IMG/VR virus record: IMGVR_UViG_3300046665_000238
Coordinates: 1-42,459 of that record
Origin: a virus
Strand: one strand, 5' to 3'
DNA length: 42,459 bases
Positions 1 through 42,459 of this stretch are shown here, piece after piece. Numbering within the stretch: the first letter of the stretch is position 1; every line of letters begins with the position of its first letter. The notes under the pieces are model-generated. The model was not told the origin of the DNA. It saw nothing but the letters and a program-made list of their open reading frames with translations, and did not search any database. Both the position numbers and the translations under genes were made by a program.

Positions 1-299
1 TCTCGACCTTCACCGGATCGTCGACCCGCTTCGACAAGGGCGAAGACAAGACCGTGACGGCTGCGGTCGACGTCTACATCAGCGACTTCGGCACGATCAA
101 GGCAGTTCCGAACCGCTTCCAGCGCGCGCGCACCGCGTTCGTACTGGAACTCGGCCGCTGGAAGACGGCGTTCCTGCGTCCGATGATGACGAACGAACTC
201 GCCAAGACCGGCGACGCTGAGAAGCGCCAGCTGCTCGTCGAGTACACGCTTGAGGCAGGCCAAGAGAAAGCAAGCGGTGCAGTGCGCGATCTTTTGTGA
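1..299 (+). CDS. Major capsid protein, 3' fragment (second variant copy)
   Basis: This is the last 98 codons of a major capsid protein; the 5' part lies off the left edge. It matches the end of the complete capsid gene at 40779-41717 with only two amino-acid changes (Lys instead of Arg in the run before QLLVEY, and Gly instead of Ala before AVRDLL) but about a dozen silent base changes. The reading frame is open from base 3 to a TGA at 297-299. Because the rest of the gene is found at the other end of the window, this fragment is best read as the same locus from a slightly different strain, not as a broken gene. Confidence is high for identity. Confidence 0.93.
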   Translation, partial: STFTGSSTRFDKGEDKTVTAAVDVYISDFGTIKAVPNRFQRARTAFVLELGRWKTAFLRPMMTNELAKTGDAEKRQLLVEYTLEAGQEKASGAVRDLL

Positions 300-322
300 T
301 CTGACGTAGTTTCGTAGCAAAC

Positions 323-350
323 AAGGGCGGCCTTCGGGTCGCCCTTTTTC
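323..350 (+). terminator. Intrinsic terminator after the major capsid gene
   Basis: An eight-pair GC-rich stem (GGGCGGCC with its partner, one G-T pair) closed by a TTCG tetraloop is followed by TTTTT. It sits 24 bases after the capsid stop codon and directly ahead of the next start, so it probably trims capsid-level transcription and lets some read through. Confidence 0.85.
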
Positions 351-363
351 TTTGGGAAAGTCC

Positions 364-648
364 ATGTCCAAGATGCAGATTTTCGCAACCGGCGTGACGA
401 TCACGACCGGCGCGGCGTCGGCCAGCGCGTCGATTCCGAACTGCGTGAACGGCACGAAACCGAAATACATTCGCGTGGCAGCGACTGCCGCGGCATACGT
501 GAAGATGGGCGCGACTGCGGTCGCGGGCGACATCCTCATCCAGCCGGGCGACTCAGTCGTCTTGGCCGTCGCAGGAGCGCCGACTATCGCCGCCATTCAG
601 GTGTCGGCCGCAGGTCTGGTTCAAGTCTCGCCGCTTGAGGATAGCTGA
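364..648 (+). CDS. Small virion protein, probable capsid decoration/cement protein
   Basis: A 94-residue protein rich in Ala, Thr, Ile and Val with alternating hydrophobic residues, consistent with a small beta-rich fold, no membrane segment and no Cys pair. It lies immediately after the major capsid gene, the usual position of cement or decoration proteins in BPP-1-type podoviruses. I chose ATG at 364 over an in-frame TTG at 352 because GGGAAAG lies just upstream of 364. The stop overlaps the next start by one base (TGATG). The function is inferred from position and size only. The other copy (41782-42066) encodes the same protein with only silent changes. Confidence 0.65.
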   Translation: MSKMQIFATGVTITTGAASASASIPNCVNGTKPKYIRVAATAAAYVKMGATAVAGDILIQPGDSVVLAVAGAPTIAAIQVSAAGLVQVSPLEDS

Positions 649-938
649 TGCAAGTCGGCACTCGCTTCCACTACATACCGGAAACGGACACGACGGCCGT
701 CGAGCGCATCCAAGACTGTGAGCCCATTCTCGACACGACGACGGCTCTGCGCAATGAGGGCATCGTCGGCTCTAACGAGATGCGGCACGCGGCCACCTTC
801 CCGGCCGTCGTGGTCGAGACGTACTGCAACACGCGCGGCATCACCTTCGCGGAATTCATGCAGAACACGGATCACGTCGCGGCCATGCTGCGCGATCCCG
901 ATCTGTCGGGCTTTCGCATCTGGACAGGACGCATCTAA
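648..938 (+). CDS. Conserved small head protein, function unknown
   Basis: A 96-residue protein that I cannot assign to a named family. It starts on the TGATG junction with the previous gene and ends with TAA directly against the ATG of the adaptor gene, so it is translated as part of the head module. It has no obvious membrane segment or catalytic motif. Its sequence is kept exactly between the two strain copies at the protein level while about 11 bases differ, which shows strong selection on the protein. A minor head or head-tail joining role is plausible. Confidence 0.7.
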   Translation: MQVGTRFHYIPETDTTAVERIQDCEPILDTTTALRNEGIVGSNEMRHAATFPAVVVETYCNTRGITFAEFMQNTDHVAAMLRDPDLSGFRIWTGRI

Positions 939-1529
939 ATGCCATTCGCATCCTATGACGACCTTCAGGCGTCGATCGGCCGTTGGCTGAAGCGCAACAA
1001 CCTGCAAGACTCGGCGGCCGACTTCATCGCGCTCGCTGAAGTGCGCCTGAATCGCCGGCTGAAGGTGCGCCAGATGCGGACCTCGTTCTCTGTCACGCCA
1101 ACGACGAACTTCGTGACGCTGCCAGGCGATTACAACGAGGCGATCAGGCTGACGTACGGCAATCATCGGCTCGATTTCATCTCAGAAGACACTGCTGATG
1201 CGTGCCTTGAGAAATTCGACTGCGCGAACAAGTACTCAATCGTTGGCGACAAGATCTGGCTGCTGACGAAGACGAGCGGCGCAAAGCTGACGGTGCACTA
1301 CTACCAAGACATCGAGCCGTTGAGCGACACGAACACGTCGAATTGGCTGCTTGAAGACGCGCCGGACATCTATCTGTATGCGTCGCTGGTTGAGGCTGAG
1401 GCGTTCATCAAGAACGACGAGCGCGTCGCCGGCTGGAAGGCTGCACTCGACACGGCGATCGCCGATCTTCAACAGAACGACTGTGATAGCCAGCATTCCG
1501 GCTCGTCACTGGCGATGAGGAACATCTAA
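939..1529 (+). CDS. Head-tail adaptor protein (SU10-adaptor type)
   Basis: A 196-residue protein that opens with a helical segment (SYDDLQASIGRWLKR, then LAEVRLNRRLKVR), followed by a beta-rich middle with LPGDYNEAIRLTY and a C-terminal helical segment rich in Glu/Ala. This arrangement is typical of phage adaptor proteins that sit under the portal ring and connect it to the short tail. It lies between the capsid module and the nozzle-like gene, as expected for a podovirus. The assignment rests on family resemblance by eye; gp4-like or Gp6-like connector names would describe the same role. The start ATG abuts the TAA of the preceding gene. Confidence 0.7.
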   Translation: MPFASYDDLQASIGRWLKRNNLQDSAADFIALAEVRLNRRLKVRQMRTSFSVTPTTNFVTLPGDYNEAIRLTYGNHRLDFISEDTADACLEKFDCANKYSIVGDKIWLLTKTSGAKLTVHYYQDIEPLSDTNTSNWLLEDAPDIYLYASLVEAEAFIKNDERVAGWKAALDTAIADLQQNDCDSQHSGSSLAMRNI

Positions 1530-2975
1530 ATGGCAAAGCTGATCGGCTATGCGCCTGATTTGGACAGCACGACGCCAGGTGTAGTGCTCGACTGCGCGAA
1601 CATGGTGCCGTCGATCAAGGGCATGCGTGCGGCGCCTAGCGCGATCAGTGCTGGCATGCCTGCGCTTGAATCGAAGGTGCTCGGCGGTGCGACCATCGTC
1701 AAGCTGGACAACACGAAGCGCCTGATTGTCGGGACGCAGACGAAGCTGTTCGAGGAAGTCACGGGCGCATGGGTCGACGTATCCCGTTCGACCCCATACA
1801 CGACGTCTAGCGCAGGCACATGGCGCTTCGCTCAGTTCGGCAACGTGACGGTTGCGACGAACGGCGCAGACGTGCTGCAACAGAGCATTACGGGCGCGTT
1901 TGAGGACATTCCGGGCGCTCCGAAGGCCGCCATCGTTGAAGTGGTGGCGGGCTTCGTGTTCCTGTTCAACACGGTCGATCCGACGTTCGGAACGCGCCCG
2001 GATGGCTGGTGGAACTCGGGCCTGTTCGATCAGACTGTGTGGACGCCGAGCCAAGCCACGCAGAGCGCGAATGGTCGGATTATCGACACGCCGGGCGACA
2101 TCAGGGCAGGGCGCGGGCTCGGTCCTGACATCGTGGTCTACAAAGAGGCGTCCATGTATTACGGGACGTTTCAGGGGCCGCCGATCATTTGGGCGTTCAA
2201 CCTGATTTCGAACCAGATCGGCGCACCGTGCCAAGAGGCTGTCGTATCGATCGGAACGGCTCATCTGTTCCTCGGTAACGACAACTTCTACATGTTCGAT
2301 GGCACGCGCCCGACGCCGATCGGTGACTCGGTGAAGAACGCGTTCTTCCGTGACCAGAACCCGTCGCACAAGCAGACCGTCGCTAGCGTGCATGACCGGC
2401 TGAACAGCCTTGTTTACTGGTACTACGTCAGCAACAACAGCACGGGCTCGATCGATAGCGCCATCGTCTACAACTACAAGACGGGGCAATGGGGGCGCGC
2501 GAATCGCTCCATCGAGGCGGCGGTCGAGTTCATCAACGGACAGATCACGTGGACGTCGCTCGGTGACATTGCAGACGAGTGGCAAGACCTGCCGCAAGTG
2601 CCCTGGAACTCGCCGTTCTGGACGTCGGTAGCGACGCAGCCGTCGATCATCGACACGTCACACACGATACAGACGCTGACTGGCGCGGCCGGTCAATCGT
2701 CGATCACGACGGGCGACTTTGGAGACGACGAGTCGTACTCGCTGCTTCAGTACGTGCGGCTTCGGTGCGCGCAAGACCCGACATCGGCCACGATGAGCAC
2801 GCAGGAGCGCACGACGCTTGGCGGGCTGTTCACGCACGGCATCACGACGGTGCTTGAGGATGGCAAGTTTGACGTCGACGCGTCGGCCCGCTATCACCGC
2901 GCGCTCATGACGTTCCAAGGCGATTTCGAAATCATCGGCTACACGCCGAAGCTCGTACCGGATGGACTCGCATGA
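1530..2975 (+). CDS. Tail nozzle/hub-like structural protein
   Basis: A 481-residue, beta-rich protein beginning AKLIGYAPDLDSTTPG, a start common in podovirus genes just behind the adaptor. It has repeated short strands with Trp and Gly (for example KTGQWGRANRS and a TFGTRPDGWWNSG stretch), which suggests a propeller- or barrel-like body such as the tail nozzle of T7-like or SU10-like virions. There is no transmembrane segment or enzyme motif. It begins against the adaptor stop and overlaps the next start by four bases (ATGA). The nozzle/hub role is inferred from fold style and gene order; a DNA-stabilisation protein is the main alternative. Confidence 0.55.
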   Translation: MAKLIGYAPDLDSTTPGVVLDCANMVPSIKGMRAAPSAISAGMPALESKVLGGATIVKLDNTKRLIVGTQTKLFEEVTGAWVDVSRSTPYTTSSAGTWRFAQFGNVTVATNGADVLQQSITGAFEDIPGAPKAAIVEVVAGFVFLFNTVDPTFGTRPDGWWNSGLFDQTVWTPSQATQSANGRIIDTPGDIRAGRGLGPDIVVYKEASMYYGTFQGPPIIWAFNLISNQIGAPCQEAVVSIGTAHLFLGNDNFYMFDGTRPTPIGDSVKNAFFRDQNPSHKQTVASVHDRLNSLVYWYYVSNNSTGSIDSAIVYNYKTGQWGRANRSIEAAVEFINGQITWTSLGDIADEWQDLPQVPWNSPFWTSVATQPSIIDTSHTIQTLTGAAGQSSITTGDFGDDESYSLLQYVRLRCAQDPTSATMSTQERTTLGGLFTHGITTVLEDGKFDVDASARYHRALMTFQGDFEIIGYTPKLVPDGLA

Positions 2976-3292
2976 GGCTACAGAAACCGCAGCTTCCGAA
3001 CGCTGACGCGAAGGATCGGTTCTCGAACGATCTGGTGTTCAAGGTCAAGCAGATCCTGTCGCTGGTTATCGATCAGGTCAACAACCTCACCGAAGGGCAG
3101 GTTACAGCCGTCCAGAACGCCAACACGGCGCCGCCGACGACCGGCACGTATCAGCAGGGCGATTTCATCCGCAACAAGGCGCCTGTCGAGGCTGGCACGG
3201 CTGGCAGCAAGTACGTCGTGACTGGCTGGATATGTCTCGCGGCCGGCACGCCCGGCACGTGGCTTCCCTGTCGCTCTCTCACTGGCAACTAA
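2972..3292 (+). CDS. Small tail-associated protein, function unknown
   Basis: A 106-residue protein with an N-terminal helical part (FSNDLVFKVKQILSLVIDQV) and a C-terminal segment of the type GWICLAAGTPGTWLPCR that is often seen at the ends of phage fibre proteins, where it forms a small trimeric beta cap. It lies between the nozzle-like and GNAT-like genes, overlapping its predecessor by ATGA. It is likely a virion component of the tail or its fibre attachment. I cannot name the family with certainty. Confidence 0.65.
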   Translation: MRLQKPQLPNADAKDRFSNDLVFKVKQILSLVIDQVNNLTEGQVTAVQNANTAPPTTGTYQQGDFIRNKAPVEAGTAGSKYVVTGWICLAAGTPGTWLPCRSLTGN

Positions 3293-3709
3293 ATGAAACA
3301 ACTCGTTCCTGTCTCGCCGGCTGGATTAGCGGCGGTATGGCCGCGCGTGCGTCCCGGACTCGATTCGATGGACAAGGGCGACGGCTGGATTCCAGAGGAC
3401 CTGTACATGGCGCTGAAGAACAACGCCGCAACGCTGTACATGGTCACGATCGACGGCAAAGAGCACGGCTTTCTCGTGCTGCGCCTGATTAACGACTTCG
3501 ACGGGCCGCGCCTGCATATCTGGGTGCTGTACTCGCAATCGAAGGTCAATTTGATGGCTGAGTTTAGCGATGAACTCGACGCCATCGGCAAGAGCAACAA
3601 CGCAATACGTCTGACGTTCAGCTCTACCCGCCTCGGATGGGCCAAGGTCGCTCCCAAAAATGGGTTTTCCGTCCGCGAGACGGTCTATGAAAGGAAGATC
3701 AAATCATGA
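3293..3709 (+). CDS. GNAT-like acyltransferase-fold protein
   Basis: A 138-residue protein with the size and strand-helix pattern of a small GNAT domain: a central strand pair around LYMVTIDGKEHGFLVLRL, a further strand LHIWVLYSQSK, a helix with EFSDELDAIGKS, and the closing WAKVAPKNGFSVRETVYERK, which resembles the last GNAT strands. Several podoviruses carry such a protein next to their internal virion proteins (T7 gp13 is one known case). Whether it is an active acetyltransferase or only a structural relative cannot be told here. It overlaps the next gene by four bases. Confidence 0.6.
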   Translation: MKQLVPVSPAGLAAVWPRVRPGLDSMDKGDGWIPEDLYMALKNNAATLYMVTIDGKEHGFLVLRLINDFDGPRLHIWVLYSQSKVNLMAEFSDELDAIGKSNNAIRLTFSSTRLGWAKVAPKNGFSVRETVYERKIKS

Positions 3710-4707
3710 GCGGTGGTAGCGGTGGTGGCGGCAGCCAAACGACGACGACGGCCCTTCCAGGCTATGCGCAACCGGCTGCACAGGAAATCCTGACGCGCGG
3801 TACGGACCTGTCGCATCAGACGATGCCGCAGTACGGCGGGCAACTGGTCGCCGGCATGAACGGCAATCAGAACGCTGCGATCAATCAGGTTCAGCAACTT
3901 GCGACGCAGGGCAATCCCGCGCTTCAGGGCGCTAACAACTACGTTGCGGGCGCAACTGGCAACGGCGGAAACCCGGCCGCGCAGCAGCAGAACCAGTACA
4001 TCGGCCAGAACGTGCAGGCGTCGCAGAACCCGTACGCGACGATGGACAATCCGTACCTTGACGATCAGGTCAACAAGGCGCAAACGGATCTGACGAACCA
4101 GTACAAGAACGGCACCGCGGCGCAGACCATGGCGCAGTTCCGCAACTCGGGCGCGTTCGGTGGCTCGGCGATGCAGCAGACGCAGGACCAGCAGAACAAC
4201 CAGCTTGCGGGCGCGCTCACGAACGTGGACACGCAGTTGCGCGGCAACGCGTACGCGAACACGCAGGCGGCGGCCGGTCAGCAGGCAGCGCTCAACACGC
4301 AGACCGGGCTCGCGAATCAGGCCAACAACCTGAACTACACGCAGCAGAACAACGCGCTGAACAGCCAGAACTACAACGACGCGCAAGGGCGCGCGCTGTC
4401 GGCGGCAAGTCTCGCGCCGGGGCTGAATCAGGCGAACTACTACGGCGCCGGCCAGTTGATGAACGCGGGTACGCAGCAGCAGACGCAGGATCAGAACCAA
4501 CTGAACGCCAATTACCAGCAATGGTACAACGGCGCGTATTCGCCGTATCAGCAGCTCGGCGTGCTTCAGTCTGCTCTATCCGGCGCGCTCGGTAACGGCG
4601 CACAGGGTGTGTCGACGTCGACGCAGAGCGGCGGCAACAACACGGCCGCACTGATCGGCGGTGGCGCAGCGCTCGGCGGCGGTCTGCTGAAAGCATTCGG
4701 GAGCTAA
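3706..4707 (+). CDS. Gln/Asn/Ala-rich internal virion protein
   Basis: A 333-residue protein that starts with a Gly/Ser/Thr-rich leader and then becomes strikingly rich in Gln, Asn and Ala, with long predicted helices and no Cys or catalytic motif. The C-terminus (ALIGGGAALGGGLLKAFGS) is a Gly-rich hydrophobic segment. Proteins of this composition are common in the internal or ejection region of podovirus genomes and are thought to travel with the DNA or form part of a transient channel. Its start overlaps the GNAT-like stop (ATGA). The role is inferred from composition and position between the tail and muramidase-containing genes. Confidence 0.6.
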   Translation: MSGGSGGGGSQTTTTALPGYAQPAAQEILTRGTDLSHQTMPQYGGQLVAGMNGNQNAAINQVQQLATQGNPALQGANNYVAGATGNGGNPAAQQQNQYIGQNVQASQNPYATMDNPYLDDQVNKAQTDLTNQYKNGTAAQTMAQFRNSGAFGGSAMQQTQDQQNNQLAGALTNVDTQLRGNAYANTQAAAGQQAALNTQTGLANQANNLNYTQQNNALNSQNYNDAQGRALSAASLAPGLNQANYYGAGQLMNAGTQQQTQDQNQLNANYQQWYNGAYSPYQQLGVLQSALSGALGNGAQGVSTSTQSGGNNTAALIGGGAALGGGLLKAFGS

Positions 4708-4709
4708 GC

Positions 4710-5684
4710 ATGTCAGGCGCACTCGGTAACACCCTAGACCCCTCGAACCACGATTCGCCGATCGGCGCCATTGGCGGGCAGATCCAGAAGTACACGGACC
4801 CGATTGCATGGATTCCGGGGCTTGGCGACAAGTGGGTAGACCTGACCAGCCACAAGATCCCGAAGATGCTGAACACGGCAATCTCGCCGGTGACGCAGGC
4901 GGTCGGACAGGTCGACAAGACGATCAACCCGCTGCGCAAGATTGGCTTCGTCGACAACATCATGAACACGGTTGAGGCGAAGCCGGCCGATGCGATCGGG
5001 CTGGCGATCGGATCGTACTTCGCGGCTCCGGCGATCGCCGCTGCGGCGGGCGGTGGCGGTGCGGGCGCAGGCGGTGCAGGAGCGGCCGGCGCGGGCATCG
5101 GAGAGAGCGCAGGAACGGCTGCCGGGCTCGGTGCGGCTGAAGGTGCCGGAACGGCTGGCGCAACTGGCGCAACTGGCTTTCTCGGCGGTCCTGCGGCCCT
5201 TGGTGACGCTGGCTTGACCGGCACTGTGTCTGCGTCAGGCTCGGGACTCGGCGCGGCATCTGCTGGCGAAATGGGCGGTGCGCTTGGATCTGCTCCGACT
5301 GGCTTGTTTAGCGGTCTGCTTCCGGGTGGCGGCATGACTGGCACGGCAAGCGGTGCGCTCGGTGGCGGTCTGTCTGGTGCAACTGCCGGCGGCTCGTCGC
5401 TCGGCGGCGCATCGATGGGCGGCTTCTTCAATAGCCCGATGGCCGGAAAGCTGACGAGCTACCTTGAGAATCAGGCGATTTCGCAGGGTACGCAGGCGGC
5501 GCAGGGCCAACAACAGCCCGCCCGGTATCAGCCGCAGAACTTCGCGCACTCATCGTTTCGCGCGCCGAACACGGCAAGCTACATGCCGACATCGGCGATT
5601 ACGACGCCCTACACGCTTGGCGGGGGAGGCGTGCAGTCGCTTCTCCAACAAATGATGCTTCAGCGTCAAAATCCGCTCGGGTAA
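4710..5684 (+). CDS. Gly/Ala-rich internal virion protein
   Basis: A 324-residue protein. The first 100 residues look folded (helical, with AWIPGLGDKWVDLTSHKIP), the middle is almost entirely Gly, Ala, Ser and Thr, and the C-terminus carries QAISQGTQAAQGQQQ. The Gly/Ala tract includes hydrophobic stretches that could insert into a membrane during DNA ejection. It follows the Gln-rich gene by two bases and precedes the muramidase-domain protein by four, so all are made together. No enzyme motif is visible. An ejection-protein role is inference from composition and order. Confidence 0.6.
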   Translation: MSGALGNTLDPSNHDSPIGAIGGQIQKYTDPIAWIPGLGDKWVDLTSHKIPKMLNTAISPVTQAVGQVDKTINPLRKIGFVDNIMNTVEAKPADAIGLAIGSYFAAPAIAAAAGGGGAGAGGAGAAGAGIGESAGTAAGLGAAEGAGTAGATGATGFLGGPAALGDAGLTGTVSASGSGLGAASAGEMGGALGSAPTGLFSGLLPGGGMTGTASGALGGGLSGATAGGSSLGGASMGGFFNSPMAGKLTSYLENQAISQGTQAAQGQQQPARYQPQNFAHSSFRAPNTASYMPTSAITTPYTLGGGGVQSLLQQMMLQRQNPLG

Positions 5685-5688
5685 AAAT

Positions 5689-7674
5689 ATGGGACTTCTC
5701 GACAGCTTCACGAATTACGCGCAGTCGCCGCAATCCCAACCGGTAGCGGATGGGCTGCTCGCGGCCGGCCTCGGCATCCTGGCGAACAACCGAGGTCTGA
5801 CGTCGGGCTCTCAGGCGATTGGCTTGGGCGGCCTGCAAGGGCTCTCGCAATACCAGCAGTCCAAGCAATACGGCATGCAACAGCAGTTGCAGAACGCGCA
5901 ATTGCAGCAACTCGGCTTCGGGCTGAAGCAGAAGCAGATGCTTTTCGATCTGGCGAAAAACTACCTCGGCGATCAGCCCGGCGCTACGGCCACGGCTGGC
6001 GCCCCTGCGACGCCTAACCCGGCTGCTGACGTTGGCGGCGCTCCGGCGGGCGGTGGCGCATCTGGCGCCCATGCAGCGCCGATGCCTGTCTCGTTTGCTC
6101 CGGGTGGTGCTGCTGGCGGCCCCTCTGGCGCTGCGCCTGCTCCGATGCAGGCGGCGCCGCAAGGTGGCGGTGCGGCTGGCGGCATCTTCGGCAACATGCC
6201 GCGCGGGCTCGTCGCATATGGATTGTTGAACGATCCGGGCAAGCTGTTCGAGAACGCGGCCGCGCAGTACGCGCCGACCGACATTCAGAAGCAACTTGTT
6301 GCGGCCGGCTATCAGCCTGGCTCGCCTGAATACAAGGCGGCTCTCGACGCGACGATCAAGAAGGCCGGTCATATCGCGCCGGTTGCGCTGCGTCCCGGTG
6401 GCTTTTCGCAGGATGCAGACGGTGCGATTACCGCACTCCCGAGCGCTGCGCCGGAAGGGTACGAGAACGTATCGGACGGCAAGGGGGGCTGGCGTGTGCA
6501 GCAGGTTCCTGGCGGCCCGGAAGCGGTCGCGGGATACAACCGCGCGAAGGCAAGCGGCAGCGCAGGCTACCAGTTGACGGAAGTCTACGACCCGAACGCG
6601 AACGGCGGCAGGGGCGGTATGGTGCGGCAGACGGTCGCCAACGTCGCGGATGCGGCAGGCGGCAATGCGCCTGCTCCGCTGCGCAATAACAACCCCGGCG
6701 CGCTGATGCCGGGCGGAAAGCTTGCGCAGTATCCCGATGTGCAGACCGGGCTCGCCGCGCTCGACAAGAACCTGCAAAGCTACGGCAATCAGGGCATCAA
6801 CACGATTTCCGGCGTTATCAGCAAGTGGGCGCCGCCGAACGAGAACGACACGCAAGGGTACATTAAGGACGTCTCTCAACGGCTCGGCATCCCGCCGAAC
6901 CAGAAGATTGACCTGTCGAATCCGCTGCACCGTCAGGCGCTCTCGACGGCGATCACGTTGCACGAGAACGGCCCGAGTGGTGTGTTCGGAAGCCAGCAAC
7001 AGGCGCCGGCTCGCCAGTCTGGTGCATTCGCCGCGGCGCCGCCGGCTGGTTTCGTGAAGGGTGCAGAAGCTGCCGCGACCAACCAGCAAGACGAGTTGTC
7101 GAAGAAATGGACGAACCTGAGCGACCAAAACACGCAGGCTCAGACGACGAACTCGTATCTGCAAAGCATCAAGGGGCTCGCGTCGAAGGCTGCAACCGGC
7201 CAACAGGCGGATCGCATCAACTACGTCAACGGCCTGCTGTCGCTCGCAGGCAGCGAGAAGGCGACGGACGCGGTAACGGCGAACAACCTGCTCGACAAGT
7301 ACTCGAACCAGATCGTTGCTCGTCTCGGTCAGGGTGGCCTCGGTACGGACGCTGCGCGCTCTATCCTGCAATCGGCCTATCCGAACGCTCACATGACGCC
7401 GCAGGCGATCCATGAAGCCGCGGATAACCTGATTGGTGCCAACCAGATGACGCAGGCGAAGACGCGGCTTCTGGCGCCGCTGGCGAACGCTCGTAATCCG
7501 ACCGAGTACAACAACGCCGAAATGAAGTTCGATCAGAACGCCGATCCGCGGATTTTCCAGTACGCAGGCATTGCGGATCCGGCCGCGCGTCAGGCATTCG
7601 CCAAGAAGCTGATGCAGCAAGATCCGAAGATCGTCGACAAGATCAAGGCACTCCAAGCGATGGGAGCATTTTAA
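5689..7674 (+). CDS. Virion-associated protein with muramidase-like domain
   Basis: A 661-residue protein. Residues 1-90 are Gln-rich and helical; 95-170 form a Pro/Ala/Gly linker; and near residues 325-430 lies a compact domain starting PLRNNNPGALMPG and running through TISGVISKWAPPNENDTQGYI to TAITLHENGPSG. This RNNNPG...waP..ENdt.Y pattern is the one seen in structural muramidases related to PRD1 P5 and other virion lytic enzymes. The rest is helical. The protein probably rides in the virion and locally opens peptidoglycan during DNA entry. It lies between the Gly/Ala-rich protein and another large internal protein, where such enzymes are normally found in podoviruses. Confidence 0.72.
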   Translation: MGLLDSFTNYAQSPQSQPVADGLLAAGLGILANNRGLTSGSQAIGLGGLQGLSQYQQSKQYGMQQQLQNAQLQQLGFGLKQKQMLFDLAKNYLGDQPGATATAGAPATPNPAADVGGAPAGGGASGAHAAPMPVSFAPGGAAGGPSGAAPAPMQAAPQGGGAAGGIFGNMPRGLVAYGLLNDPGKLFENAAAQYAPTDIQKQLVAAGYQPGSPEYKAALDATIKKAGHIAPVALRPGGFSQDADGAITALPSAAPEGYENVSDGKGGWRVQQVPGGPEAVAGYNRAKASGSAGYQLTEVYDPNANGGRGGMVRQTVANVADAAGGNAPAPLRNNNPGALMPGGKLAQYPDVQTGLAALDKNLQSYGNQGINTISGVISKWAPPNENDTQGYIKDVSQRLGIPPNQKIDLSNPLHRQALSTAITLHENGPSGVFGSQQQAPARQSGAFAAAPPAGFVKGAEAAATNQQDELSKKWTNLSDQNTQAQTTNSYLQSIKGLASKAATGQQADRINYVNGLLSLAGSEKATDAVTANNLLDKYSNQIVARLGQGGLGTDAARSILQSAYPNAHMTPQAIHEAADNLIGANQMTQAKTRLLAPLANARNPTEYNNAEMKFDQNADPRIFQYAGIADPAARQAFAKKLMQQDPKIVDKIKALQAMGAF

Positions 7675-9738
7675 ATGGCAAGTCTCGCGGATCAGTTTTT
7701 GGCTGACGCGGGCGGGCAGGGGGCGCAGGCTCCCTCGCTCGCCGATCAGTTCCTCGCCGACGCGTCCGCGAAACCGGCCGCGGCTCCTGCTGCACTGGCC
7801 AAGGCTCCGTCGATGCTCGATCAACTCGGGCATCAGCTTGGCCTGACGGCGCGCGCTGGCGTGACTGGCGTTACCGCGCTTCCGGCGATGGTTGGCGACG
7901 CGCTGAACGCTGGCATTAATGGCGTGTTCGGCACGCACTTGGCGCCTGTGTCGACGTCCACGCAAGACCTGATGAACCGCGCAGGCGTTGCGCAGCCGCA
8001 GAACGCAACAGAGCGCGTTGTGCAGGACGCAACGAGCGCAATGGCAGGCGTGGCGCCGTCTGTCGGGCTTGGCAAGATGATTGCGGCGGGCGCCTCGCCG
8101 ATGGCGCAGGCTGTCGGCAGCGCGATGCAGGTCGCGCCCGGCATGCAGATCCTTGGCTCTGCGGGCGCTGGCGCGGGATCTGGCACGGCGCGCGAACTCG
8201 GGCTCAACCCGGCATGGCAGGTCGCTGGCGGCCTTCTTGGCGGCACCGCTGGCGTTCTAGGCGGCTCTCTCGGGACTGCTGGCGCTCGCGCGCTTGCGTC
8301 TCGCGTGATGCCGGCGCCTGCTGTGACGCCACGCGCGGCGGCAACGCTGGCGGATTCTGGCGTCGATCAGGCGATCAAGGAACTAGGTCCGCAGGCTCGG
8401 CAGTCGTTCGCCGCTGATGCCCCGCTAGTCGGCCCGGCAGACCCGGCCAACCCGGCCGGCCTGCTTTCGCCGCTCAAGCAGCAAGTAGCGGGCGCCATCC
8501 AGCAGAATCCGGGCGCCAGTCCTGCCGCGGTCATGCGCTCGCAGGATTTCCGGGATCTCGGGATTCAGCCGACGCTCGGGCAGATCACGCGCGATCCGAC
8601 GCAGTTCTCGCAGGAGTTGAACATGCGCGGCAATCCGCGCGTGGGTGACGCGCTGTCGAACCGCTTCAATCAGCAGAACACGCAGCTTCAGCAGGCGTTG
8701 TACGGGCTCGCTGGAAACTCGTCCGAACCGTATCAGGCGGGTTCATTCCTGACTGGCAAGCTTGGCGACATCGACAATAGCATCGCGAACGATGTGCGGC
8801 AGGCGTACACGGCGGCTAGGGAGTCGAGCGGGAAGAATCTTGAGGTTCCGCTTAACGGGCTCGCACAGGACTATGCGCAGGTTCTGAACGACTTCGGCGA
8901 CAAGGTGCCGGGTGGCGTCCGCAACAACTTCGATCAGCTCGGGCTGATGGGTGGGACACAGCGCAAGACGTTCTCAATCGAGAACGCCGAAAACCTGCTC
9001 AAAGTCATCAACTCGAACCAGAGCAACGACCCGGCAACGAATACGGCGCTCGGCCAGCTTCGCAACAGCGTGAAAAGTGCCATCTTGGCGGCCGACGACC
9101 AGGGCGGTGTCTACGCTCCTGCGCGCAAGCTTGCTGCGGCACGTTTCGCGCTGCACGATCAGGTCCCGGCGCTTGAGGCGGCGGCTTCTGGCTCCGTCTC
9201 TCCTGACGACTTCGTGCGCAAGTACATCGTCGGTGGCAAGACGGATAACGTCGTCGCGCTGGCGAACTTGCTGAAGGAGCACGCGCCGGACGCGTTCAAC
9301 GAGGCGCGCAACCAGCTCGGCACGCAGTTGGCGCTGAAGGGGTTCGGGTCGAACGTGGCGGGCGATGCGCCGTTCAAGCCTGCTGGATTTGCCGACGCTA
9401 TGCGCTCGATCGGACAGACGAAGCTAGGCGCGTTCTATACGCCGGACGAGGTAGCGCAGCTTAACGCGATCGGGCGGGTGGGTTCGTACATGAACTCATA
9501 TCCATCGGCCCATACCGTCAACACGTCAGGGACGGGTGCCGCGCTCGCGCAGATGCTCGACGCAGGCGTCAAGAGAATCCCGGTCGTGGGTGGGTTGCTG
9601 GAAAACGCGCAGAACCGCATGTTCGTGAGCAAGGCGCTTTCCGGCTTGCTGTCAGACGCGACGCCGGCTGTCCAGCCCAAGCCCGCCGGTCTTCTTAACC
9701 CATTGCCGGTGCTGCCAGCGACGAAGACCCGCAACTAG
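7675..9738 (+). CDS. Large internal virion (ejection) protein
   Basis: A 687-residue protein whose first 32 residues contain the motif SLADQFLADA twice, 19 residues apart. A long Ala/Gly-rich hydrophobic region (about residues 55-220) could span or disturb membranes, followed by a long helical C-terminal half with no catalytic motif. Size, composition and position as the last gene before the lysis cassette fit a podovirus internal core or ejection protein. It begins three bases after the muramidase-domain gene stop. The duplicated N-terminal motif may be a packaging or docking tag; that is a guess. Confidence 0.6.
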   Translation: MASLADQFLADAGGQGAQAPSLADQFLADASAKPAAAPAALAKAPSMLDQLGHQLGLTARAGVTGVTALPAMVGDALNAGINGVFGTHLAPVSTSTQDLMNRAGVAQPQNATERVVQDATSAMAGVAPSVGLGKMIAAGASPMAQAVGSAMQVAPGMQILGSAGAGAGSGTARELGLNPAWQVAGGLLGGTAGVLGGSLGTAGARALASRVMPAPAVTPRAAATLADSGVDQAIKELGPQARQSFAADAPLVGPADPANPAGLLSPLKQQVAGAIQQNPGASPAAVMRSQDFRDLGIQPTLGQITRDPTQFSQELNMRGNPRVGDALSNRFNQQNTQLQQALYGLAGNSSEPYQAGSFLTGKLGDIDNSIANDVRQAYTAARESSGKNLEVPLNGLAQDYAQVLNDFGDKVPGGVRNNFDQLGLMGGTQRKTFSIENAENLLKVINSNQSNDPATNTALGQLRNSVKSAILAADDQGGVYAPARKLAAARFALHDQVPALEAAASGSVSPDDFVRKYIVGGKTDNVVALANLLKEHAPDAFNEARNQLGTQLALKGFGSNVAGDAPFKPAGFADAMRSIGQTKLGAFYTPDEVAQLNAIGRVGSYMNSYPSAHTVNTSGTGAALAQMLDAGVKRIPVVGGLLENAQNRMFVSKALSGLLSDATPAVQPKPAGLLNPLPVLPATKTRN

Positions 9739-9804
9739 GCGCGACATGCCGTAGTAGAGGCAGACGCAACCAATGGGCGCTAGTGCGGTGACGTAAAGCT
9801 GCAT
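9652..9804 (-). CDS. Possible 50-residue membrane peptide, opposite strand
   Basis: A short reading frame antisense to the late operon, starting at ATG 9804 with AGGGGG about eight bases upstream. It encodes a hydrophobic N-terminus (YVTALAPIGCVCLYYGMSRL) followed by a strongly basic tail. A TATAAT hexamer lies on the same strand about 25 bases upstream of the start. It overlaps the last 87 bases of the ejection-protein gene. It is not supported by homology I can recognise and may be chance, but a good ribosome site, a -10 box and a membrane-like product together make it worth listing. Confidence 0.33.
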   Translation of the reverse strand: MQLYVTALAPIGCVCLYYGMSRLVAGLRRWQHRQWVKKTGGLGLDSRRRV

Positions 9805-9834
9805 GGTGAACCCCCTAGTGTTTCAAGAATTATA

Positions 9835-9857
9835 GCCGCCCACAGAGGCGGCTTTTT
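9835..9857 (+). terminator. Intrinsic terminator before the lysis cassette
   Basis: GCCGCC and GGCGGC pair across a six-base loop and are followed by TTTTT. It separates the internal virion genes from the holin gene, which starts 20 bases later, so lysis genes may depend on read-through. Confidence 0.82.
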
Positions 9858-9876
9858 CATTTCCTCGGGGAAATAA

Positions 9877-10056
9877 ATGCAAAACGAAGCATCCGCAGCA
9901 ATAGCCGCAGTCGCAAAGACGACTCCCTCATGGATCGTTACCGCGCTCGCATGGGGTGACGCGAACTTTCCGCGAATCCTGCTCGTTTTGTCAATTGCGT
10001 ACACCGCAGTTCAGCTCTATTCGGCCCTAAAGAGGCTGAAGAAAGGGAAAGCATGA
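9877..10056 (+). CDS. Class II holin (T7 gp17.5 type)
   Basis: A 59-residue protein. A mostly uncharged N-terminal half is followed by a hydrophobic segment (ILLVLSIAYTAVQLY) and a basic tail (ALKRLKKGK). The IAYTxVQ core and overall plan strongly resemble the T7 gp17.5 holin, which accumulates in the inner membrane and opens it at lysis time. The gene overlaps the endolysin start by four bases (ATGA), as expected for a holin-endolysin pair. The start is preceded by CTCGGGGAAATAA, giving a good ribosome binding site. Assignment is from size, topology and neighbour. Confidence 0.82.
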   Translation: MQNEASAAIAAVAKTTPSWIVTALAWGDANFPRILLVLSIAYTAVQLYSALKRLKKGKA

Positions 10057-10499
10057 ATGACGAAAACCTGCGCAAGCTGATTGCCGAGCTGCGCCGCGAC
10101 GAGGGGGTCGAGTATTCGCCGTACAACGACACGATGGGGATTCACACTGTCGGCGTCGGCCACAACCTGCGCGCGAAACCGCTGCCGGATGGGTGGAAGT
10201 ATCCCCTCAACGACGTTCAAGTCGACTCACTGCTCGACGACGACCTTGAGGATGTATTTCACGACCTCGGCCGCAACCTGCCGTGGTGGACTGATCTGAA
10301 CGACGTCCGGCAACGCGTCTTGGCAAACATGGCGTTCAACCTTGGGATCGGCAAGCTGCTCGGGTTCCGAAACACGCTCATCGCCATGCGGCAGGGCAAG
10401 TACGACGCAGCGGCCGATGGGATGCTCAACTCGGTATGGGCCGCGCAGGTCAAGGGCAGGGCAACGCGCCTCGCCGACATGATGCGCAAAGGGGCTTGA
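10053..10499 (+). CDS. Endolysin, GH24 lysozyme (T4 lysozyme family)
   Basis: A 148-residue muramidase that cuts the glycan strands of peptidoglycan. The T4-lysozyme catalytic triad is intact: Glu17 in RRDEG, Asp26 in YNDTMG and Thr32 in HTVGVGH. The later helical lobe contains QRVLANMAFNLGIGKLLGF and the conserved end VWAAQVKGRATRLADMM. There is no signal peptide or SAR segment, so release depends on the holin just upstream. Length is slightly shorter than T4 lysozyme, normal for the family. The gene is followed by a second, 3TM-type holin one base after its stop. Confidence 0.93.
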   Translation: MNDENLRKLIAELRRDEGVEYSPYNDTMGIHTVGVGHNLRAKPLPDGWKYPLNDVQVDSLLDDDLEDVFHDLGRNLPWWTDLNDVRQRVLANMAFNLGIGKLLGFRNTLIAMRQGKYDAAADGMLNSVWAAQVKGRATRLADMMRKGA

Positions 10500-10500
10500 T

Positions 10501-11043
10501 ATGGACTGGAAGGCGATTCTCGGCGGTGTCGCGCCCACGTTGGCGACTGCGCTGTCTGTTGTGGGTGGCCCGGTCGGCATGGTCGCAGGCGCTGCGTTGC
10601 GCGCGGTTAGCTCGGCTGTCGTCGGCCACCCTGACGGGACGGCAGATCAGGTCGCTACGGCGATCCAATCCGGCCTTCCGCCTGATGCCATCGTTGCGCT
10701 TCAGAAGGCCGACAACGATTTCAAGGTGCAGATGGCGCAGATCCAGGCTGCGACCGAACAGGCGAGCATCAAGGCCGGCGCCGACGCTATTGAAGACGTC
10801 AACGCGACGTTGCAGGCGGAGGCGAAGGCGGACCATTGGCCGACGTACTCATGGCGCCCGTTTATCGGCTTCACGTTCGGCTTTTACATCATGTCGCTAT
10901 TCGTCCTGCCGCTGTTCAAGGTGCAGCCCGTCACGCTCTCGCCCGATCTGACGCTGACGATCGCGGCCGTTCTCGGCGTCGCCTCGTTCTTCCGCGGCAA
11001 AGCTCAAGCAGATCCGCGCATCAACAGCGACAACCGCGGGTAA
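10501..11043 (+). CDS. 3TM-type holin (GTA holin family)
   Basis: A 180-residue membrane protein. An N-terminal hydrophobic Gly/Ala segment (residues 8-35) is followed by a helical cytoplasmic stretch and then two membrane segments around TYSWRPFIGFTFGFYIMSL and LTLTIAAVLGVASFF. The WRPF motif and three-segment layout are typical of the 3TM holins found in gene transfer agents and many phages. It starts directly after the endolysin. Two holin-type genes flanking one endolysin suggests fine timing, or one acting as an antiholin. I see no spanin (Rz/Rz1) genes near it. Confidence 0.8.
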   Translation: MDWKAILGGVAPTLATALSVVGGPVGMVAGAALRAVSSAVVGHPDGTADQVATAIQSGLPPDAIVALQKADNDFKVQMAQIQAATEQASIKAGADAIEDVNATLQAEAKADHWPTYSWRPFIGFTFGFYIMSLFVLPLFKVQPVTLSPDLTLTIAAVLGVASFFRGKAQADPRINSDNRG

Positions 11044-11061
11044 CAGAACTCAACTCAGCAC

Positions 11062-11087
11062 AGGCCACCTTCGGGTGGCTTTTTTTA
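11062..11087 (+). terminator. Intrinsic terminator after the lysis cassette
   Basis: GCCACC and GGTGGC pair around a TTCG tetraloop and are followed by a run of seven T. It closes the lysis cassette; the tail-fibre start at 11098 lies just beyond. Confidence 0.88.
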
Positions 11088-11097
11088 TGGGTGATAC

Positions 11098-11898
11098 ATG
11101 CCGATTCCATCAAGCATCGCCGATCTCGACACCAATCCGAACAACAACTCGCCGCAGGGATCAGAGAACGTTGGCCCGAATGCAAACGGGTACATCCAGG
11201 CACTCGGTGCGTTCATCAAGCAGATCGCAAACGGCGCCGGCCTGAAGCCAACGGCAACGGTCGACTTCAACGCGCAGAAGATCACGAATCTTGCGAATGG
11301 CACCGTATCGAGCACCAGCAAAGACGCTGTGACTGGCGCGCAGTTGCAGGCCGTCTACAAGGTCGGCGAAGTGAAGATGTATCACGGCGCTGTGGCGAGC
11401 ATCGGGTCTGTGTGGGGACCTGGCTGGCAGCTTGCGGACGGCACAAACGGCACGGCTGCGCTGAAGGACAGATTCATTGTCGGCGCGGGTGCGACGTACA
11501 CGCCGAACGCGACTGGCGGCGCCGCGACGGTGGTACTCGCAACGGCGAACCTGCCTGCGCACAATCACCCGGTTGTCGACGGAGGCCACATTCACGGCGC
11601 GTCGGACTCTGGCCACAACCATTTCTTGAATGACCCCGGCCACTTCCACGGCCTCAATGGGGCATTGAGCCTTCTAGGTAGCGGGAACAATCTTTCGGGA
11701 GGGGGATTTACCTTCGGTCCTGTCAGTTCGCAGACTTCAGGCACAGGCATCACGATAAATCCTTCGTCTGCGAATATTTCAGTCGCCACCGCAACGACCG
11801 GAATTGCCACGTCGAACACCGGAAGCGGAACCGCGCACGAAAACCTTCCGCCTTACTACGCACTGTGCTTCATCGAGTACACGGGGATCGGCGCATGA
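11098..11898 (+). CDS. Tail fibre protein with His-x-His repeats
   Basis: A 266-residue fibre protein. Residues 1-95 resemble a fibre shaft or attachment region; residues 100-140 contain GWQLADGTNGTAALKDRFI, the collar-type motif seen near the ends of many tail fibres; next come LPAHNHP and three further H-x-H pairs within about 30 residues; the C-terminus ends HENLPPYYALCFIEYTG, a common fibre ending. H-x-H repeats hold metal ions along the tip of T4 gp37, so this part may be a metal-stabilised trimeric needle. It shares an ATGA junction with the next gene. Host recognition is the likely role. Confidence 0.82.
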   Translation: MPIPSSIADLDTNPNNNSPQGSENVGPNANGYIQALGAFIKQIANGAGLKPTATVDFNAQKITNLANGTVSSTSKDAVTGAQLQAVYKVGEVKMYHGAVASIGSVWGPGWQLADGTNGTAALKDRFIVGAGATYTPNATGGAATVVLATANLPAHNHPVVDGGHIHGASDSGHNHFLNDPGHFHGLNGALSLLGSGNNLSGGGFTFGPVSSQTSGTGITINPSSANISVATATTGIATSNTGSGTAHENLPPYYALCFIEYTGIGA

Positions 11899-12206
11899 TC
11901 AATTTCATTCGCGGGAGCACCTTTAGCCTCATCGGCTATTTCCAGTTAGACGGCGCTGCTGCTGACTTCACTGGCTGGTCATTGAGCGCATCGCTTTACA
12001 ACCACAACGGAACGGTTCTGATTGCAGCGCTCAACAGCACTTGGATAGACCCGACGAACGGCTCTATTAGCGTTTCCTTTGGCGACACATCGAATTGGGC
12101 TGTCGGCAAAGCCCGCATTGACTGCAAGGTAGTCGACCCGCAGGGGAACATCGTTTTTGCCCCTCCTGCATTCATCAGAATCGGCGAATCGCCAATCGGG
12201 GAATAA
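11895..12206 (+). CDS. Small beta-sandwich tail protein (BppU-like style)
   Basis: A 103-residue protein starting at ATG 11895, which overlaps the previous stop; an in-frame start 30 bases earlier would overlap more and lacks a better ribosome site. The pattern (FIRGSTFSLIGYFQLDG, GWSLSASLYNHNGTVLI, a final AFIRIGESPIGE) is that of the small Ig-like or BppU N-terminal domains placed before tail spikes. It probably forms an adaptor that holds the spike on the tail. Its TAA abuts the ATG of the spike gene. Confidence 0.55.
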   Translation: MINFIRGSTFSLIGYFQLDGAAADFTGWSLSASLYNHNGTVLIAALNSTWIDPTNGSISVSFGDTSNWAVGKARIDCKVVDPQGNIVFAPPAFIRIGESPIGE

Positions 12207-14138
12207 ATGTCAGAACTCACGCTCATTCTCGAAGAATCGCCCGACAATCAGATTGATATTCTGCTCGGGCAATTCGTCGCGACGCCGGCATCGGTTATTC
12301 AATACGCAAACGCGGCGGCAGCCAGCGCGGCAAGCGTCAATCTGTCGATGACGAATGCCGGCGTTTCGGCTACGGCCTCGGCGGCCAGTGCATCAGCCTC
12401 TGCTGCATCGGCTACGCAATCGGCAACGAGCGCATCGAATGCGGCCGGCAGCGCATCGGCGGCGGCTGATTCTGCTGCGAGCGCGGCTGCATCCGCAACG
12501 CTTACGACGAACCCGCTGAAGGAAGTATTCAACGTCGGGACCGGCTTCACTGTCGGTGCCGCGTCGCTCACGCTGACGAACGACTACGGCTCGATCGATA
12601 ATATCGACCTGTACGCCGATGGTGTGCCGCAACTCGACAGCACGCTTGTCGGCAAGACGCTAGGCTTTCCGAATGGCGGCATCCCGGCTGTTTCGCAGAT
12701 CATCGTACGCGGCCGACGCGCGCTCGCAATCGGCGTTCCGTCAGACAGCACTATCACAGATGCTAAGATCGCCGCCGCGTCGAAGCTTTTCAACCGTATC
12801 AATGACTTTCTAGACGTGCGCGATTACGGCGCAAAGGGCGATGGCGTGACCGACGACACCGCGGCGATCAATGCCGCGATTGCTGTCGCGTCGGTCAAGG
12901 GCGGCAAGGTCTTCTTTCCGGCTGGCACGTACAAAGTAACGTCGCCGCTGCTGGTGAACGCCATTGGCGTATCGCTGGTCGGTGAGGGGATGCAGGCGTC
13001 TAGGCTTGTCGCATCCGGCAACTTCGCCGCGCTTCTTCAGTTCGCGAGCGCTGCGTTGTACAGCTTCATGCGCGATCTTTCGTTCGACACGACCGGCACG
13101 ACGACGCGCTGTGCATTCGCGCAACAGAACTCGACCGTAATCCGTTTCTCGCAATGCTATTTCGTCGGTGATTTGAATGGCGATCTGTGCTACTCGAACG
13201 GGCAGAATATTGATTTCGACAAGTGCACGTGGCAATTGAACTCGGTCGACACGTGGGGCATCAACTTCGACTGCTTTAACCAGAACCCTGGCGTACAAGA
13301 CTGCCGGTTTGGCGGTGTCGGGCAAGCTATCCGAACCACGAATGTGTTCGCGCCCGCGACGAGAGTCGAAGGTCTGCGCATCGTTGACACGTATTTCATC
13401 AACTCCGGCGCATTTAACATTTGGCTCGGCAACAGCTTTTACTCGACGATCGTCGGCTGCGTGCTAGACCAGTCGAATACTCACGCTCTTCATCTCGACA
13501 ATGGCGCGACTGGCGTTACGGTTGCGGGGTGCTATTTCGGATCGAGCGTTTCGACCGGCGTGAACGTTTGGCTGGAAGCACAAGTTTCAGGCGTCACGCT
13601 ATCGACCAACTATCACGGCTTTGGCAAATATGGCGTTGTTGCCAACGCGACGGTTTCCAATCGTGTAAACGGCCTGACGGTTCAGGGCAGCACGTTCCAA
13701 CTCAACGGTTCGGGGAACTGCTTGCTGCTCGACTCGGTAGCGAAGTGCAACATTTCAGGCAACACCGATTTGACCGCCACGACTAGTGGTTCGTGGAACA
13801 CGCAGGGGACTAACGCAAGCCATGGGCAGTACAACTTCTCGAATAACGCATGGGGCACAGTCGCGCCAGCGATTTACGACAGCGCCAGCATCTACAACTT
13901 CGTCAACGATAGCGGCATAGTTGGCCGTAAAAGTGGCGCAACGTCTTCGGGTGTTGCAACGTCGTCTTTCACGATCAGCCACGGTTGCTTTGCCGCCCCG
14001 AGCCGAATCAATGCGATGCCTTCAGGTAATGCGGGGAACGTATGGATTTCGGGCATTACCAGTTCTCAATTCACTGTCAATTGGTCATCTGGCGCATCAG
14101 GGCTCACGTGGTATTGGGAAGCGGATTGCACGCATTAA
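12207..14138 (+). CDS. Tail spike with pectate-lyase-like beta-helix
   Basis: A 643-residue protein. Residues 1-95 include an Ala/Ser-rich helical stalk; 95-195 form a T7-tail-like head-binding or neck part; from about residue 200 comes FLDVRDYGAKGDGVTDD, the hallmark entry into a right-handed parallel beta-helix of the pectate lyase 3 family. The helix runs to about residue 560 with repeats such as GVTVAGCYFGSS, and the C-terminus has a small WYWEADC cap. Such spikes bind and often cut capsule or O-antigen polysaccharide. Catalytic residues cannot be assigned by eye. It is followed by a second fibre gene. Confidence 0.85.
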   Translation: MSELTLILEESPDNQIDILLGQFVATPASVIQYANAAAASAASVNLSMTNAGVSATASAASASASAASATQSATSASNAAGSASAAADSAASAAASATLTTNPLKEVFNVGTGFTVGAASLTLTNDYGSIDNIDLYADGVPQLDSTLVGKTLGFPNGGIPAVSQIIVRGRRALAIGVPSDSTITDAKIAAASKLFNRINDFLDVRDYGAKGDGVTDDTAAINAAIAVASVKGGKVFFPAGTYKVTSPLLVNAIGVSLVGEGMQASRLVASGNFAALLQFASAALYSFMRDLSFDTTGTTTRCAFAQQNSTVIRFSQCYFVGDLNGDLCYSNGQNIDFDKCTWQLNSVDTWGINFDCFNQNPGVQDCRFGGVGQAIRTTNVFAPATRVEGLRIVDTYFINSGAFNIWLGNSFYSTIVGCVLDQSNTHALHLDNGATGVTVAGCYFGSSVSTGVNVWLEAQVSGVTLSTNYHGFGKYGVVANATVSNRVNGLTVQGSTFQLNGSGNCLLLDSVAKCNISGNTDLTATTSGSWNTQGTNASHGQYNFSNNAWGTVAPAIYDSASIYNFVNDSGIVGRKSGATSSGVATSSFTISHGCFAAPSRINAMPSGNAGNVWISGITSSQFTVNWSSGASGLTWYWEADCTH

Positions 14139-14163
14139 TCGCATATCAAACTGCTAGGGAAAC

Positions 14164-14997
14164 ATGAAATCACTTCTTGCAGCGGCGCTCGCCGCATTTG
14201 TCTCGATTGCGTTCGGCGCGACGACCGTTCCGCCATCGCTCATAAACGCCTCGGGCTCTGCATCGGGGCAGGCGATCCTATCAACCGGCCCGACCGGCGC
14301 TCCTGTCTGGGGGGCTGTTCCGCTCACCGGCGTTATTGGCACACTCGCTGTTACGAACGGCGGGACCGGTGCGACGAGCGCATCGGCCGCCAGAACATCG
14401 CTCGGGCTCGGAACAGTCGCCACACAAAACACCGGGACGAGCGGCGCGACTGTGCCGCTGCTCAACGGTGTGAACACATGGGCGTCGGCTCAGGCGTTCT
14501 CGGTGCGGCCGACATTTAACAGCGCAACGCCGTGGGACAGTGCGAACCTCGCGACGCCACAATCAGCTGCGGGCGTGACTGATGGCAGCAGCGCGGCTGC
14601 TGGGCGGATCGGCGAGGTAATCACGGCTTCGGTCGACAGCGGTTCTGCGGTCAGCCTGACGGCGGGCACTGCGGCGAATATCACCTCTATCTCGTTGACG
14701 GCGGGGGATTGGGATGTGCGCGGGCAATGCGCGACGGCGCCCGCTGGATCTACCATACAGACGGTGACGGCGTGCGCGGTCAACACGACTTCAGCGACGT
14801 TGCCGGGCGGCGGCAACCTAACGGGCTATATCTATCTGCCATTCACCGCGTCAGCAGGCCAGCCGGTCATTGCGCCGACGAGCGTATCGCGTGTCAATGT
14901 GTCTTCGACAACGACCGTCTTTCTCGTCATCAATTCGTCATTCTCGACTTCGACCAATACGGCATACGGCGTGATCGTCGCGCGGCGGATCAGATGA
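14164..14997 (+). CDS. Tail fibre-like protein with signal-peptide-like N-terminus
   Basis: A 277-residue protein. The first 19 residues look exactly like a Sec signal peptide (Lys3, hydrophobic core LLAAALAAFVSIAF, Ala cleavage site). Residues 30-100 carry repeats with GQAILSTGPTGAPVW and VTNGGTGATSASAARTSLG, the motif that marks phage fibre shafts. The C-terminal half is beta-rich with two Cys. A signal peptide is unexpected on a virion protein assembled in the cytoplasm. Possible readings are export of an accessory fibre, or a hydrophobic N-terminus used otherwise. It ends eight bases past the end of the convergent glycosyltransferase gene. Confidence 0.72.
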   Translation: MKSLLAAALAAFVSIAFGATTVPPSLINASGSASGQAILSTGPTGAPVWGAVPLTGVIGTLAVTNGGTGATSASAARTSLGLGTVATQNTGTSGATVPLLNGVNTWASAQAFSVRPTFNSATPWDSANLATPQSAAGVTDGSSAAAGRIGEVITASVDSGSAVSLTAGTAANITSISLTAGDWDVRGQCATAPAGSTIQTVTACAVNTTSATLPGGGNLTGYIYLPFTASAGQPVIAPTSVSRVNVSSTTTVFLVINSSFSTSTNTAYGVIVARRIR

Positions 14998-16168
14998 TTC
15001 GGTCGTGCGGCCACACTGAGCCGTCAGGGATGTAATAGAGTGAGCCGCCGGCAACGCCGACATAGTTGTTCGTCAGCGGCACGCCGTACTCTGAGTGATC
15101 GGCGATGTGCGGCATGACATTGGTTTCGTGCTTCGCCAGCGGCTTGGCGCGATTCACCTTGAACGTCATCCCGAGCGGGTAGCCTCCGCTCGCGACCGTC
15201 ACCGAGTCCCCCCACGACATAAGCAGATGCGTGTCCTTCTCGGGCTGTGACAGCCCGTCAAAGGATCGAGTCTGGTTGTCGGCCATCATCAGGTTTTCCT
15301 GATTGCCCGAGCGGAAGCAGTGGCTATGCGGCCACTCTTCCTTTTCCATGCAGCTCCCGTTGCGGTCGACCATAATCAGCCGCTTGCCCTCGCGAAGCAG
15401 CGTGATCGACAGACCATTCGGTCCACTCTCGAAGGCGTACGCTGATTGCTTATCCGGCCTGACTTTGAACCTCAGGAAGTCCTCTCGGCGAATGATGAAC
15501 CCATTGCTTCGAATGTGCGGGTTCGGGAATCGGGTGAAGTCTGCGAGGAAGTGATACGGGCCGCCGGGCTTGAGCGTCGAGCGCCAAAACGCATCCCACT
15601 TTTCGGACAGATACACCTCGTAGAACTGGCCGTGCTTGCGCGCAATAGACGGTTTCGCTTCCATCCATACCGCAGCCTGCTTGCGAAGGACAAACCCGAA
15701 GTAGTCGGCAAGCTTTTGCTCGTATGTGATGCCTTGATTGCCAGCCAACCAGACGGCCTTCCCCGTCAGGGCGAGCGAGTCGTACAGACTTTCGTACGAT
15801 GCTGACGCGCCGGCCACGCCGACAGACTCGTCATCGATCGCGTGCCGCAGATGCGCGAGCCAGTTATCCGAGAGGATCTCGGTGTGCGTGTTGATGAAGC
15901 ACACGTGCTTGGCGTCGATCTGGTGCGCGGCCTGGACATAGGCGCCGATGTCGTAGTGCTCATCGGTCACGCGCACCTCACAGTGCGGCAGTTCAAATTC
16001 TGCCCGCGCGGCAGCCAGATCCGGCTCGTGCTCGAATCCCTTGTAGATAATCACCAGCTTATGCGAGCAGCCCGCCGGATGCCGCTTGTAAGAATCCAGG
16101 AAGCGCCGGAAAGAATCCAACCCCTCAGCGTGACGGGCCAGATAGAAGACGGCGAGATCAATGCTCAT
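14990..16168 (-). CDS. Glycosyltransferase-like cargo protein (GT-A fold, RgpF-like)
   Basis: A 392-residue protein with no membrane segment. The N-terminal 130 residues show a GT-A pattern: LAVFYLAR strand, a helix with FRRFLDSYKRH, KLVIIYKGF, then HYDIGAYVQAA and VCFINTHTEILSDNWL. The DIGAY and FIN..EIL..W motifs resemble rhamnan/rhamnose transferases of the RgpF type; the usual acidic D-x-D position reads NTHTE. The start has GGAGG eight bases upstream and its own promoter. It faces the late operon and overlaps the last fibre gene tail to tail. Most likely it alters host surface sugars in the lysogen, blocking superinfection; that role is inferred. Confidence 0.72.
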   Translation of the reverse strand: MSIDLAVFYLARHAEGLDSFRRFLDSYKRHPAGCSHKLVIIYKGFEHEPDLAAARAEFELPHCEVRVTDEHYDIGAYVQAAHQIDAKHVCFINTHTEILSDNWLAHLRHAIDDESVGVAGASASYESLYDSLALTGKAVWLAGNQGITYEQKLADYFGFVLRKQAAVWMEAKPSIARKHGQFYEVYLSEKWDAFWRSTLKPGGPYHFLADFTRFPNPHIRSNGFIIRREDFLRFKVRPDKQSAYAFESGPNGLSITLLREGKRLIMVDRNGSCMEKEEWPHSHCFRSGNQENLMMADNQTRSFDGLSQPEKDTHLLMSWGDSVTVASGGYPLGMTFKVNRAKPLAKHETNVMPHIADHSEYGVPLTNNYVGVAGGSLYYIPDGSVWPHDRII

Positions 16169-16198
16169 GGTGCCTCCGGTTCATATTTTTACGCGCGG

Positions 16199-16240
16199 AT
16201 TGTAGCGCAAAGAAAACGCTACCTCGAAAGGCAGCGTTCT
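16199..16240 (-). promoter_or_regulatory. Promoter and upstream hairpin of the glycosyltransferase gene
   Basis: On the minus strand a hairpin of GAGAACGCTGCC-type stem with GGTAGCGTTTTC is followed by TTTCTTT, a terminator-like shape, and then a TACAAT -10 hexamer at 16204-16199, about 31 bases before the start codon. The -35 is weak (TTCGAG with an 18-base spacer). Together they would insulate and separately express the cargo gene. Confidence 0.5.
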
Positions 16241-16241
16241 C

Positions 16242-16503
16242 GCTGGTGCTACGGCTGGTGCTACATGAATCGGCACAATCTTTGTTGGGCCTTATCTGAC
16301 AATACTCTCAGGTTTTTGCTCGGTCCAGTCCATCATCGGTGCTATAGAAACGCGGCGGGGGCTTGAATTCATTGGGTTGCGGCGCTGGTACTGGGTTTGA
16401 CGGCCTTTCCGCGCAGGTCTCGTTTCGTGCTGATTTGGCCCATTTTACCTCGGTTTGAACACGAAGTGCTACGATGTAGCACCTTGGAATCACCGTGTAG
16501 CAC
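16242..16503. repeat. GGTGCTAC repeat cluster, candidate integrase arm sites / attP region
   Basis: This 344-base gap between the glycosyltransferase and integrase genes holds no gene I can support. It carries repeated GGTGCTAC: direct copies at 16245 and 16257 (inside a tandem GCTGGTGCTAC), one with a changed last base at 16338, a perfect palindrome GTGCTACGATGTAGCAC at 16466-16482, and an inverted copy at 16497-16503, only ten bases from the integrase start. Two more face each other inside int (16782, 16801). Position and arrangement fit arm-type integrase sites and autoregulation. I could not identify a crossover core. Confidence 0.6.
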
Positions 16504-16512
16504 TGAGGAAAC

Positions 16513-17601
16513 ATGGGAACAATCACAACTCGAACCCGCAGCGACAAGAGTATAGGTTACACCGCGCAGATTCGTCTGAAGCGTGGCGGCAAGGTCATCC
16601 ACACTGAGGCCAAGACCTTCGACCGCAGGCCCGCCGCAGAAGCGTGGATGACGAAGCGGGAGCGCGAACTTGCGCAGCCTGGCGCACTGGAAACCATAAG
16701 CCAGAACGATCCGACGCTCGCCGACGTGATCGACCGGTACGTCAGGGAGTCGCGCCGCGAACTCGGGCGTACGAAAGCGCAGGTGCTACAGACGATCTCC
16801 GTAGCACCGATCGGCGGCCGGAATTGCTCCGAAATCACCAGCTCGGTCATCGTCGAATTCGCGCACGGCCTAGGCGTGCAGCCGCAGACGGTCGGCAATT
16901 ACATTTCGCATCTGGCATCAGTCTTCGTCGTCGCTCGGCCGGCGTGGGGCTATCCGCTCGACATGAAGGCGATGCAAGACGCGCGTGTCGTGCTGAAGAA
17001 ACTCGGATCGGTCAGTAAGTCGAAAAAGCGCGATCGTCGTCCGACTGTCGACGAGTTAGACCGTCTGATGAAATACTTCCAGAAGTCGCGAGCCGCCCGC
17101 GGTGACACAGTGCCGATGATGGCGATGGTTGCGATGACGCTGTTCTCGATGCGCCGCGAGGAAGAGATTTGTCGGATCGAATGGAAGGATCTCGACGAGG
17201 AAGGATGCCGCGTCATGGTGCGCGACCTGAAACACCCAGGCGAGAAGCAGGGCAACGACCAATGGTGCGACCTGACGCCCGAGGCGCTGCGCGTTGTTAT
17301 GGCTCAACCGCGTACAGAGAAACGGATCTTCCCGCACAAAGCGCGCTCGGTCAGTTCGGCTTTCACGCGCGCGGTGCAGGTTATTGGGATAGACGACCTG
17401 CACATGAACGATCTGCGCCATGAAGGCGCGAGCAGGCTGACAGAGATGGGGTGGAGCATTCAGCGTGTAGCGGCCGTGACAGGGCACCGCAGTTGGGCGA
17501 CCCTCAAGCGCTACACGCATCATCGGCAGGTAGGAGACAAATGGGCTGACTGGCAATGGCTCGACGTGATCGCAGCGCCTCAGACGACGCCGGCAAGCTG
17601 A
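16513..17601 (+). CDS. int: Tyrosine recombinase, phage integrase
   Basis: A 362-residue integrase. Residues 1-60 form the arm-binding N-terminal beta domain, 65-165 the core-binding SAM-like domain, and 175-340 the catalytic domain. Visible catalytic residues are Arg214 (SMRREEE), Lys240 (DLKHPG), Arg302 (NDLRHEG), His325 (TGHRSW) and Tyr334 (KRYTHH). The usual His of the HxxR box is Asn299, an uncommon change. The LRHEGASRL wording resembles Rci-type and many prophage integrases. The start has TGAGGAAAC upstream. The 3' end overlaps the opposing PrtN-like gene by 22 bases. The GGTGCTAC palindrome covers the likely promoter (TACGAT), which suggests self-regulation. Confidence 0.95.
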   Translation: MGTITTRTRSDKSIGYTAQIRLKRGGKVIHTEAKTFDRRPAAEAWMTKRERELAQPGALETISQNDPTLADVIDRYVRESRRELGRTKAQVLQTISVAPIGGRNCSEITSSVIVEFAHGLGVQPQTVGNYISHLASVFVVARPAWGYPLDMKAMQDARVVLKKLGSVSKSKKRDRRPTVDELDRLMKYFQKSRAARGDTVPMMAMVAMTLFSMRREEEICRIEWKDLDEEGCRVMVRDLKHPGEKQGNDQWCDLTPEALRVVMAQPRTEKRIFPHKARSVSSAFTRAVQVIGIDDLHMNDLRHEGASRLTEMGWSIQRVAAVTGHRSWATLKRYTHHRQVGDKWADWQWLDVIAAPQTTPAS

Positions 17602-17846
17602 TTGCACTCCTTCCGGGCCGCCGCCGTGCGCTTGTCGATGTACGCTGCTAGGTCAGTCAGGTGCACGCCCTTGGCGCCCTTCTGCGACGACTCCATGCGC
17701 ACCAGCGGAAGCGGGATCTCGCCCGCTCCGATCTTGCGCAGGAGGTTCGGCAACGTCAGCGGCGCGAAGAAGTCGCGGCAAATGGTGTCGATCGGGATAA
17801 CCGGTGCCGCTTCGTATCGAGCCATCAATAAAAACGTTGTATTCAT
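17580..17846 (-). CDS. Pyocin activator PrtN-family protein
   Basis: An 88-residue protein matching the PrtN pattern along its whole length: MNTTFLLMARYEAAPVIPID start, ICRDFFAPLTLPNLLRKIGAGEIPLP, VRMESSQKGAKGVHLTDLAAYID, and a basic end. PrtN activates pyocin genes in Pseudomonas; in phages of Burkholderia-type hosts relatives often sit beside the integrase, where an excisionase-like or activator role is suspected. Here it is the last gene of the leftward early operon and overlaps int tail to tail by 22 bases. The ATG follows the upstream TAG directly. Family assignment is firm; the role in this phage is open. Confidence 0.85.
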   Translation of the reverse strand: MNTTFLLMARYEAAPVIPIDTICRDFFAPLTLPNLLRKIGAGEIPLPLVRMESSQKGAKGVHLTDLAAYIDKRTAAARKECNQLAGVV

Positions 17847-18143
17847 CTAGAATCCCCGAATCGTTTTCTTTACCGCTTCCCAGAAGTCGCGGGCAAATAC
17901 CATGGCCTCAGACAGAAGAGGGCGCCCGAACTTCTTGAAGAGGTCGACTGCTAGCGCCGATAGGATGAAGACCAAAAAGATTGCGATTAGCACAACGCCG
18001 AACACTTTGACGTTGTGCAAGAACCCGGACACGCAACGGGCGGACGAGCAATCGTAGCGTCCGTTCCACCCCCGCGCCATCGCTTCCGCTGTTGCGGAAA
18101 ATGCAACTGTTGCTACCGCCGCGTGCTTGCGATCAAATCCCAT
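17847..18143 (-). CDS. Small membrane protein, function unknown
   Basis: A 98-residue protein with one clear membrane segment (VFGVVLIAIFLVFILSALAV, residues about 47-66) and a weaker hydrophobic N-terminus. Two Cys lie in the loop between (YDCSSARCVSGF). The C-terminal tail is basic and probably cytoplasmic. It overlaps the stop of the upstream gene by 11 bases and its TAG abuts the PrtN-like ATG. I recognise no family. Superinfection or host-envelope functions are possible for such early membrane proteins but nothing here shows it. Confidence 0.6.
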   Translation of the reverse strand: MGFDRKHAAVATVAFSATAEAMARGWNGRYDCSSARCVSGFLHNVKVFGVVLIAIFLVFILSALAVDLFKKFGRPLLSEAMVFARDFWEAVKKTIRGF

Positions 18144-18573
18144 CCGCCACCCCCTTAGCCTGCAATGCCGCGTCGATAGCGGCTAGGGCCTTCTCCTTGA
18201 ACCAGTAGGCGTCGTGGTCGTAGGACGGTGATCCGTGATAACGACAATTGATTGCCGATATTTCTTCTCGTAGGTGCCGCATCGAATCTATGTCGGCGCT
18301 GTGCTGGGGGGCGGCGTAGACCTTCGTGCCCGCCTCGGGCTTCGTGCCGTAGAACCTAACGCTCGTCACAGTGTCGCCATCGGTATCGCGATAGCGGACG
18401 ACTTCGCCGACTGCCTCCCCGCTGCTCTTGCCGCACTCGGCTTGCGCATCGCTCACAGTGCGGCGGGCGGATCTGAACGCGTCCATCAACGCTTTGCGCG
18501 TCGCAAGCTTCTGCCCGTAACCCTCCGCGCTGTCGTATTCTTCAATCAAATCGCGGAAGTCTTCGTCAGTCAT
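18133..18573 (-). CDS. Modular accessory protein, function unknown
   Basis: A 146-residue protein with an acidic helical N-terminus (MTDEDFRDLIEEYDSAEGYG), a central RFYGTKPEAGTKVYAAPQ segment, and a helical end (WFKEKALAAIDAALQAKG). The YAAPQ and SDAQAEC pieces are the kind of interchangeable blocks seen in accessory phage proteins. A 22-base DNA block coding SDAQAEC is repeated exactly in the next gene upstream. GGGAGC precedes the start. It overlaps neighbours on both sides. No function can be assigned. Confidence 0.6.
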   Translation of the reverse strand: MTDEDFRDLIEEYDSAEGYGQKLATRKALMDAFRSARRTVSDAQAECGKSSGEAVGEVVRYRDTDGDTVTSVRFYGTKPEAGTKVYAAPQHSADIDSMRHLREEISAINCRYHGSPSYDHDAYWFKEKALAAIDAALQAKGVADGI

Positions 18574-19150
18574 TGCCCGCTCCCTTGTTCATTGCCTGTT
18601 CGATGGCGCGGACGAAGCGAATGTATTGCATCGCTCCGAAGTGATATTTCTTGTCGCCAAAACAGCCGTCGATCAGCGGGTAAATTTCCTCATCCGTCAG
18701 CGCACGCGGGGCGCACTCGGCTTGCGCATCGCTCGGGGCGGGGCCGGTGTAAAGCGGCCTGACGTTGTATCCTCTATTCCGGTGCCATTCAATTTGCGCT
18801 GCATCCAACTGAAACCATTCATCGGTTGCTTTCGATTGATACTGCCACGCCACCGGCTGCGCGCTCGCATCGGATGCGGCACACTCGGCTTGCGGGGCGG
18901 TGATAAATCCAAGAGGTCGGCTGCGCGCGTCAGGCCCGCCCGGTTCCTCTCCGAAGTAGTGCCCGAGTTCAGGTTCGTCCGGCCAATCGATCAACCACGC
19001 CACCGCCTCACCCTTGCCGCCATCCGATAGAAGGGCGCGGGCTTCGTAATACTCAATCAACGGTTGCACTGCGCGCAGCAACTGATCGTCGCCATGAGTT
19101 TTGAGGTTCAGCACGGCCAAGTCGAGCGCGGCTTTCTGTTCGTCGTTCAT
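18566..19150 (-). CDS. Modular accessory protein with PVAWQY / VRPLYT blocks
   Basis: A 194-residue protein. I placed the start at 19150 (MNDEQKAAL) because GGAGAAG lies upstream, not at the ORF limit 19198. The chain is built from blocks common in early proteins of many phages: EAVAWLIDWPDEPELG, QPVAWQYQSKATDEWFQL, GYNVRPLYTGPAPSDAQAEC, and a helical end RFVRAIEQAMNKGAG. The blocks are joined by short AQAEC-type linkers that share DNA with the next gene. Function is unknown. It overlaps both neighbours by a few bases. Confidence 0.65.
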   Translation of the reverse strand: MNDEQKAALDLAVLNLKTHGDDQLLRAVQPLIEYYEARALLSDGGKGEAVAWLIDWPDEPELGHYFGEEPGGPDARSRPLGFITAPQAECAASDASAQPVAWQYQSKATDEWFQLDAAQIEWHRNRGYNVRPLYTGPAPSDAQAECAPRALTDEEIYPLIDGCFGDKKYHFGAMQYIRFVRAIEQAMNKGAGND

Positions 19151-19677
19151 TTCTTCTCCTTGGCAATTGCGGCGCAAACAACAAGGGCGCGGAGACATTC
19201 CGCCAATTCCTCGTCGCCTTCAGTAACCATGTCTGCCGCAACTTTCAGCAGTTCGTCTTTCTGATGGCGCGTCAAAGTAACGTCGCTCGGATTCACATAA
19301 GCATCGTTCGAATCATTGCCGCCATCGGCTCGGACATTCGCCCGAATCCAATCATCCATGCGAACGCCATCCGGGCACCCTGCGTCAGTACAGGCTTGCA
19401 TCAGCCGATCGCAACAGTCGTTGGCTATCTTCAATCGTGCTTCAGTGCCGCCATCCGGCACGGCAGACGATGCGGCGCGGGCGTCGTTCCATCCGTCGCG
19501 ATACGCTGAACTCATCAGGCTCGACACATGAAGGCCCGCGCCTCCACATTCGAGAGTCCATTTCTTCAGCGCTTCATCTCGCTCCGCTGCTACGTCTGCG
19601 CGGTCAGGAGCGCGCCATTCGCCGGTCACCGGGTCTACTGTAACGCGTTCGTCCGCGCGGTCATTGGTATTGGTCAC
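19147..19677 (-). CDS. Accessory early protein, function unknown
   Basis: A 176-residue protein starting at GTG 19677, which overlaps the previous stop (GTGA) and has AGGAG ten bases upstream. The N-terminus contains DPVTGEWRAPDRADVAAERDEALKK, the middle has four Cys (LECGGAG, CCDRLMQACTDAGC), and the C-terminus is helical. I recognise no named family. It belongs to the tightly coupled block of accessory genes at the left end of the early operon. Confidence 0.6.
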   Translation of the reverse strand: MTNTNDRADERVTVDPVTGEWRAPDRADVAAERDEALKKWTLECGGAGLHVSSLMSSAYRDGWNDARAASSAVPDGGTEARLKIANDCCDRLMQACTDAGCPDGVRMDDWIRANVRADGGNDSNDAYVNPSDVTLTRHQKDELLKVAADMVTEGDEELAECLRALVVCAAIAKEKK

Positions 19678-19853
19678 TTTCCACTCCTTGCGATCAGCAC
19701 GCTGCCGATCCTGATTTCACACGTTGCGCCCCACACTCGGGCGAAGAGTTCTGCGACCGATCCAGCCGCTTTGAGCATCAGCACGCTAGTCGGCATATTT
19801 GCGTTGCATAGCGCTCGTAGGTGCGTGAGAGCGGCGGTCTTTGTGGGGGTCAT
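19674..19853 (-). CDS. Small accessory protein, function unknown
   Basis: A 59-residue protein starting MTPTKTAALTHLRALC. The open frame extends further upstream, but that part lies antisense-frame over a clearly better small gene (19855-20004), so the start at 19853, one base beyond that gene's stop, is preferred. It contains a central hydrophobic helix and ends IRIGSVLIARSGK. The stop overlaps the next GTG start. No family recognised. Confidence 0.5.
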   Translation of the reverse strand: MTPTKTAALTHLRALCNANMPTSVLMLKAAGSVAELFARVWGATCEIRIGSVLIARSGK

Positions 19854-19854
19854 G

Positions 19855-20004
19855 CTATTGCCACCACTCATGGCCTTCGCCGTCGCAGTGCTCGCATACC
19901 AGCAGTCCATCGCTGGAGTCACCTGATCCGCCGCACTTCGGGCAAAAACCTCCGTTCTCTCGCTCGTCAAGCTCAGAGTCTTCGGGTGGTGTGTTCTCGC
20001 TCAT
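19855..20004 (-). CDS. Tiny DnaJ-type zinc-finger protein
   Basis: A 49-residue protein. After an acidic start (MSENTPPEDSELDERENG) it contains FCPKCGGSGDSSDGLLVC and then EHCDGEGHEWW, that is CxxCGGSG and CxxCDGEG, the two halves of one DnaJ-like zinc finger. Such short proteins are common in phage early operons and may bind host or phage proteins. AGAGAGAAATC precedes the ATG. The stop is separated by one base from the next ATG, so the two are translationally coupled. Confidence 0.65.
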   Translation of the reverse strand: MSENTPPEDSELDERENGGFCPKCGGSGDSSDGLLVCEHCDGEGHEWWQ

Positions 20005-20052
20005 GATTTCTCTCTATCGTGTCCGGCGCTGTGCGCCATTATTCGGCGGTTG

Positions 20053-20244
20053 CTATTCGCTCGGATCAGCCAGCCCGGCCATGAGTAGAGCCTGATAGCG
20101 CGGGTAGCCTTCTTCGACGAGCATCTCGAAGCGCTTCCAGTCCTGGTCGATACTCGGGTAGTGGCACTCGGCGCACCAGCGCGAGCCGAAGACTTGCGTC
20201 TCCTTCCTGCACTTCAGGCAGCGGCATACGATGCGCTCGCTCAC
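20053..20244 (-). CDS. Small zinc-ribbon protein
   Basis: A 63-residue protein with CRCLKC and WCAEC, a probable four-Cys zinc ribbon, followed by a helical tail (WKRFEMLVEEGYPRYQALLMAG). The start is GTG 20244, overlapping the upstream stop (GTGA) with GGAGAAAGC as ribosome site. The helical tail resembles sequences that occur in phage early proteins of unknown function. No enzymatic motif is present. Confidence 0.65.
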   Translation of the reverse strand: MSERIVCRCLKCRKETQVFGSRWCAECHYPSIDQDWKRFEMLVEEGYPRYQALLMAGLADPSE

Positions 20245-20573
20245 GCTTTCTCTCCGGTTGCCTTGGCGATCGCGGCGCGTGCTATACCAAACGCTTGATC
20301 GACAGCGCTTCCACGCGGGCCAAGGTGCGGGTTTTCGTCATACGCTTTGGTGTATGCAATCAGCGCTTCGAGCAGTTCCGGCGCGGCGGCGATCAGGCGT
20401 CCATTTTCTGCACTCGGCTTGCCAGTGACCGGATCTACAATGTCAGCCGCGACAGCAACATCATCTACACCACATGCCGGTGCGTACACGTACACCTCGT
20501 CATAGACGAACTCGCCATTTCGGCCGCTGCCAGCCCAATTAACGGCCCACGGTCCCTTCGTAAACTTGCTCAT
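20241..20573 (-). CDS. Conserved phage early protein (FTKGPW family), function unknown
   Basis: A 110-residue protein starting MSKFTKGPWAV, with ENGRLIAAAPELLEALIAY and a closing AIAKATGEKA. This start-to-end pattern (KGPW ... N.RLIAAAP.LLEAL ... A.I.KA) is very widespread in phage and prophage early regions but has no known function. I chose ATG 20573 over the ORF limit because AGGAGAAATGGA precedes it. It is the first full gene after promoter P1 and the short leader frame. Confidence 0.75.
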   Translation of the reverse strand: MSKFTKGPWAVNWAGSGRNGEFVYDEVYVYAPACGVDDVAVAADIVDPVTGKPSAENGRLIAAAPELLEALIAYTKAYDENPHLGPRGSAVDQAFGIARAAIAKATGEKA

Positions 20574-20649
20574 TCCATTTCTCCTCGTACCGGCCACTTC
20601 ACATTGCGCCGCGTTGAACATGTGTCTGTCTGCTTTAGAAACGACCGAG

Positions 20650-20733
20650 CTATAACTGCGCTCGATCGTGTGTGAAGAAGGCGGCCACGCGCAGATGCGG
20701 GCGTAATAACGCGAATATCGTGTAGTTGGTCAT
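20650..20733 (-). CDS. Leader peptide behind promoter P1 (27 residues)
   Basis: A 27-residue frame starting at ATG 20733 with GGAAGGAA seven bases upstream, one of the best ribosome sites in the region. The peptide (MTNYTIFALLRPHLRVAAFF...) has no recognised relative. Its DNA resembles the beginning of the gene behind promoter P2: both have the same ribosome site and a TTATTACGC stretch near codon 10. It may be a regulatory leader or the remains of a duplicated gene start. Confidence 0.5.
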   Translation of the reverse strand: MTNYTIFALLRPHLRVAAFFTHDRAQL

Positions 20734-20784
20734 GCTGGTTTCCTTCCGTTCGTTGTTTTAGTGGGTGATCCTGTTACGGGATTA

Positions 20785-20813
20785 AAGATACCGTAATCGT
20801 ATCTATCCCGCAA
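20785..20813 (-). promoter_or_regulatory. Promoter P1 with dyad operator in the spacer
   Basis: Minus strand: -35 TTGCGG (20813-20808), 17-base spacer, -10 TATCTT (20790-20785). The dyad GATACGATTACGGTATC fills the spacer and overlaps the -10. Same build as P2 (27134-27162) and P4 (33520-33548). It would drive the leader and the genes from 20.7 to 17.6 kb. Confidence 0.72.
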
Positions 20814-20821
20814 GCAAAAAA

Positions 20822-21187
20822 TCATGCTTTCCGCGTTGCCATGCAAAGTTCACGGAAGCGCGCGTTGTTCGCGTCGAATCCGGCGAGGTCTGTCTTCATC
20901 CAGGCTGGCGTTTCGCCGCGCGTCGTCTTGCGCTCGATCGCTTCCTGTAAGCGCTCACCTTGGAGTAACGAGTACGTGACGCGCGAGTTCTTCACGGCGT
21001 GACGCCATACGACGCCCTTGTCGACGAGCGCGTGGAGCGTGTCGCGCACAGCAGCTCGCGGGCGATCGTGGAGTAGGGCCATCACGTCGTCTTGGGTGTA
21101 CGCGGTCCCATGCGTCATGACGTCGATCAGATCCTGATGCGCGACGGTTTCGGACTGGCGATGTGCAACGAAGGCGATGTTTTTCAT
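20822..21187 (-). CDS. Winged-helix-like DNA-binding protein
   Basis: A 121-residue protein with a pattern typical of a small winged helix: AYTQDDVMALLHDRPRAAVRDTLHALVDKGVVWRHAVKNSRVTYSL read as helix, turn, recognition helix, wing (described here in pieces: TQDDVMALL, RAAVRDTLHALVDKG, VTYSLL). The C-terminus is helical and charged. It overlaps the NinG stop by ATGA. It could be a local regulator or a structural DNA binder. The assignment is by pattern only. Confidence 0.55.
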   Translation of the reverse strand: MKNIAFVAHRQSETVAHQDLIDVMTHGTAYTQDDVMALLHDRPRAAVRDTLHALVDKGVVWRHAVKNSRVTYSLLQGERLQEAIERKTTRGETPAWMKTDLAGFDANNARFRELCMATRKA

Positions 21188-21756
21188 GCTGCTTCCTTCT
21201 TGATCCTGCGCACTTCAGCGCGATAGAACGCCTTCATTTCCAATATCTCCGCGATGGTGTATTTCATCGGTTCGTGTGGTCCTTCCAACCGCTCAACCTC
21301 GGGCAGTCCGACCTTTTTTAGCAGGTTCACTCGATAGGGGATCAAGTTGCCGGATAAGTGCACGTTGCATGGTCCGCATTGCTTATGCACATTGGACGGA
21401 TCGAAGCGGAGGGCAGGGCTAGATCCTCTTGACCTGTAATGGCCCGCATCCCACTGTCCCTGCCACGACGCGGGACGGCCGCACGATATACAGGGCAGCC
21501 CCGCATCCCGAACGCGAATCCACGCGTTGAACGCAGTCTGCAATTCATTCAGATGCGTTCCGCGCGTCTTCGCCTTCTCGATTGCTTCGCGCATTGACTT
21601 GCGTTCGGCGCGATTGGCGCGTGCTGCTTTTTGTGCGGCGACCTTTGCGGCATAGGATTGGGCGCACAGCGGCGAACATACGACTTGCATGCTGCGGACT
21701 GGAGTGAAAGTGCCGCGGCATGACCTGCACTTTTTAGGGTTCGGCGCATTTTTCAT
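21184..21756 (-). CDS. ninG: NinG (Rap) recombination protein
   Basis: A 190-residue protein of the lambda NinG/Rap family, a structure-specific nuclease that promotes phage recombination. Visible features: N-terminal zinc site (KKCRSCRGTF ... VVCSPLC), a basic coiled helix, then CISCGRPASWQGQWDAGHY and HKQCGPCNVHLSGN, the conserved HNH-like core. I chose ATG 21756, which overlaps the previous stop as ATGA, over an ATG four codons upstream. It sits next to ninB as in lambdoid phages. Confidence 0.92.
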   Translation of the reverse strand: MKNAPNPKKCRSCRGTFTPVRSMQVVCSPLCAQSYAAKVAAQKAARANRAERKSMREAIEKAKTRGTHLNELQTAFNAWIRVRDAGLPCISCGRPASWQGQWDAGHYRSRGSSPALRFDPSNVHKQCGPCNVHLSGNLIPYRVNLLKKVGLPEVERLEGPHEPMKYTIAEILEMKAFYRAEVRRIKKEAA

Positions 21757-22112
21757 GACGCCGCCCACAGGAGCTGCGCAAACGGATTGATCGGCCGACC
21801 CTTCCTCGCCGCACGCCGCGCATTGATGCGCCTCGCGTTGCGCTCGTAGTGGCGGCGCTGGATCTCTTTGTGCGTGTACGGCTTCGGCTGCCTAGCGTCG
21901 GGCTTGTCACCAAGGCGCCATACGGCTTCGAAGTTGCCGCGGCCCATCGGGCGCTCCCACTTGCAGATGTGGATCATCTTCTCGGCGTGCATCTTGTGGA
22001 TCGCCTTGTGCAGCCCGGAATGCGAGCAGCCGACCAGATCCTCGATCTCTTTTCGCGTGTAGTCGTCGTGTTCGAGAACCGACAGAACGGTTTCGCGGAT
22101 CGATAATTTCAT
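21753..22112 (-). CDS. Helix-turn-helix early protein, function unknown
   Basis: A 119-residue protein starting MKLSIRETVLSVLEHDD. The start at 22112 overlaps the NinB stop; the open frame upstream is a shadow of ninB. Residues 12-60 look like a winged helix (YTRKEIEDLVGCSHSGLHKA, then IHICKWERPMGRGN). The second half is very basic (HKEIQRRHYERNARRINARR). It may bind DNA or RNA. It lies between ninB and ninG. Confidence 0.6.
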   Translation of the reverse strand: MKLSIRETVLSVLEHDDYTRKEIEDLVGCSHSGLHKAIHKMHAEKMIHICKWERPMGRGNFEAVWRLGDKPDARQPKPYTHKEIQRRHYERNARRINARRAARKGRPINPFAQLLWAAS

Positions 22113-22558
22113 GCTGCCAACTCTCCCATGCCGGCCGGCGCCGGGTCTTTCCATTGAACGTTGTTCTCTGCTCCCCACGCGTACAGAAACTCGATGAACT
22201 CCGACGCATGGCGCTTGCTGAACTTGCGCGTCTGCACGCCGAGCTGCACGAAGCCGGTCCCGTCGAGATTCGGTACGATCGCACCGACTCCCTGTACTGG
22301 ATCGCCTTCAGCGGCCTTAATCCTGCTGAACGCATCGACTAGCAGGCGCTTCCACGTCTCCAGATCACGCATCGAGCCCATGAACGGCACTTGCCTCGCT
22401 ACGTCGGCGAACATGGCGTGATACTTCGCCTGCTGGTCGCTCGATTTCGTCGGCGGCTTCAGTTCGACCAGCCAACCGTCAGGGGCTTGGATGCATGCGC
22501 GGCTGGCAAGCTGGCGGGCCGTGGAATGTACGAGTCGATAAAGCTGCTTGTCGCTCAT
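22109..22558 (-). CDS. ninB: NinB recombination protein
   Basis: A 149-residue protein of the NinB (Orf) family, a mediator that helps load recombinase on SSB-coated single strands. Hallmarks: VELKPPTKSSDQQAKYHAMF, ADVARQVPFMGS, ETWKRLLVDAF, and the end QTRKFSKRHASEFIEFLYAW with NNVQWKDP. Length is normal for the family. It shares ATGA with the methyltransferase stop and lies two genes from ninG, matching lambda's nin region plan. Confidence 0.9.
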   Translation of the reverse strand: MSDKQLYRLVHSTARQLASRACIQAPDGWLVELKPPTKSSDQQAKYHAMFADVARQVPFMGSMRDLETWKRLLVDAFSRIKAAEGDPVQGVGAIVPNLDGTGFVQLGVQTRKFSKRHASEFIEFLYAWGAENNVQWKDPAPAGMGELAA

Positions 22559-23514
22559 GCCAGCAGCCCCATTTGCTCTTGCTTGACTGCGGGCGGCGGC
22601 TCGAATAACGACACTTGGCGCTGCGCCTCGTCGATGCGGCGGCAGGCAATATCAAAGTATTTCGGCTCGCGCTCAATACCGATGAACGAACGACCGAGGC
22701 GGGCGGCGGCTACGCCGGTTGTTCCAGAACCCATGAAGGGATCGAGGATCGTTTGTGCTGGAGAAATGTTGATAACAGTCTCCATCAGCGGCACCGGCTT
22801 CTCTGTTGGGTGGTTCTTGGAGGTCGGAACCGGGAACGTCAGCACGTCAGTCGCTATCGCGCCATTAGCCTTCGCCGCTCCACGCATCTCAGACAGAACC
22901 TTGTCGCGTTCAGCACGGGCTTCCGAAAGAGCAACTGAGATCTCGGTACCAAACCCGAGAAGGTCGCGCAGCTTCGCCTCTTGCTCGATCGTGGGCAGGC
23001 ATGCGCCTTCTTCCCACCGGTAGCAAAGGCCGGTCTTCTTTCCGCGCAGCGCCATATCGACTGCGCCCTTCGACATGCCAGCGGACTCACGAGCAGACGT
23101 CAGAAGATTGGAGAACGCCATAGACTTCGGTACCGCGAACTCTTGCGTCTTGTTCTCGTGGCAGTAGAACGCAGATTCGAAGGAATAGAACAGGCGGTCC
23201 TCAGCAATCTGGCCGCCGCCCTTGCTCCATATGATCTGCCGCACGTCTTCGTAAAGCGCCTCTAGAATCGGAGACACTATGCGGCGCGTCTTTTCTCCGA
23301 AGAAGATCACCGCGGAATCAGCCAGCATTGCGCATTGCGATGCCCATGCCATCGTGAATCGGGTGAGTACTCGCGCGTCCATGTCATCCCACGCTTCGTC
23401 TAGAACGCCATACGGCGGATCGGTGATAACCGCATCCACGCGATCGAGCGTCGGCAGGATCTCGCGGCAATCACCTAAATACAGCGTGGCCTCGCCGATG
23501 ATTTCTTTTTTCAT
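22555..23514 (-). CDS. DNA adenine methyltransferase (beta-type order) with inserted helix-turn-helix
   Basis: A 319-residue methyltransferase. Motif IV DPPY is at 32-35 and the SAM-binding motif I DPFMGSGTT at 258-266, with HPTEKP at 235-240, so the catalytic motif precedes the SAM motif. DPPY suggests N6-adenine; N4-cytosine cannot be excluded. Residues about 139-188 (ARESAGMSKGAVDMALRG ... PTIEQEAKLRDLLGF) look like an XRE-type helix-turn-helix inserted in the target-recognition region. No partner nuclease is near, so it is probably an orphan enzyme protecting phage DNA or affecting regulation. Confidence 0.88.
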   Translation of the reverse strand: MKKEIIGEATLYLGDCREILPTLDRVDAVITDPPYGVLDEAWDDMDARVLTRFTMAWASQCAMLADSAVIFFGEKTRRIVSPILEALYEDVRQIIWSKGGGQIAEDRLFYSFESAFYCHENKTQEFAVPKSMAFSNLLTSARESAGMSKGAVDMALRGKKTGLCYRWEEGACLPTIEQEAKLRDLLGFGTEISVALSEARAERDKVLSEMRGAAKANGAIATDVLTFPVPTSKNHPTEKPVPLMETVINISPAQTILDPFMGSGTTGVAAARLGRSFIGIEREPKYFDIACRRIDEAQRQVSLFEPPPAVKQEQMGLLA

Positions 23515-23738
23515 TGTGCTTTCTTGTCTGATTTAACGTACTTCCAAATCTCTGTCTTCGCCCGATCGGCCGCGTCATCCCCATGCTTGCCTCTCACGCG
23601 CTCGACGAGTTCCTTTGCGCGTCCAAAGTCACCGCGGCGCCCGTCATTCACCGCGGCCATAAAGCTTCGGAGGCATTCGGCGGCGGTCAGCACCAGCACA
23701 CCTGCGCGTAGTTCACTGTCCTGCGCATGAACCAACAT
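23511..23738 (-). CDS. Small early protein, function unknown
   Basis: A 75-residue, mostly helical protein with AAECLRSFMAAVNDGRRGDFGRAKEL-type sequence and a basic C-terminus (TEIWKYVKSDKKAQ). GGAAG lies ten bases before the ATG. It overlaps the methyltransferase start by four bases. I recognise no family with a known function, though similar proteins are frequent in early regions of phages. Confidence 0.55.
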   Translation of the reverse strand: MLVHAQDSELRAGVLVLTAAECLRSFMAAVNDGRRGDFGRAKELVERVRGKHGDDAADRAKTEIWKYVKSDKKAQ

Positions 23739-23806
23739 CCGTTTGTGCTTCCGTACTCGCTGTATGCGGATAAGTGAGGAACAATCAGGGTGTGCATGGC
23801 GGGCTC

Positions 23807-24301
23807 CTAGCGGATGTCGAGTCGTTGGCCGCGCACTAGGCGGCAGCCGGGCACTTCGAAGCCGTCTTTCAGGGCGGCGGCGATCAGCTTCTTGTCGGGC
23901 GCAGGGGCGGGCGGAAGCGGCTCCGTCTTGTATGCGGCCGGGATCATCGACTCGTCGTCGATTGCAACGCTAGGCGGGTTCAGCGCGATCTTGATCTTGA
24001 AGAACGGCGTTTCGATCTTGTCGCGGCCGGCCAAGGTGAGCCCGTCCATCAGGTACTTGCGGATACGCTCAGCCCGGTTTTCCATCGCCTTCGCGCGCTC
24101 GACCATGGCCTTTGCGTGCGCCTTGATCTGCTCGGCCGTCGCTTCGAGGTTGCGCGCGACGAATGCCGTGTTCATCGCCTTCGTTTCCAGATCGCCGCTG
24201 ATCGCTTCCAGCGTGTCGCAGAACGTCTGATCGTCCAATTCCAGGTCTTCGAGCTTCGCCGCGTCTGCGCGGTACTCGGCGGCTACTTGAAACAGGTTCA
24301 T
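23807..24301 (-). CDS. Gp157-family phage protein
   Basis: A 164-residue protein of the Siphovirus Gp157 family. Residues 15-110 are a long coiled coil (AKAMVERAKAMENRAERIRKYL), then a beta part with FFKIKIALNPPSVAI, and the ending DKKLIAAALKDGFEVPGCRL with LVRGQRLDIR, which is diagnostic. The family is linked by experiments in other phages to resistance or recombination-related roles, but its action is unsettled. It lies in the recombination block between SSB and the methyltransferase. AAGGAAC precedes the start. Confidence 0.88.
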   Translation of the reverse strand: MNLFQVAAEYRADAAKLEDLELDDQTFCDTLEAISGDLETKAMNTAFVARNLEATAEQIKAHAKAMVERAKAMENRAERIRKYLMDGLTLAGRDKIETPFFKIKIALNPPSVAIDDESMIPAAYKTEPLPPAPAPDKKLIAAALKDGFEVPGCRLVRGQRLDIR

Positions 24302-24375
24302 GTCGGTTCCTTTGTGTTCCGATTGTCGTATCGGTTATCAAATAATAGCGCGAAATACTCCTGCCATAGTATCCG

Positions 24376-24615
24376 TTATGGATAAATTTTCGCTATGATC
24401 GCGCGGGTCCGATTAAGCTCGTCCTGCTCGCGCAGCTTGAGGATCGTGCGCAGCGTGTCGCGTCGGATCTGGCTCTCCCCGACGTCGATCTCGGCTTGGC
24501 GCAGTTGCTCGCGGATCACGGACATTGGCACTTCAGTTACCGGCATGTGCTCGAATGCTTGCGCCCGATCTGCGGCGCTGTCGATGTCGGCGAATAAGTT
24601 GGTCGTCTTGTTCAT
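24376..24615 (-). CDS. Small early protein, function unknown
   Basis: A 79-residue acidic, helical protein (MNKTTNLFADIDSAADRAQA ... LREQDELNRTRAIIAKIYP). The RRDTLRTILKLREQDELN part could be a short coiled coil. It overlaps its upstream neighbour by ATGA. The 74-base gap that follows contains a small ATCC-N5-GGAT dyad and a degenerate copy of the GATAC operator (24316-24332), so the Gp157 gene may have its own promoter. Confidence 0.5.
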   Translation of the reverse strand: MNKTTNLFADIDSAADRAQAFEHMPVTEVPMSVIREQLRQAEIDVGESQIRRDTLRTILKLREQDELNRTRAIIAKIYP

Positions 24616-24893
24616 TTCAGATCCTGGATAGAAATTCTCGCGATTGGCTGATCACCTTGCATGATGTCAAGAAGGCTGATTCCGCTGATGCCATCGTCTA
24701 GCCATGTGAATCCGTCATTGCTAAACGCAACCGCACCGGGTATCCCAAGCAATTCGTTCATATCCGAATTGAATTCGCTGCTATTCCGAGCGATTTCAAG
24801 CCATGTCTTGAAGTCCGACAGGCATGCGTCGATTGATTCGGCGGGCACGGCTAGGAAGTCTTTCACCGTGTTCAGTCGATACTCGCTAGTCAT
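24612..24893 (-). CDS. Small acidic early protein, function unknown
   Basis: A 93-residue acidic protein (KDFLAVPAESIDACLSDFKT, then FSNDGFTWLDDGISGISLLD). It is AT-richer than its neighbours by eye, which hints at a recent arrival. It overlaps neighbours on both sides by four bases. No family recognised; small acidic phage proteins sometimes mimic DNA, but nothing specific shows it here. Confidence 0.5.
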   Translation of the reverse strand: MTSEYRLNTVKDFLAVPAESIDACLSDFKTWLEIARNSSEFNSDMNELLGIPGAVAFSNDGFTWLDDGISGISLLDIMQGDQPIARISIQDLK

Positions 24894-25129
24894 GATTCAC
24901 TCCGTACGATGCCGCGCCATTCGAACCCGCCTGCATGCTCTGCTGCATCGCTGCGAGTTCCTTTCCAATGTTCCGCTTCACCTGGCGTTTGCGCCGACAG
25001 GCACCAGTACCAGCCATTCCACCAACTGAACCACTTGCTCAGCTTGCCGTTAGGCTTGATGCGGACTTCGTACACGCCGATGTGAACAGGCGTGATAGCC
25101 CGTGGAAACCACTCTGTTAGCTCCCCCAT
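24890..25129 (-). CDS. Trp-rich small phage protein, function unknown
   Basis: A 79-residue protein with nine Trp, built as EWFPRAITPVHIGVYEVRI, WFSWWNGWYWCL and FEWRGI. This 'P...P.r.GvYev...W...W.G..W' layout is frequent in small early phage proteins with no known function and suggests a compact beta fold. GGAGAAAAGC precedes the ATG. It shares ATGA with the next gene. Confidence 0.6.
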   Translation of the reverse strand: MGELTEWFPRAITPVHIGVYEVRIKPNGKLSKWFSWWNGWYWCLSAQTPGEAEHWKGTRSDAAEHAGGFEWRGIVRSES

Positions 25130-25177
25130 GCTTTTCTCCTGGCGCCGCCCGCGCGTGGCAGGCGGCGCATGTGTGGT

Positions 25178-25627
25178 CTAGAACGGAATGTCGTCGTCCA
25201 TTTCGTCGAAGCCTTTGCTACCGCCGTACTGATCGCCTGCCGGCGCAGGGGCTTGCTGCTTCTTTTCCGGCTTCGCTTGTTGCGATCCTTCTGCCCGGCC
25301 GCCGAGCATCTGCAACTGGTCGACGTTCACCTCGACGGAATACTTGTCGGCGCCGGCCTGGTCCGTCCACTTGCGCGTTCGGATGCGTCCCTCGATGTAG
25401 ACCGAAGATCCTTTCTTGAGGTAGTCGGCCGCGACCTGTGCGAGACGTCCGAACAGGTTGCAGCGGTGCCATTCGGTGTGCTCCTTCACCTCGCCGGACG
25501 CCTTGTCCTTCCACTTTTCGGTGGTGGCGACGCGCAGGTTTGCAACGGCATCGCCGCTCGGCAGGTAGCGCACTTCGGGATCGGCGCCAAGGTTGCCGAT
25601 GATGGTGAGTTTGTTGACGGATGCCAT
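25178..25627 (-). CDS. ssb: Single-stranded DNA-binding protein
   Basis: A 149-residue SSB with the bacterial OB fold: [55 protein letters not shown], and [15 protein letters not shown] Gln/Pro/Ala linker leads to the acidic tip DEMDDDIPF, the tail that recruits partner enzymes. It probably serves phage replication and works with NinB and the Sak4-like ATPase encoded next to it. The start follows the ATPase stop after three bases. Confidence 0.96.
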
Positions 25628-25630
25628 TAG

Positions 25631-26548
25631 TTATGCTCCTGCGGTTTCGGGTGCTTTTTGCTCGGCGAGTTTTGCCGCGCGCGCTGCTTCGCGCGCTGCC
25701 TTGTACGCCTCGATGGATTGGTTTGCTTCTTCGACCTTGCTGCGCAGCAGATCGCCGACACTGGCGATGGCGAACTTCTCGCAGAACTTCTGAGCGGGAA
25801 GCCCCGCCTCGGCCATCGTCGACAGCAAGTCGTCGCGCTCTGCGGTCGATACCTTCTGCGGCTGTTCCTCGCCCGATTCGAGCCACGCCAGCAACTCGGC
25901 GCCGGTTTCCTGGCTGACCTTGAAGTAGCGTCCGTCGAACAGGGAAGTGCGGTCTTTGCTTGCGCTGGCGACGTGCGCCATGTCGATGTCGAGCATCACA
26001 GTGAATTCGTATTCCATGCCGTCGCGCTGAACCGGTGCGAGCCCGACCTTCTTCGGCGTCTGCTTGCCGCGGTCGTTCGTTTCGAGCACGTATTCCTGCT
26101 TGGCGCGCATCGTCGCGATGATGTGGCAGGGGCTCTTGAGCATCGCCTCGACGAGCGAGTTGTGCTCGGGCGTGATGGTGCGCCACGCCGCGAACCCGTT
26201 CGCCTTGCCGCTGTCGGCGATCTTGCCTTGCTTGTCGAGCAGGCCGCCGTCGCCGGCCCATGCGTGCGTCAGGCTGTCGATGATGATCGTCGTGTATCCT
26301 GCGGCCTCGAATGCCTTGATGGCTTGCAGGTACTTCGGCACGGTGTACGGCGCCTCGATTGCGATGATGTCGTAGTCGCCGAGGTCCGCGTACAGATCAG
26401 CAGAGCCGTGTTCGGTGTCAATGACGCCGACCTTCCCGCCAATCCCGAAGGCCAAGAGCAGTGCGGAATACGTCTTGCCCGCTCCGCTCGGTGCTGCGAT
26501 GCCGAGCCTGAGTTTCGCCTTCTTGCGCTGCGCTTTCCGGATTTCCAT
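25631..26548 (-). CDS. Sak4-type RecA-fold ATPase (recombination)
   Basis: A 305-residue ATPase. I set the start at ATG 26548 (MEIRKAQRKKAKLRLG) with GGGAG upstream; the open frame reaches 26596. Walker A APSGAGKT is at 19-26, Walker B TTIIIDSLTHAW near 85-95, and the RecA-like core ends about residue 205; a helical, Ala-rich C-terminus follows. Sak4-like proteins are single-strand annealing recombinases that need SSB, and ssb lies directly downstream. An AAA_24 label would describe the same fold. The upstream small frame 26418-26627 overlaps its 5' end. Confidence 0.85.
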   Translation of the reverse strand: MEIRKAQRKKAKLRLGIAAPSGAGKTYSALLLAFGIGGKVGVIDTEHGSADLYADLGDYDIIAIEAPYTVPKYLQAIKAFEAAGYTTIIIDSLTHAWAGDGGLLDKQGKIADSGKANGFAAWRTITPEHNSLVEAMLKSPCHIIATMRAKQEYVLETNDRGKQTPKKVGLAPVQRDGMEYEFTVMLDIDMAHVASASKDRTSLFDGRYFKVSQETGAELLAWLESGEEQPQKVSTAERDDLLSTMAEAGLPAQKFCEKFAIASVGDLLRSKVEEANQSIEAYKAAREAARAAKLAEQKAPETAGA

Positions 26549-26627
26549 GGTGCTTCTCCCGTTGGTCAAGTTCGTACTGCTGTTGCTCGTCTTCATGCTG
26601 CTGTTGAATCCACTCGGCGCCGCTCAT
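26418..26627 (-). CDS. Possible small acidic/Gln-rich protein overlapping the Sak4-like gene
   Basis: A 69-residue frame starting MSGAEWIQQQHEDEQQQYEL, on an ATGA junction with the preceding mini-gene. The first 27 residues look like a real charged helical phage peptide; the rest is read out of frame over the first 131 bases of the Sak4-like gene. Either a truly overlapping gene, or a translational bridge to the ATPase start. Moderate to low support. Confidence 0.38.
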   Translation of the reverse strand: MSGAEWIQQQHEDEQQQYELDQREKHHGNPESAAQEGETQARHRSTERSGQDVFRTALGLRDWREGRRH

Positions 26628-26716
26628 GACAGCAGCCTCACGTTCTCGTAGGCGGCCCAGGCACTCGCGCCGAAGCAGATCACGGCGGCGACGCACCAAT
26701 CAATTACGGTTTTCAT
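26624..26716 (-). CDS. Thirty-residue membrane peptide
   Basis: Starts MKTVIDWCVAAVICFGASAW, a single hydrophobic segment, and ends AAYENVRLLS. The start lies inside the last codons of the upstream gene (17-base overlap) and the stop overlaps the next ATG. Such mini membrane proteins are common in phage early operons. No function known. Confidence 0.5.
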   Translation of the reverse strand: MKTVIDWCVAAVICFGASAWAAYENVRLLS

Positions 26717-27089
26717 GGCTGATCTCGTCGATTTCGTCGCGTAGGACTCGCGCACGGTTGACCAGAAGGGCAAGCCAGCCATCGGCGGCGGCTTCGGGGA
26801 ACTTGGCCGCGAACACGTTCCACTCAAGATCAAGGTTCATCAGAAGGGCGTACATGTCCGCGGTCTTTTCGGCGATCCGCATCTGCTTGTGGATCTCGAC
26901 CAGCTCGACGACGGGGCACAGGTGCTCGTCGCCAGCCTTGCGAAGTTCGGTCATGAAAACCGACTGGGGAATGCTTACAATCATAGGATCACTCACAGGC
27001 AAATTTTTACGCGCAACAGGGGCCTGTTGCGGGCGAAAACCTGCGGTGAAGCGTAATAAGCCAATGCGGGCTAGGGTTTGCGGGTTCAT
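26700..27089 (-). CDS. First gene behind promoter P2, function unknown
   Basis: A 129-residue protein from ATG 27089, which has GGAAGGAA seven bases upstream. Residues 1-35 (MNPQTLARIGLLRFTAGFRP) resemble the P1 leader peptide in position and DNA; residues 36 on (MIVSIPQSVF ... HKQMRIAEKTADMYALLMNL) look like the folded protein, helical throughout. A perfect 8-base inverted repeat (GCAACAGG, 27013-27030) lies in the leader-like part and could form an RNA hairpin ahead of the internal ATG 26984. So either one gene or a leader fused to a gene. Confidence 0.6.
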   Translation of the reverse strand: MNPQTLARIGLLRFTAGFRPQQAPVARKNLPVSDPMIVSIPQSVFMTELRKAGDEHLCPVVELVEIHKQMRIAEKTADMYALLMNLDLEWNVFAAKFPEAAADGWLALLVNRARVLRDEIDEISHENRN

Positions 27090-27133
27090 CGTGTTTTCCT
27101 TCCTTCGTTGTGGTTGTGTGTTGCGATGACTGA

Positions 27134-27162
27134 AGGATACGACAACGGTATCGTAAACGCAA
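27134..27162 (-). promoter_or_regulatory. Promoter P2 with dyad operator in the spacer
   Basis: Minus strand: -35 TTGCGT (27162-27157), 17-base spacer, -10 TATCCT (27139-27134). The dyad, read on the plus strand, is GATACGACAACGGTATC. It matches P1's dyad in 15 of 17 positions. It would drive the recombination block from 27.1 kb leftward. Confidence 0.75.
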
Positions 27163-27192
27163 GCAGTGAGCGTAAGTTTTTTGTGCGCGTGC

Positions 27193-27795
27193 TCACACTT
27201 CGCGGGCGACGTATCCGCGACGTTCGAACGCCGGCCGTAACTTCGTGATGGTCGACTCGCGTAACTCGGCGATCACCGGCGCGATCTTCGCCGCCACGCG
27301 CGAGGCGGTCATCGGGTTGACGCCACACTCGCGTGCGATCTGCGCCTGGCTCGGCGCGTACCGTTCACCGAAGACGAATTCGCGCATCAGCAACATGCGG
27401 ACTAGCGAGCGGTTCCGGTTGACGTGTTCGAACTTGCACGTCAGGCGCTCGATCGCCTTGTGTCGCTCGCCATGCTCGCCGCCATAGGAAGCGTCTAGGA
27501 CGGCTTGCTGGTCCGCGCTGGTGTGACTGGATATGACATCGAGGATCAGGCCAGCCTGCGCCCGTTTCTCGCTCGCGGACAGGATCATCCCCCCGACCTT
27601 GCCGGTGTATTCCTTGATCTCGCTCGCCTTCACTCCTGCTGTGGATCTCCAGTGGTACGCAAACGACAAGACTCCTTCCATGTCTCTAAACAGGCATACC
27701 TTTCGCACCGCTTCGTCATCGAGCGAAGTTGAGCACAAAGTAAGGTTGTGCCGCAGAGCGAAATCTTCCCGACTGACCACACGCATCCCCGACAT
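27193..27795 (-). CDS. Helix-turn-helix regulator-like protein
   Basis: A 200-residue protein with no enzyme motif. Its C-terminal quarter (APSQAQIARECGVNPMTASR, then VAAKIAPVIAELRE) is a clear helix-turn-helix. The N-terminal part is mixed (LFRDMEGVLSFAYHWRSTAG). It is encoded immediately upstream of promoter P2, so it is a candidate for the protein that reads the GATAC dyads, or for a Q-like late regulator; neither is shown. GAGGAACGGAC precedes the start. The dyad sits 40 bases beyond its stop. Confidence 0.6.
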   Translation of the reverse strand: MSGMRVVSREDFALRHNLTLCSTSLDDEAVRKVCLFRDMEGVLSFAYHWRSTAGVKASEIKEYTGKVGGMILSASEKRAQAGLILDVISSHTSADQQAVLDASYGGEHGERHKAIERLTCKFEHVNRNRSLVRMLLMREFVFGERYAPSQAQIARECGVNPMTASRVAAKIAPVIAELRESTITKLRPAFERRGYVAREV

Positions 27796-27868
27796 GTCCG
27801 TTCCTCGTTTGTTATCAAAACCTCTAATGGGTCCCGGTATTCATGCTGTCGTAACGGCGTAGGAAACT

Positions 27869-27967
27869 TCACACGTCGTCCCGTTTCGGCTCTGGCTTCG
27901 GCGCCGGGATAGTCCAAGCGCGCGACATGACGGAAAAGAACATCCATAGGGCGAGTAGAGGGTTCAT
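27869..27967 (-). CDS. Thirty-two-residue membrane or leader peptide
   Basis: MNPLLALWMFFSVMSRAWTI followed by a Pro/Lys tail. AGGAGACGAA precedes the ATG, which overlaps the stop of the 56-residue gene. One short hydrophobic segment. Function unknown. Confidence 0.5.
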   Translation of the reverse strand: MNPLLALWMFFSVMSRAWTIPAPKPEPKRDDV

Positions 27968-28134
27968 TTCGTCTCCTCTATCACGCGGATCTCAACAGCC
28001 GGGCCATGCGCCGACAGAATCGCGTTCTGCGCCCACCTGACCAGCTCGACCAGGCTCTCGACTCGGCCGCTGATGTTCAGATCGCACGCACGACGCGCGG
28101 CTTCCTGCGGGGTGATGCCGATCAGTTCGTTCAT
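27964..28134 (-). CDS. Small helical early protein, function unknown
   Basis: A 56-residue protein, MNELIGITPQEAARRACDLN and later SLVELVRWAQNAILSA, ending VIEETK. AAGGAGCAAGC gives a strong ribosome site. It overlaps both neighbours (ATGA). Mostly helical with no recognised motif. It is clearly part of the coupled chain of small early genes. Confidence 0.6.
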   Translation of the reverse strand: MNELIGITPQEAARRACDLNISGRVESLVELVRWAQNAILSAHGPAVEIRVIEETK

Positions 28135-28391
28135 GCTTGCTCCTTGGGCTCAAACCAGTGGCCTTCTTTCCCGCAGCGTCGGTGCGGTGGGAATGTCTTT
28201 TTCCACCACAGGAACGAAACGGTGGAGTCCGATCCGTTCCTGAGAATGTCGCAAAACTTGAACGATCGGCGATGCTCTCCTGTCACCGGGTCGGTGATGT
28301 CGAATGCTTTCGGCGAGCTGCACGTCCAGTAATCCGGGCCGTGAGGGTATTCGCGGGGATCGGCGTGCTTGCAGTCCTTGCAGAAGTTCAT
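28131..28391 (-). CDS. Cys-rich small early protein (probable zinc binder)
   Basis: An 86-residue protein starting at ATG 28391 (MNFCKDCKHADPREYPHG); the longer open frame is a shadow. Cys residues come as CKDC, WTCSS, KFCDIL and RRCG, enough for one zinc site, and it contains FDITDPVTGEHRRSF. This 'CkdCkh ... W.C.. ... vTG ... C...R' layout is common in early phage proteins of unknown role. It shares ATGA junctions on both sides. Confidence 0.65.
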   Translation of the reverse strand: MNFCKDCKHADPREYPHGPDYWTCSSPKAFDITDPVTGEHRRSFKFCDILRNGSDSTVSFLWWKKTFPPHRRCGKEGHWFEPKEQA

Positions 28392-28681
28392 GCTGCCTCC
28401 AGCACGGTTTGTCCGAGAAGGCGCGCCCGGCATGCCGCCTGCATCGCTGCCAGCGTTTCTGCTCCGCGGAACACGCTCACACGCTCGACATGCTTGTGGC
28501 GCCACACAACGTGTAATCGCGAGCGACCGGGAGTCATCTTCTCGACCTTGCCGCGCGTATGAAGTCGGCCGAGCGAATCGCATACGCTGAACTTGTTTCC
28601 GTCGATGGCTCGGGCGATTTCATCCGGCGTCGCGCCTTCGGGATTCGCTTCGAGGTAGGCGAGGACTTCTGGCATGCTCAT
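28388..28681 (-). CDS. Winged-helix early protein, function unknown
   Basis: A 97-residue protein whose first 55 residues form a neat winged helix: MPEVLAYLEANPEGATPDEI, IDGNKFSVCDSLGRLHTRGK, then a basic wing (RLHVVWRHKHVERV). The start lies on the stop of a 13-codon leader (28678-28719). It may act as a regulator within the early operon. Length and fold agree with many small phage DNA binders. Confidence 0.6.
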   Translation of the reverse strand: MSMPEVLAYLEANPEGATPDEIARAIDGNKFSVCDSLGRLHTRGKVEKMTPGRSRLHVVWRHKHVERVSVFRGAETLAAMQAACRARLLGQTVLEAA

Positions 28682-28719
28682 GCGGACCTCCTGCGTAACG
28701 CCGTGTTTTGTGTGCTCAT
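28678..28719 (-). CDS. Possible 13-residue leader peptide
   Basis: MSTQNTALRRRSA, preceded by GGAG and ending on the ATG of the winged-helix gene; an AGGAGG inside its last codons serves as that gene's ribosome site. It could couple translation. Too short for independent proof. Confidence 0.35.
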   Translation of the reverse strand: MSTQNTALRRRSA

Positions 28720-28811
28720 TTAAGGCTCCCGTGTTTGTATATTTACAACGCGACCAATATTTTTTGACCGCGCTCTCTAAAAGATCCGCTCAAACTCAAC
28801 TATCGTTTAGA

Positions 28812-28828
28812 GATACGATCAGTGTATC
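28812..28828. promoter_or_regulatory. Fourth GATAC-type dyad operator
   Basis: GATACGATCAGTGTATC, the same GATAC-N7-GTATC dyad as in P1, P2 and P4, in a 160-base gap between the 84-residue gene and the leader at 28719. A TATCTC lies at the -10 position on the minus strand, but the TTGCG -35 is missing (GCCCAC there), so it may be an operator without its own strong promoter. Confidence 0.6.
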
Positions 28829-28880
28829 CTAAGTGGGCGTGACTTTGTGTGTTTTATCAGGCAAAACGAGACCTTTTTTA

Positions 28881-29135
28881 TCAGTCTTCCGTCTCTTCGA
28901 GTTCGCCAACGTAGGGATGTGCGACGCCGTTCTGCGCGCACCAGACGGCCAGACCGCGCCCGTTGCTTTCGTTGTAGCCGCGGCGATGAGCCTCAGCGAG
29001 AGACGCTAGGAAATGAATGAATTCGCGCGGCGACTCAGCGACAGCCCTCTTCACGTGGTCCTTTACGTTCTGCGTCCACTCGTAATACCAGGCGAGATAC
29101 TTCAAATCGGCGATAAACTCAGGGGAAACTTTCAT
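28881..29135 (-). CDS. Small early protein, function unknown
   Basis: An 84-residue protein, helical and aromatic-rich (KVSPEFIADLKYLAWYYEW, EFIHFLASLAEAHRRGYNES). Its ATG overlaps the helicase stop by one base. It is the last gene before the 28.8 kb regulatory gap. No family recognised. Being coupled to the helicase it may help replication, which is conjecture. Confidence 0.55.
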   Translation of the reverse strand: MKVSPEFIADLKYLAWYYEWTQNVKDHVKRAVAESPREFIHFLASLAEAHRRGYNESNGRGLAVWCAQNGVAHPYVGELEETED

Positions 29136-30094
29136 CAGAATTCATCCAGTGAGACGGCCGCGCCGTCGACGTGATAACGACGCGGCAGCTGCCCACGATT
29201 CTCGACGTACTGCATGGAGGGGACATCGAACCAGAACCCGAACGCGCCCTCCCAATCGCCGTTGCGCTGCTTCTCAAGCGACAGGTAGCAATCGGGCTCG
29301 CCGAGCGCGAGATCCGCTTCGGCTGCTTTCAGCTTCAGCTTGTCGCTGCCGACAGCCTCTTTGCGCTTGTTGCGCCAGACGATGAAAAGGTTGTCCGCTA
29401 GATCGGTAATCGATCCGCTGCCCTTAATGTCGAACTTGCCCGGCCGGTCGTACTCGCTGCCGCCCTTTTTGACGTGCGCGACAAGGTGGATGTGCACGCC
29501 CGTGTCCTGTGCGATCGCCGTCAGCGAGTTCACGAAATCCTTCTGGCCGTTGTAGTCGTCATCGCCAGGAACGCACTTCATGAGGTTGTCGATAAAGAAA
29601 TGCTGAATTCCGAACTTCTCGACGGCATAGCGCACGACGGCGAGCATGGTTTGCGGCTTCACGCTGCCGGTATGGTCGTAGAGCCAAAGTCGCTCGTCGC
29701 TCCAACTGTGCATTGCGCGGATGAATTCACGATCAGGACGCGCATCGCCGGCGGCCTGCTTCACCATCCGGACCATCGTCTTTTCCGGCTTCATTTCCAT
29801 CGATGCGATGCACACCCGCTGACGCTGCACGCACAGGTCAAGCGCGACTTGGCTCGTCAGCATCGATTTCCCGTGGCCGTTAATGCCACCCCAAATCGTC
29901 AGTTCACCGGGGCGTAACGTGAAGCGGCCTTCGCATTTCTGCCAGCCGAGCTGCACATCTGGCTCTGTGGACCTCGTGTACAGCGCATCGATAACGCCCT
30001 GAGCCCAATCGTTCGCCGGGCGGATCTTGTGAGCCTCTTCAGGCTCCGACATGTAGTCGTCGAGATTGATCTTTTCGCCTGCAATGATTCGCAT
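29135..30094 (-). CDS. DnaB-type replicative helicase
   Basis: A 319-residue RecA-fold ATPase like the C-terminal half of DnaB or T7 gp4. Walker A GGINGHGKS is at 69-77, VCIASMEMKPEK (strand 2 with the catalytic Glu) near 94-105, Walker B HFFIDNL with Asp169, and VHIHLVAHVKKG then IKGSGSITDLADNLFIVWRN as motifs H3/H4. It lacks the N-terminal DnaB domain, so it is a short phage helicase. It follows the O-like protein gene, as in many phage replication modules. The C-terminus (FWFDVPSMQY) is typical too. Confidence 0.9.
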   Translation of the reverse strand: MRIIAGEKINLDDYMSEPEEAHKIRPANDWAQGVIDALYTRSTEPDVQLGWQKCEGRFTLRPGELTIWGGINGHGKSMLTSQVALDLCVQRQRVCIASMEMKPEKTMVRMVKQAAGDARPDREFIRAMHSWSDERLWLYDHTGSVKPQTMLAVVRYAVEKFGIQHFFIDNLMKCVPGDDDYNGQKDFVNSLTAIAQDTGVHIHLVAHVKKGGSEYDRPGKFDIKGSGSITDLADNLFIVWRNKRKEAVGSDKLKLKAAEADLALGEPDCYLSLEKQRNGDWEGAFGFWFDVPSMQYVENRGQLPRRYHVDGAAVSLDEF

Positions 30095-30095
30095 G

Positions 30096-30506
30096 TCAGT
30101 ACCCCATTCCGGATAATTCTTTGATCTGCCAGTGCGCCCACGGGTCTAGCTCGATGCTCACCGTCTTGGACTTCGCCTTGCGGTGCGCTTCAGCGTGCAC
30201 GGCCGGGTAGTCGAAGTGAACTTCGGCGCCGGTCTTGGCATCGACGTCCCACAGCGACAGGGTTTTCGGCTGATCGTTGCGCATCGCCTTGAGTTGGTGC
30301 GCGATGCCTTGACCTTTCCGGGCGAACACGATCAGGTCGAGACCGACGATCCAGCGCCAGTCGTATTCGCTTTCAGGCGAGGCGTACACGGTGAAACCGT
30401 CGTCCTGCTTGTCGATCTTTCCGACAAATGACACCAGAACCCAAGATCCAGGCTGTCTGCCGTGCTTGCGCATTTCGACGATTTGAGTAGCGTTCGCGGC
30501 GATCAC
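30096..30506 (-). CDS. Early protein between O-like and helicase genes, function unknown
   Basis: A 136-residue protein. The start is GTG 30506, overlapping the stop of the replication gene as GTGA with CAGGAG upstream; the longer frame antisense-overlaps that gene. It is beta-rich in the middle (SWVLVSFVGKIDKQDDGFTV, RWIVGLDLIVFARKG) and basic near the C-terminus. It likely belongs to the replication module by position. No motif allows a function. Confidence 0.6.
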   Translation of the reverse strand: MIAANATQIVEMRKHGRQPGSWVLVSFVGKIDKQDDGFTVYASPESEYDWRWIVGLDLIVFARKGQGIAHQLKAMRNDQPKTLSLWDVDAKTGAEVHFDYPAVHAEAHRKAKSKTVSIELDPWAHWQIKELSGMGY

Positions 30507-31234
30507 AGGTATTTCTCCTGTGTGTACGTGGGCGTCTTGCCAGCGCGCCCGGCGAATGCCGATGGTTCTTCGAGCCATTGGGCTTTGAATCCAGCCCACC
30601 CCCGTTCACAGCAGGTCCGTAAGGCGTCGTCAAGAGACATCTCTGCTTTCCCGGATTCGCGAATAACGCCTTCCAGGGCGGTTTCGGTGACGGGTAGCTT
30701 TTTGGCCTTGCGGAGTTCAAGCCAGTCCCGAGCAATCGAAGCGTCGACAGAAAGAGATTCAAGATGCGCCTGCGCATCGAAGCGCGGAGCGCGTGTTTTT
30801 ATATCCTTTGAAGATGAAGATGAAGATGAAGATGAAGGGGTTGGCTCAAGGTTGGGATGAAGGTTAACCTTCCTATCCTTCATCAAAGCAGGGTTGCCAC
30901 CCTTCGAACCGCCCGCAGCACGGGCCTCTCGGACCTGTTCATCGCGAATCATGCGGCGAGAAAAGATGCATCCGGATTCGTCGCGAGAGAACACGCCGGC
31001 AGACTCAAGCTCATCCAAATATCCTTCAGTTTCTTGGATGGTTGATCCTGTCATACGAGAAAGGTTGGCGGTAAGGATAACCTTCCCATTAACCTTAAGG
31101 TGCCCATACTCTGAACCTTGGTGCATGATGCACATCATGTCTATCCAAAGCCCGCGAGCGCCAACAGACACCATCCGGAGAGCGGCATCGTTCATCCAGT
31201 CTCCTGGGTAGAATTGAAAGGATGGCCGCTTCAT
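30503..31234 (-). CDS. O-like replication initiation protein
   Basis: A 243-residue protein. Residues 1-85 resemble the N-terminal winged-helix domain of phage replication proteins (FQFYPGDWMNDAALRMVSVG, LWIDMMCIMHQGSEYGHL, then LSRMTGSTIQETEGYLDEL). A basic region (VREARAAGGSKGGNPALMKD) leads to a linker with nine Ser in a row and a helical C-terminus that may bind the helicase. It is the second gene of the early operon, followed by the helicase, as for lambda O-P or DnaT-like pairs. The linker is coded by a TCTTCA repeat. Confidence 0.75.
   Translation of the reverse strand: MKRPSFQFYPGDWMNDAALRMVSVGARGLWIDMMCIMHQGSEYGHLKVNGKVILTANLSRMTGSTIQETEGYLDELESAGVFSRDESGCIFSRRMIRDEQVREARAAGGSKGGNPALMKDRKVNLHPNLEPTPSSSSSSSSSKDIKTRAPRFDAQAHLESLSVDASIARDWLELRKAKKLPVTETALEGVIRESGKAEMSLDDALRTCCERGWAGFKAQWLEEPSAFAGRAGKTPTYTQEKYL
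30790..31115. other. Candidate replication origin inside the O-like gene
   Basis: Repeats based on AAGGTTAACCTT occur at 30860-30871 (perfect palindrome), 31073-31084 (AAGGATAACCTT) and near 31090-31101 (TTAACCTTAAGG), with extra AAGGTT at 30848 and 31061. Next to the left block lies a TGAAGA microsatellite (30811-30837) and the AT-rich TTTTTATATCCTTT. Repeats next to an AT-rich stretch inside the initiator gene is the lambda ori plan. No test of function. Confidence 0.42.
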
Positions 31235-31236
31235 TG

Positions 31237-31488
31237 TTATCCCCGCCCCGTGCCTGTGATGTGCGCAGGGACGTCGCCCATGCGCAGCAAGTCGACGACG
31301 GTCATCGGCTCATCGCTCTCGCTAATCACTTCGGCGCTGGCTTTCGCCAGTTCGAGCGCACGGTAAGAGCTGACCGTGCAATGCATGTTCTTGATGTTGC
31401 GCCAGTAGATCAGGCTGATGCCGACCTTCTCGCACACGTCGCGAACAGCCTTCTTGCCGTACTTCTTGGAAAATTCGTCTGCCGTCAT
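31237..31488 (-). CDS. Cro-like helix-turn-helix protein
   Basis: An 83-residue protein at the head of the leftward operon. Residues 5-45 (FSKKYGKKAVRDVCEKVGIS, then YWRNIKNMHCTVSSYRALEL) form a helix-turn-helix of the type used by phage and plasmid antirepressors. It diverges from the CI-like gene across a 287-base regulatory gap and has its own sigma-70-type promoter. GGAG precedes the start. Its position makes it the probable Cro; a YdaS-like role is an alternative. Confidence 0.72.
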   Translation of the reverse strand: MTADEFSKKYGKKAVRDVCEKVGISLIYWRNIKNMHCTVSSYRALELAKASAEVISESDEPMTVVDLLRMGDVPAHITGTGRG

Positions 31489-31500
31489 GGGGACTCCGTC

Positions 31501-31549
31501 GTGAAAGAAGCAATGAAATCATTGTATCATTTCACGAGAGTAATATCAA
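31501..31549 (-). promoter_or_regulatory. Main early leftward promoter with dyad operator
   Basis: Minus strand: -35 TTGATA (31549-31544), 17-base spacer, -10 TACAAT (31526-31521). A dyad TGAAAT-N9-ATTTCA (31514-31534) covers the -10. GTGAAA/TTTCAC half sites also occur at 31501 and 31530. On the plus strand TTGTAT-N16-TATCAA (31522-31549) overlaps it and may be the repressor promoter. A textbook repressor/Cro switch. Confidence 0.72.
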
Positions 31550-31590
31550 TCCTGTGCCCTGAAAAGATCCGATAAATGTAATCTAACTAC

Positions 31591-31710
31591 GTGAAAACAC
31601 TTAACACTTTCCTAGTAGCAGTTGCGTTTTTATGGGCGATGTATCAGTATTCGATTAAGCGATACCGCGAGGCGCCGCAGGGGCGGACGAGACACGCAGG
31701 AAGTCGCTGA
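31591..31710 (+). CDS. Possible 39-residue membrane peptide ahead of the repressor
   Basis: A GTG-started frame, VKTLNTFLVAVAFLWAMYQY followed by a basic tail (SIKRYREAPQGR). One membrane segment, positive cytoplasmic end. No clear ribosome site, so support is weak, but it sits alone between the switch promoter and the CI-like gene and on the same strand. Confidence 0.3.
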   Translation: MKTLNTFLVAVAFLWAMYQYSIKRYREAPQGRTRHAGSR

Positions 31711-31775
31711 TACACAGAAAGTGCGCAAAGCACACGCCGGCCATATCTCTGACCCGCGAAAACATAGGAACCGAA

Positions 31776-32222
31776 ATGTCTGTTGAGACCATCGAGCAAG
31801 TACGGACCCGCAACTTCCTCTGGCTATTCGAGCGCTTCAAGGAAGAGGTGCGCAATGATTGGCCCGGTGAACCCGACCGAGGCATGGTCAGACGCTTTGC
31901 GCAGCGCCTGGGGATCAGCCCCATCTACACGTCGCAGATCAAGAATGGGAAGGTGATCGGGACAGCTCTGGCAGACAAGATAGAGAAGGCTCTCGGCCTT
32001 CAGGACGGCTGGCTCGACACGGACCACACCAAGTCCATCCCGGCTGAAGACGAAGACCTTGCAGCGGCTATGGACGCGTTCCGTGGCATGTATGAGCACT
32101 CGCCCGAAGCGACGCGCGCCGCGCTCGTTAAGGTCATGGGCGCCATCGTCACCGGAAAGCCGATAGAAAGCATCGTCGAAAAGAAGGATGAAAAAGTTAC
32201 CGAAGCCAAAAACGCAAGGTAA
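31776..32222 (+). CDS. CI-like repressor without protease domain
   Basis: A 148-residue protein. Residues 10-85 contain an XRE helix-turn-helix (MVRRFAQRLGISPIYTSQIK, ADKIEKALGLQDGWLD), the GW(L)D ending being typical of prophage repressors. The C-terminal 60 residues are helical and charged (MDAFRGMYEHSPEATRAALV) with no Ser/Lys self-cleavage domain. So RecA-driven self-cleavage, as in lambda CI, is not expected; induction must work through another protein. AGGAACCGAA precedes the start. It diverges from the cro-like gene. Confidence 0.78.
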   Translation: MSVETIEQVRTRNFLWLFERFKEEVRNDWPGEPDRGMVRRFAQRLGISPIYTSQIKNGKVIGTALADKIEKALGLQDGWLDTDHTKSIPAEDEDLAAAMDAFRGMYEHSPEATRAALVKVMGAIVTGKPIESIVEKKDEKVTEAKNAR

Positions 32223-32272
32223 TTTGTGCTGCACTGCACGACAAAAATGCAACATTTCGATACAAAAACCTG

Positions 32273-32301
32273 TTGCTGACGAATACGATAAGACGTAATG
32301 T
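32273..32301 (+). promoter_or_regulatory. Possible promoter of the 70-residue gene
   Basis: Plus strand: TTGCTG (32273-32278), 17-base spacer, TAATGT (32296-32301). The spacer contains AATACGATAAGACG, and ACGGTATC follows at 32303-32310, so a degenerate relative of the GATAC dyads may lie here. Lies 58 bases before ATG 32359. Confidence 0.4.
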
Positions 32302-32358
32302 GACGGTATCGCTTCCATGTAAGCGAGCCCACAAACAAGCGAAAAAGGCAGGGTAAAA

Positions 32359-32571
32359 ATGACCGGTATTCAAGAGTCGTCCAGCGAGAATGGCATTACT
32401 CTGCCTGCTCCGCTGGCGGGGGACTTATCGTCGGAGTGGTCCGATAGCGACGTTCTGAGAGCCGTCGTGCGGGCGCTTTCTCCGGCCAGGCGGCGGGAGG
32501 TTTTGGCCGAAGTTCGGGCTGAACTTGGCATCTGCACAAATGATACTGTCAATGTCGCCTTCAACGCTTGA
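32359..32571 (+). CDS. Small protein downstream of the repressor, function unknown
   Basis: A 70-residue protein with an acidic N-terminus and a basic helix (DVLRAVVRALSPARRREVLA), ending EVRAELGICTNDTVN and AFNA. AGGCAGGG precedes the ATG. It is transcribed with or just after the CI-like gene. No recognised family; a co-regulator is possible. Its stop overlaps the -35 of the small-RNA promoter. Confidence 0.55.
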   Translation: MTGIQESSSENGITLPAPLAGDLSSEWSDSDVLRAVVRALSPARRREVLAEVRAELGICTNDTVNVAFNA

Positions 32572-32596
32572 CGATCCTGTTATAGTTTGCGATAAT
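32568..32596 (+). promoter_or_regulatory. Strong promoter of the candidate small RNA
   Basis: TTGACG (32568-32573), 17-base spacer, GATAAT (32591-32596). A CGATA-N7-TATCG dyad (32590-32606) covers the -10 and the expected start, suggesting control. No open frame follows before two terminators. Confidence 0.68.
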
Positions 32597-32602
32597 TTGT
32601 CT

Positions 32603-32685
32603 ATCGTAGAGTTCGTGTGACTCAACGGTTCCTTCCAGTGATCTAGCGATCACTTTCGCTCGCCGCAAGGCTTGAGCGTTTTTTA
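32603..32685 (+). ncRNA. Candidate phage small RNA (about 80 nt)
   Basis: Predicted start near 32603 from the promoter just upstream, end in the T run at 32679-32684. Elements in order: a weak hairpin GAGT-N7-ACTC, an unpaired stretch containing TTCCTTCC (32629-32636), a perfect hairpin AGTGATCTAGCGATCACT (32637-32654), and the terminator hairpin with GCC-GCAA-GGC. No plausible ORF. The single-stranded UUCCUUCC is complementary to GGAAGGAA, the ribosome site of the P1 leader and of the first P2 gene. A small RNA that controls early gene translation is a reasonable hypothesis; no family is recognised. Confidence 0.5.
32657..32685 (+). terminator. Intrinsic terminator of the small RNA
   Basis: CGCTC pairs with GAGCG and GCC with GGC across a GCAA loop, followed by TTTTTT. 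Ends rightward transcription from the repressor side. Confidence 0.85.
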
Positions 32686-32692
32686 TTCTAAG

Positions 32693-32725
32693 GCCGTCGC
32701 CCGTTAGATCGTGCGGCGGCTTTTT
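32693..32725 (+). terminator. Second intrinsic terminator
   Basis: GCCGTCGC pairs with GCGGCGGC (one T-G pair) over a 12-base loop, followed by TTTTT. A backup stop behind the first. Confidence 0.75.
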
Positions 32726-32731
32726 GCTTAT

Positions 32732-32815
32732 GTGTGGCTGGCTGGTGCTCACTCCGCTCAGCGGGGATCGACGTTCGATTCGTCGGGTACAGCGGGTTCG
32801 ACTCCCGGGCCACTC
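32732..32815 (+). other. tRNA-like or tmRNA-end-like sequence
   Basis: An 84-base stretch with tRNA-like parts: ends GTGTGGC / GCCACTC pair at six of seven positions; GCTG/CAGC could be a D stem; CGACG-TTCGATT-CGTCG is a perfect five-pair stem with a seven-base loop reading CGA; and GCGGGTTCGACTCCCG is a T-arm of the kind seen in tRNAs and at the 3' end of tmRNA. But the D region is too long, the first T-stem pair is wrong, and CCA is absent. So a decayed tRNA, a tRNA mimic, or a fragment picked up from an attachment site. Not a safe tRNA call. Confidence 0.3.
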
Positions 32816-32871
32816 CCTTGTACTGCCGCTGGAGTCCCCCGCTCCTGGCCGCCGAGAAGTTTCGGCACCAA

Positions 32872-32897
32872 CAAAAAAGCCCGCTCGATGGCGGGCC
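32872..32897 (-). terminator. Intrinsic terminator of the leftward two-gene unit
   Basis: On the minus strand GCCCGC and GCGGGC pair over a six-base loop, followed by TTTTTT. It ends the P4 transcript 20 bases after the 119-residue gene. Confidence 0.85.
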
Positions 32898-32917
32898 GTA
32901 TCGTGCGACACATTGCC

Positions 32918-33277
32918 TCAGTGTTCTGAATCGCGCTCCAGGCGCTCGATGTACTTGATCGCTTCCGTCTCGCTGTCTTCGGTGATCCAGCAGGAGACAA
33001 GGGCGCTCAGTACGCCGAACGCTGAGTACGGATCGCGCTTCTGGATGGCGTCGCGCACGTTCTTGCACAGCGTAGTGCCGGACGCGCTCTGAAGGGCGCA
33101 GACGAGATCCTCGTCGGACAGCGCGGCCATACGCGACGCGATCAGTGCTGCTTGCTTGTCGGCGATCATCTCGTCGCGCAGCTCGTCTTGATAGACCGCT
33201 TCGTCGCGGCGGGACAGAGCGCGGTCGAACATGAATTCGCCGGACTGCGTGACGTTGATCGGGGTAACGCTGCTCAT
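32918..33277 (-). CDS. Small protein of the P4 unit, function unknown
   Basis: A 119-residue protein from ATG 33277 with AAGGAGACCAAC upstream; the longer frame is a shadow. It is mostly helical and charged (RRDEAVYQDELRDEMIADKQ, SRMAALSDEDLVCALQSASG) and ends KYIERLERDSEH. A GCCCGC hairpin (33290-33305) lies just before the ribosome site. Together with the 53-residue gene it forms a short leftward operon that sits apart from the early operon, between the repressor and the late genes, a typical place for moron or control genes. Confidence 0.65.
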   Translation of the reverse strand: MSSVTPINVTQSGEFMFDRALSRRDEAVYQDELRDEMIADKQAALIASRMAALSDEDLVCALQSASGTTLCKNVRDAIQKRDPYSAFGVLSALVSCWITEDSETEAIKYIERLERDSEH

Positions 33278-33312
33278 GTTGGTCTCCTTGCCCGCCGTAG
33301 CGGGCGCGTGAG

Positions 33313-33474
33313 TTAGATTGCTTGCTTTGCGATGTCGAGAGCGGCTGCTTCGCTGCGCGCGGATATCTTCATGTATCCGACGTGGCATACGCCAAGGTTC
33401 GTGCTGCGGTAGAACTTGCACACCAGATAAACGCCGTTGTCGCTGCTGATCGTCTTGAACTGGTATTCGCGCAT
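33313..33474 (-). CDS. Small first protein of the P4 unit, function unknown
   Basis: A 53-residue protein, MREYQFKTISSDNGVYLVCK then KISARSEAAALDIAKQAI, a likely beta-beta-alpha fold like small phage regulators. CGGAGAACAGAC precedes the ATG. It is the first gene behind promoter P4, 45 bases from the -10 box. Confidence 0.6.
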   Translation of the reverse strand: MREYQFKTISSDNGVYLVCKFYRSTNLGVCHVGYMKISARSEAAALDIAKQAI

Positions 33475-33519
33475 GTCTGTTCTCCGGTTGGTTTCGCGCT
33501 TCGTTGAGCGCATGACTGT

Positions 33520-33548
33520 AGGATACGATAGGAGTATCGGTTCCGCAA
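33520..33548 (-). promoter_or_regulatory. Promoter P4 with dyad operator in the spacer
   Basis: Minus strand: -35 TTGCGG (33548-33543), 17-base spacer, -10 TATCCT (33525-33520). Dyad on the plus strand GATACGATAGGAGTATC. Bases after the -10 (CAGTCAT) are the same as behind P2. Drives the 53- and 119-residue genes. Confidence 0.74.
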
Positions 33549-33653
33549 GGACTTTCGGAAGAAAAGTGAGTTCGTGGACACATGTCGCGCTCAGAAGCGT
33601 TACGTGCGCCTACAATGGATACGTTGATCGGATTATTTCTCGGGGGAGGGATT

Positions 33654-33872
33654 ATGAGCGCGTACGTGATACCTGTGTTGGTGCTGGCGTTATTCGTGTT
33701 CTCGTTTGTGGCCGTGCTGATGGTGAGCGTTGGCTCTGCTGACGACAGCGCATTCGACGAGGCGGAGCCGCCGAAAGATCGCAGCTTGTATCTGGTGCAG
33801 GCGCATGGCGCGATGCTCGACGACATCCAGATCCGCAAGGAAGCAAATGGCGCGCAAACCGAAAGTCGTTGA
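33654..33872 (+). CDS. Small membrane protein at the start of the late operon
   Basis: A 72-residue protein with one strong membrane segment (YVIPVLVLALFVFSFVAVLM) and an acidic soluble tail. I chose ATG 33654 because of GGGGGAGGG upstream; two earlier in-frame ATGs exist. A TACAAT box (33611-33616) is the only -10-like element nearby, with a poor -35, so the late promoter may need an activator. Function unknown. Confidence 0.6.
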   Translation: MSAYVIPVLVLALFVFSFVAVLMVSVGSADDSAFDEAEPPKDRSLYLVQAHGAMLDDIQIRKEANGAQTESR

Positions 33873-34059
33873 GGAAGTCGAGCGCACGTCGACCTGCAAG
33901 AACTGCCGGTGGGCGGAGTTCGGGAAAGAGGCGATCAGATGCCATCGCGATCCCCCGCAGCCGGTCGTCGACCTGTCAGACGGGGGAATCATCTTCGTTC
34001 TTCCGCTCGTATCTGTTGAAGACTGGTGTGCAGGCTTCGCGCCGTACCTGAACTCATGA
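33847..34059 (+). CDS. Small zinc-binding-type protein
   Basis: A 70-residue protein starting MARKPKVVEEVERTSTCKNC. It has CKNCRWAEF, RCHRDPPQPVVDL and DWCAGF, enough Cys and His for one zinc site, in a layout common in early or late phage mini-proteins. AAGGAAGCAA precedes the ATG. It overlaps the preceding gene by 26 bases and is followed seven bases later by the metallophosphoesterase. Function unknown. Confidence 0.65.
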   Translation: MARKPKVVEEVERTSTCKNCRWAEFGKEAIRCHRDPPQPVVDLSDGGIIFVLPLVSVEDWCAGFAPYLNS

Positions 34060-34066
34060 GGACTTG

Positions 34067-34963
34067 ATGAAAGCCGATTACCAGAAGGCGATCGACACGC
34101 ACGGCAGCATCAAGGGCGCAGCTCGCGCACTAGGCATCGCGGAGAGCACGTTTCGCGACCGCATGAAGCGCACGGACGACGTGCAACTGACGCTGACCGA
34201 CAAGAAGCTGACTAATCGGCTGGCGATCCGTAACGGTTCGATCGCGATCGGCTCGGACGCCCACTACTCGCCCAAGCTCATCACGACCGCGCACAAGGCG
34301 TTCTGCAACGTCATTGCCGAGCACGCCTCAGACATGAAGGCCGTCATCCTGAACGGCGATCTGCTCGACGGCGCCCGGATCAGCAAGCACGCGCGCATCG
34401 GTTGGCAGAAGACGTACAGCGTCAGGGACGAACTCCAGGCCGTCCAGGACCGCTTAGGCGAGATCGAAGAAGCCGCGCGAGGCATGAAGCTGTTGCGCAC
34501 GATTGGCAACCACGACATCCGCTTTGACAGCCGCCTAGCTCACGCCGCGCCGGAATACGAGGGCGTCGCAGGCTTTGCGCTGGCTGACCATCTGCCGGCA
34601 TGGAAAGACAGCTACAGGATCGACGTCAATGAAGATACCGTCATCATCCACAGCGTGGCCAACGGCATGCACGCTGCGTACAACAACGTTGTCAAGGGCG
34701 CAGGTTATCACGTGGTTACAGGGCACACCCACAGGCTTCAGTGTGTTCAGTTCCGCGGTTTCGGCCGTCTTCGCTATGGCATCGAAACCGGAATGCTCGC
34801 CGATCCCGAGCAAGACGAATTCCACTACCTGACCGGCCGCAACGCGAACTGGCAAAGCGGCTTTGCCGTGCTGACGTGGCGCGACGGTGAGCTGCTGCAC
34901 CCCGAGTTCTGCTCGGTGCGGGACGATGGCCGCGCGTACTTCCGCGGTCAACGCATGGCGTAA
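34067..34963 (+). CDS. Metallophosphoesterase with N-terminal helix-turn-helix
   Basis: A 298-residue protein. Residues 10-35 (THGSIKGAARALGIAESTFR) form a helix-turn-helix. From 60 on comes a calcineurin-like phosphoesterase with its metal ligands visible: SDAH (Asp64, His66), GDLLD (Asp98), GNHD (Asn148, His149), IIHS (His195) and TGHTH (219-222). Such enzymes cut phosphodiesters; this one is probably a DNA-directed nuclease or phosphatase acting during packaging, since it lies just upstream of the terminase. I used ATG 34067 with GAGG upstream. Confidence 0.85.
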   Translation: MKADYQKAIDTHGSIKGAARALGIAESTFRDRMKRTDDVQLTLTDKKLTNRLAIRNGSIAIGSDAHYSPKLITTAHKAFCNVIAEHASDMKAVILNGDLLDGARISKHARIGWQKTYSVRDELQAVQDRLGEIEEAARGMKLLRTIGNHDIRFDSRLAHAAPEYEGVAGFALADHLPAWKDSYRIDVNEDTVIIHSVANGMHAAYNNVVKGAGYHVVTGHTHRLQCVQFRGFGRLRYGIETGMLADPEQDEFHYLTGRNANWQSGFAVLTWRDGELLHPEFCSVRDDGRAYFRGQRMA

Positions 34964-35095
34964 AGACTTCATCACCCCAGGCGCAGGTGGGAAAACAGCG
35001 TCAGTCGTGGACGAAATGGAAGCTCGGACCTCCGCCTGCTTCGGCAGGAACTCGACTGAGCGCGGGCCACGACAACCCTAATTCTGGATTTCGAC

Positions 35096-35188
35096 ATGTA
35101 CAGGTGCTGGTGGTGCGCTCGCGAGTTGCAAGACGGCGAGCGCTGCTGCAATCCGCGCGAGAAGCATTTCTACAGAGCATCCCAATAA
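35096..35188 (+). CDS. Possible 30-residue Cys-rich mini-protein
   Basis: MYRCWWCARELQDGERCCNP then REKHFYRASQ: CxxC and CC plus a His, a plausible miniature zinc knuckle. It lies alone in the 268-base gap between the phosphoesterase and terS. No clear ribosome site. The remainder of this gap shows nothing I can support. Confidence 0.38.
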   Translation: MYRCWWCARELQDGERCCNPREKHFYRASQ

Positions 35189-35231
35189 CCAACAGAGGGC
35201 CGCTACCCGATAAGGGCGTGGCAAGTATCGG

Positions 35232-35666
35232 ATGGCACGACCGAGCAGTTACAAGGCAGAGTACGCCGAACAAGCGCGGAAGCTGTGTCTGCTCGGCGCG
35301 ACAGACAAGGAACTCGCCGATTTCTTCGAGGTGAGCGAGCAGACGGTGAACGCTTGGAAGTCAGCGCACGCTGAATTTCTTGAGTCCATAAAAAAGGGCA
35401 AGAGTCAAGCGGATTCAGAAGTCGCGGACAAGCTGTATCGCCGAGCATGTGGATACGAGCACCCTGAGATCGATCTGCGCGTAGTAGGTGGCGAGATCGT
35501 TGAGACGCCCATCACGAAGATATACGCGCCCGATACGGTGGCTGCGATCTTCTGGCTGAAGAACAGGCAGCGCGGCAAGTGGCGGGACAAGATCGAGCAG
35601 GAAGTGACGGGCGCAGACGGTGGGCCGATCAGCCACAACCACACGATTGAGTTCGTGAAGCCATGA
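35232..35666 (+). CDS. terS: Terminase small subunit
   Basis: A 144-residue protein with an N-terminal helix-turn-helix (KLCLLGATDKELADFFEVSE, QTVNAWKSAHAEF), a charged central part for ring assembly, and a tail (YAPDTVAAIFWLKNRQRGKW) that is typical of PBSX-like small terminases. It recognises the packaging site on phage DNA and hands it to TerL, whose gene overlaps its end by four bases. Length is normal. Confidence 0.88.
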   Translation: MARPSSYKAEYAEQARKLCLLGATDKELADFFEVSEQTVNAWKSAHAEFLESIKKGKSQADSEVADKLYRRACGYEHPEIDLRVVGGEIVETPITKIYAPDTVAAIFWLKNRQRGKWRDKIEQEVTGADGGPISHNHTIEFVKP

Positions 35667-36910
35667 CGATCAAATTCCCCGAAGCGCTGTCGTTCCTGTT
35701 CGACAACGCGCCGTACAAGATCGCGCATGGCGGACGGGGAAGCGCAAAGAGTTGGTCATTCGCCCGGGCTCTGTTGCTGCTCGGCACGCAGAAGCCGATG
35801 CGCATCTTGTGCGCGCGTGAAGTGCAGAAGTCGATCGACGACTCTGTGCACATGCTGCTGAAAGACCAGATCCAGGCGCTAGGGCTCGGCGACTTCTATC
35901 AGGTGCTGCGCGATGAGATCCGCGGCAAGAACGGCACATCGTTCGTCTATTCAGGCTTGGCGCAGCACACGATCATGACTATCAAGTCATTTGAGGGCTG
36001 CGACGTCTGCTGGGTGGAAGAGGGGCAGGCGGTCAGTAAGCGATCGTGGGATGTGCTGCGCCCGACCATTCGTAAGCCGGGATCGGAAATCTGGATCAGC
36101 TTCAACCCGGAGTTGGAAACGGACGTCACGTATCAGATGTTCGTCGTCAACCCGCCGACCGGCGCGATTGTGCGTCAGGTGAATTACACGGACAACCCTT
36201 GGTTCACCGACAAGCTTGAGCAAGAGCGGCTTGACTGCATGCGCGATCAGCCGAGGGACTACGAGAACATTTGGCTCGGCAAGTGCAAGCCCGCTGTCGC
36301 CGGCGCGATCTATTACGACGAGGTTGCGAACGCTGAAGCCGCGGGCAGGCTCTGCAACGTGCCGTACGACCCGATGCTGAAGGTTCATATCGTGTTCGAC
36401 CTCGGCTGGAACGACGCAATGGCTATCAGCCTGATCCAGAAGAACGCGGCCGAGCTGCGCGTGATCGAGTACATCGAAGACAGTCACAAGACGCTCGACC
36501 ACTACTCGACCGTGCTGAAGGACAAGCGGCTGAATTGGGGCAAGGTCTATTTGCCGCATGACGGGCGCAACAAGGACTTCAAGACCGGCAAGAGCGCAGA
36601 GGAAATCATGCAGGCGTTCGGGTGGGACGTTGCCATCACGCCGAACATGAGCATCGAGGACGGAATCCGCCTTACTCGCATGACGTTCCCGCGCATGTAC
36701 TTCGACAAGACGGGCTGCGAACGCCTGATCCAGTGCGCGAAGCGTTACCGGCGCAGCATCAACCAGCAGACACAGGAGCCCGGCGCTCCGCTTCACGACG
36801 AGTGGAGCCACGGCGCTGACAACCTGCGATACATCGCAGTCAATGCCGAGGCAATGTCCAACGAGGATTGGGGCGGTTCGCTCTCTTATCCGCAACTGAA
36901 CTATGCATAA
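35663..36910 (+). CDS. terL: Terminase large subunit (PBSX-type)
   Basis: A 415-residue packaging motor. ATPase: Walker A GGRGSAKS at 23-30 and Walker B CDVCWVEE at 113-120 with Glu119/Glu120. Nuclease: Asp246 (VFDLGWND), Asp300 (LPHDGR) and Asp386 (HGADNLRY), the RNase H-like metal ligands. It pumps DNA into the prohead and makes the end cuts. Length and the ISFNPE motif fit the PBSX/Terminase_3 group. It lies between terS and the portal gene. Confidence 0.94.
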   Translation: MTIKFPEALSFLFDNAPYKIAHGGRGSAKSWSFARALLLLGTQKPMRILCAREVQKSIDDSVHMLLKDQIQALGLGDFYQVLRDEIRGKNGTSFVYSGLAQHTIMTIKSFEGCDVCWVEEGQAVSKRSWDVLRPTIRKPGSEIWISFNPELETDVTYQMFVVNPPTGAIVRQVNYTDNPWFTDKLEQERLDCMRDQPRDYENIWLGKCKPAVAGAIYYDEVANAEAAGRLCNVPYDPMLKVHIVFDLGWNDAMAISLIQKNAAELRVIEYIEDSHKTLDHYSTVLKDKRLNWGKVYLPHDGRNKDFKTGKSAEEIMQAFGWDVAITPNMSIEDGIRLTRMTFPRMYFDKTGCERLIQCAKRYRRSINQQTQEPGAPLHDEWSHGADNLRYIAVNAEAMSNEDWGGSLSYPQLNYA

Positions 36911-39214
36911 ATGACTGACAAACCCCGCAAGATCGACGATGACGAACTCGGAACCATCGTCGACACCGAGATTCGCCAGTCGATCGCCTACATGGGCGGG
37001 ACGCTGTCTGAAATGCGCCGCAAGGCTGAGTATTACTTTCTCGGCGAGGCAAAGGGCGACTTAGCCCCGCCTGCGATCGAGGGGCGCTCGGCTGTCGTGT
37101 CGACGGATGTGTCGGATACGGTGCTTTGGACGCTGCCGGCGCTGATGGAGATCTTCACGGCTGGCGACGATGTGGTCGAGTTCTGCGAGACGAACCCGCA
37201 GCATTGCGCCGAAGCTGAGCAGATGACGGACGTCTGCAACTACGTGTTCTATCAGCAAAATCCGGGATGGGAAATCCTCGAAAGCTGGTTCATGGACGCG
37301 CTGTTGCAGAAGAACGGCATACTGAAAGTGTGGTGGGATGACAGTATCGAGGAAGTGCGCGAGGAGTACACCGGCCTAACGATGGCCCAGGTGACGACGC
37401 TGCTTCAAGATCCCGAAGTCGAGCCGATCGAGCACAAGGAATACCCGGATCAGGATGCGCTGCAATCCATGCTGGTGCAATACCAAGCGCAGATGCAGCA
37501 GTATCAGGAAGCGGCGCAGTCCGGCCAGCTGAAGCAAGGCGTGCCGCCTCCGCAGCAGCCGGACCCGTCGCAAGTGCCGACGCTGCACGACGTGACGTGC
37601 AAGCGCTCGAAGAAGAAGGGGCGCGTGTGCATCGAGAACGTGCCGCCCGAAGAATTCATCATGTCGCGCCGCGGCAAGTCGATTGCCGATACGCCGTTCT
37701 GTGGTCATCACCTGCCGCGCACGCTGTCACAGCTGCGCGCACAGGGCTATGAGAACGTCGACGACATCAGTTCCGACTGGAATGGCGACCTGAACGGCGA
37801 GCGGCTGGAACGCTGGTCGTATGACGACGACATGGCCTATACGGGCGAGGGTGGCGAGATCAGCAACGATCCGTCACAGCGCATCGTGTGGATCACGGAA
37901 TGCTACTTGCAGTGCGACTATGACGGCGACGGCATTGCGGAATGGCGCAAGGTGGTGCGCGGTGGCGGCGTTACTCTGGCTAACGAGGAATGCGATGGGC
38001 CGCCGTTCGTCAGCATCACGCCTGTTCGTCTGCCTCACCGCTTCTTTGGCCGCTCGCTGGCTGATCTGTCGATGCCTTCGCAGAGGACCAGAACGGCGCT
38101 GATCCGTGGTCTGCTGGACAACATGTACTTGCAGATCAACGGCCGCACGTGGGCTGTTACCGATCAGGTCAATCTAGACGATCTGCTGACGAATCGCCCG
38201 GGCGGCGTCGTGCGCGTGAAGAATCCGCAGGCTGTCGGCCCGCTTCAACAGGGCATGGCAGATTCTGCCGGCGCCTATCAACTGCTGGAATACGTCGACG
38301 CGATGAAGCAGGACGCGACCGGCGTCACGAAGTACACGCAGGGTAGCGACGCCGACACGCTGAACAAGACGAAGGGCGGGCTGGAAAACATCACGCAGCG
38401 CGCAGACATGCGCGTCAAGCTGATCGCGCGTCGCTTCGCTGAAACCGGCATGAAGGACTTGTTCAGGCTGATTCAGAAGCTTCTGAGCCAGTACCAAGAC
38501 AAGGCCATGACGATCAAGCTGCGCGACGAATGGGTCGATGTTGACCCGCGCGCGTGGCGCAATCGGTACGACATGACGGTCAATGTCGGTCTCGGCACTG
38601 GCGACAAGACGCAGGTTGTCCAAAAGCACATGACGATCGGCACGATGCAGGCGCAGGGCTTGCAGATCGGAATCGCCACGCCGCAGAACATCTACGCGAA
38701 CGCGGTGAAGGCAACGAAGGCACTCGGCGAGAAGAATGCGGAAGCGTTCTGGACGGACCCGAGCAAGCAGCCGCCGAAGCCAGAGCAGCCGCCGATCGAG
38801 TTGCAGAAGATCCAAGCGCAGTCGCAGGCGGACGCACAGCTTGAGCAGCAGCGCCATCAGCAGGAACTTGAGCGCACGCAGAGCCAACAGCAGGTCGAGG
38901 CGTTCAAAGCGCATCTTGAGCAGCAGACGGCATTGCGCGAGCAGCAATTCCAGGCGATGCAGGCGGATCAAGAGAACCGTCTTGAGGCGCAACGCGATCT
39001 GGTGCGGGCACAGCTTGAGCAGGAGACGCAGCGCATGCAGATGGAGTTCGACGCGCAGATGGAGCAGATCAAGCAGTCTGTCTCGGTGCAGATCGCACAG
39101 ATCAACGCAGCGAACAAGCTCGAAGTGGCTGAAATGTCCGCGGCGACGACGTTGCAGAGCGCGCAAATCTCGGCAGCCAATGCCGCGGCATCAGATACCA
39201 GTGAGGCGGAATGA
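36911..39214 (+). CDS. Portal protein (SU10/P22-like)
   Basis: A 767-residue portal. The first 560 residues show portal features: RKAEYYFLGEAKGDLAPP, SAVVSTDVSDTVLWTLPALM, a clip/stem region, and DNMYLQINGRTWAVTDQVNL with TKYTQGSDADTLNKTKGG. The last 150 residues are a long Gln-rich coiled coil (QQRHQQELERTQSQQQVEAF), a barrel-like extension similar to P22's. It forms the dodecameric DNA gate of the head. It starts right after terL's stop and overlaps the next gene (ATGA). Confidence 0.88.
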   Translation: MTDKPRKIDDDELGTIVDTEIRQSIAYMGGTLSEMRRKAEYYFLGEAKGDLAPPAIEGRSAVVSTDVSDTVLWTLPALMEIFTAGDDVVEFCETNPQHCAEAEQMTDVCNYVFYQQNPGWEILESWFMDALLQKNGILKVWWDDSIEEVREEYTGLTMAQVTTLLQDPEVEPIEHKEYPDQDALQSMLVQYQAQMQQYQEAAQSGQLKQGVPPPQQPDPSQVPTLHDVTCKRSKKKGRVCIENVPPEEFIMSRRGKSIADTPFCGHHLPRTLSQLRAQGYENVDDISSDWNGDLNGERLERWSYDDDMAYTGEGGEISNDPSQRIVWITECYLQCDYDGDGIAEWRKVVRGGGVTLANEECDGPPFVSITPVRLPHRFFGRSLADLSMPSQRTRTALIRGLLDNMYLQINGRTWAVTDQVNLDDLLTNRPGGVVRVKNPQAVGPLQQGMADSAGAYQLLEYVDAMKQDATGVTKYTQGSDADTLNKTKGGLENITQRADMRVKLIARRFAETGMKDLFRLIQKLLSQYQDKAMTIKLRDEWVDVDPRAWRNRYDMTVNVGLGTGDKTQVVQKHMTIGTMQAQGLQIGIATPQNIYANAVKATKALGEKNAEAFWTDPSKQPPKPEQPPIELQKIQAQSQADAQLEQQRHQQELERTQSQQQVEAFKAHLEQQTALREQQFQAMQADQENRLEAQRDLVRAQLEQETQRMQMEFDAQMEQIKQSVSVQIAQINAANKLEVAEMSAATTLQSAQISAANAAASDTSEAE

Positions 39215-39507
39215 GCGACACGGCGAAGGAAATCAGCAGGGGCCAGCAGGCGGCGGAGTTGCTAGAGCATCCGCTGCTTGCTGAAGCCTTTTCGATGCTG
39301 AAGGGTCAATACCAGTCTGCGTGGGAGTCATCCCCCGCGCGCGACGCACAAGGACGCGAGGAACTATGGAGACTGCTGAAGTCGCTAAACGCCGTGGAAG
39401 GCCACCTAAAGACGGTGGTGGAGACGGGCAAGCTGGCGCGGATTCAGGTCGAGCAGGACTCGAAGATAAAGAGCCTGAGTCGTGGAGTGCTTTCGCGCTT
39501 CGGCTGA
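39211..39507 (+). CDS. Small helical protein after the portal, function unknown
   Basis: A 98-residue helical protein (QQAAELLEHPLLAEAFSMLK, ELWRLLKSLNAVEGHLKTVV), with the look of small proteins that lie after portals in many podophages. Its 3' half is read in a second frame by the AT-hook gene. Probably a head-morphogenesis accessory factor; this is positional inference. Confidence 0.65.
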   Translation: MSDTAKEISRGQQAAELLEHPLLAEAFSMLKGQYQSAWESSPARDAQGREELWRLLKSLNAVEGHLKTVVETGKLARIQVEQDSKIKSLSRGVLSRFG

Positions 39508-39659
39508 GCGCCATCGAGCAGTCGGACAAGAAGCGCCGGATTGCTCGCGTGTGGCATCCGAACGCCTATGTGGACCTGTGGCATGGAACGTACGGCAGCG
39601 CGCCTGTCGAGGTCGGATACGTCGCGTACCAGTGGAGCAACGGGGAGATTTGCGAATGA
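39366..39659 (+). CDS. AT-hook-containing small protein in an overlapping frame
   Basis: A 97-residue protein starting METAEVAKRRGRPPKDGGGD. KRRGRPPK is a classical AT-hook, which grips the DNA minor groove. The rest has DKKRRIARVWHPNAYVDLWH and PVEVGYVAYQWSNGE. The first 142 bases overlap the preceding gene in another frame, and GCGAGGAACT gives it a ribosome site. It shares ATGA with the next gene. A DNA-binding role during packaging is possible. Confidence 0.6.
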   Translation: METAEVAKRRGRPPKDGGGDGQAGADSGRAGLEDKEPESWSAFALRLSAIEQSDKKRRIARVWHPNAYVDLWHGTYGSAPVEVGYVAYQWSNGEICE

Positions 39660-39775
39660 GCGCATGGGCCTTTAGCACAGGCGAAAAGGTATTCCTCTGC
39701 GTCGCAATGATGATTCCGTGCTTTGCAGTCGTCGCAGCAGGGGTTTCTCTGTTCCTCGAACTCAGAGACAAGTAA
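39656..39775 (+). CDS. Thirty-nine-residue membrane protein
   Basis: MSAWAFSTGEKVFLCVAMMI then PCFAVVAAGVSLFLELRDK: one membrane segment. It starts on the stop of the AT-hook gene and is followed by a terminator. Function unknown; the longer open frame upstream is a shadow. Confidence 0.55.
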   Translation: MSAWAFSTGEKVFLCVAMMIPCFAVVAAGVSLFLELRDK

Positions 39776-39795
39776 CACCAACCCATTTCAACCAA

Positions 39796-39825
39796 GCCCG
39801 CTAGGAGCGATCCAGCGGGCTTTTT
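39796..39825 (+). terminator. Intrinsic terminator before the scaffold gene
   Basis: GCCCGCT pairs with AGCGGGC over an 11-base loop, followed by TTTTT. It lies 14 bases before the scaffold start and may set the ratio of portal to capsid proteins. Confidence 0.88.
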
Positions 39826-39839
39826 CTTTGAGGTAACGC

Positions 39840-40769
39840 ATGGACGAAGCTACCCAATCGGGCGCTGACACCCAGGGCAACGAAGGCGGTTTTGACGATG
39901 ACATTTTGAGTCGTCTGTCTGAGATGGTCGACGGTTCGGAAACGAGCGAGGAAGGCGGCGATGAGGGCGGCGAGGAAGTTGAAGCCCAACCCGAAGAAGC
40001 CCAACCGGAAACGCCGGAAGAAGAAAAGTACGTCATCAAGGTCGACGGCGAAGAGCGCACTCTCACGAAGGCTGAGTTGATCGCGGAGGCACAGAAGTCT
40101 GCCGCGGCAAACAAGCGCTTCGAAGAGGCGGCAGCGCTACGAAAGCAGGCTGAAGCGGAGCGCGCCCCACTCCAACAGGAAAGGGCGCAGCTCAAGCAGG
40201 TTCTGGACACTTTCGTACCGCAAATGCAAGCGCTCATGCAGGCAGAGCAGCCCAATTGGGAGCATCTGCTTGCAAACGATCCGCATGAATACATGCGTCA
40301 GCGACACGTGTTCGAGCAACGCGCGGTGCAGTTGCAGCAAGCGCAGGCGGCGCAAGCCTACCTGACGCAGCAGCAGCAGACCGAGGCGGCGCAACAAGCA
40401 CAGGTGCGCATCGACGAGGAAGGTCGCAAGTTGCGCGACGCTCTCCCGGATTGGAAAGACCCGGCAAAGGCCGCCGAAGGGGCGAAGGCTATCACCGAAT
40501 ACCTGACGAAAACGTCGGGCTTCGATGCTAGCGAACTCAACGGCATCAACGATCACCGCCTGTTGGTGGTCGCGGACAAGGCGCGCCGGTACGACGAACT
40601 CATGAAGCAGCAAGCGCAAGCTGCGCAGAAGGTCGGCAAGCTGCCCGCGAAGGTGGAGAAGCCCGGTACGGGCGTGAAACCGGGCGACGGGCGCACAGAA
40701 GCCATGAGGCGACTGAAGCAGACCGGAAGCGTGGATGCAGGCGCCGCTGCGCTAATGCAATTCCTCTAA
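39840..40769 (+). CDS. Scaffolding protein
   Basis: A 309-residue protein with an acidic N-terminus (SEEGGDEGGEEVEAQPEEAQ), a long Gln/Ala/Glu coiled coil (AEAQKSAAANKRFEEAAALR and on), and a basic C-terminal end (RTEAMRRLKQTGSVDAGAAA). This is the standard plan of podovirus scaffolds, which guide capsid assembly and leave the head. It lies directly before the major capsid gene, nine bases apart. GAGGTAACGC precedes the start. Confidence 0.85.
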   Translation: MDEATQSGADTQGNEGGFDDDILSRLSEMVDGSETSEEGGDEGGEEVEAQPEEAQPETPEEEKYVIKVDGEERTLTKAELIAEAQKSAAANKRFEEAAALRKQAEAERAPLQQERAQLKQVLDTFVPQMQALMQAEQPNWEHLLANDPHEYMRQRHVFEQRAVQLQQAQAAQAYLTQQQQTEAAQQAQVRIDEEGRKLRDALPDWKDPAKAAEGAKAITEYLTKTSGFDASELNGINDHRLLVVADKARRYDELMKQQAQAAQKVGKLPAKVEKPGTGVKPGDGRTEAMRRLKQTGSVDAGAAALMQFL

Positions 40770-40778
40770 GGATCAGAA

Positions 40779-41717
40779 ATGACCGTACCCTCGAATACCT
40801 TCCAGACGTACCAAGCCATCGGCAACCGTGAAGACCTCACGGACGTCATCTACCGTATCGCGCCGACCGATACGCCCTTCATGTCCGGCATCGGCAAGGG
40901 CAAGGCGACGAACACGCTGCACGAATGGCAGACCCAAGACCTCGCATCGGCTGCCAACAACGCAGCGGTCGAAGGTGACGACGCTGCCGCTGCTGCCGTG
41001 ACGCCGACCGTTCGCCTGAACAACCGCACGCAGATCAGCACGAAGACGATCATCGTGTCGGGCACGCAACAATCGGGCATGGACCCGGCCGGCCGCAAGA
41101 ACGAACTCGCGTACCAACTGTCGCTCAAGGGCCTCGAACTCAAGCGCGACATGGAAACGGCGCTGACGCAGAACTCGACGACCGTTACCGGAACCGCTTC
41201 GGTTGCGCGTCAGCTGCGTGGCCTCGAAGGATGGGTTGCAACGAACAACGACCTCGGCGCGACCGGCGTGGCTCCGAACTACAACACGAACACGGCTGCT
41301 GTCGACGGCACCGCGCGCGCGTTCACCGAAGCGCAGCTGAAGAACGTGATTCAGTTGGCATGGGCGCAGGGTGGCAACCCTAACGTCATCATGCTTGGCG
41401 GCACGCAGAAGCAGACGTTCTCGACCTTCACCGGATCGTCGACCCGCTTCGACAAGGGCGAAGACAAGACCGTGACGGCTGCGGTCGACGTCTACATCAG
41501 CGACTTCGGCACGATCAAGGCTGTGCCGAACCGCTTCCAGCGCGCGCGTACCGCGTTCGTACTGGAACTCGGCCGCTGGAAAACGGCGTTCCTGCGTCCG
41601 ATGATGACGAACGAACTCGCCAAGACCGGCGACGCTGAGAGGCGCCAACTGCTCGTCGAGTACACGCTTGAGGCAGGCCAAGAGAAAGCAAGCGCTGCTG
41701 TGCGTGACCTTCTCTGA
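40779..41717 (+). CDS. Major capsid protein (SU10/DUF5309 family)
   Basis: A 312-residue capsid protein of the SU10-type HK97-fold group. The N-terminus NTFQTYQAIGNREDLTDVIY, then IAPTDTPFMSGIGKGKATNT and HEWQTQDLAS, is characteristic of the family. The middle has VSGTQQSGMDPAGRKNELAY, and the P-domain and A-domain end with GRWKTAFLRPMMTNELAKTG. It follows the scaffold gene and is followed by a terminator and a small probable decoration protein. The last 98 codons exist again, as a variant, at the left edge. Confidence 0.92.
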   Translation: MTVPSNTFQTYQAIGNREDLTDVIYRIAPTDTPFMSGIGKGKATNTLHEWQTQDLASAANNAAVEGDDAAAAAVTPTVRLNNRTQISTKTIIVSGTQQSGMDPAGRKNELAYQLSLKGLELKRDMETALTQNSTTVTGTASVARQLRGLEGWVATNNDLGATGVAPNYNTNTAAVDGTARAFTEAQLKNVIQLAWAQGGNPNVIMLGGTQKQTFSTFTGSSTRFDKGEDKTVTAAVDVYISDFGTIKAVPNRFQRARTAFVLELGRWKTAFLRPMMTNELAKTGDAERRQLLVEYTLEAGQEKASAAVRDLL

Positions 41718-41740
41718 TCTGACGTAGTTTCGTAGCAAAC

Positions 41741-41768
41741 AAGGGCGGCCTTCGGGTCGCCCTTTTTC
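41741..41768 (+). terminator. Intrinsic terminator after the major capsid gene, right copy
   Basis: Identical to the element at 323-350: eight-pair stem, TTCG loop, TTTTT. Its exact conservation between the two strain copies, while neighbours differ, supports function. Confidence 0.85.
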
Positions 41769-41781
41769 TTTGGGAAAGCCA

Positions 41782-42066
41782 ATGTCCAAGATGCAGATTT
41801 TCGCAACCGGCGTGACGATCACGACCGGCGCGGCGTCGGCGAGCGCGTCGATTCCGAACTGCGTGAACGGCACGAAACCGAAATACATCCGCGTGGCTGC
41901 CACTGCCGCGGCATACGTGAAGATGGGCGCGACTGCGGTCGCGGGCGACATCCTCATCCAGCCGGGCGATTCAGTCGTCTTGGCCGTCGCAGGAGCGCCG
42001 ACTATCGCCGCCATTCAAGTGTCGGCGGCCGGTCTGGTTCAAGTCTCGCCGCTTGAGGATAGCTGA
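41782..42066 (+). CDS. Probable capsid decoration/cement protein, right copy
   Basis: Encodes the same 94 residues as 364-648; the differences are silent. The three bases before the ATG read CCA here and TCC... there, just outside the ribosome site GGGAAAG. In an undivided genome this is the gene that follows the full capsid gene. See the left copy for features. Confidence 0.65.
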   Translation: MSKMQIFATGVTITTGAASASASIPNCVNGTKPKYIRVAATAAAYVKMGATAVAGDILIQPGDSVVLAVAGAPTIAAIQVSAAGLVQVSPLEDS

Positions 42067-42356
42067 TGCAAGTCGGCACTCGATTTCACTACATCCCGGA
42101 AACGGACACGACGGCCGTCGAGCGCATCCAAGACTGCGAACCCATTCTCGACACGACGACGGCTTTGCGCAATGAGGGCATCGTCGGCTCGAACGAGATG
42201 CGGCATGCAGCCACCTTCCCGGCCGTCGTGGTCGAGACGTACTGCAACACGCGCGGCATCACCTTCGCGGAATTCATGCAGAACACGGATCACGTCGCGG
42301 CCATGCTGCGCGATCCGGATCTGTCGGGCTTCCGCATCTGGACAGGACGCATCTAA
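42066..42356 (+). CDS. Conserved small head protein, right copy
   Basis: Encodes exactly the same 96 residues as 648-938 with about 11 silent base differences. TGATG junction with the preceding gene is kept. Confidence 0.7.
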   Translation: MQVGTRFHYIPETDTTAVERIQDCEPILDTTTALRNEGIVGSNEMRHAATFPAVVVETYCNTRGITFAEFMQNTDHVAAMLRDPDLSGFRIWTGRI

Positions 42357-42459
42357 ATGCCATTCGCATCCTATGACGACCTTCAGGCGTCGATCGGCCG
42401 TTGGCTGAAGCGCAACAACCTGCAAGACTCGGCGGCCGACTTCATCGCGCTCGCTGAAG
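42357..42459 (+). CDS. Head-tail adaptor protein, 5' fragment (right copy)
   Basis: First 34 codons of the adaptor gene, identical to 939-1041, cut by the window end. The full gene is at 939-1529. Confidence 0.8.
   Translation, partial: MPFASYDDLQASIGRWLKRNNLQDSAADFIALAE

Follow-up and report, generated by a model that had tools for sequence, protein, structure and literature searches.

The window, by which we mean the whole stretch of 42,459 nucleotides analysed here, is most of the genome of a temperate phage (IMG/VR record IMGVR_UViG_3300046665_000238), with genes for an integrase (16513–17601), a Terminase_3 large subunit (35663–36910), and a portal protein (36911–39214). Its first and last 1041 bases (1–1041 and 41419–42459) are 96.8% identical, which suggests that the contig wraps around a circular map and that the overlap includes a strain variant. 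The INPHARED phage collection held no close record for this phage. Its SSB resembles the SSBs of Burkholderiales plasmids (Caballeronia, Cupriavidus), with a Klebsiella plasmid ranking equally.

The preliminary description of this DNA had proposed a small RNA beside the immunity genes, and the location was right. A CI-like HTH repressor without a protease domain is encoded on the plus strand at 31776–32222 (PHROG transcription regulators, E-values down to 3.5e-08), and a small gene occupies the Cro position on the other strand (31237–31488); from 31488, this gene and the replication genes are oriented opposite to the repressor. An ORF of 70 amino acids (32359–32571, plus strand), conserved in position, separates the repressor from the putative RNA gene.

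The promoter, perfect hairpin, and strong terminator announced for this interval are all present at 32568–32684, and the interval contains no conserved ORF. The near-consensus promoter (32568–32596, plus strand) matches the consensus at 10 of 12 positions, with a −35 box TTGACG (32568–32573) that overlaps the 70-aa ORF at its stop codon, a 17-nt spacer, an extended TG, and a −10 box GATAAT (32591–32596); transcription is predicted to start at A32603. The predicted RNA of about 85 nt (32603–32687, plus strand), supported by its fold, homologues, and covariation, forms three hairpins (−28.0 kcal/mol, z = −3.2), and only 3 of 200 shuffled sequences folded as well. The 5′ hairpin (32603–32629), which the preliminary description did not list, varies in sequence and length among relatives. 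It is followed by a mostly single-stranded segment, GGTTCCTTCC (32627–32636), referred to below as the seed because it is complementary to ribosome-binding sites; no other part of the RNA is as well conserved as its core GGUUCCUUCC, which lies unpaired between hairpins 1 and 2. Hairpin 2, AGTGATC-TAGC-GATCACT (AGTGATCTAGCGATCACT), lies at 32637–32654, and the intrinsic terminator (32657–32684) consists of CGCTCGCC-GCAA-GGC-TT-GAGCG with a TT bulge (32657–32678) and a T run (32679–32684). The repressor operon ends at this terminator as well, and a second one, found in several relatives too, lies at about 32690–32723. As stated earlier, no family could be recognized: Rfam 15 gave no match to the RNA at gathering score, and a permissive scan of 32400–33000 returned nothing relevant.

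The CGATA-N7-TATCG dyad that had been taken as a sign of regulation does lie over the start (32590–32606), but among the relatives it occurs only in the near-identical L089; it is probably incidental, and we rejected it as an operator. A different dyad, GATAC-N7-GTATC, is likely the repressor operator, judging from its distribution: four exact copies (20787–20803, 27136–27152, 28812–28828, and 33522–33538) were found for 0.03 expected, and all precede minus-strand early genes. The promoter of the RNA contains no exact copy of it. Beyond the second terminator lies a tRNA-like sequence (32732–32815, plus strand) with CGACG-TTCGATT-CGTCG and GGGTTCGACTCCCGG arms; ARAGORN called no gene there, the Rfam tRNA-Sec model scored 21.3 bits (threshold 47), and the sequence is missing in L089.

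Conservation of the RNA in related phages

Relatives were collected in several ways. A terminase search gave L008, the neighbouring minus-strand protein (32918–33277), used as a query, gave L089, pattern scans added L099 and the L132/L140 group, and an aligned set of four repressors, likewise used as a query, returned 47 loci. Identity over the RNA region is 77% in L008 and 88% in L089. Most repressor loci with enough downstream sequence carry the same RNA 3′ of the same two genes, and the order repressor, ORF of about 70 amino acids, RNA is the same in over 20 related IMG/VR phages. A covariance model gave 37 matches, of which 24 were distinct; the matches in L019, L030, and L040 (E-values 0.03–0.32) were set aside as ordinary terminators preceding structural genes. 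Searches further afield added no case: a pattern scan of the genome collection for the RNA gave chance matches only, the model had no match in 399 genomes from the order to which G001 (Rhizobacter) belongs, which is uninformative, and three distant repressor relatives in that order lie at loci without the RNA.

The preliminary description had named covariation in related phages as a check, and the result, together with synteny in over 20 phages, supports its proposal. In the alignment of model matches, both partners have changed in 12 of the 16 pairs of hairpin 2 and the terminator, including all seven pairs of the hairpin 2 stem, and 97.6% of the alignment cells are paired in the terminator. 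The covariation score of 0.430 compares with 0.189 in shuffles and at most 0.125 with slid partners; it is somewhat favoured because the model was used to fit the alignment, but the stems are nonetheless visible by eye, hairpin 2 reading GTGATC/GATCAC, GACTC/GAGTC, GCTGTC/GACAGC, or GCTGC/GCAG in different phages. A promoter, recognized by consensus only, occupies the same place in all 20 distinct relatives (median 10 of 12 matches). In predicted folds of 20 relatives the seed is unpaired 75% on average, the folds of L200 and L206 differing from the others in having no open seed. On this comparative evidence, the predicted product of 32603–32687 is a real structured RNA.

Seed sequence and ribosome-binding sites of phage genes

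Within the window, perfect complements of 8–9 bp to the seed directly precede the start codons of four likely genes. The main site, GGAAGGAA (27096–27103, minus strand), is the ribosome-binding site of a gene for a 129-aa, all-helical protein (26700–27089, minus strand), which heads a gene set continuing with a recombination ATPase (25631–26596) and the SSB (25178–25627). This protein had no Pfam or PHROGs match, and a structure search with its model (pLDDT 75) yielded no fold match. Its promoter, TTGCGT-N17-TATCCT (27134–27162, minus strand), contains the GATAC-N7-GTATC dyad at 27136–27152. The second GGAAGGAA site (20740–20747, minus strand) precedes a 27-aa ORF (20650–20733) and lies 3′ of the dyad at 20787–20803. 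Possible further sites are AAGGAACCG (24304–24312, minus strand), before a Gp157-family gene (23807–24301), and, as a weaker candidate, AGGAACCG (31766–31773, plus strand), the ribosome-binding site of the repressor itself. The window offers pairing that is among the weakest of the family (8 bp, −13.2 kcal/mol, two sites), and, taken alone, it has a number of matching start regions that is only moderately unusual: P = 0.014 against flank-shuffled seeds, with as many start-region matches for 18% of other Shine–Dalgarno-centred 13-mers.

Both the 129-aa gene and the 27-aa ORF have a CA-rich stretch just 5′ of the paired site, and the leaders of the 129-aa gene contain on average 9.5 CAA/AAC/ACA triplets, compared with 1.0 in control start regions. 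These two leaders also share TTATTACG within the first codons (Leu TTA TTA Arg; 27052–27060 and 20702–20710, minus strand), although among sampled genes of this phage TTA accounts for 6 of 405 Leu codons; the motif is kept in nearly all 129-aa gene leaders seen. The 129-aa gene contains, within its first 30 codons (about 26990–27035, minus strand), a hairpin, GCAACAG-GCCC-CTGTTGC, followed by the conserved AAAAATTTG; by eye, the stem bases of this hairpin differ in the isolate prophages L192 and L193 and in L210 with pairing kept. In L206, L208, L266, and L270, an unrelated protein of 90–91 amino acids, which in L206 and L208 has a hydrophobic C-terminal segment, is joined to the leader of the 129-aa gene and its roughly 35 N-terminal residues. 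The leader thus appears modular, and because it and the first 35 or so codons are joined to different proteins, the constant target would be the leader rather than one protein.

The 129-aa gene was picked out by gene-cluster comparison and then fetched from other records. Among 14 distinct phages, the predicted pairing of the seed with its start region is on average stronger for cognate than for permuted combinations (means of −18.8 and −16.0 kcal/mol, respectively; P = 2e-5, a value that, like the other permutation P values, overstates independence because the phages share ancestry). The helices comprise 7–14 uninterrupted pairs and cover the Shine–Dalgarno sequence, with 0–4 nt between the end of the site and the start codon in most phages. 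The strongest single item for covariation between seed and target is the comparison of L205 with its sisters. Its seed reads CATTCC, against CTTCC in L195 and CTTCT in L194, and its first target reads GGAATG, against GGAAGG in both sisters; this G-to-T change is the sole difference from L195 between about 84 nt before the site and about 50 nt after it. The second target of L205 shows the same G-to-T change, plus one inserted base beside it. Since the change weakens the Shine–Dalgarno sequence, it is hard to explain other than by a joint change of seed and target.

Other branches display similar correspondences. The target CAGAAG of L181, L183, and L186 matches their seed CTTCTG; in L179, an extra T in the seed is accompanied by an extra A in the target, giving 14 consecutive pairs; and in L206 and L208, the seed GGTCTTTCCT goes with the target AGGAAAGGACC, with one bulged base. 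After removal of matches on the opposite strand of the RNA gene, GGAAGGAA was found before an ATG at least twice in each of the 12 records with a seed able to pair to it, and not at all in eight of nine records with another seed or without the RNA, the ninth (L261) having a single copy, apparently inside a gene; shared ancestry means that these counts are not independent either. The same filter eliminated an apparent second 14-bp target, CAGAAGGAACCGGG, in L181, L183, and L186, and several GGAAGGAACCG matches, which were the opposite strand of the RNA's own gene. One prediction failed: the GGAGTGGA sites expected from the seed of L191 (GGTTCCACTCC) are absent from its record. The L191 homologue of the 129-aa gene has no such leader and starts shortly after the upstream coding sequence, so that the seed may have drifted once the leader was lost, although this is a guess. 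Taken together, the aligned seeds and sites indicate that the two co-vary in evolution.

Proposed role and alternative explanations

These comparisons suggest that, in addition to the protein repressor, an RNA acts as a lock on phage genes. The explanation that we favour, and consider probable, is that a trans-acting RNA of about 85 nt from the immunity locus keeps early mRNAs of its own phage from being translated and thereby probably maintains lysogeny. The RNA would have a sigma-70-type promoter of its own, located where the repressor operon ends, and stop at the intrinsic terminator, and its seed core would pair with the Shine–Dalgarno region of between one and four mRNAs of early phage genes, chiefly the leader of the 129-aa gene and the similar leader at 20.7 kb, thereby preventing the start of translation. 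As both main leaders lie behind promoters with the GATAC-N7-GTATC dyad, they would be under two locks, one transcriptional and the other, exerted by the RNA, translational. The most likely use would be to keep untranslated both the early mRNA leaking from the prophage and the mRNA of an incoming identical phage. Transcription of the RNA, repression by pairing, help from Hfq or a similar chaperone, and action in lysogeny are all inferred.

The main alternative concerns the timing of action: the RNA might serve as a lytic-cycle timer, produced in the course of infection so that early genes are switched off once the phage has replicated, instead of holding lysogeny. The targets are indeed early genes, and a promoter without an exact GATAC-N7-GTATC operator may also work when no repressor is present. 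However, the RNA sits in the repressor operon, next to the repressor and the 70-aa ORF, in all readable relatives, and its strong, constitutive-looking promoter would also be active in the lysogen. Given this location and a promoter that lacks the operator dyad, the RNA is likely to be expressed in the lysogen, so that a second lock in lysogeny is favoured, and we regard a purely lytic timer as rather unlikely. A somewhat smaller chance is given to the repressor itself being the target, the RNA pairing with AGGAACCG and lowering repressor synthesis, either as feedback or in favour of lysis. The 8-bp match at this site is common to several relatives, others keeping the pairing through G-U, and over 18 phages cognate pairing exceeds permuted pairing (means of −12.6 and −11.5 kcal/mol, P = 0.007). 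Yet the site is much weaker than that of the 129-aa gene (mean −12.6 vs. −18.8), pairing is poor in L194, L195, and L205 (−6.5 to −7.3), and the L205 site is unchanged despite the altered seed. The repressor ribosome-binding site was therefore rejected as the main target, its pairing being weaker and missing from some members of the family.

The remaining two readings question the seed or the RNA as such. CCUUCC resembles the end of 16S rRNA, and the excess of matching start regions in the window alone is modest, as would be expected if the seed were merely anti-Shine–Dalgarno-like, its targets being unspecific or the real ones being host mRNAs. This is improbable in view of pairing that reaches past the Shine–Dalgarno core, up to 14 bp, of site variants distributed in line with seed variants, and of the move of both L205 targets to a poorer Shine–Dalgarno sequence (GGAATG) along with the seed. 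It is most improbable that the region is just the 3′ untranslated end of the repressor operon, with a promoter and a seed due to chance: the terminators do end that operon and promoter-like sites do arise by chance (four found in 5 kb for 1.8 expected), but promoter position, seed, and three-hairpin layout are kept over 20 divergent relatives, and seed and target covary.

The RNA might further be a second immunity determinant, whose specificity could change independently of the protein repressor, phages switching their immunity type through joint changes in the seed and all target ribosome-binding sites. L205 appears to have made such a switch relative to L195, the target 1 promoter sequences of the two being identical despite the change in seed and target; this extension is put forward tentatively, and we think it more doubtful than the lock itself.

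Comparison with known regulatory RNAs

The preliminary description had likened the RNA to lambda OOP and P22 sar, which holds as an analogy, but those RNAs are antisense and encoded opposite their targets, whereas here a short seed would act thousands of bases away. Lambda OOP RNA, about 80 nt in size, is antisense to cII; no such overlap exists at this locus, where the main targets lie 5–12 kb away and no conserved gene is found opposite the RNA. Like OOP, which influences the choice between lysis and lysogeny, it is a terminated RNA of the immunity region (PMC12197685). P22 sar represses ant at its ribosome-binding site, and thus is likewise a small immunity-linked phage RNA blocking a phage translation start in trans, an activity that here is predicted (PMC12197685; PMC10732415); unlike sar, which is antisense to a single target, our RNA would use a short seed on several distant leaders. 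The P4 CI RNA pairs with phage leaders and prevents expression of replication genes in the lysogen, and the two have in common their origin in an immunity region and their complementarity to stretches in leaders of their own phage (PMC4825925). However, the P4 CI RNA is processed from the operon that it controls and acts by transcription termination (PMC4825925), whereas the RNA described here has its own promoter and terminator, its target leaders are elsewhere, and its sites are ribosome-binding sites, suggesting an effect on translation instead.

The phage RNA 24B_1 of Phi24B, made as an 80-nt precursor, has also been proposed to favour lysogeny, in its case by lowering an antirepressor (PMC12197685; PMC10732415). 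It differs in acting as a processed molecule of 20 nt and in being encoded between lom and vb_24B_43, and these sources report no covariation between its seed and target. Outside phages, GcvB provides a parallel in that a single seed region acts on several mRNAs, either on the ribosome-binding site or close to it, and the target elements are CA-rich; such stretches enhance translation in GcvB targets (PMC3879156), and repeated ARN motifs bind Hfq (PMC4104026). GcvB, however, is chromosomal, regulates amino-acid transport genes, and has a GU-rich seed, whereas our candidate is a phage RNA and the CA-rich stretch lies just 5′ of its site. The predicted attributes (own promoter, intrinsic terminator with a U tail, and a single-stranded seed covarying with mRNA starts) are those of a trans-acting small RNA. 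In the open-licence literature, none of sar, OOP, P4 CI, and 24B_1 combines its own promoter, a short seed, several ribosome-binding sites of its own phage, and seed–target co-evolution.

Known immunity-linked phage RNAs are mostly single-target antisense RNAs, found one by one. If our interpretation is correct, a whole phage group would carry a conserved family of seed-type RNAs in its immunity locus, controlling a small regulon of the phage's own early genes with visible seed–target co-evolution. The system offers a direct and cheap way of testing if superinfection immunity can be set by RNA pairing, and the covariance model can be used to find more such RNAs. The more distant L212, L214, and L216, which the model does not match, have a promoter-like site and hairpins at the corresponding position, 3′ of the repressor and of the small ORF that follows it, possibly representing unrelated or diverged small RNAs.
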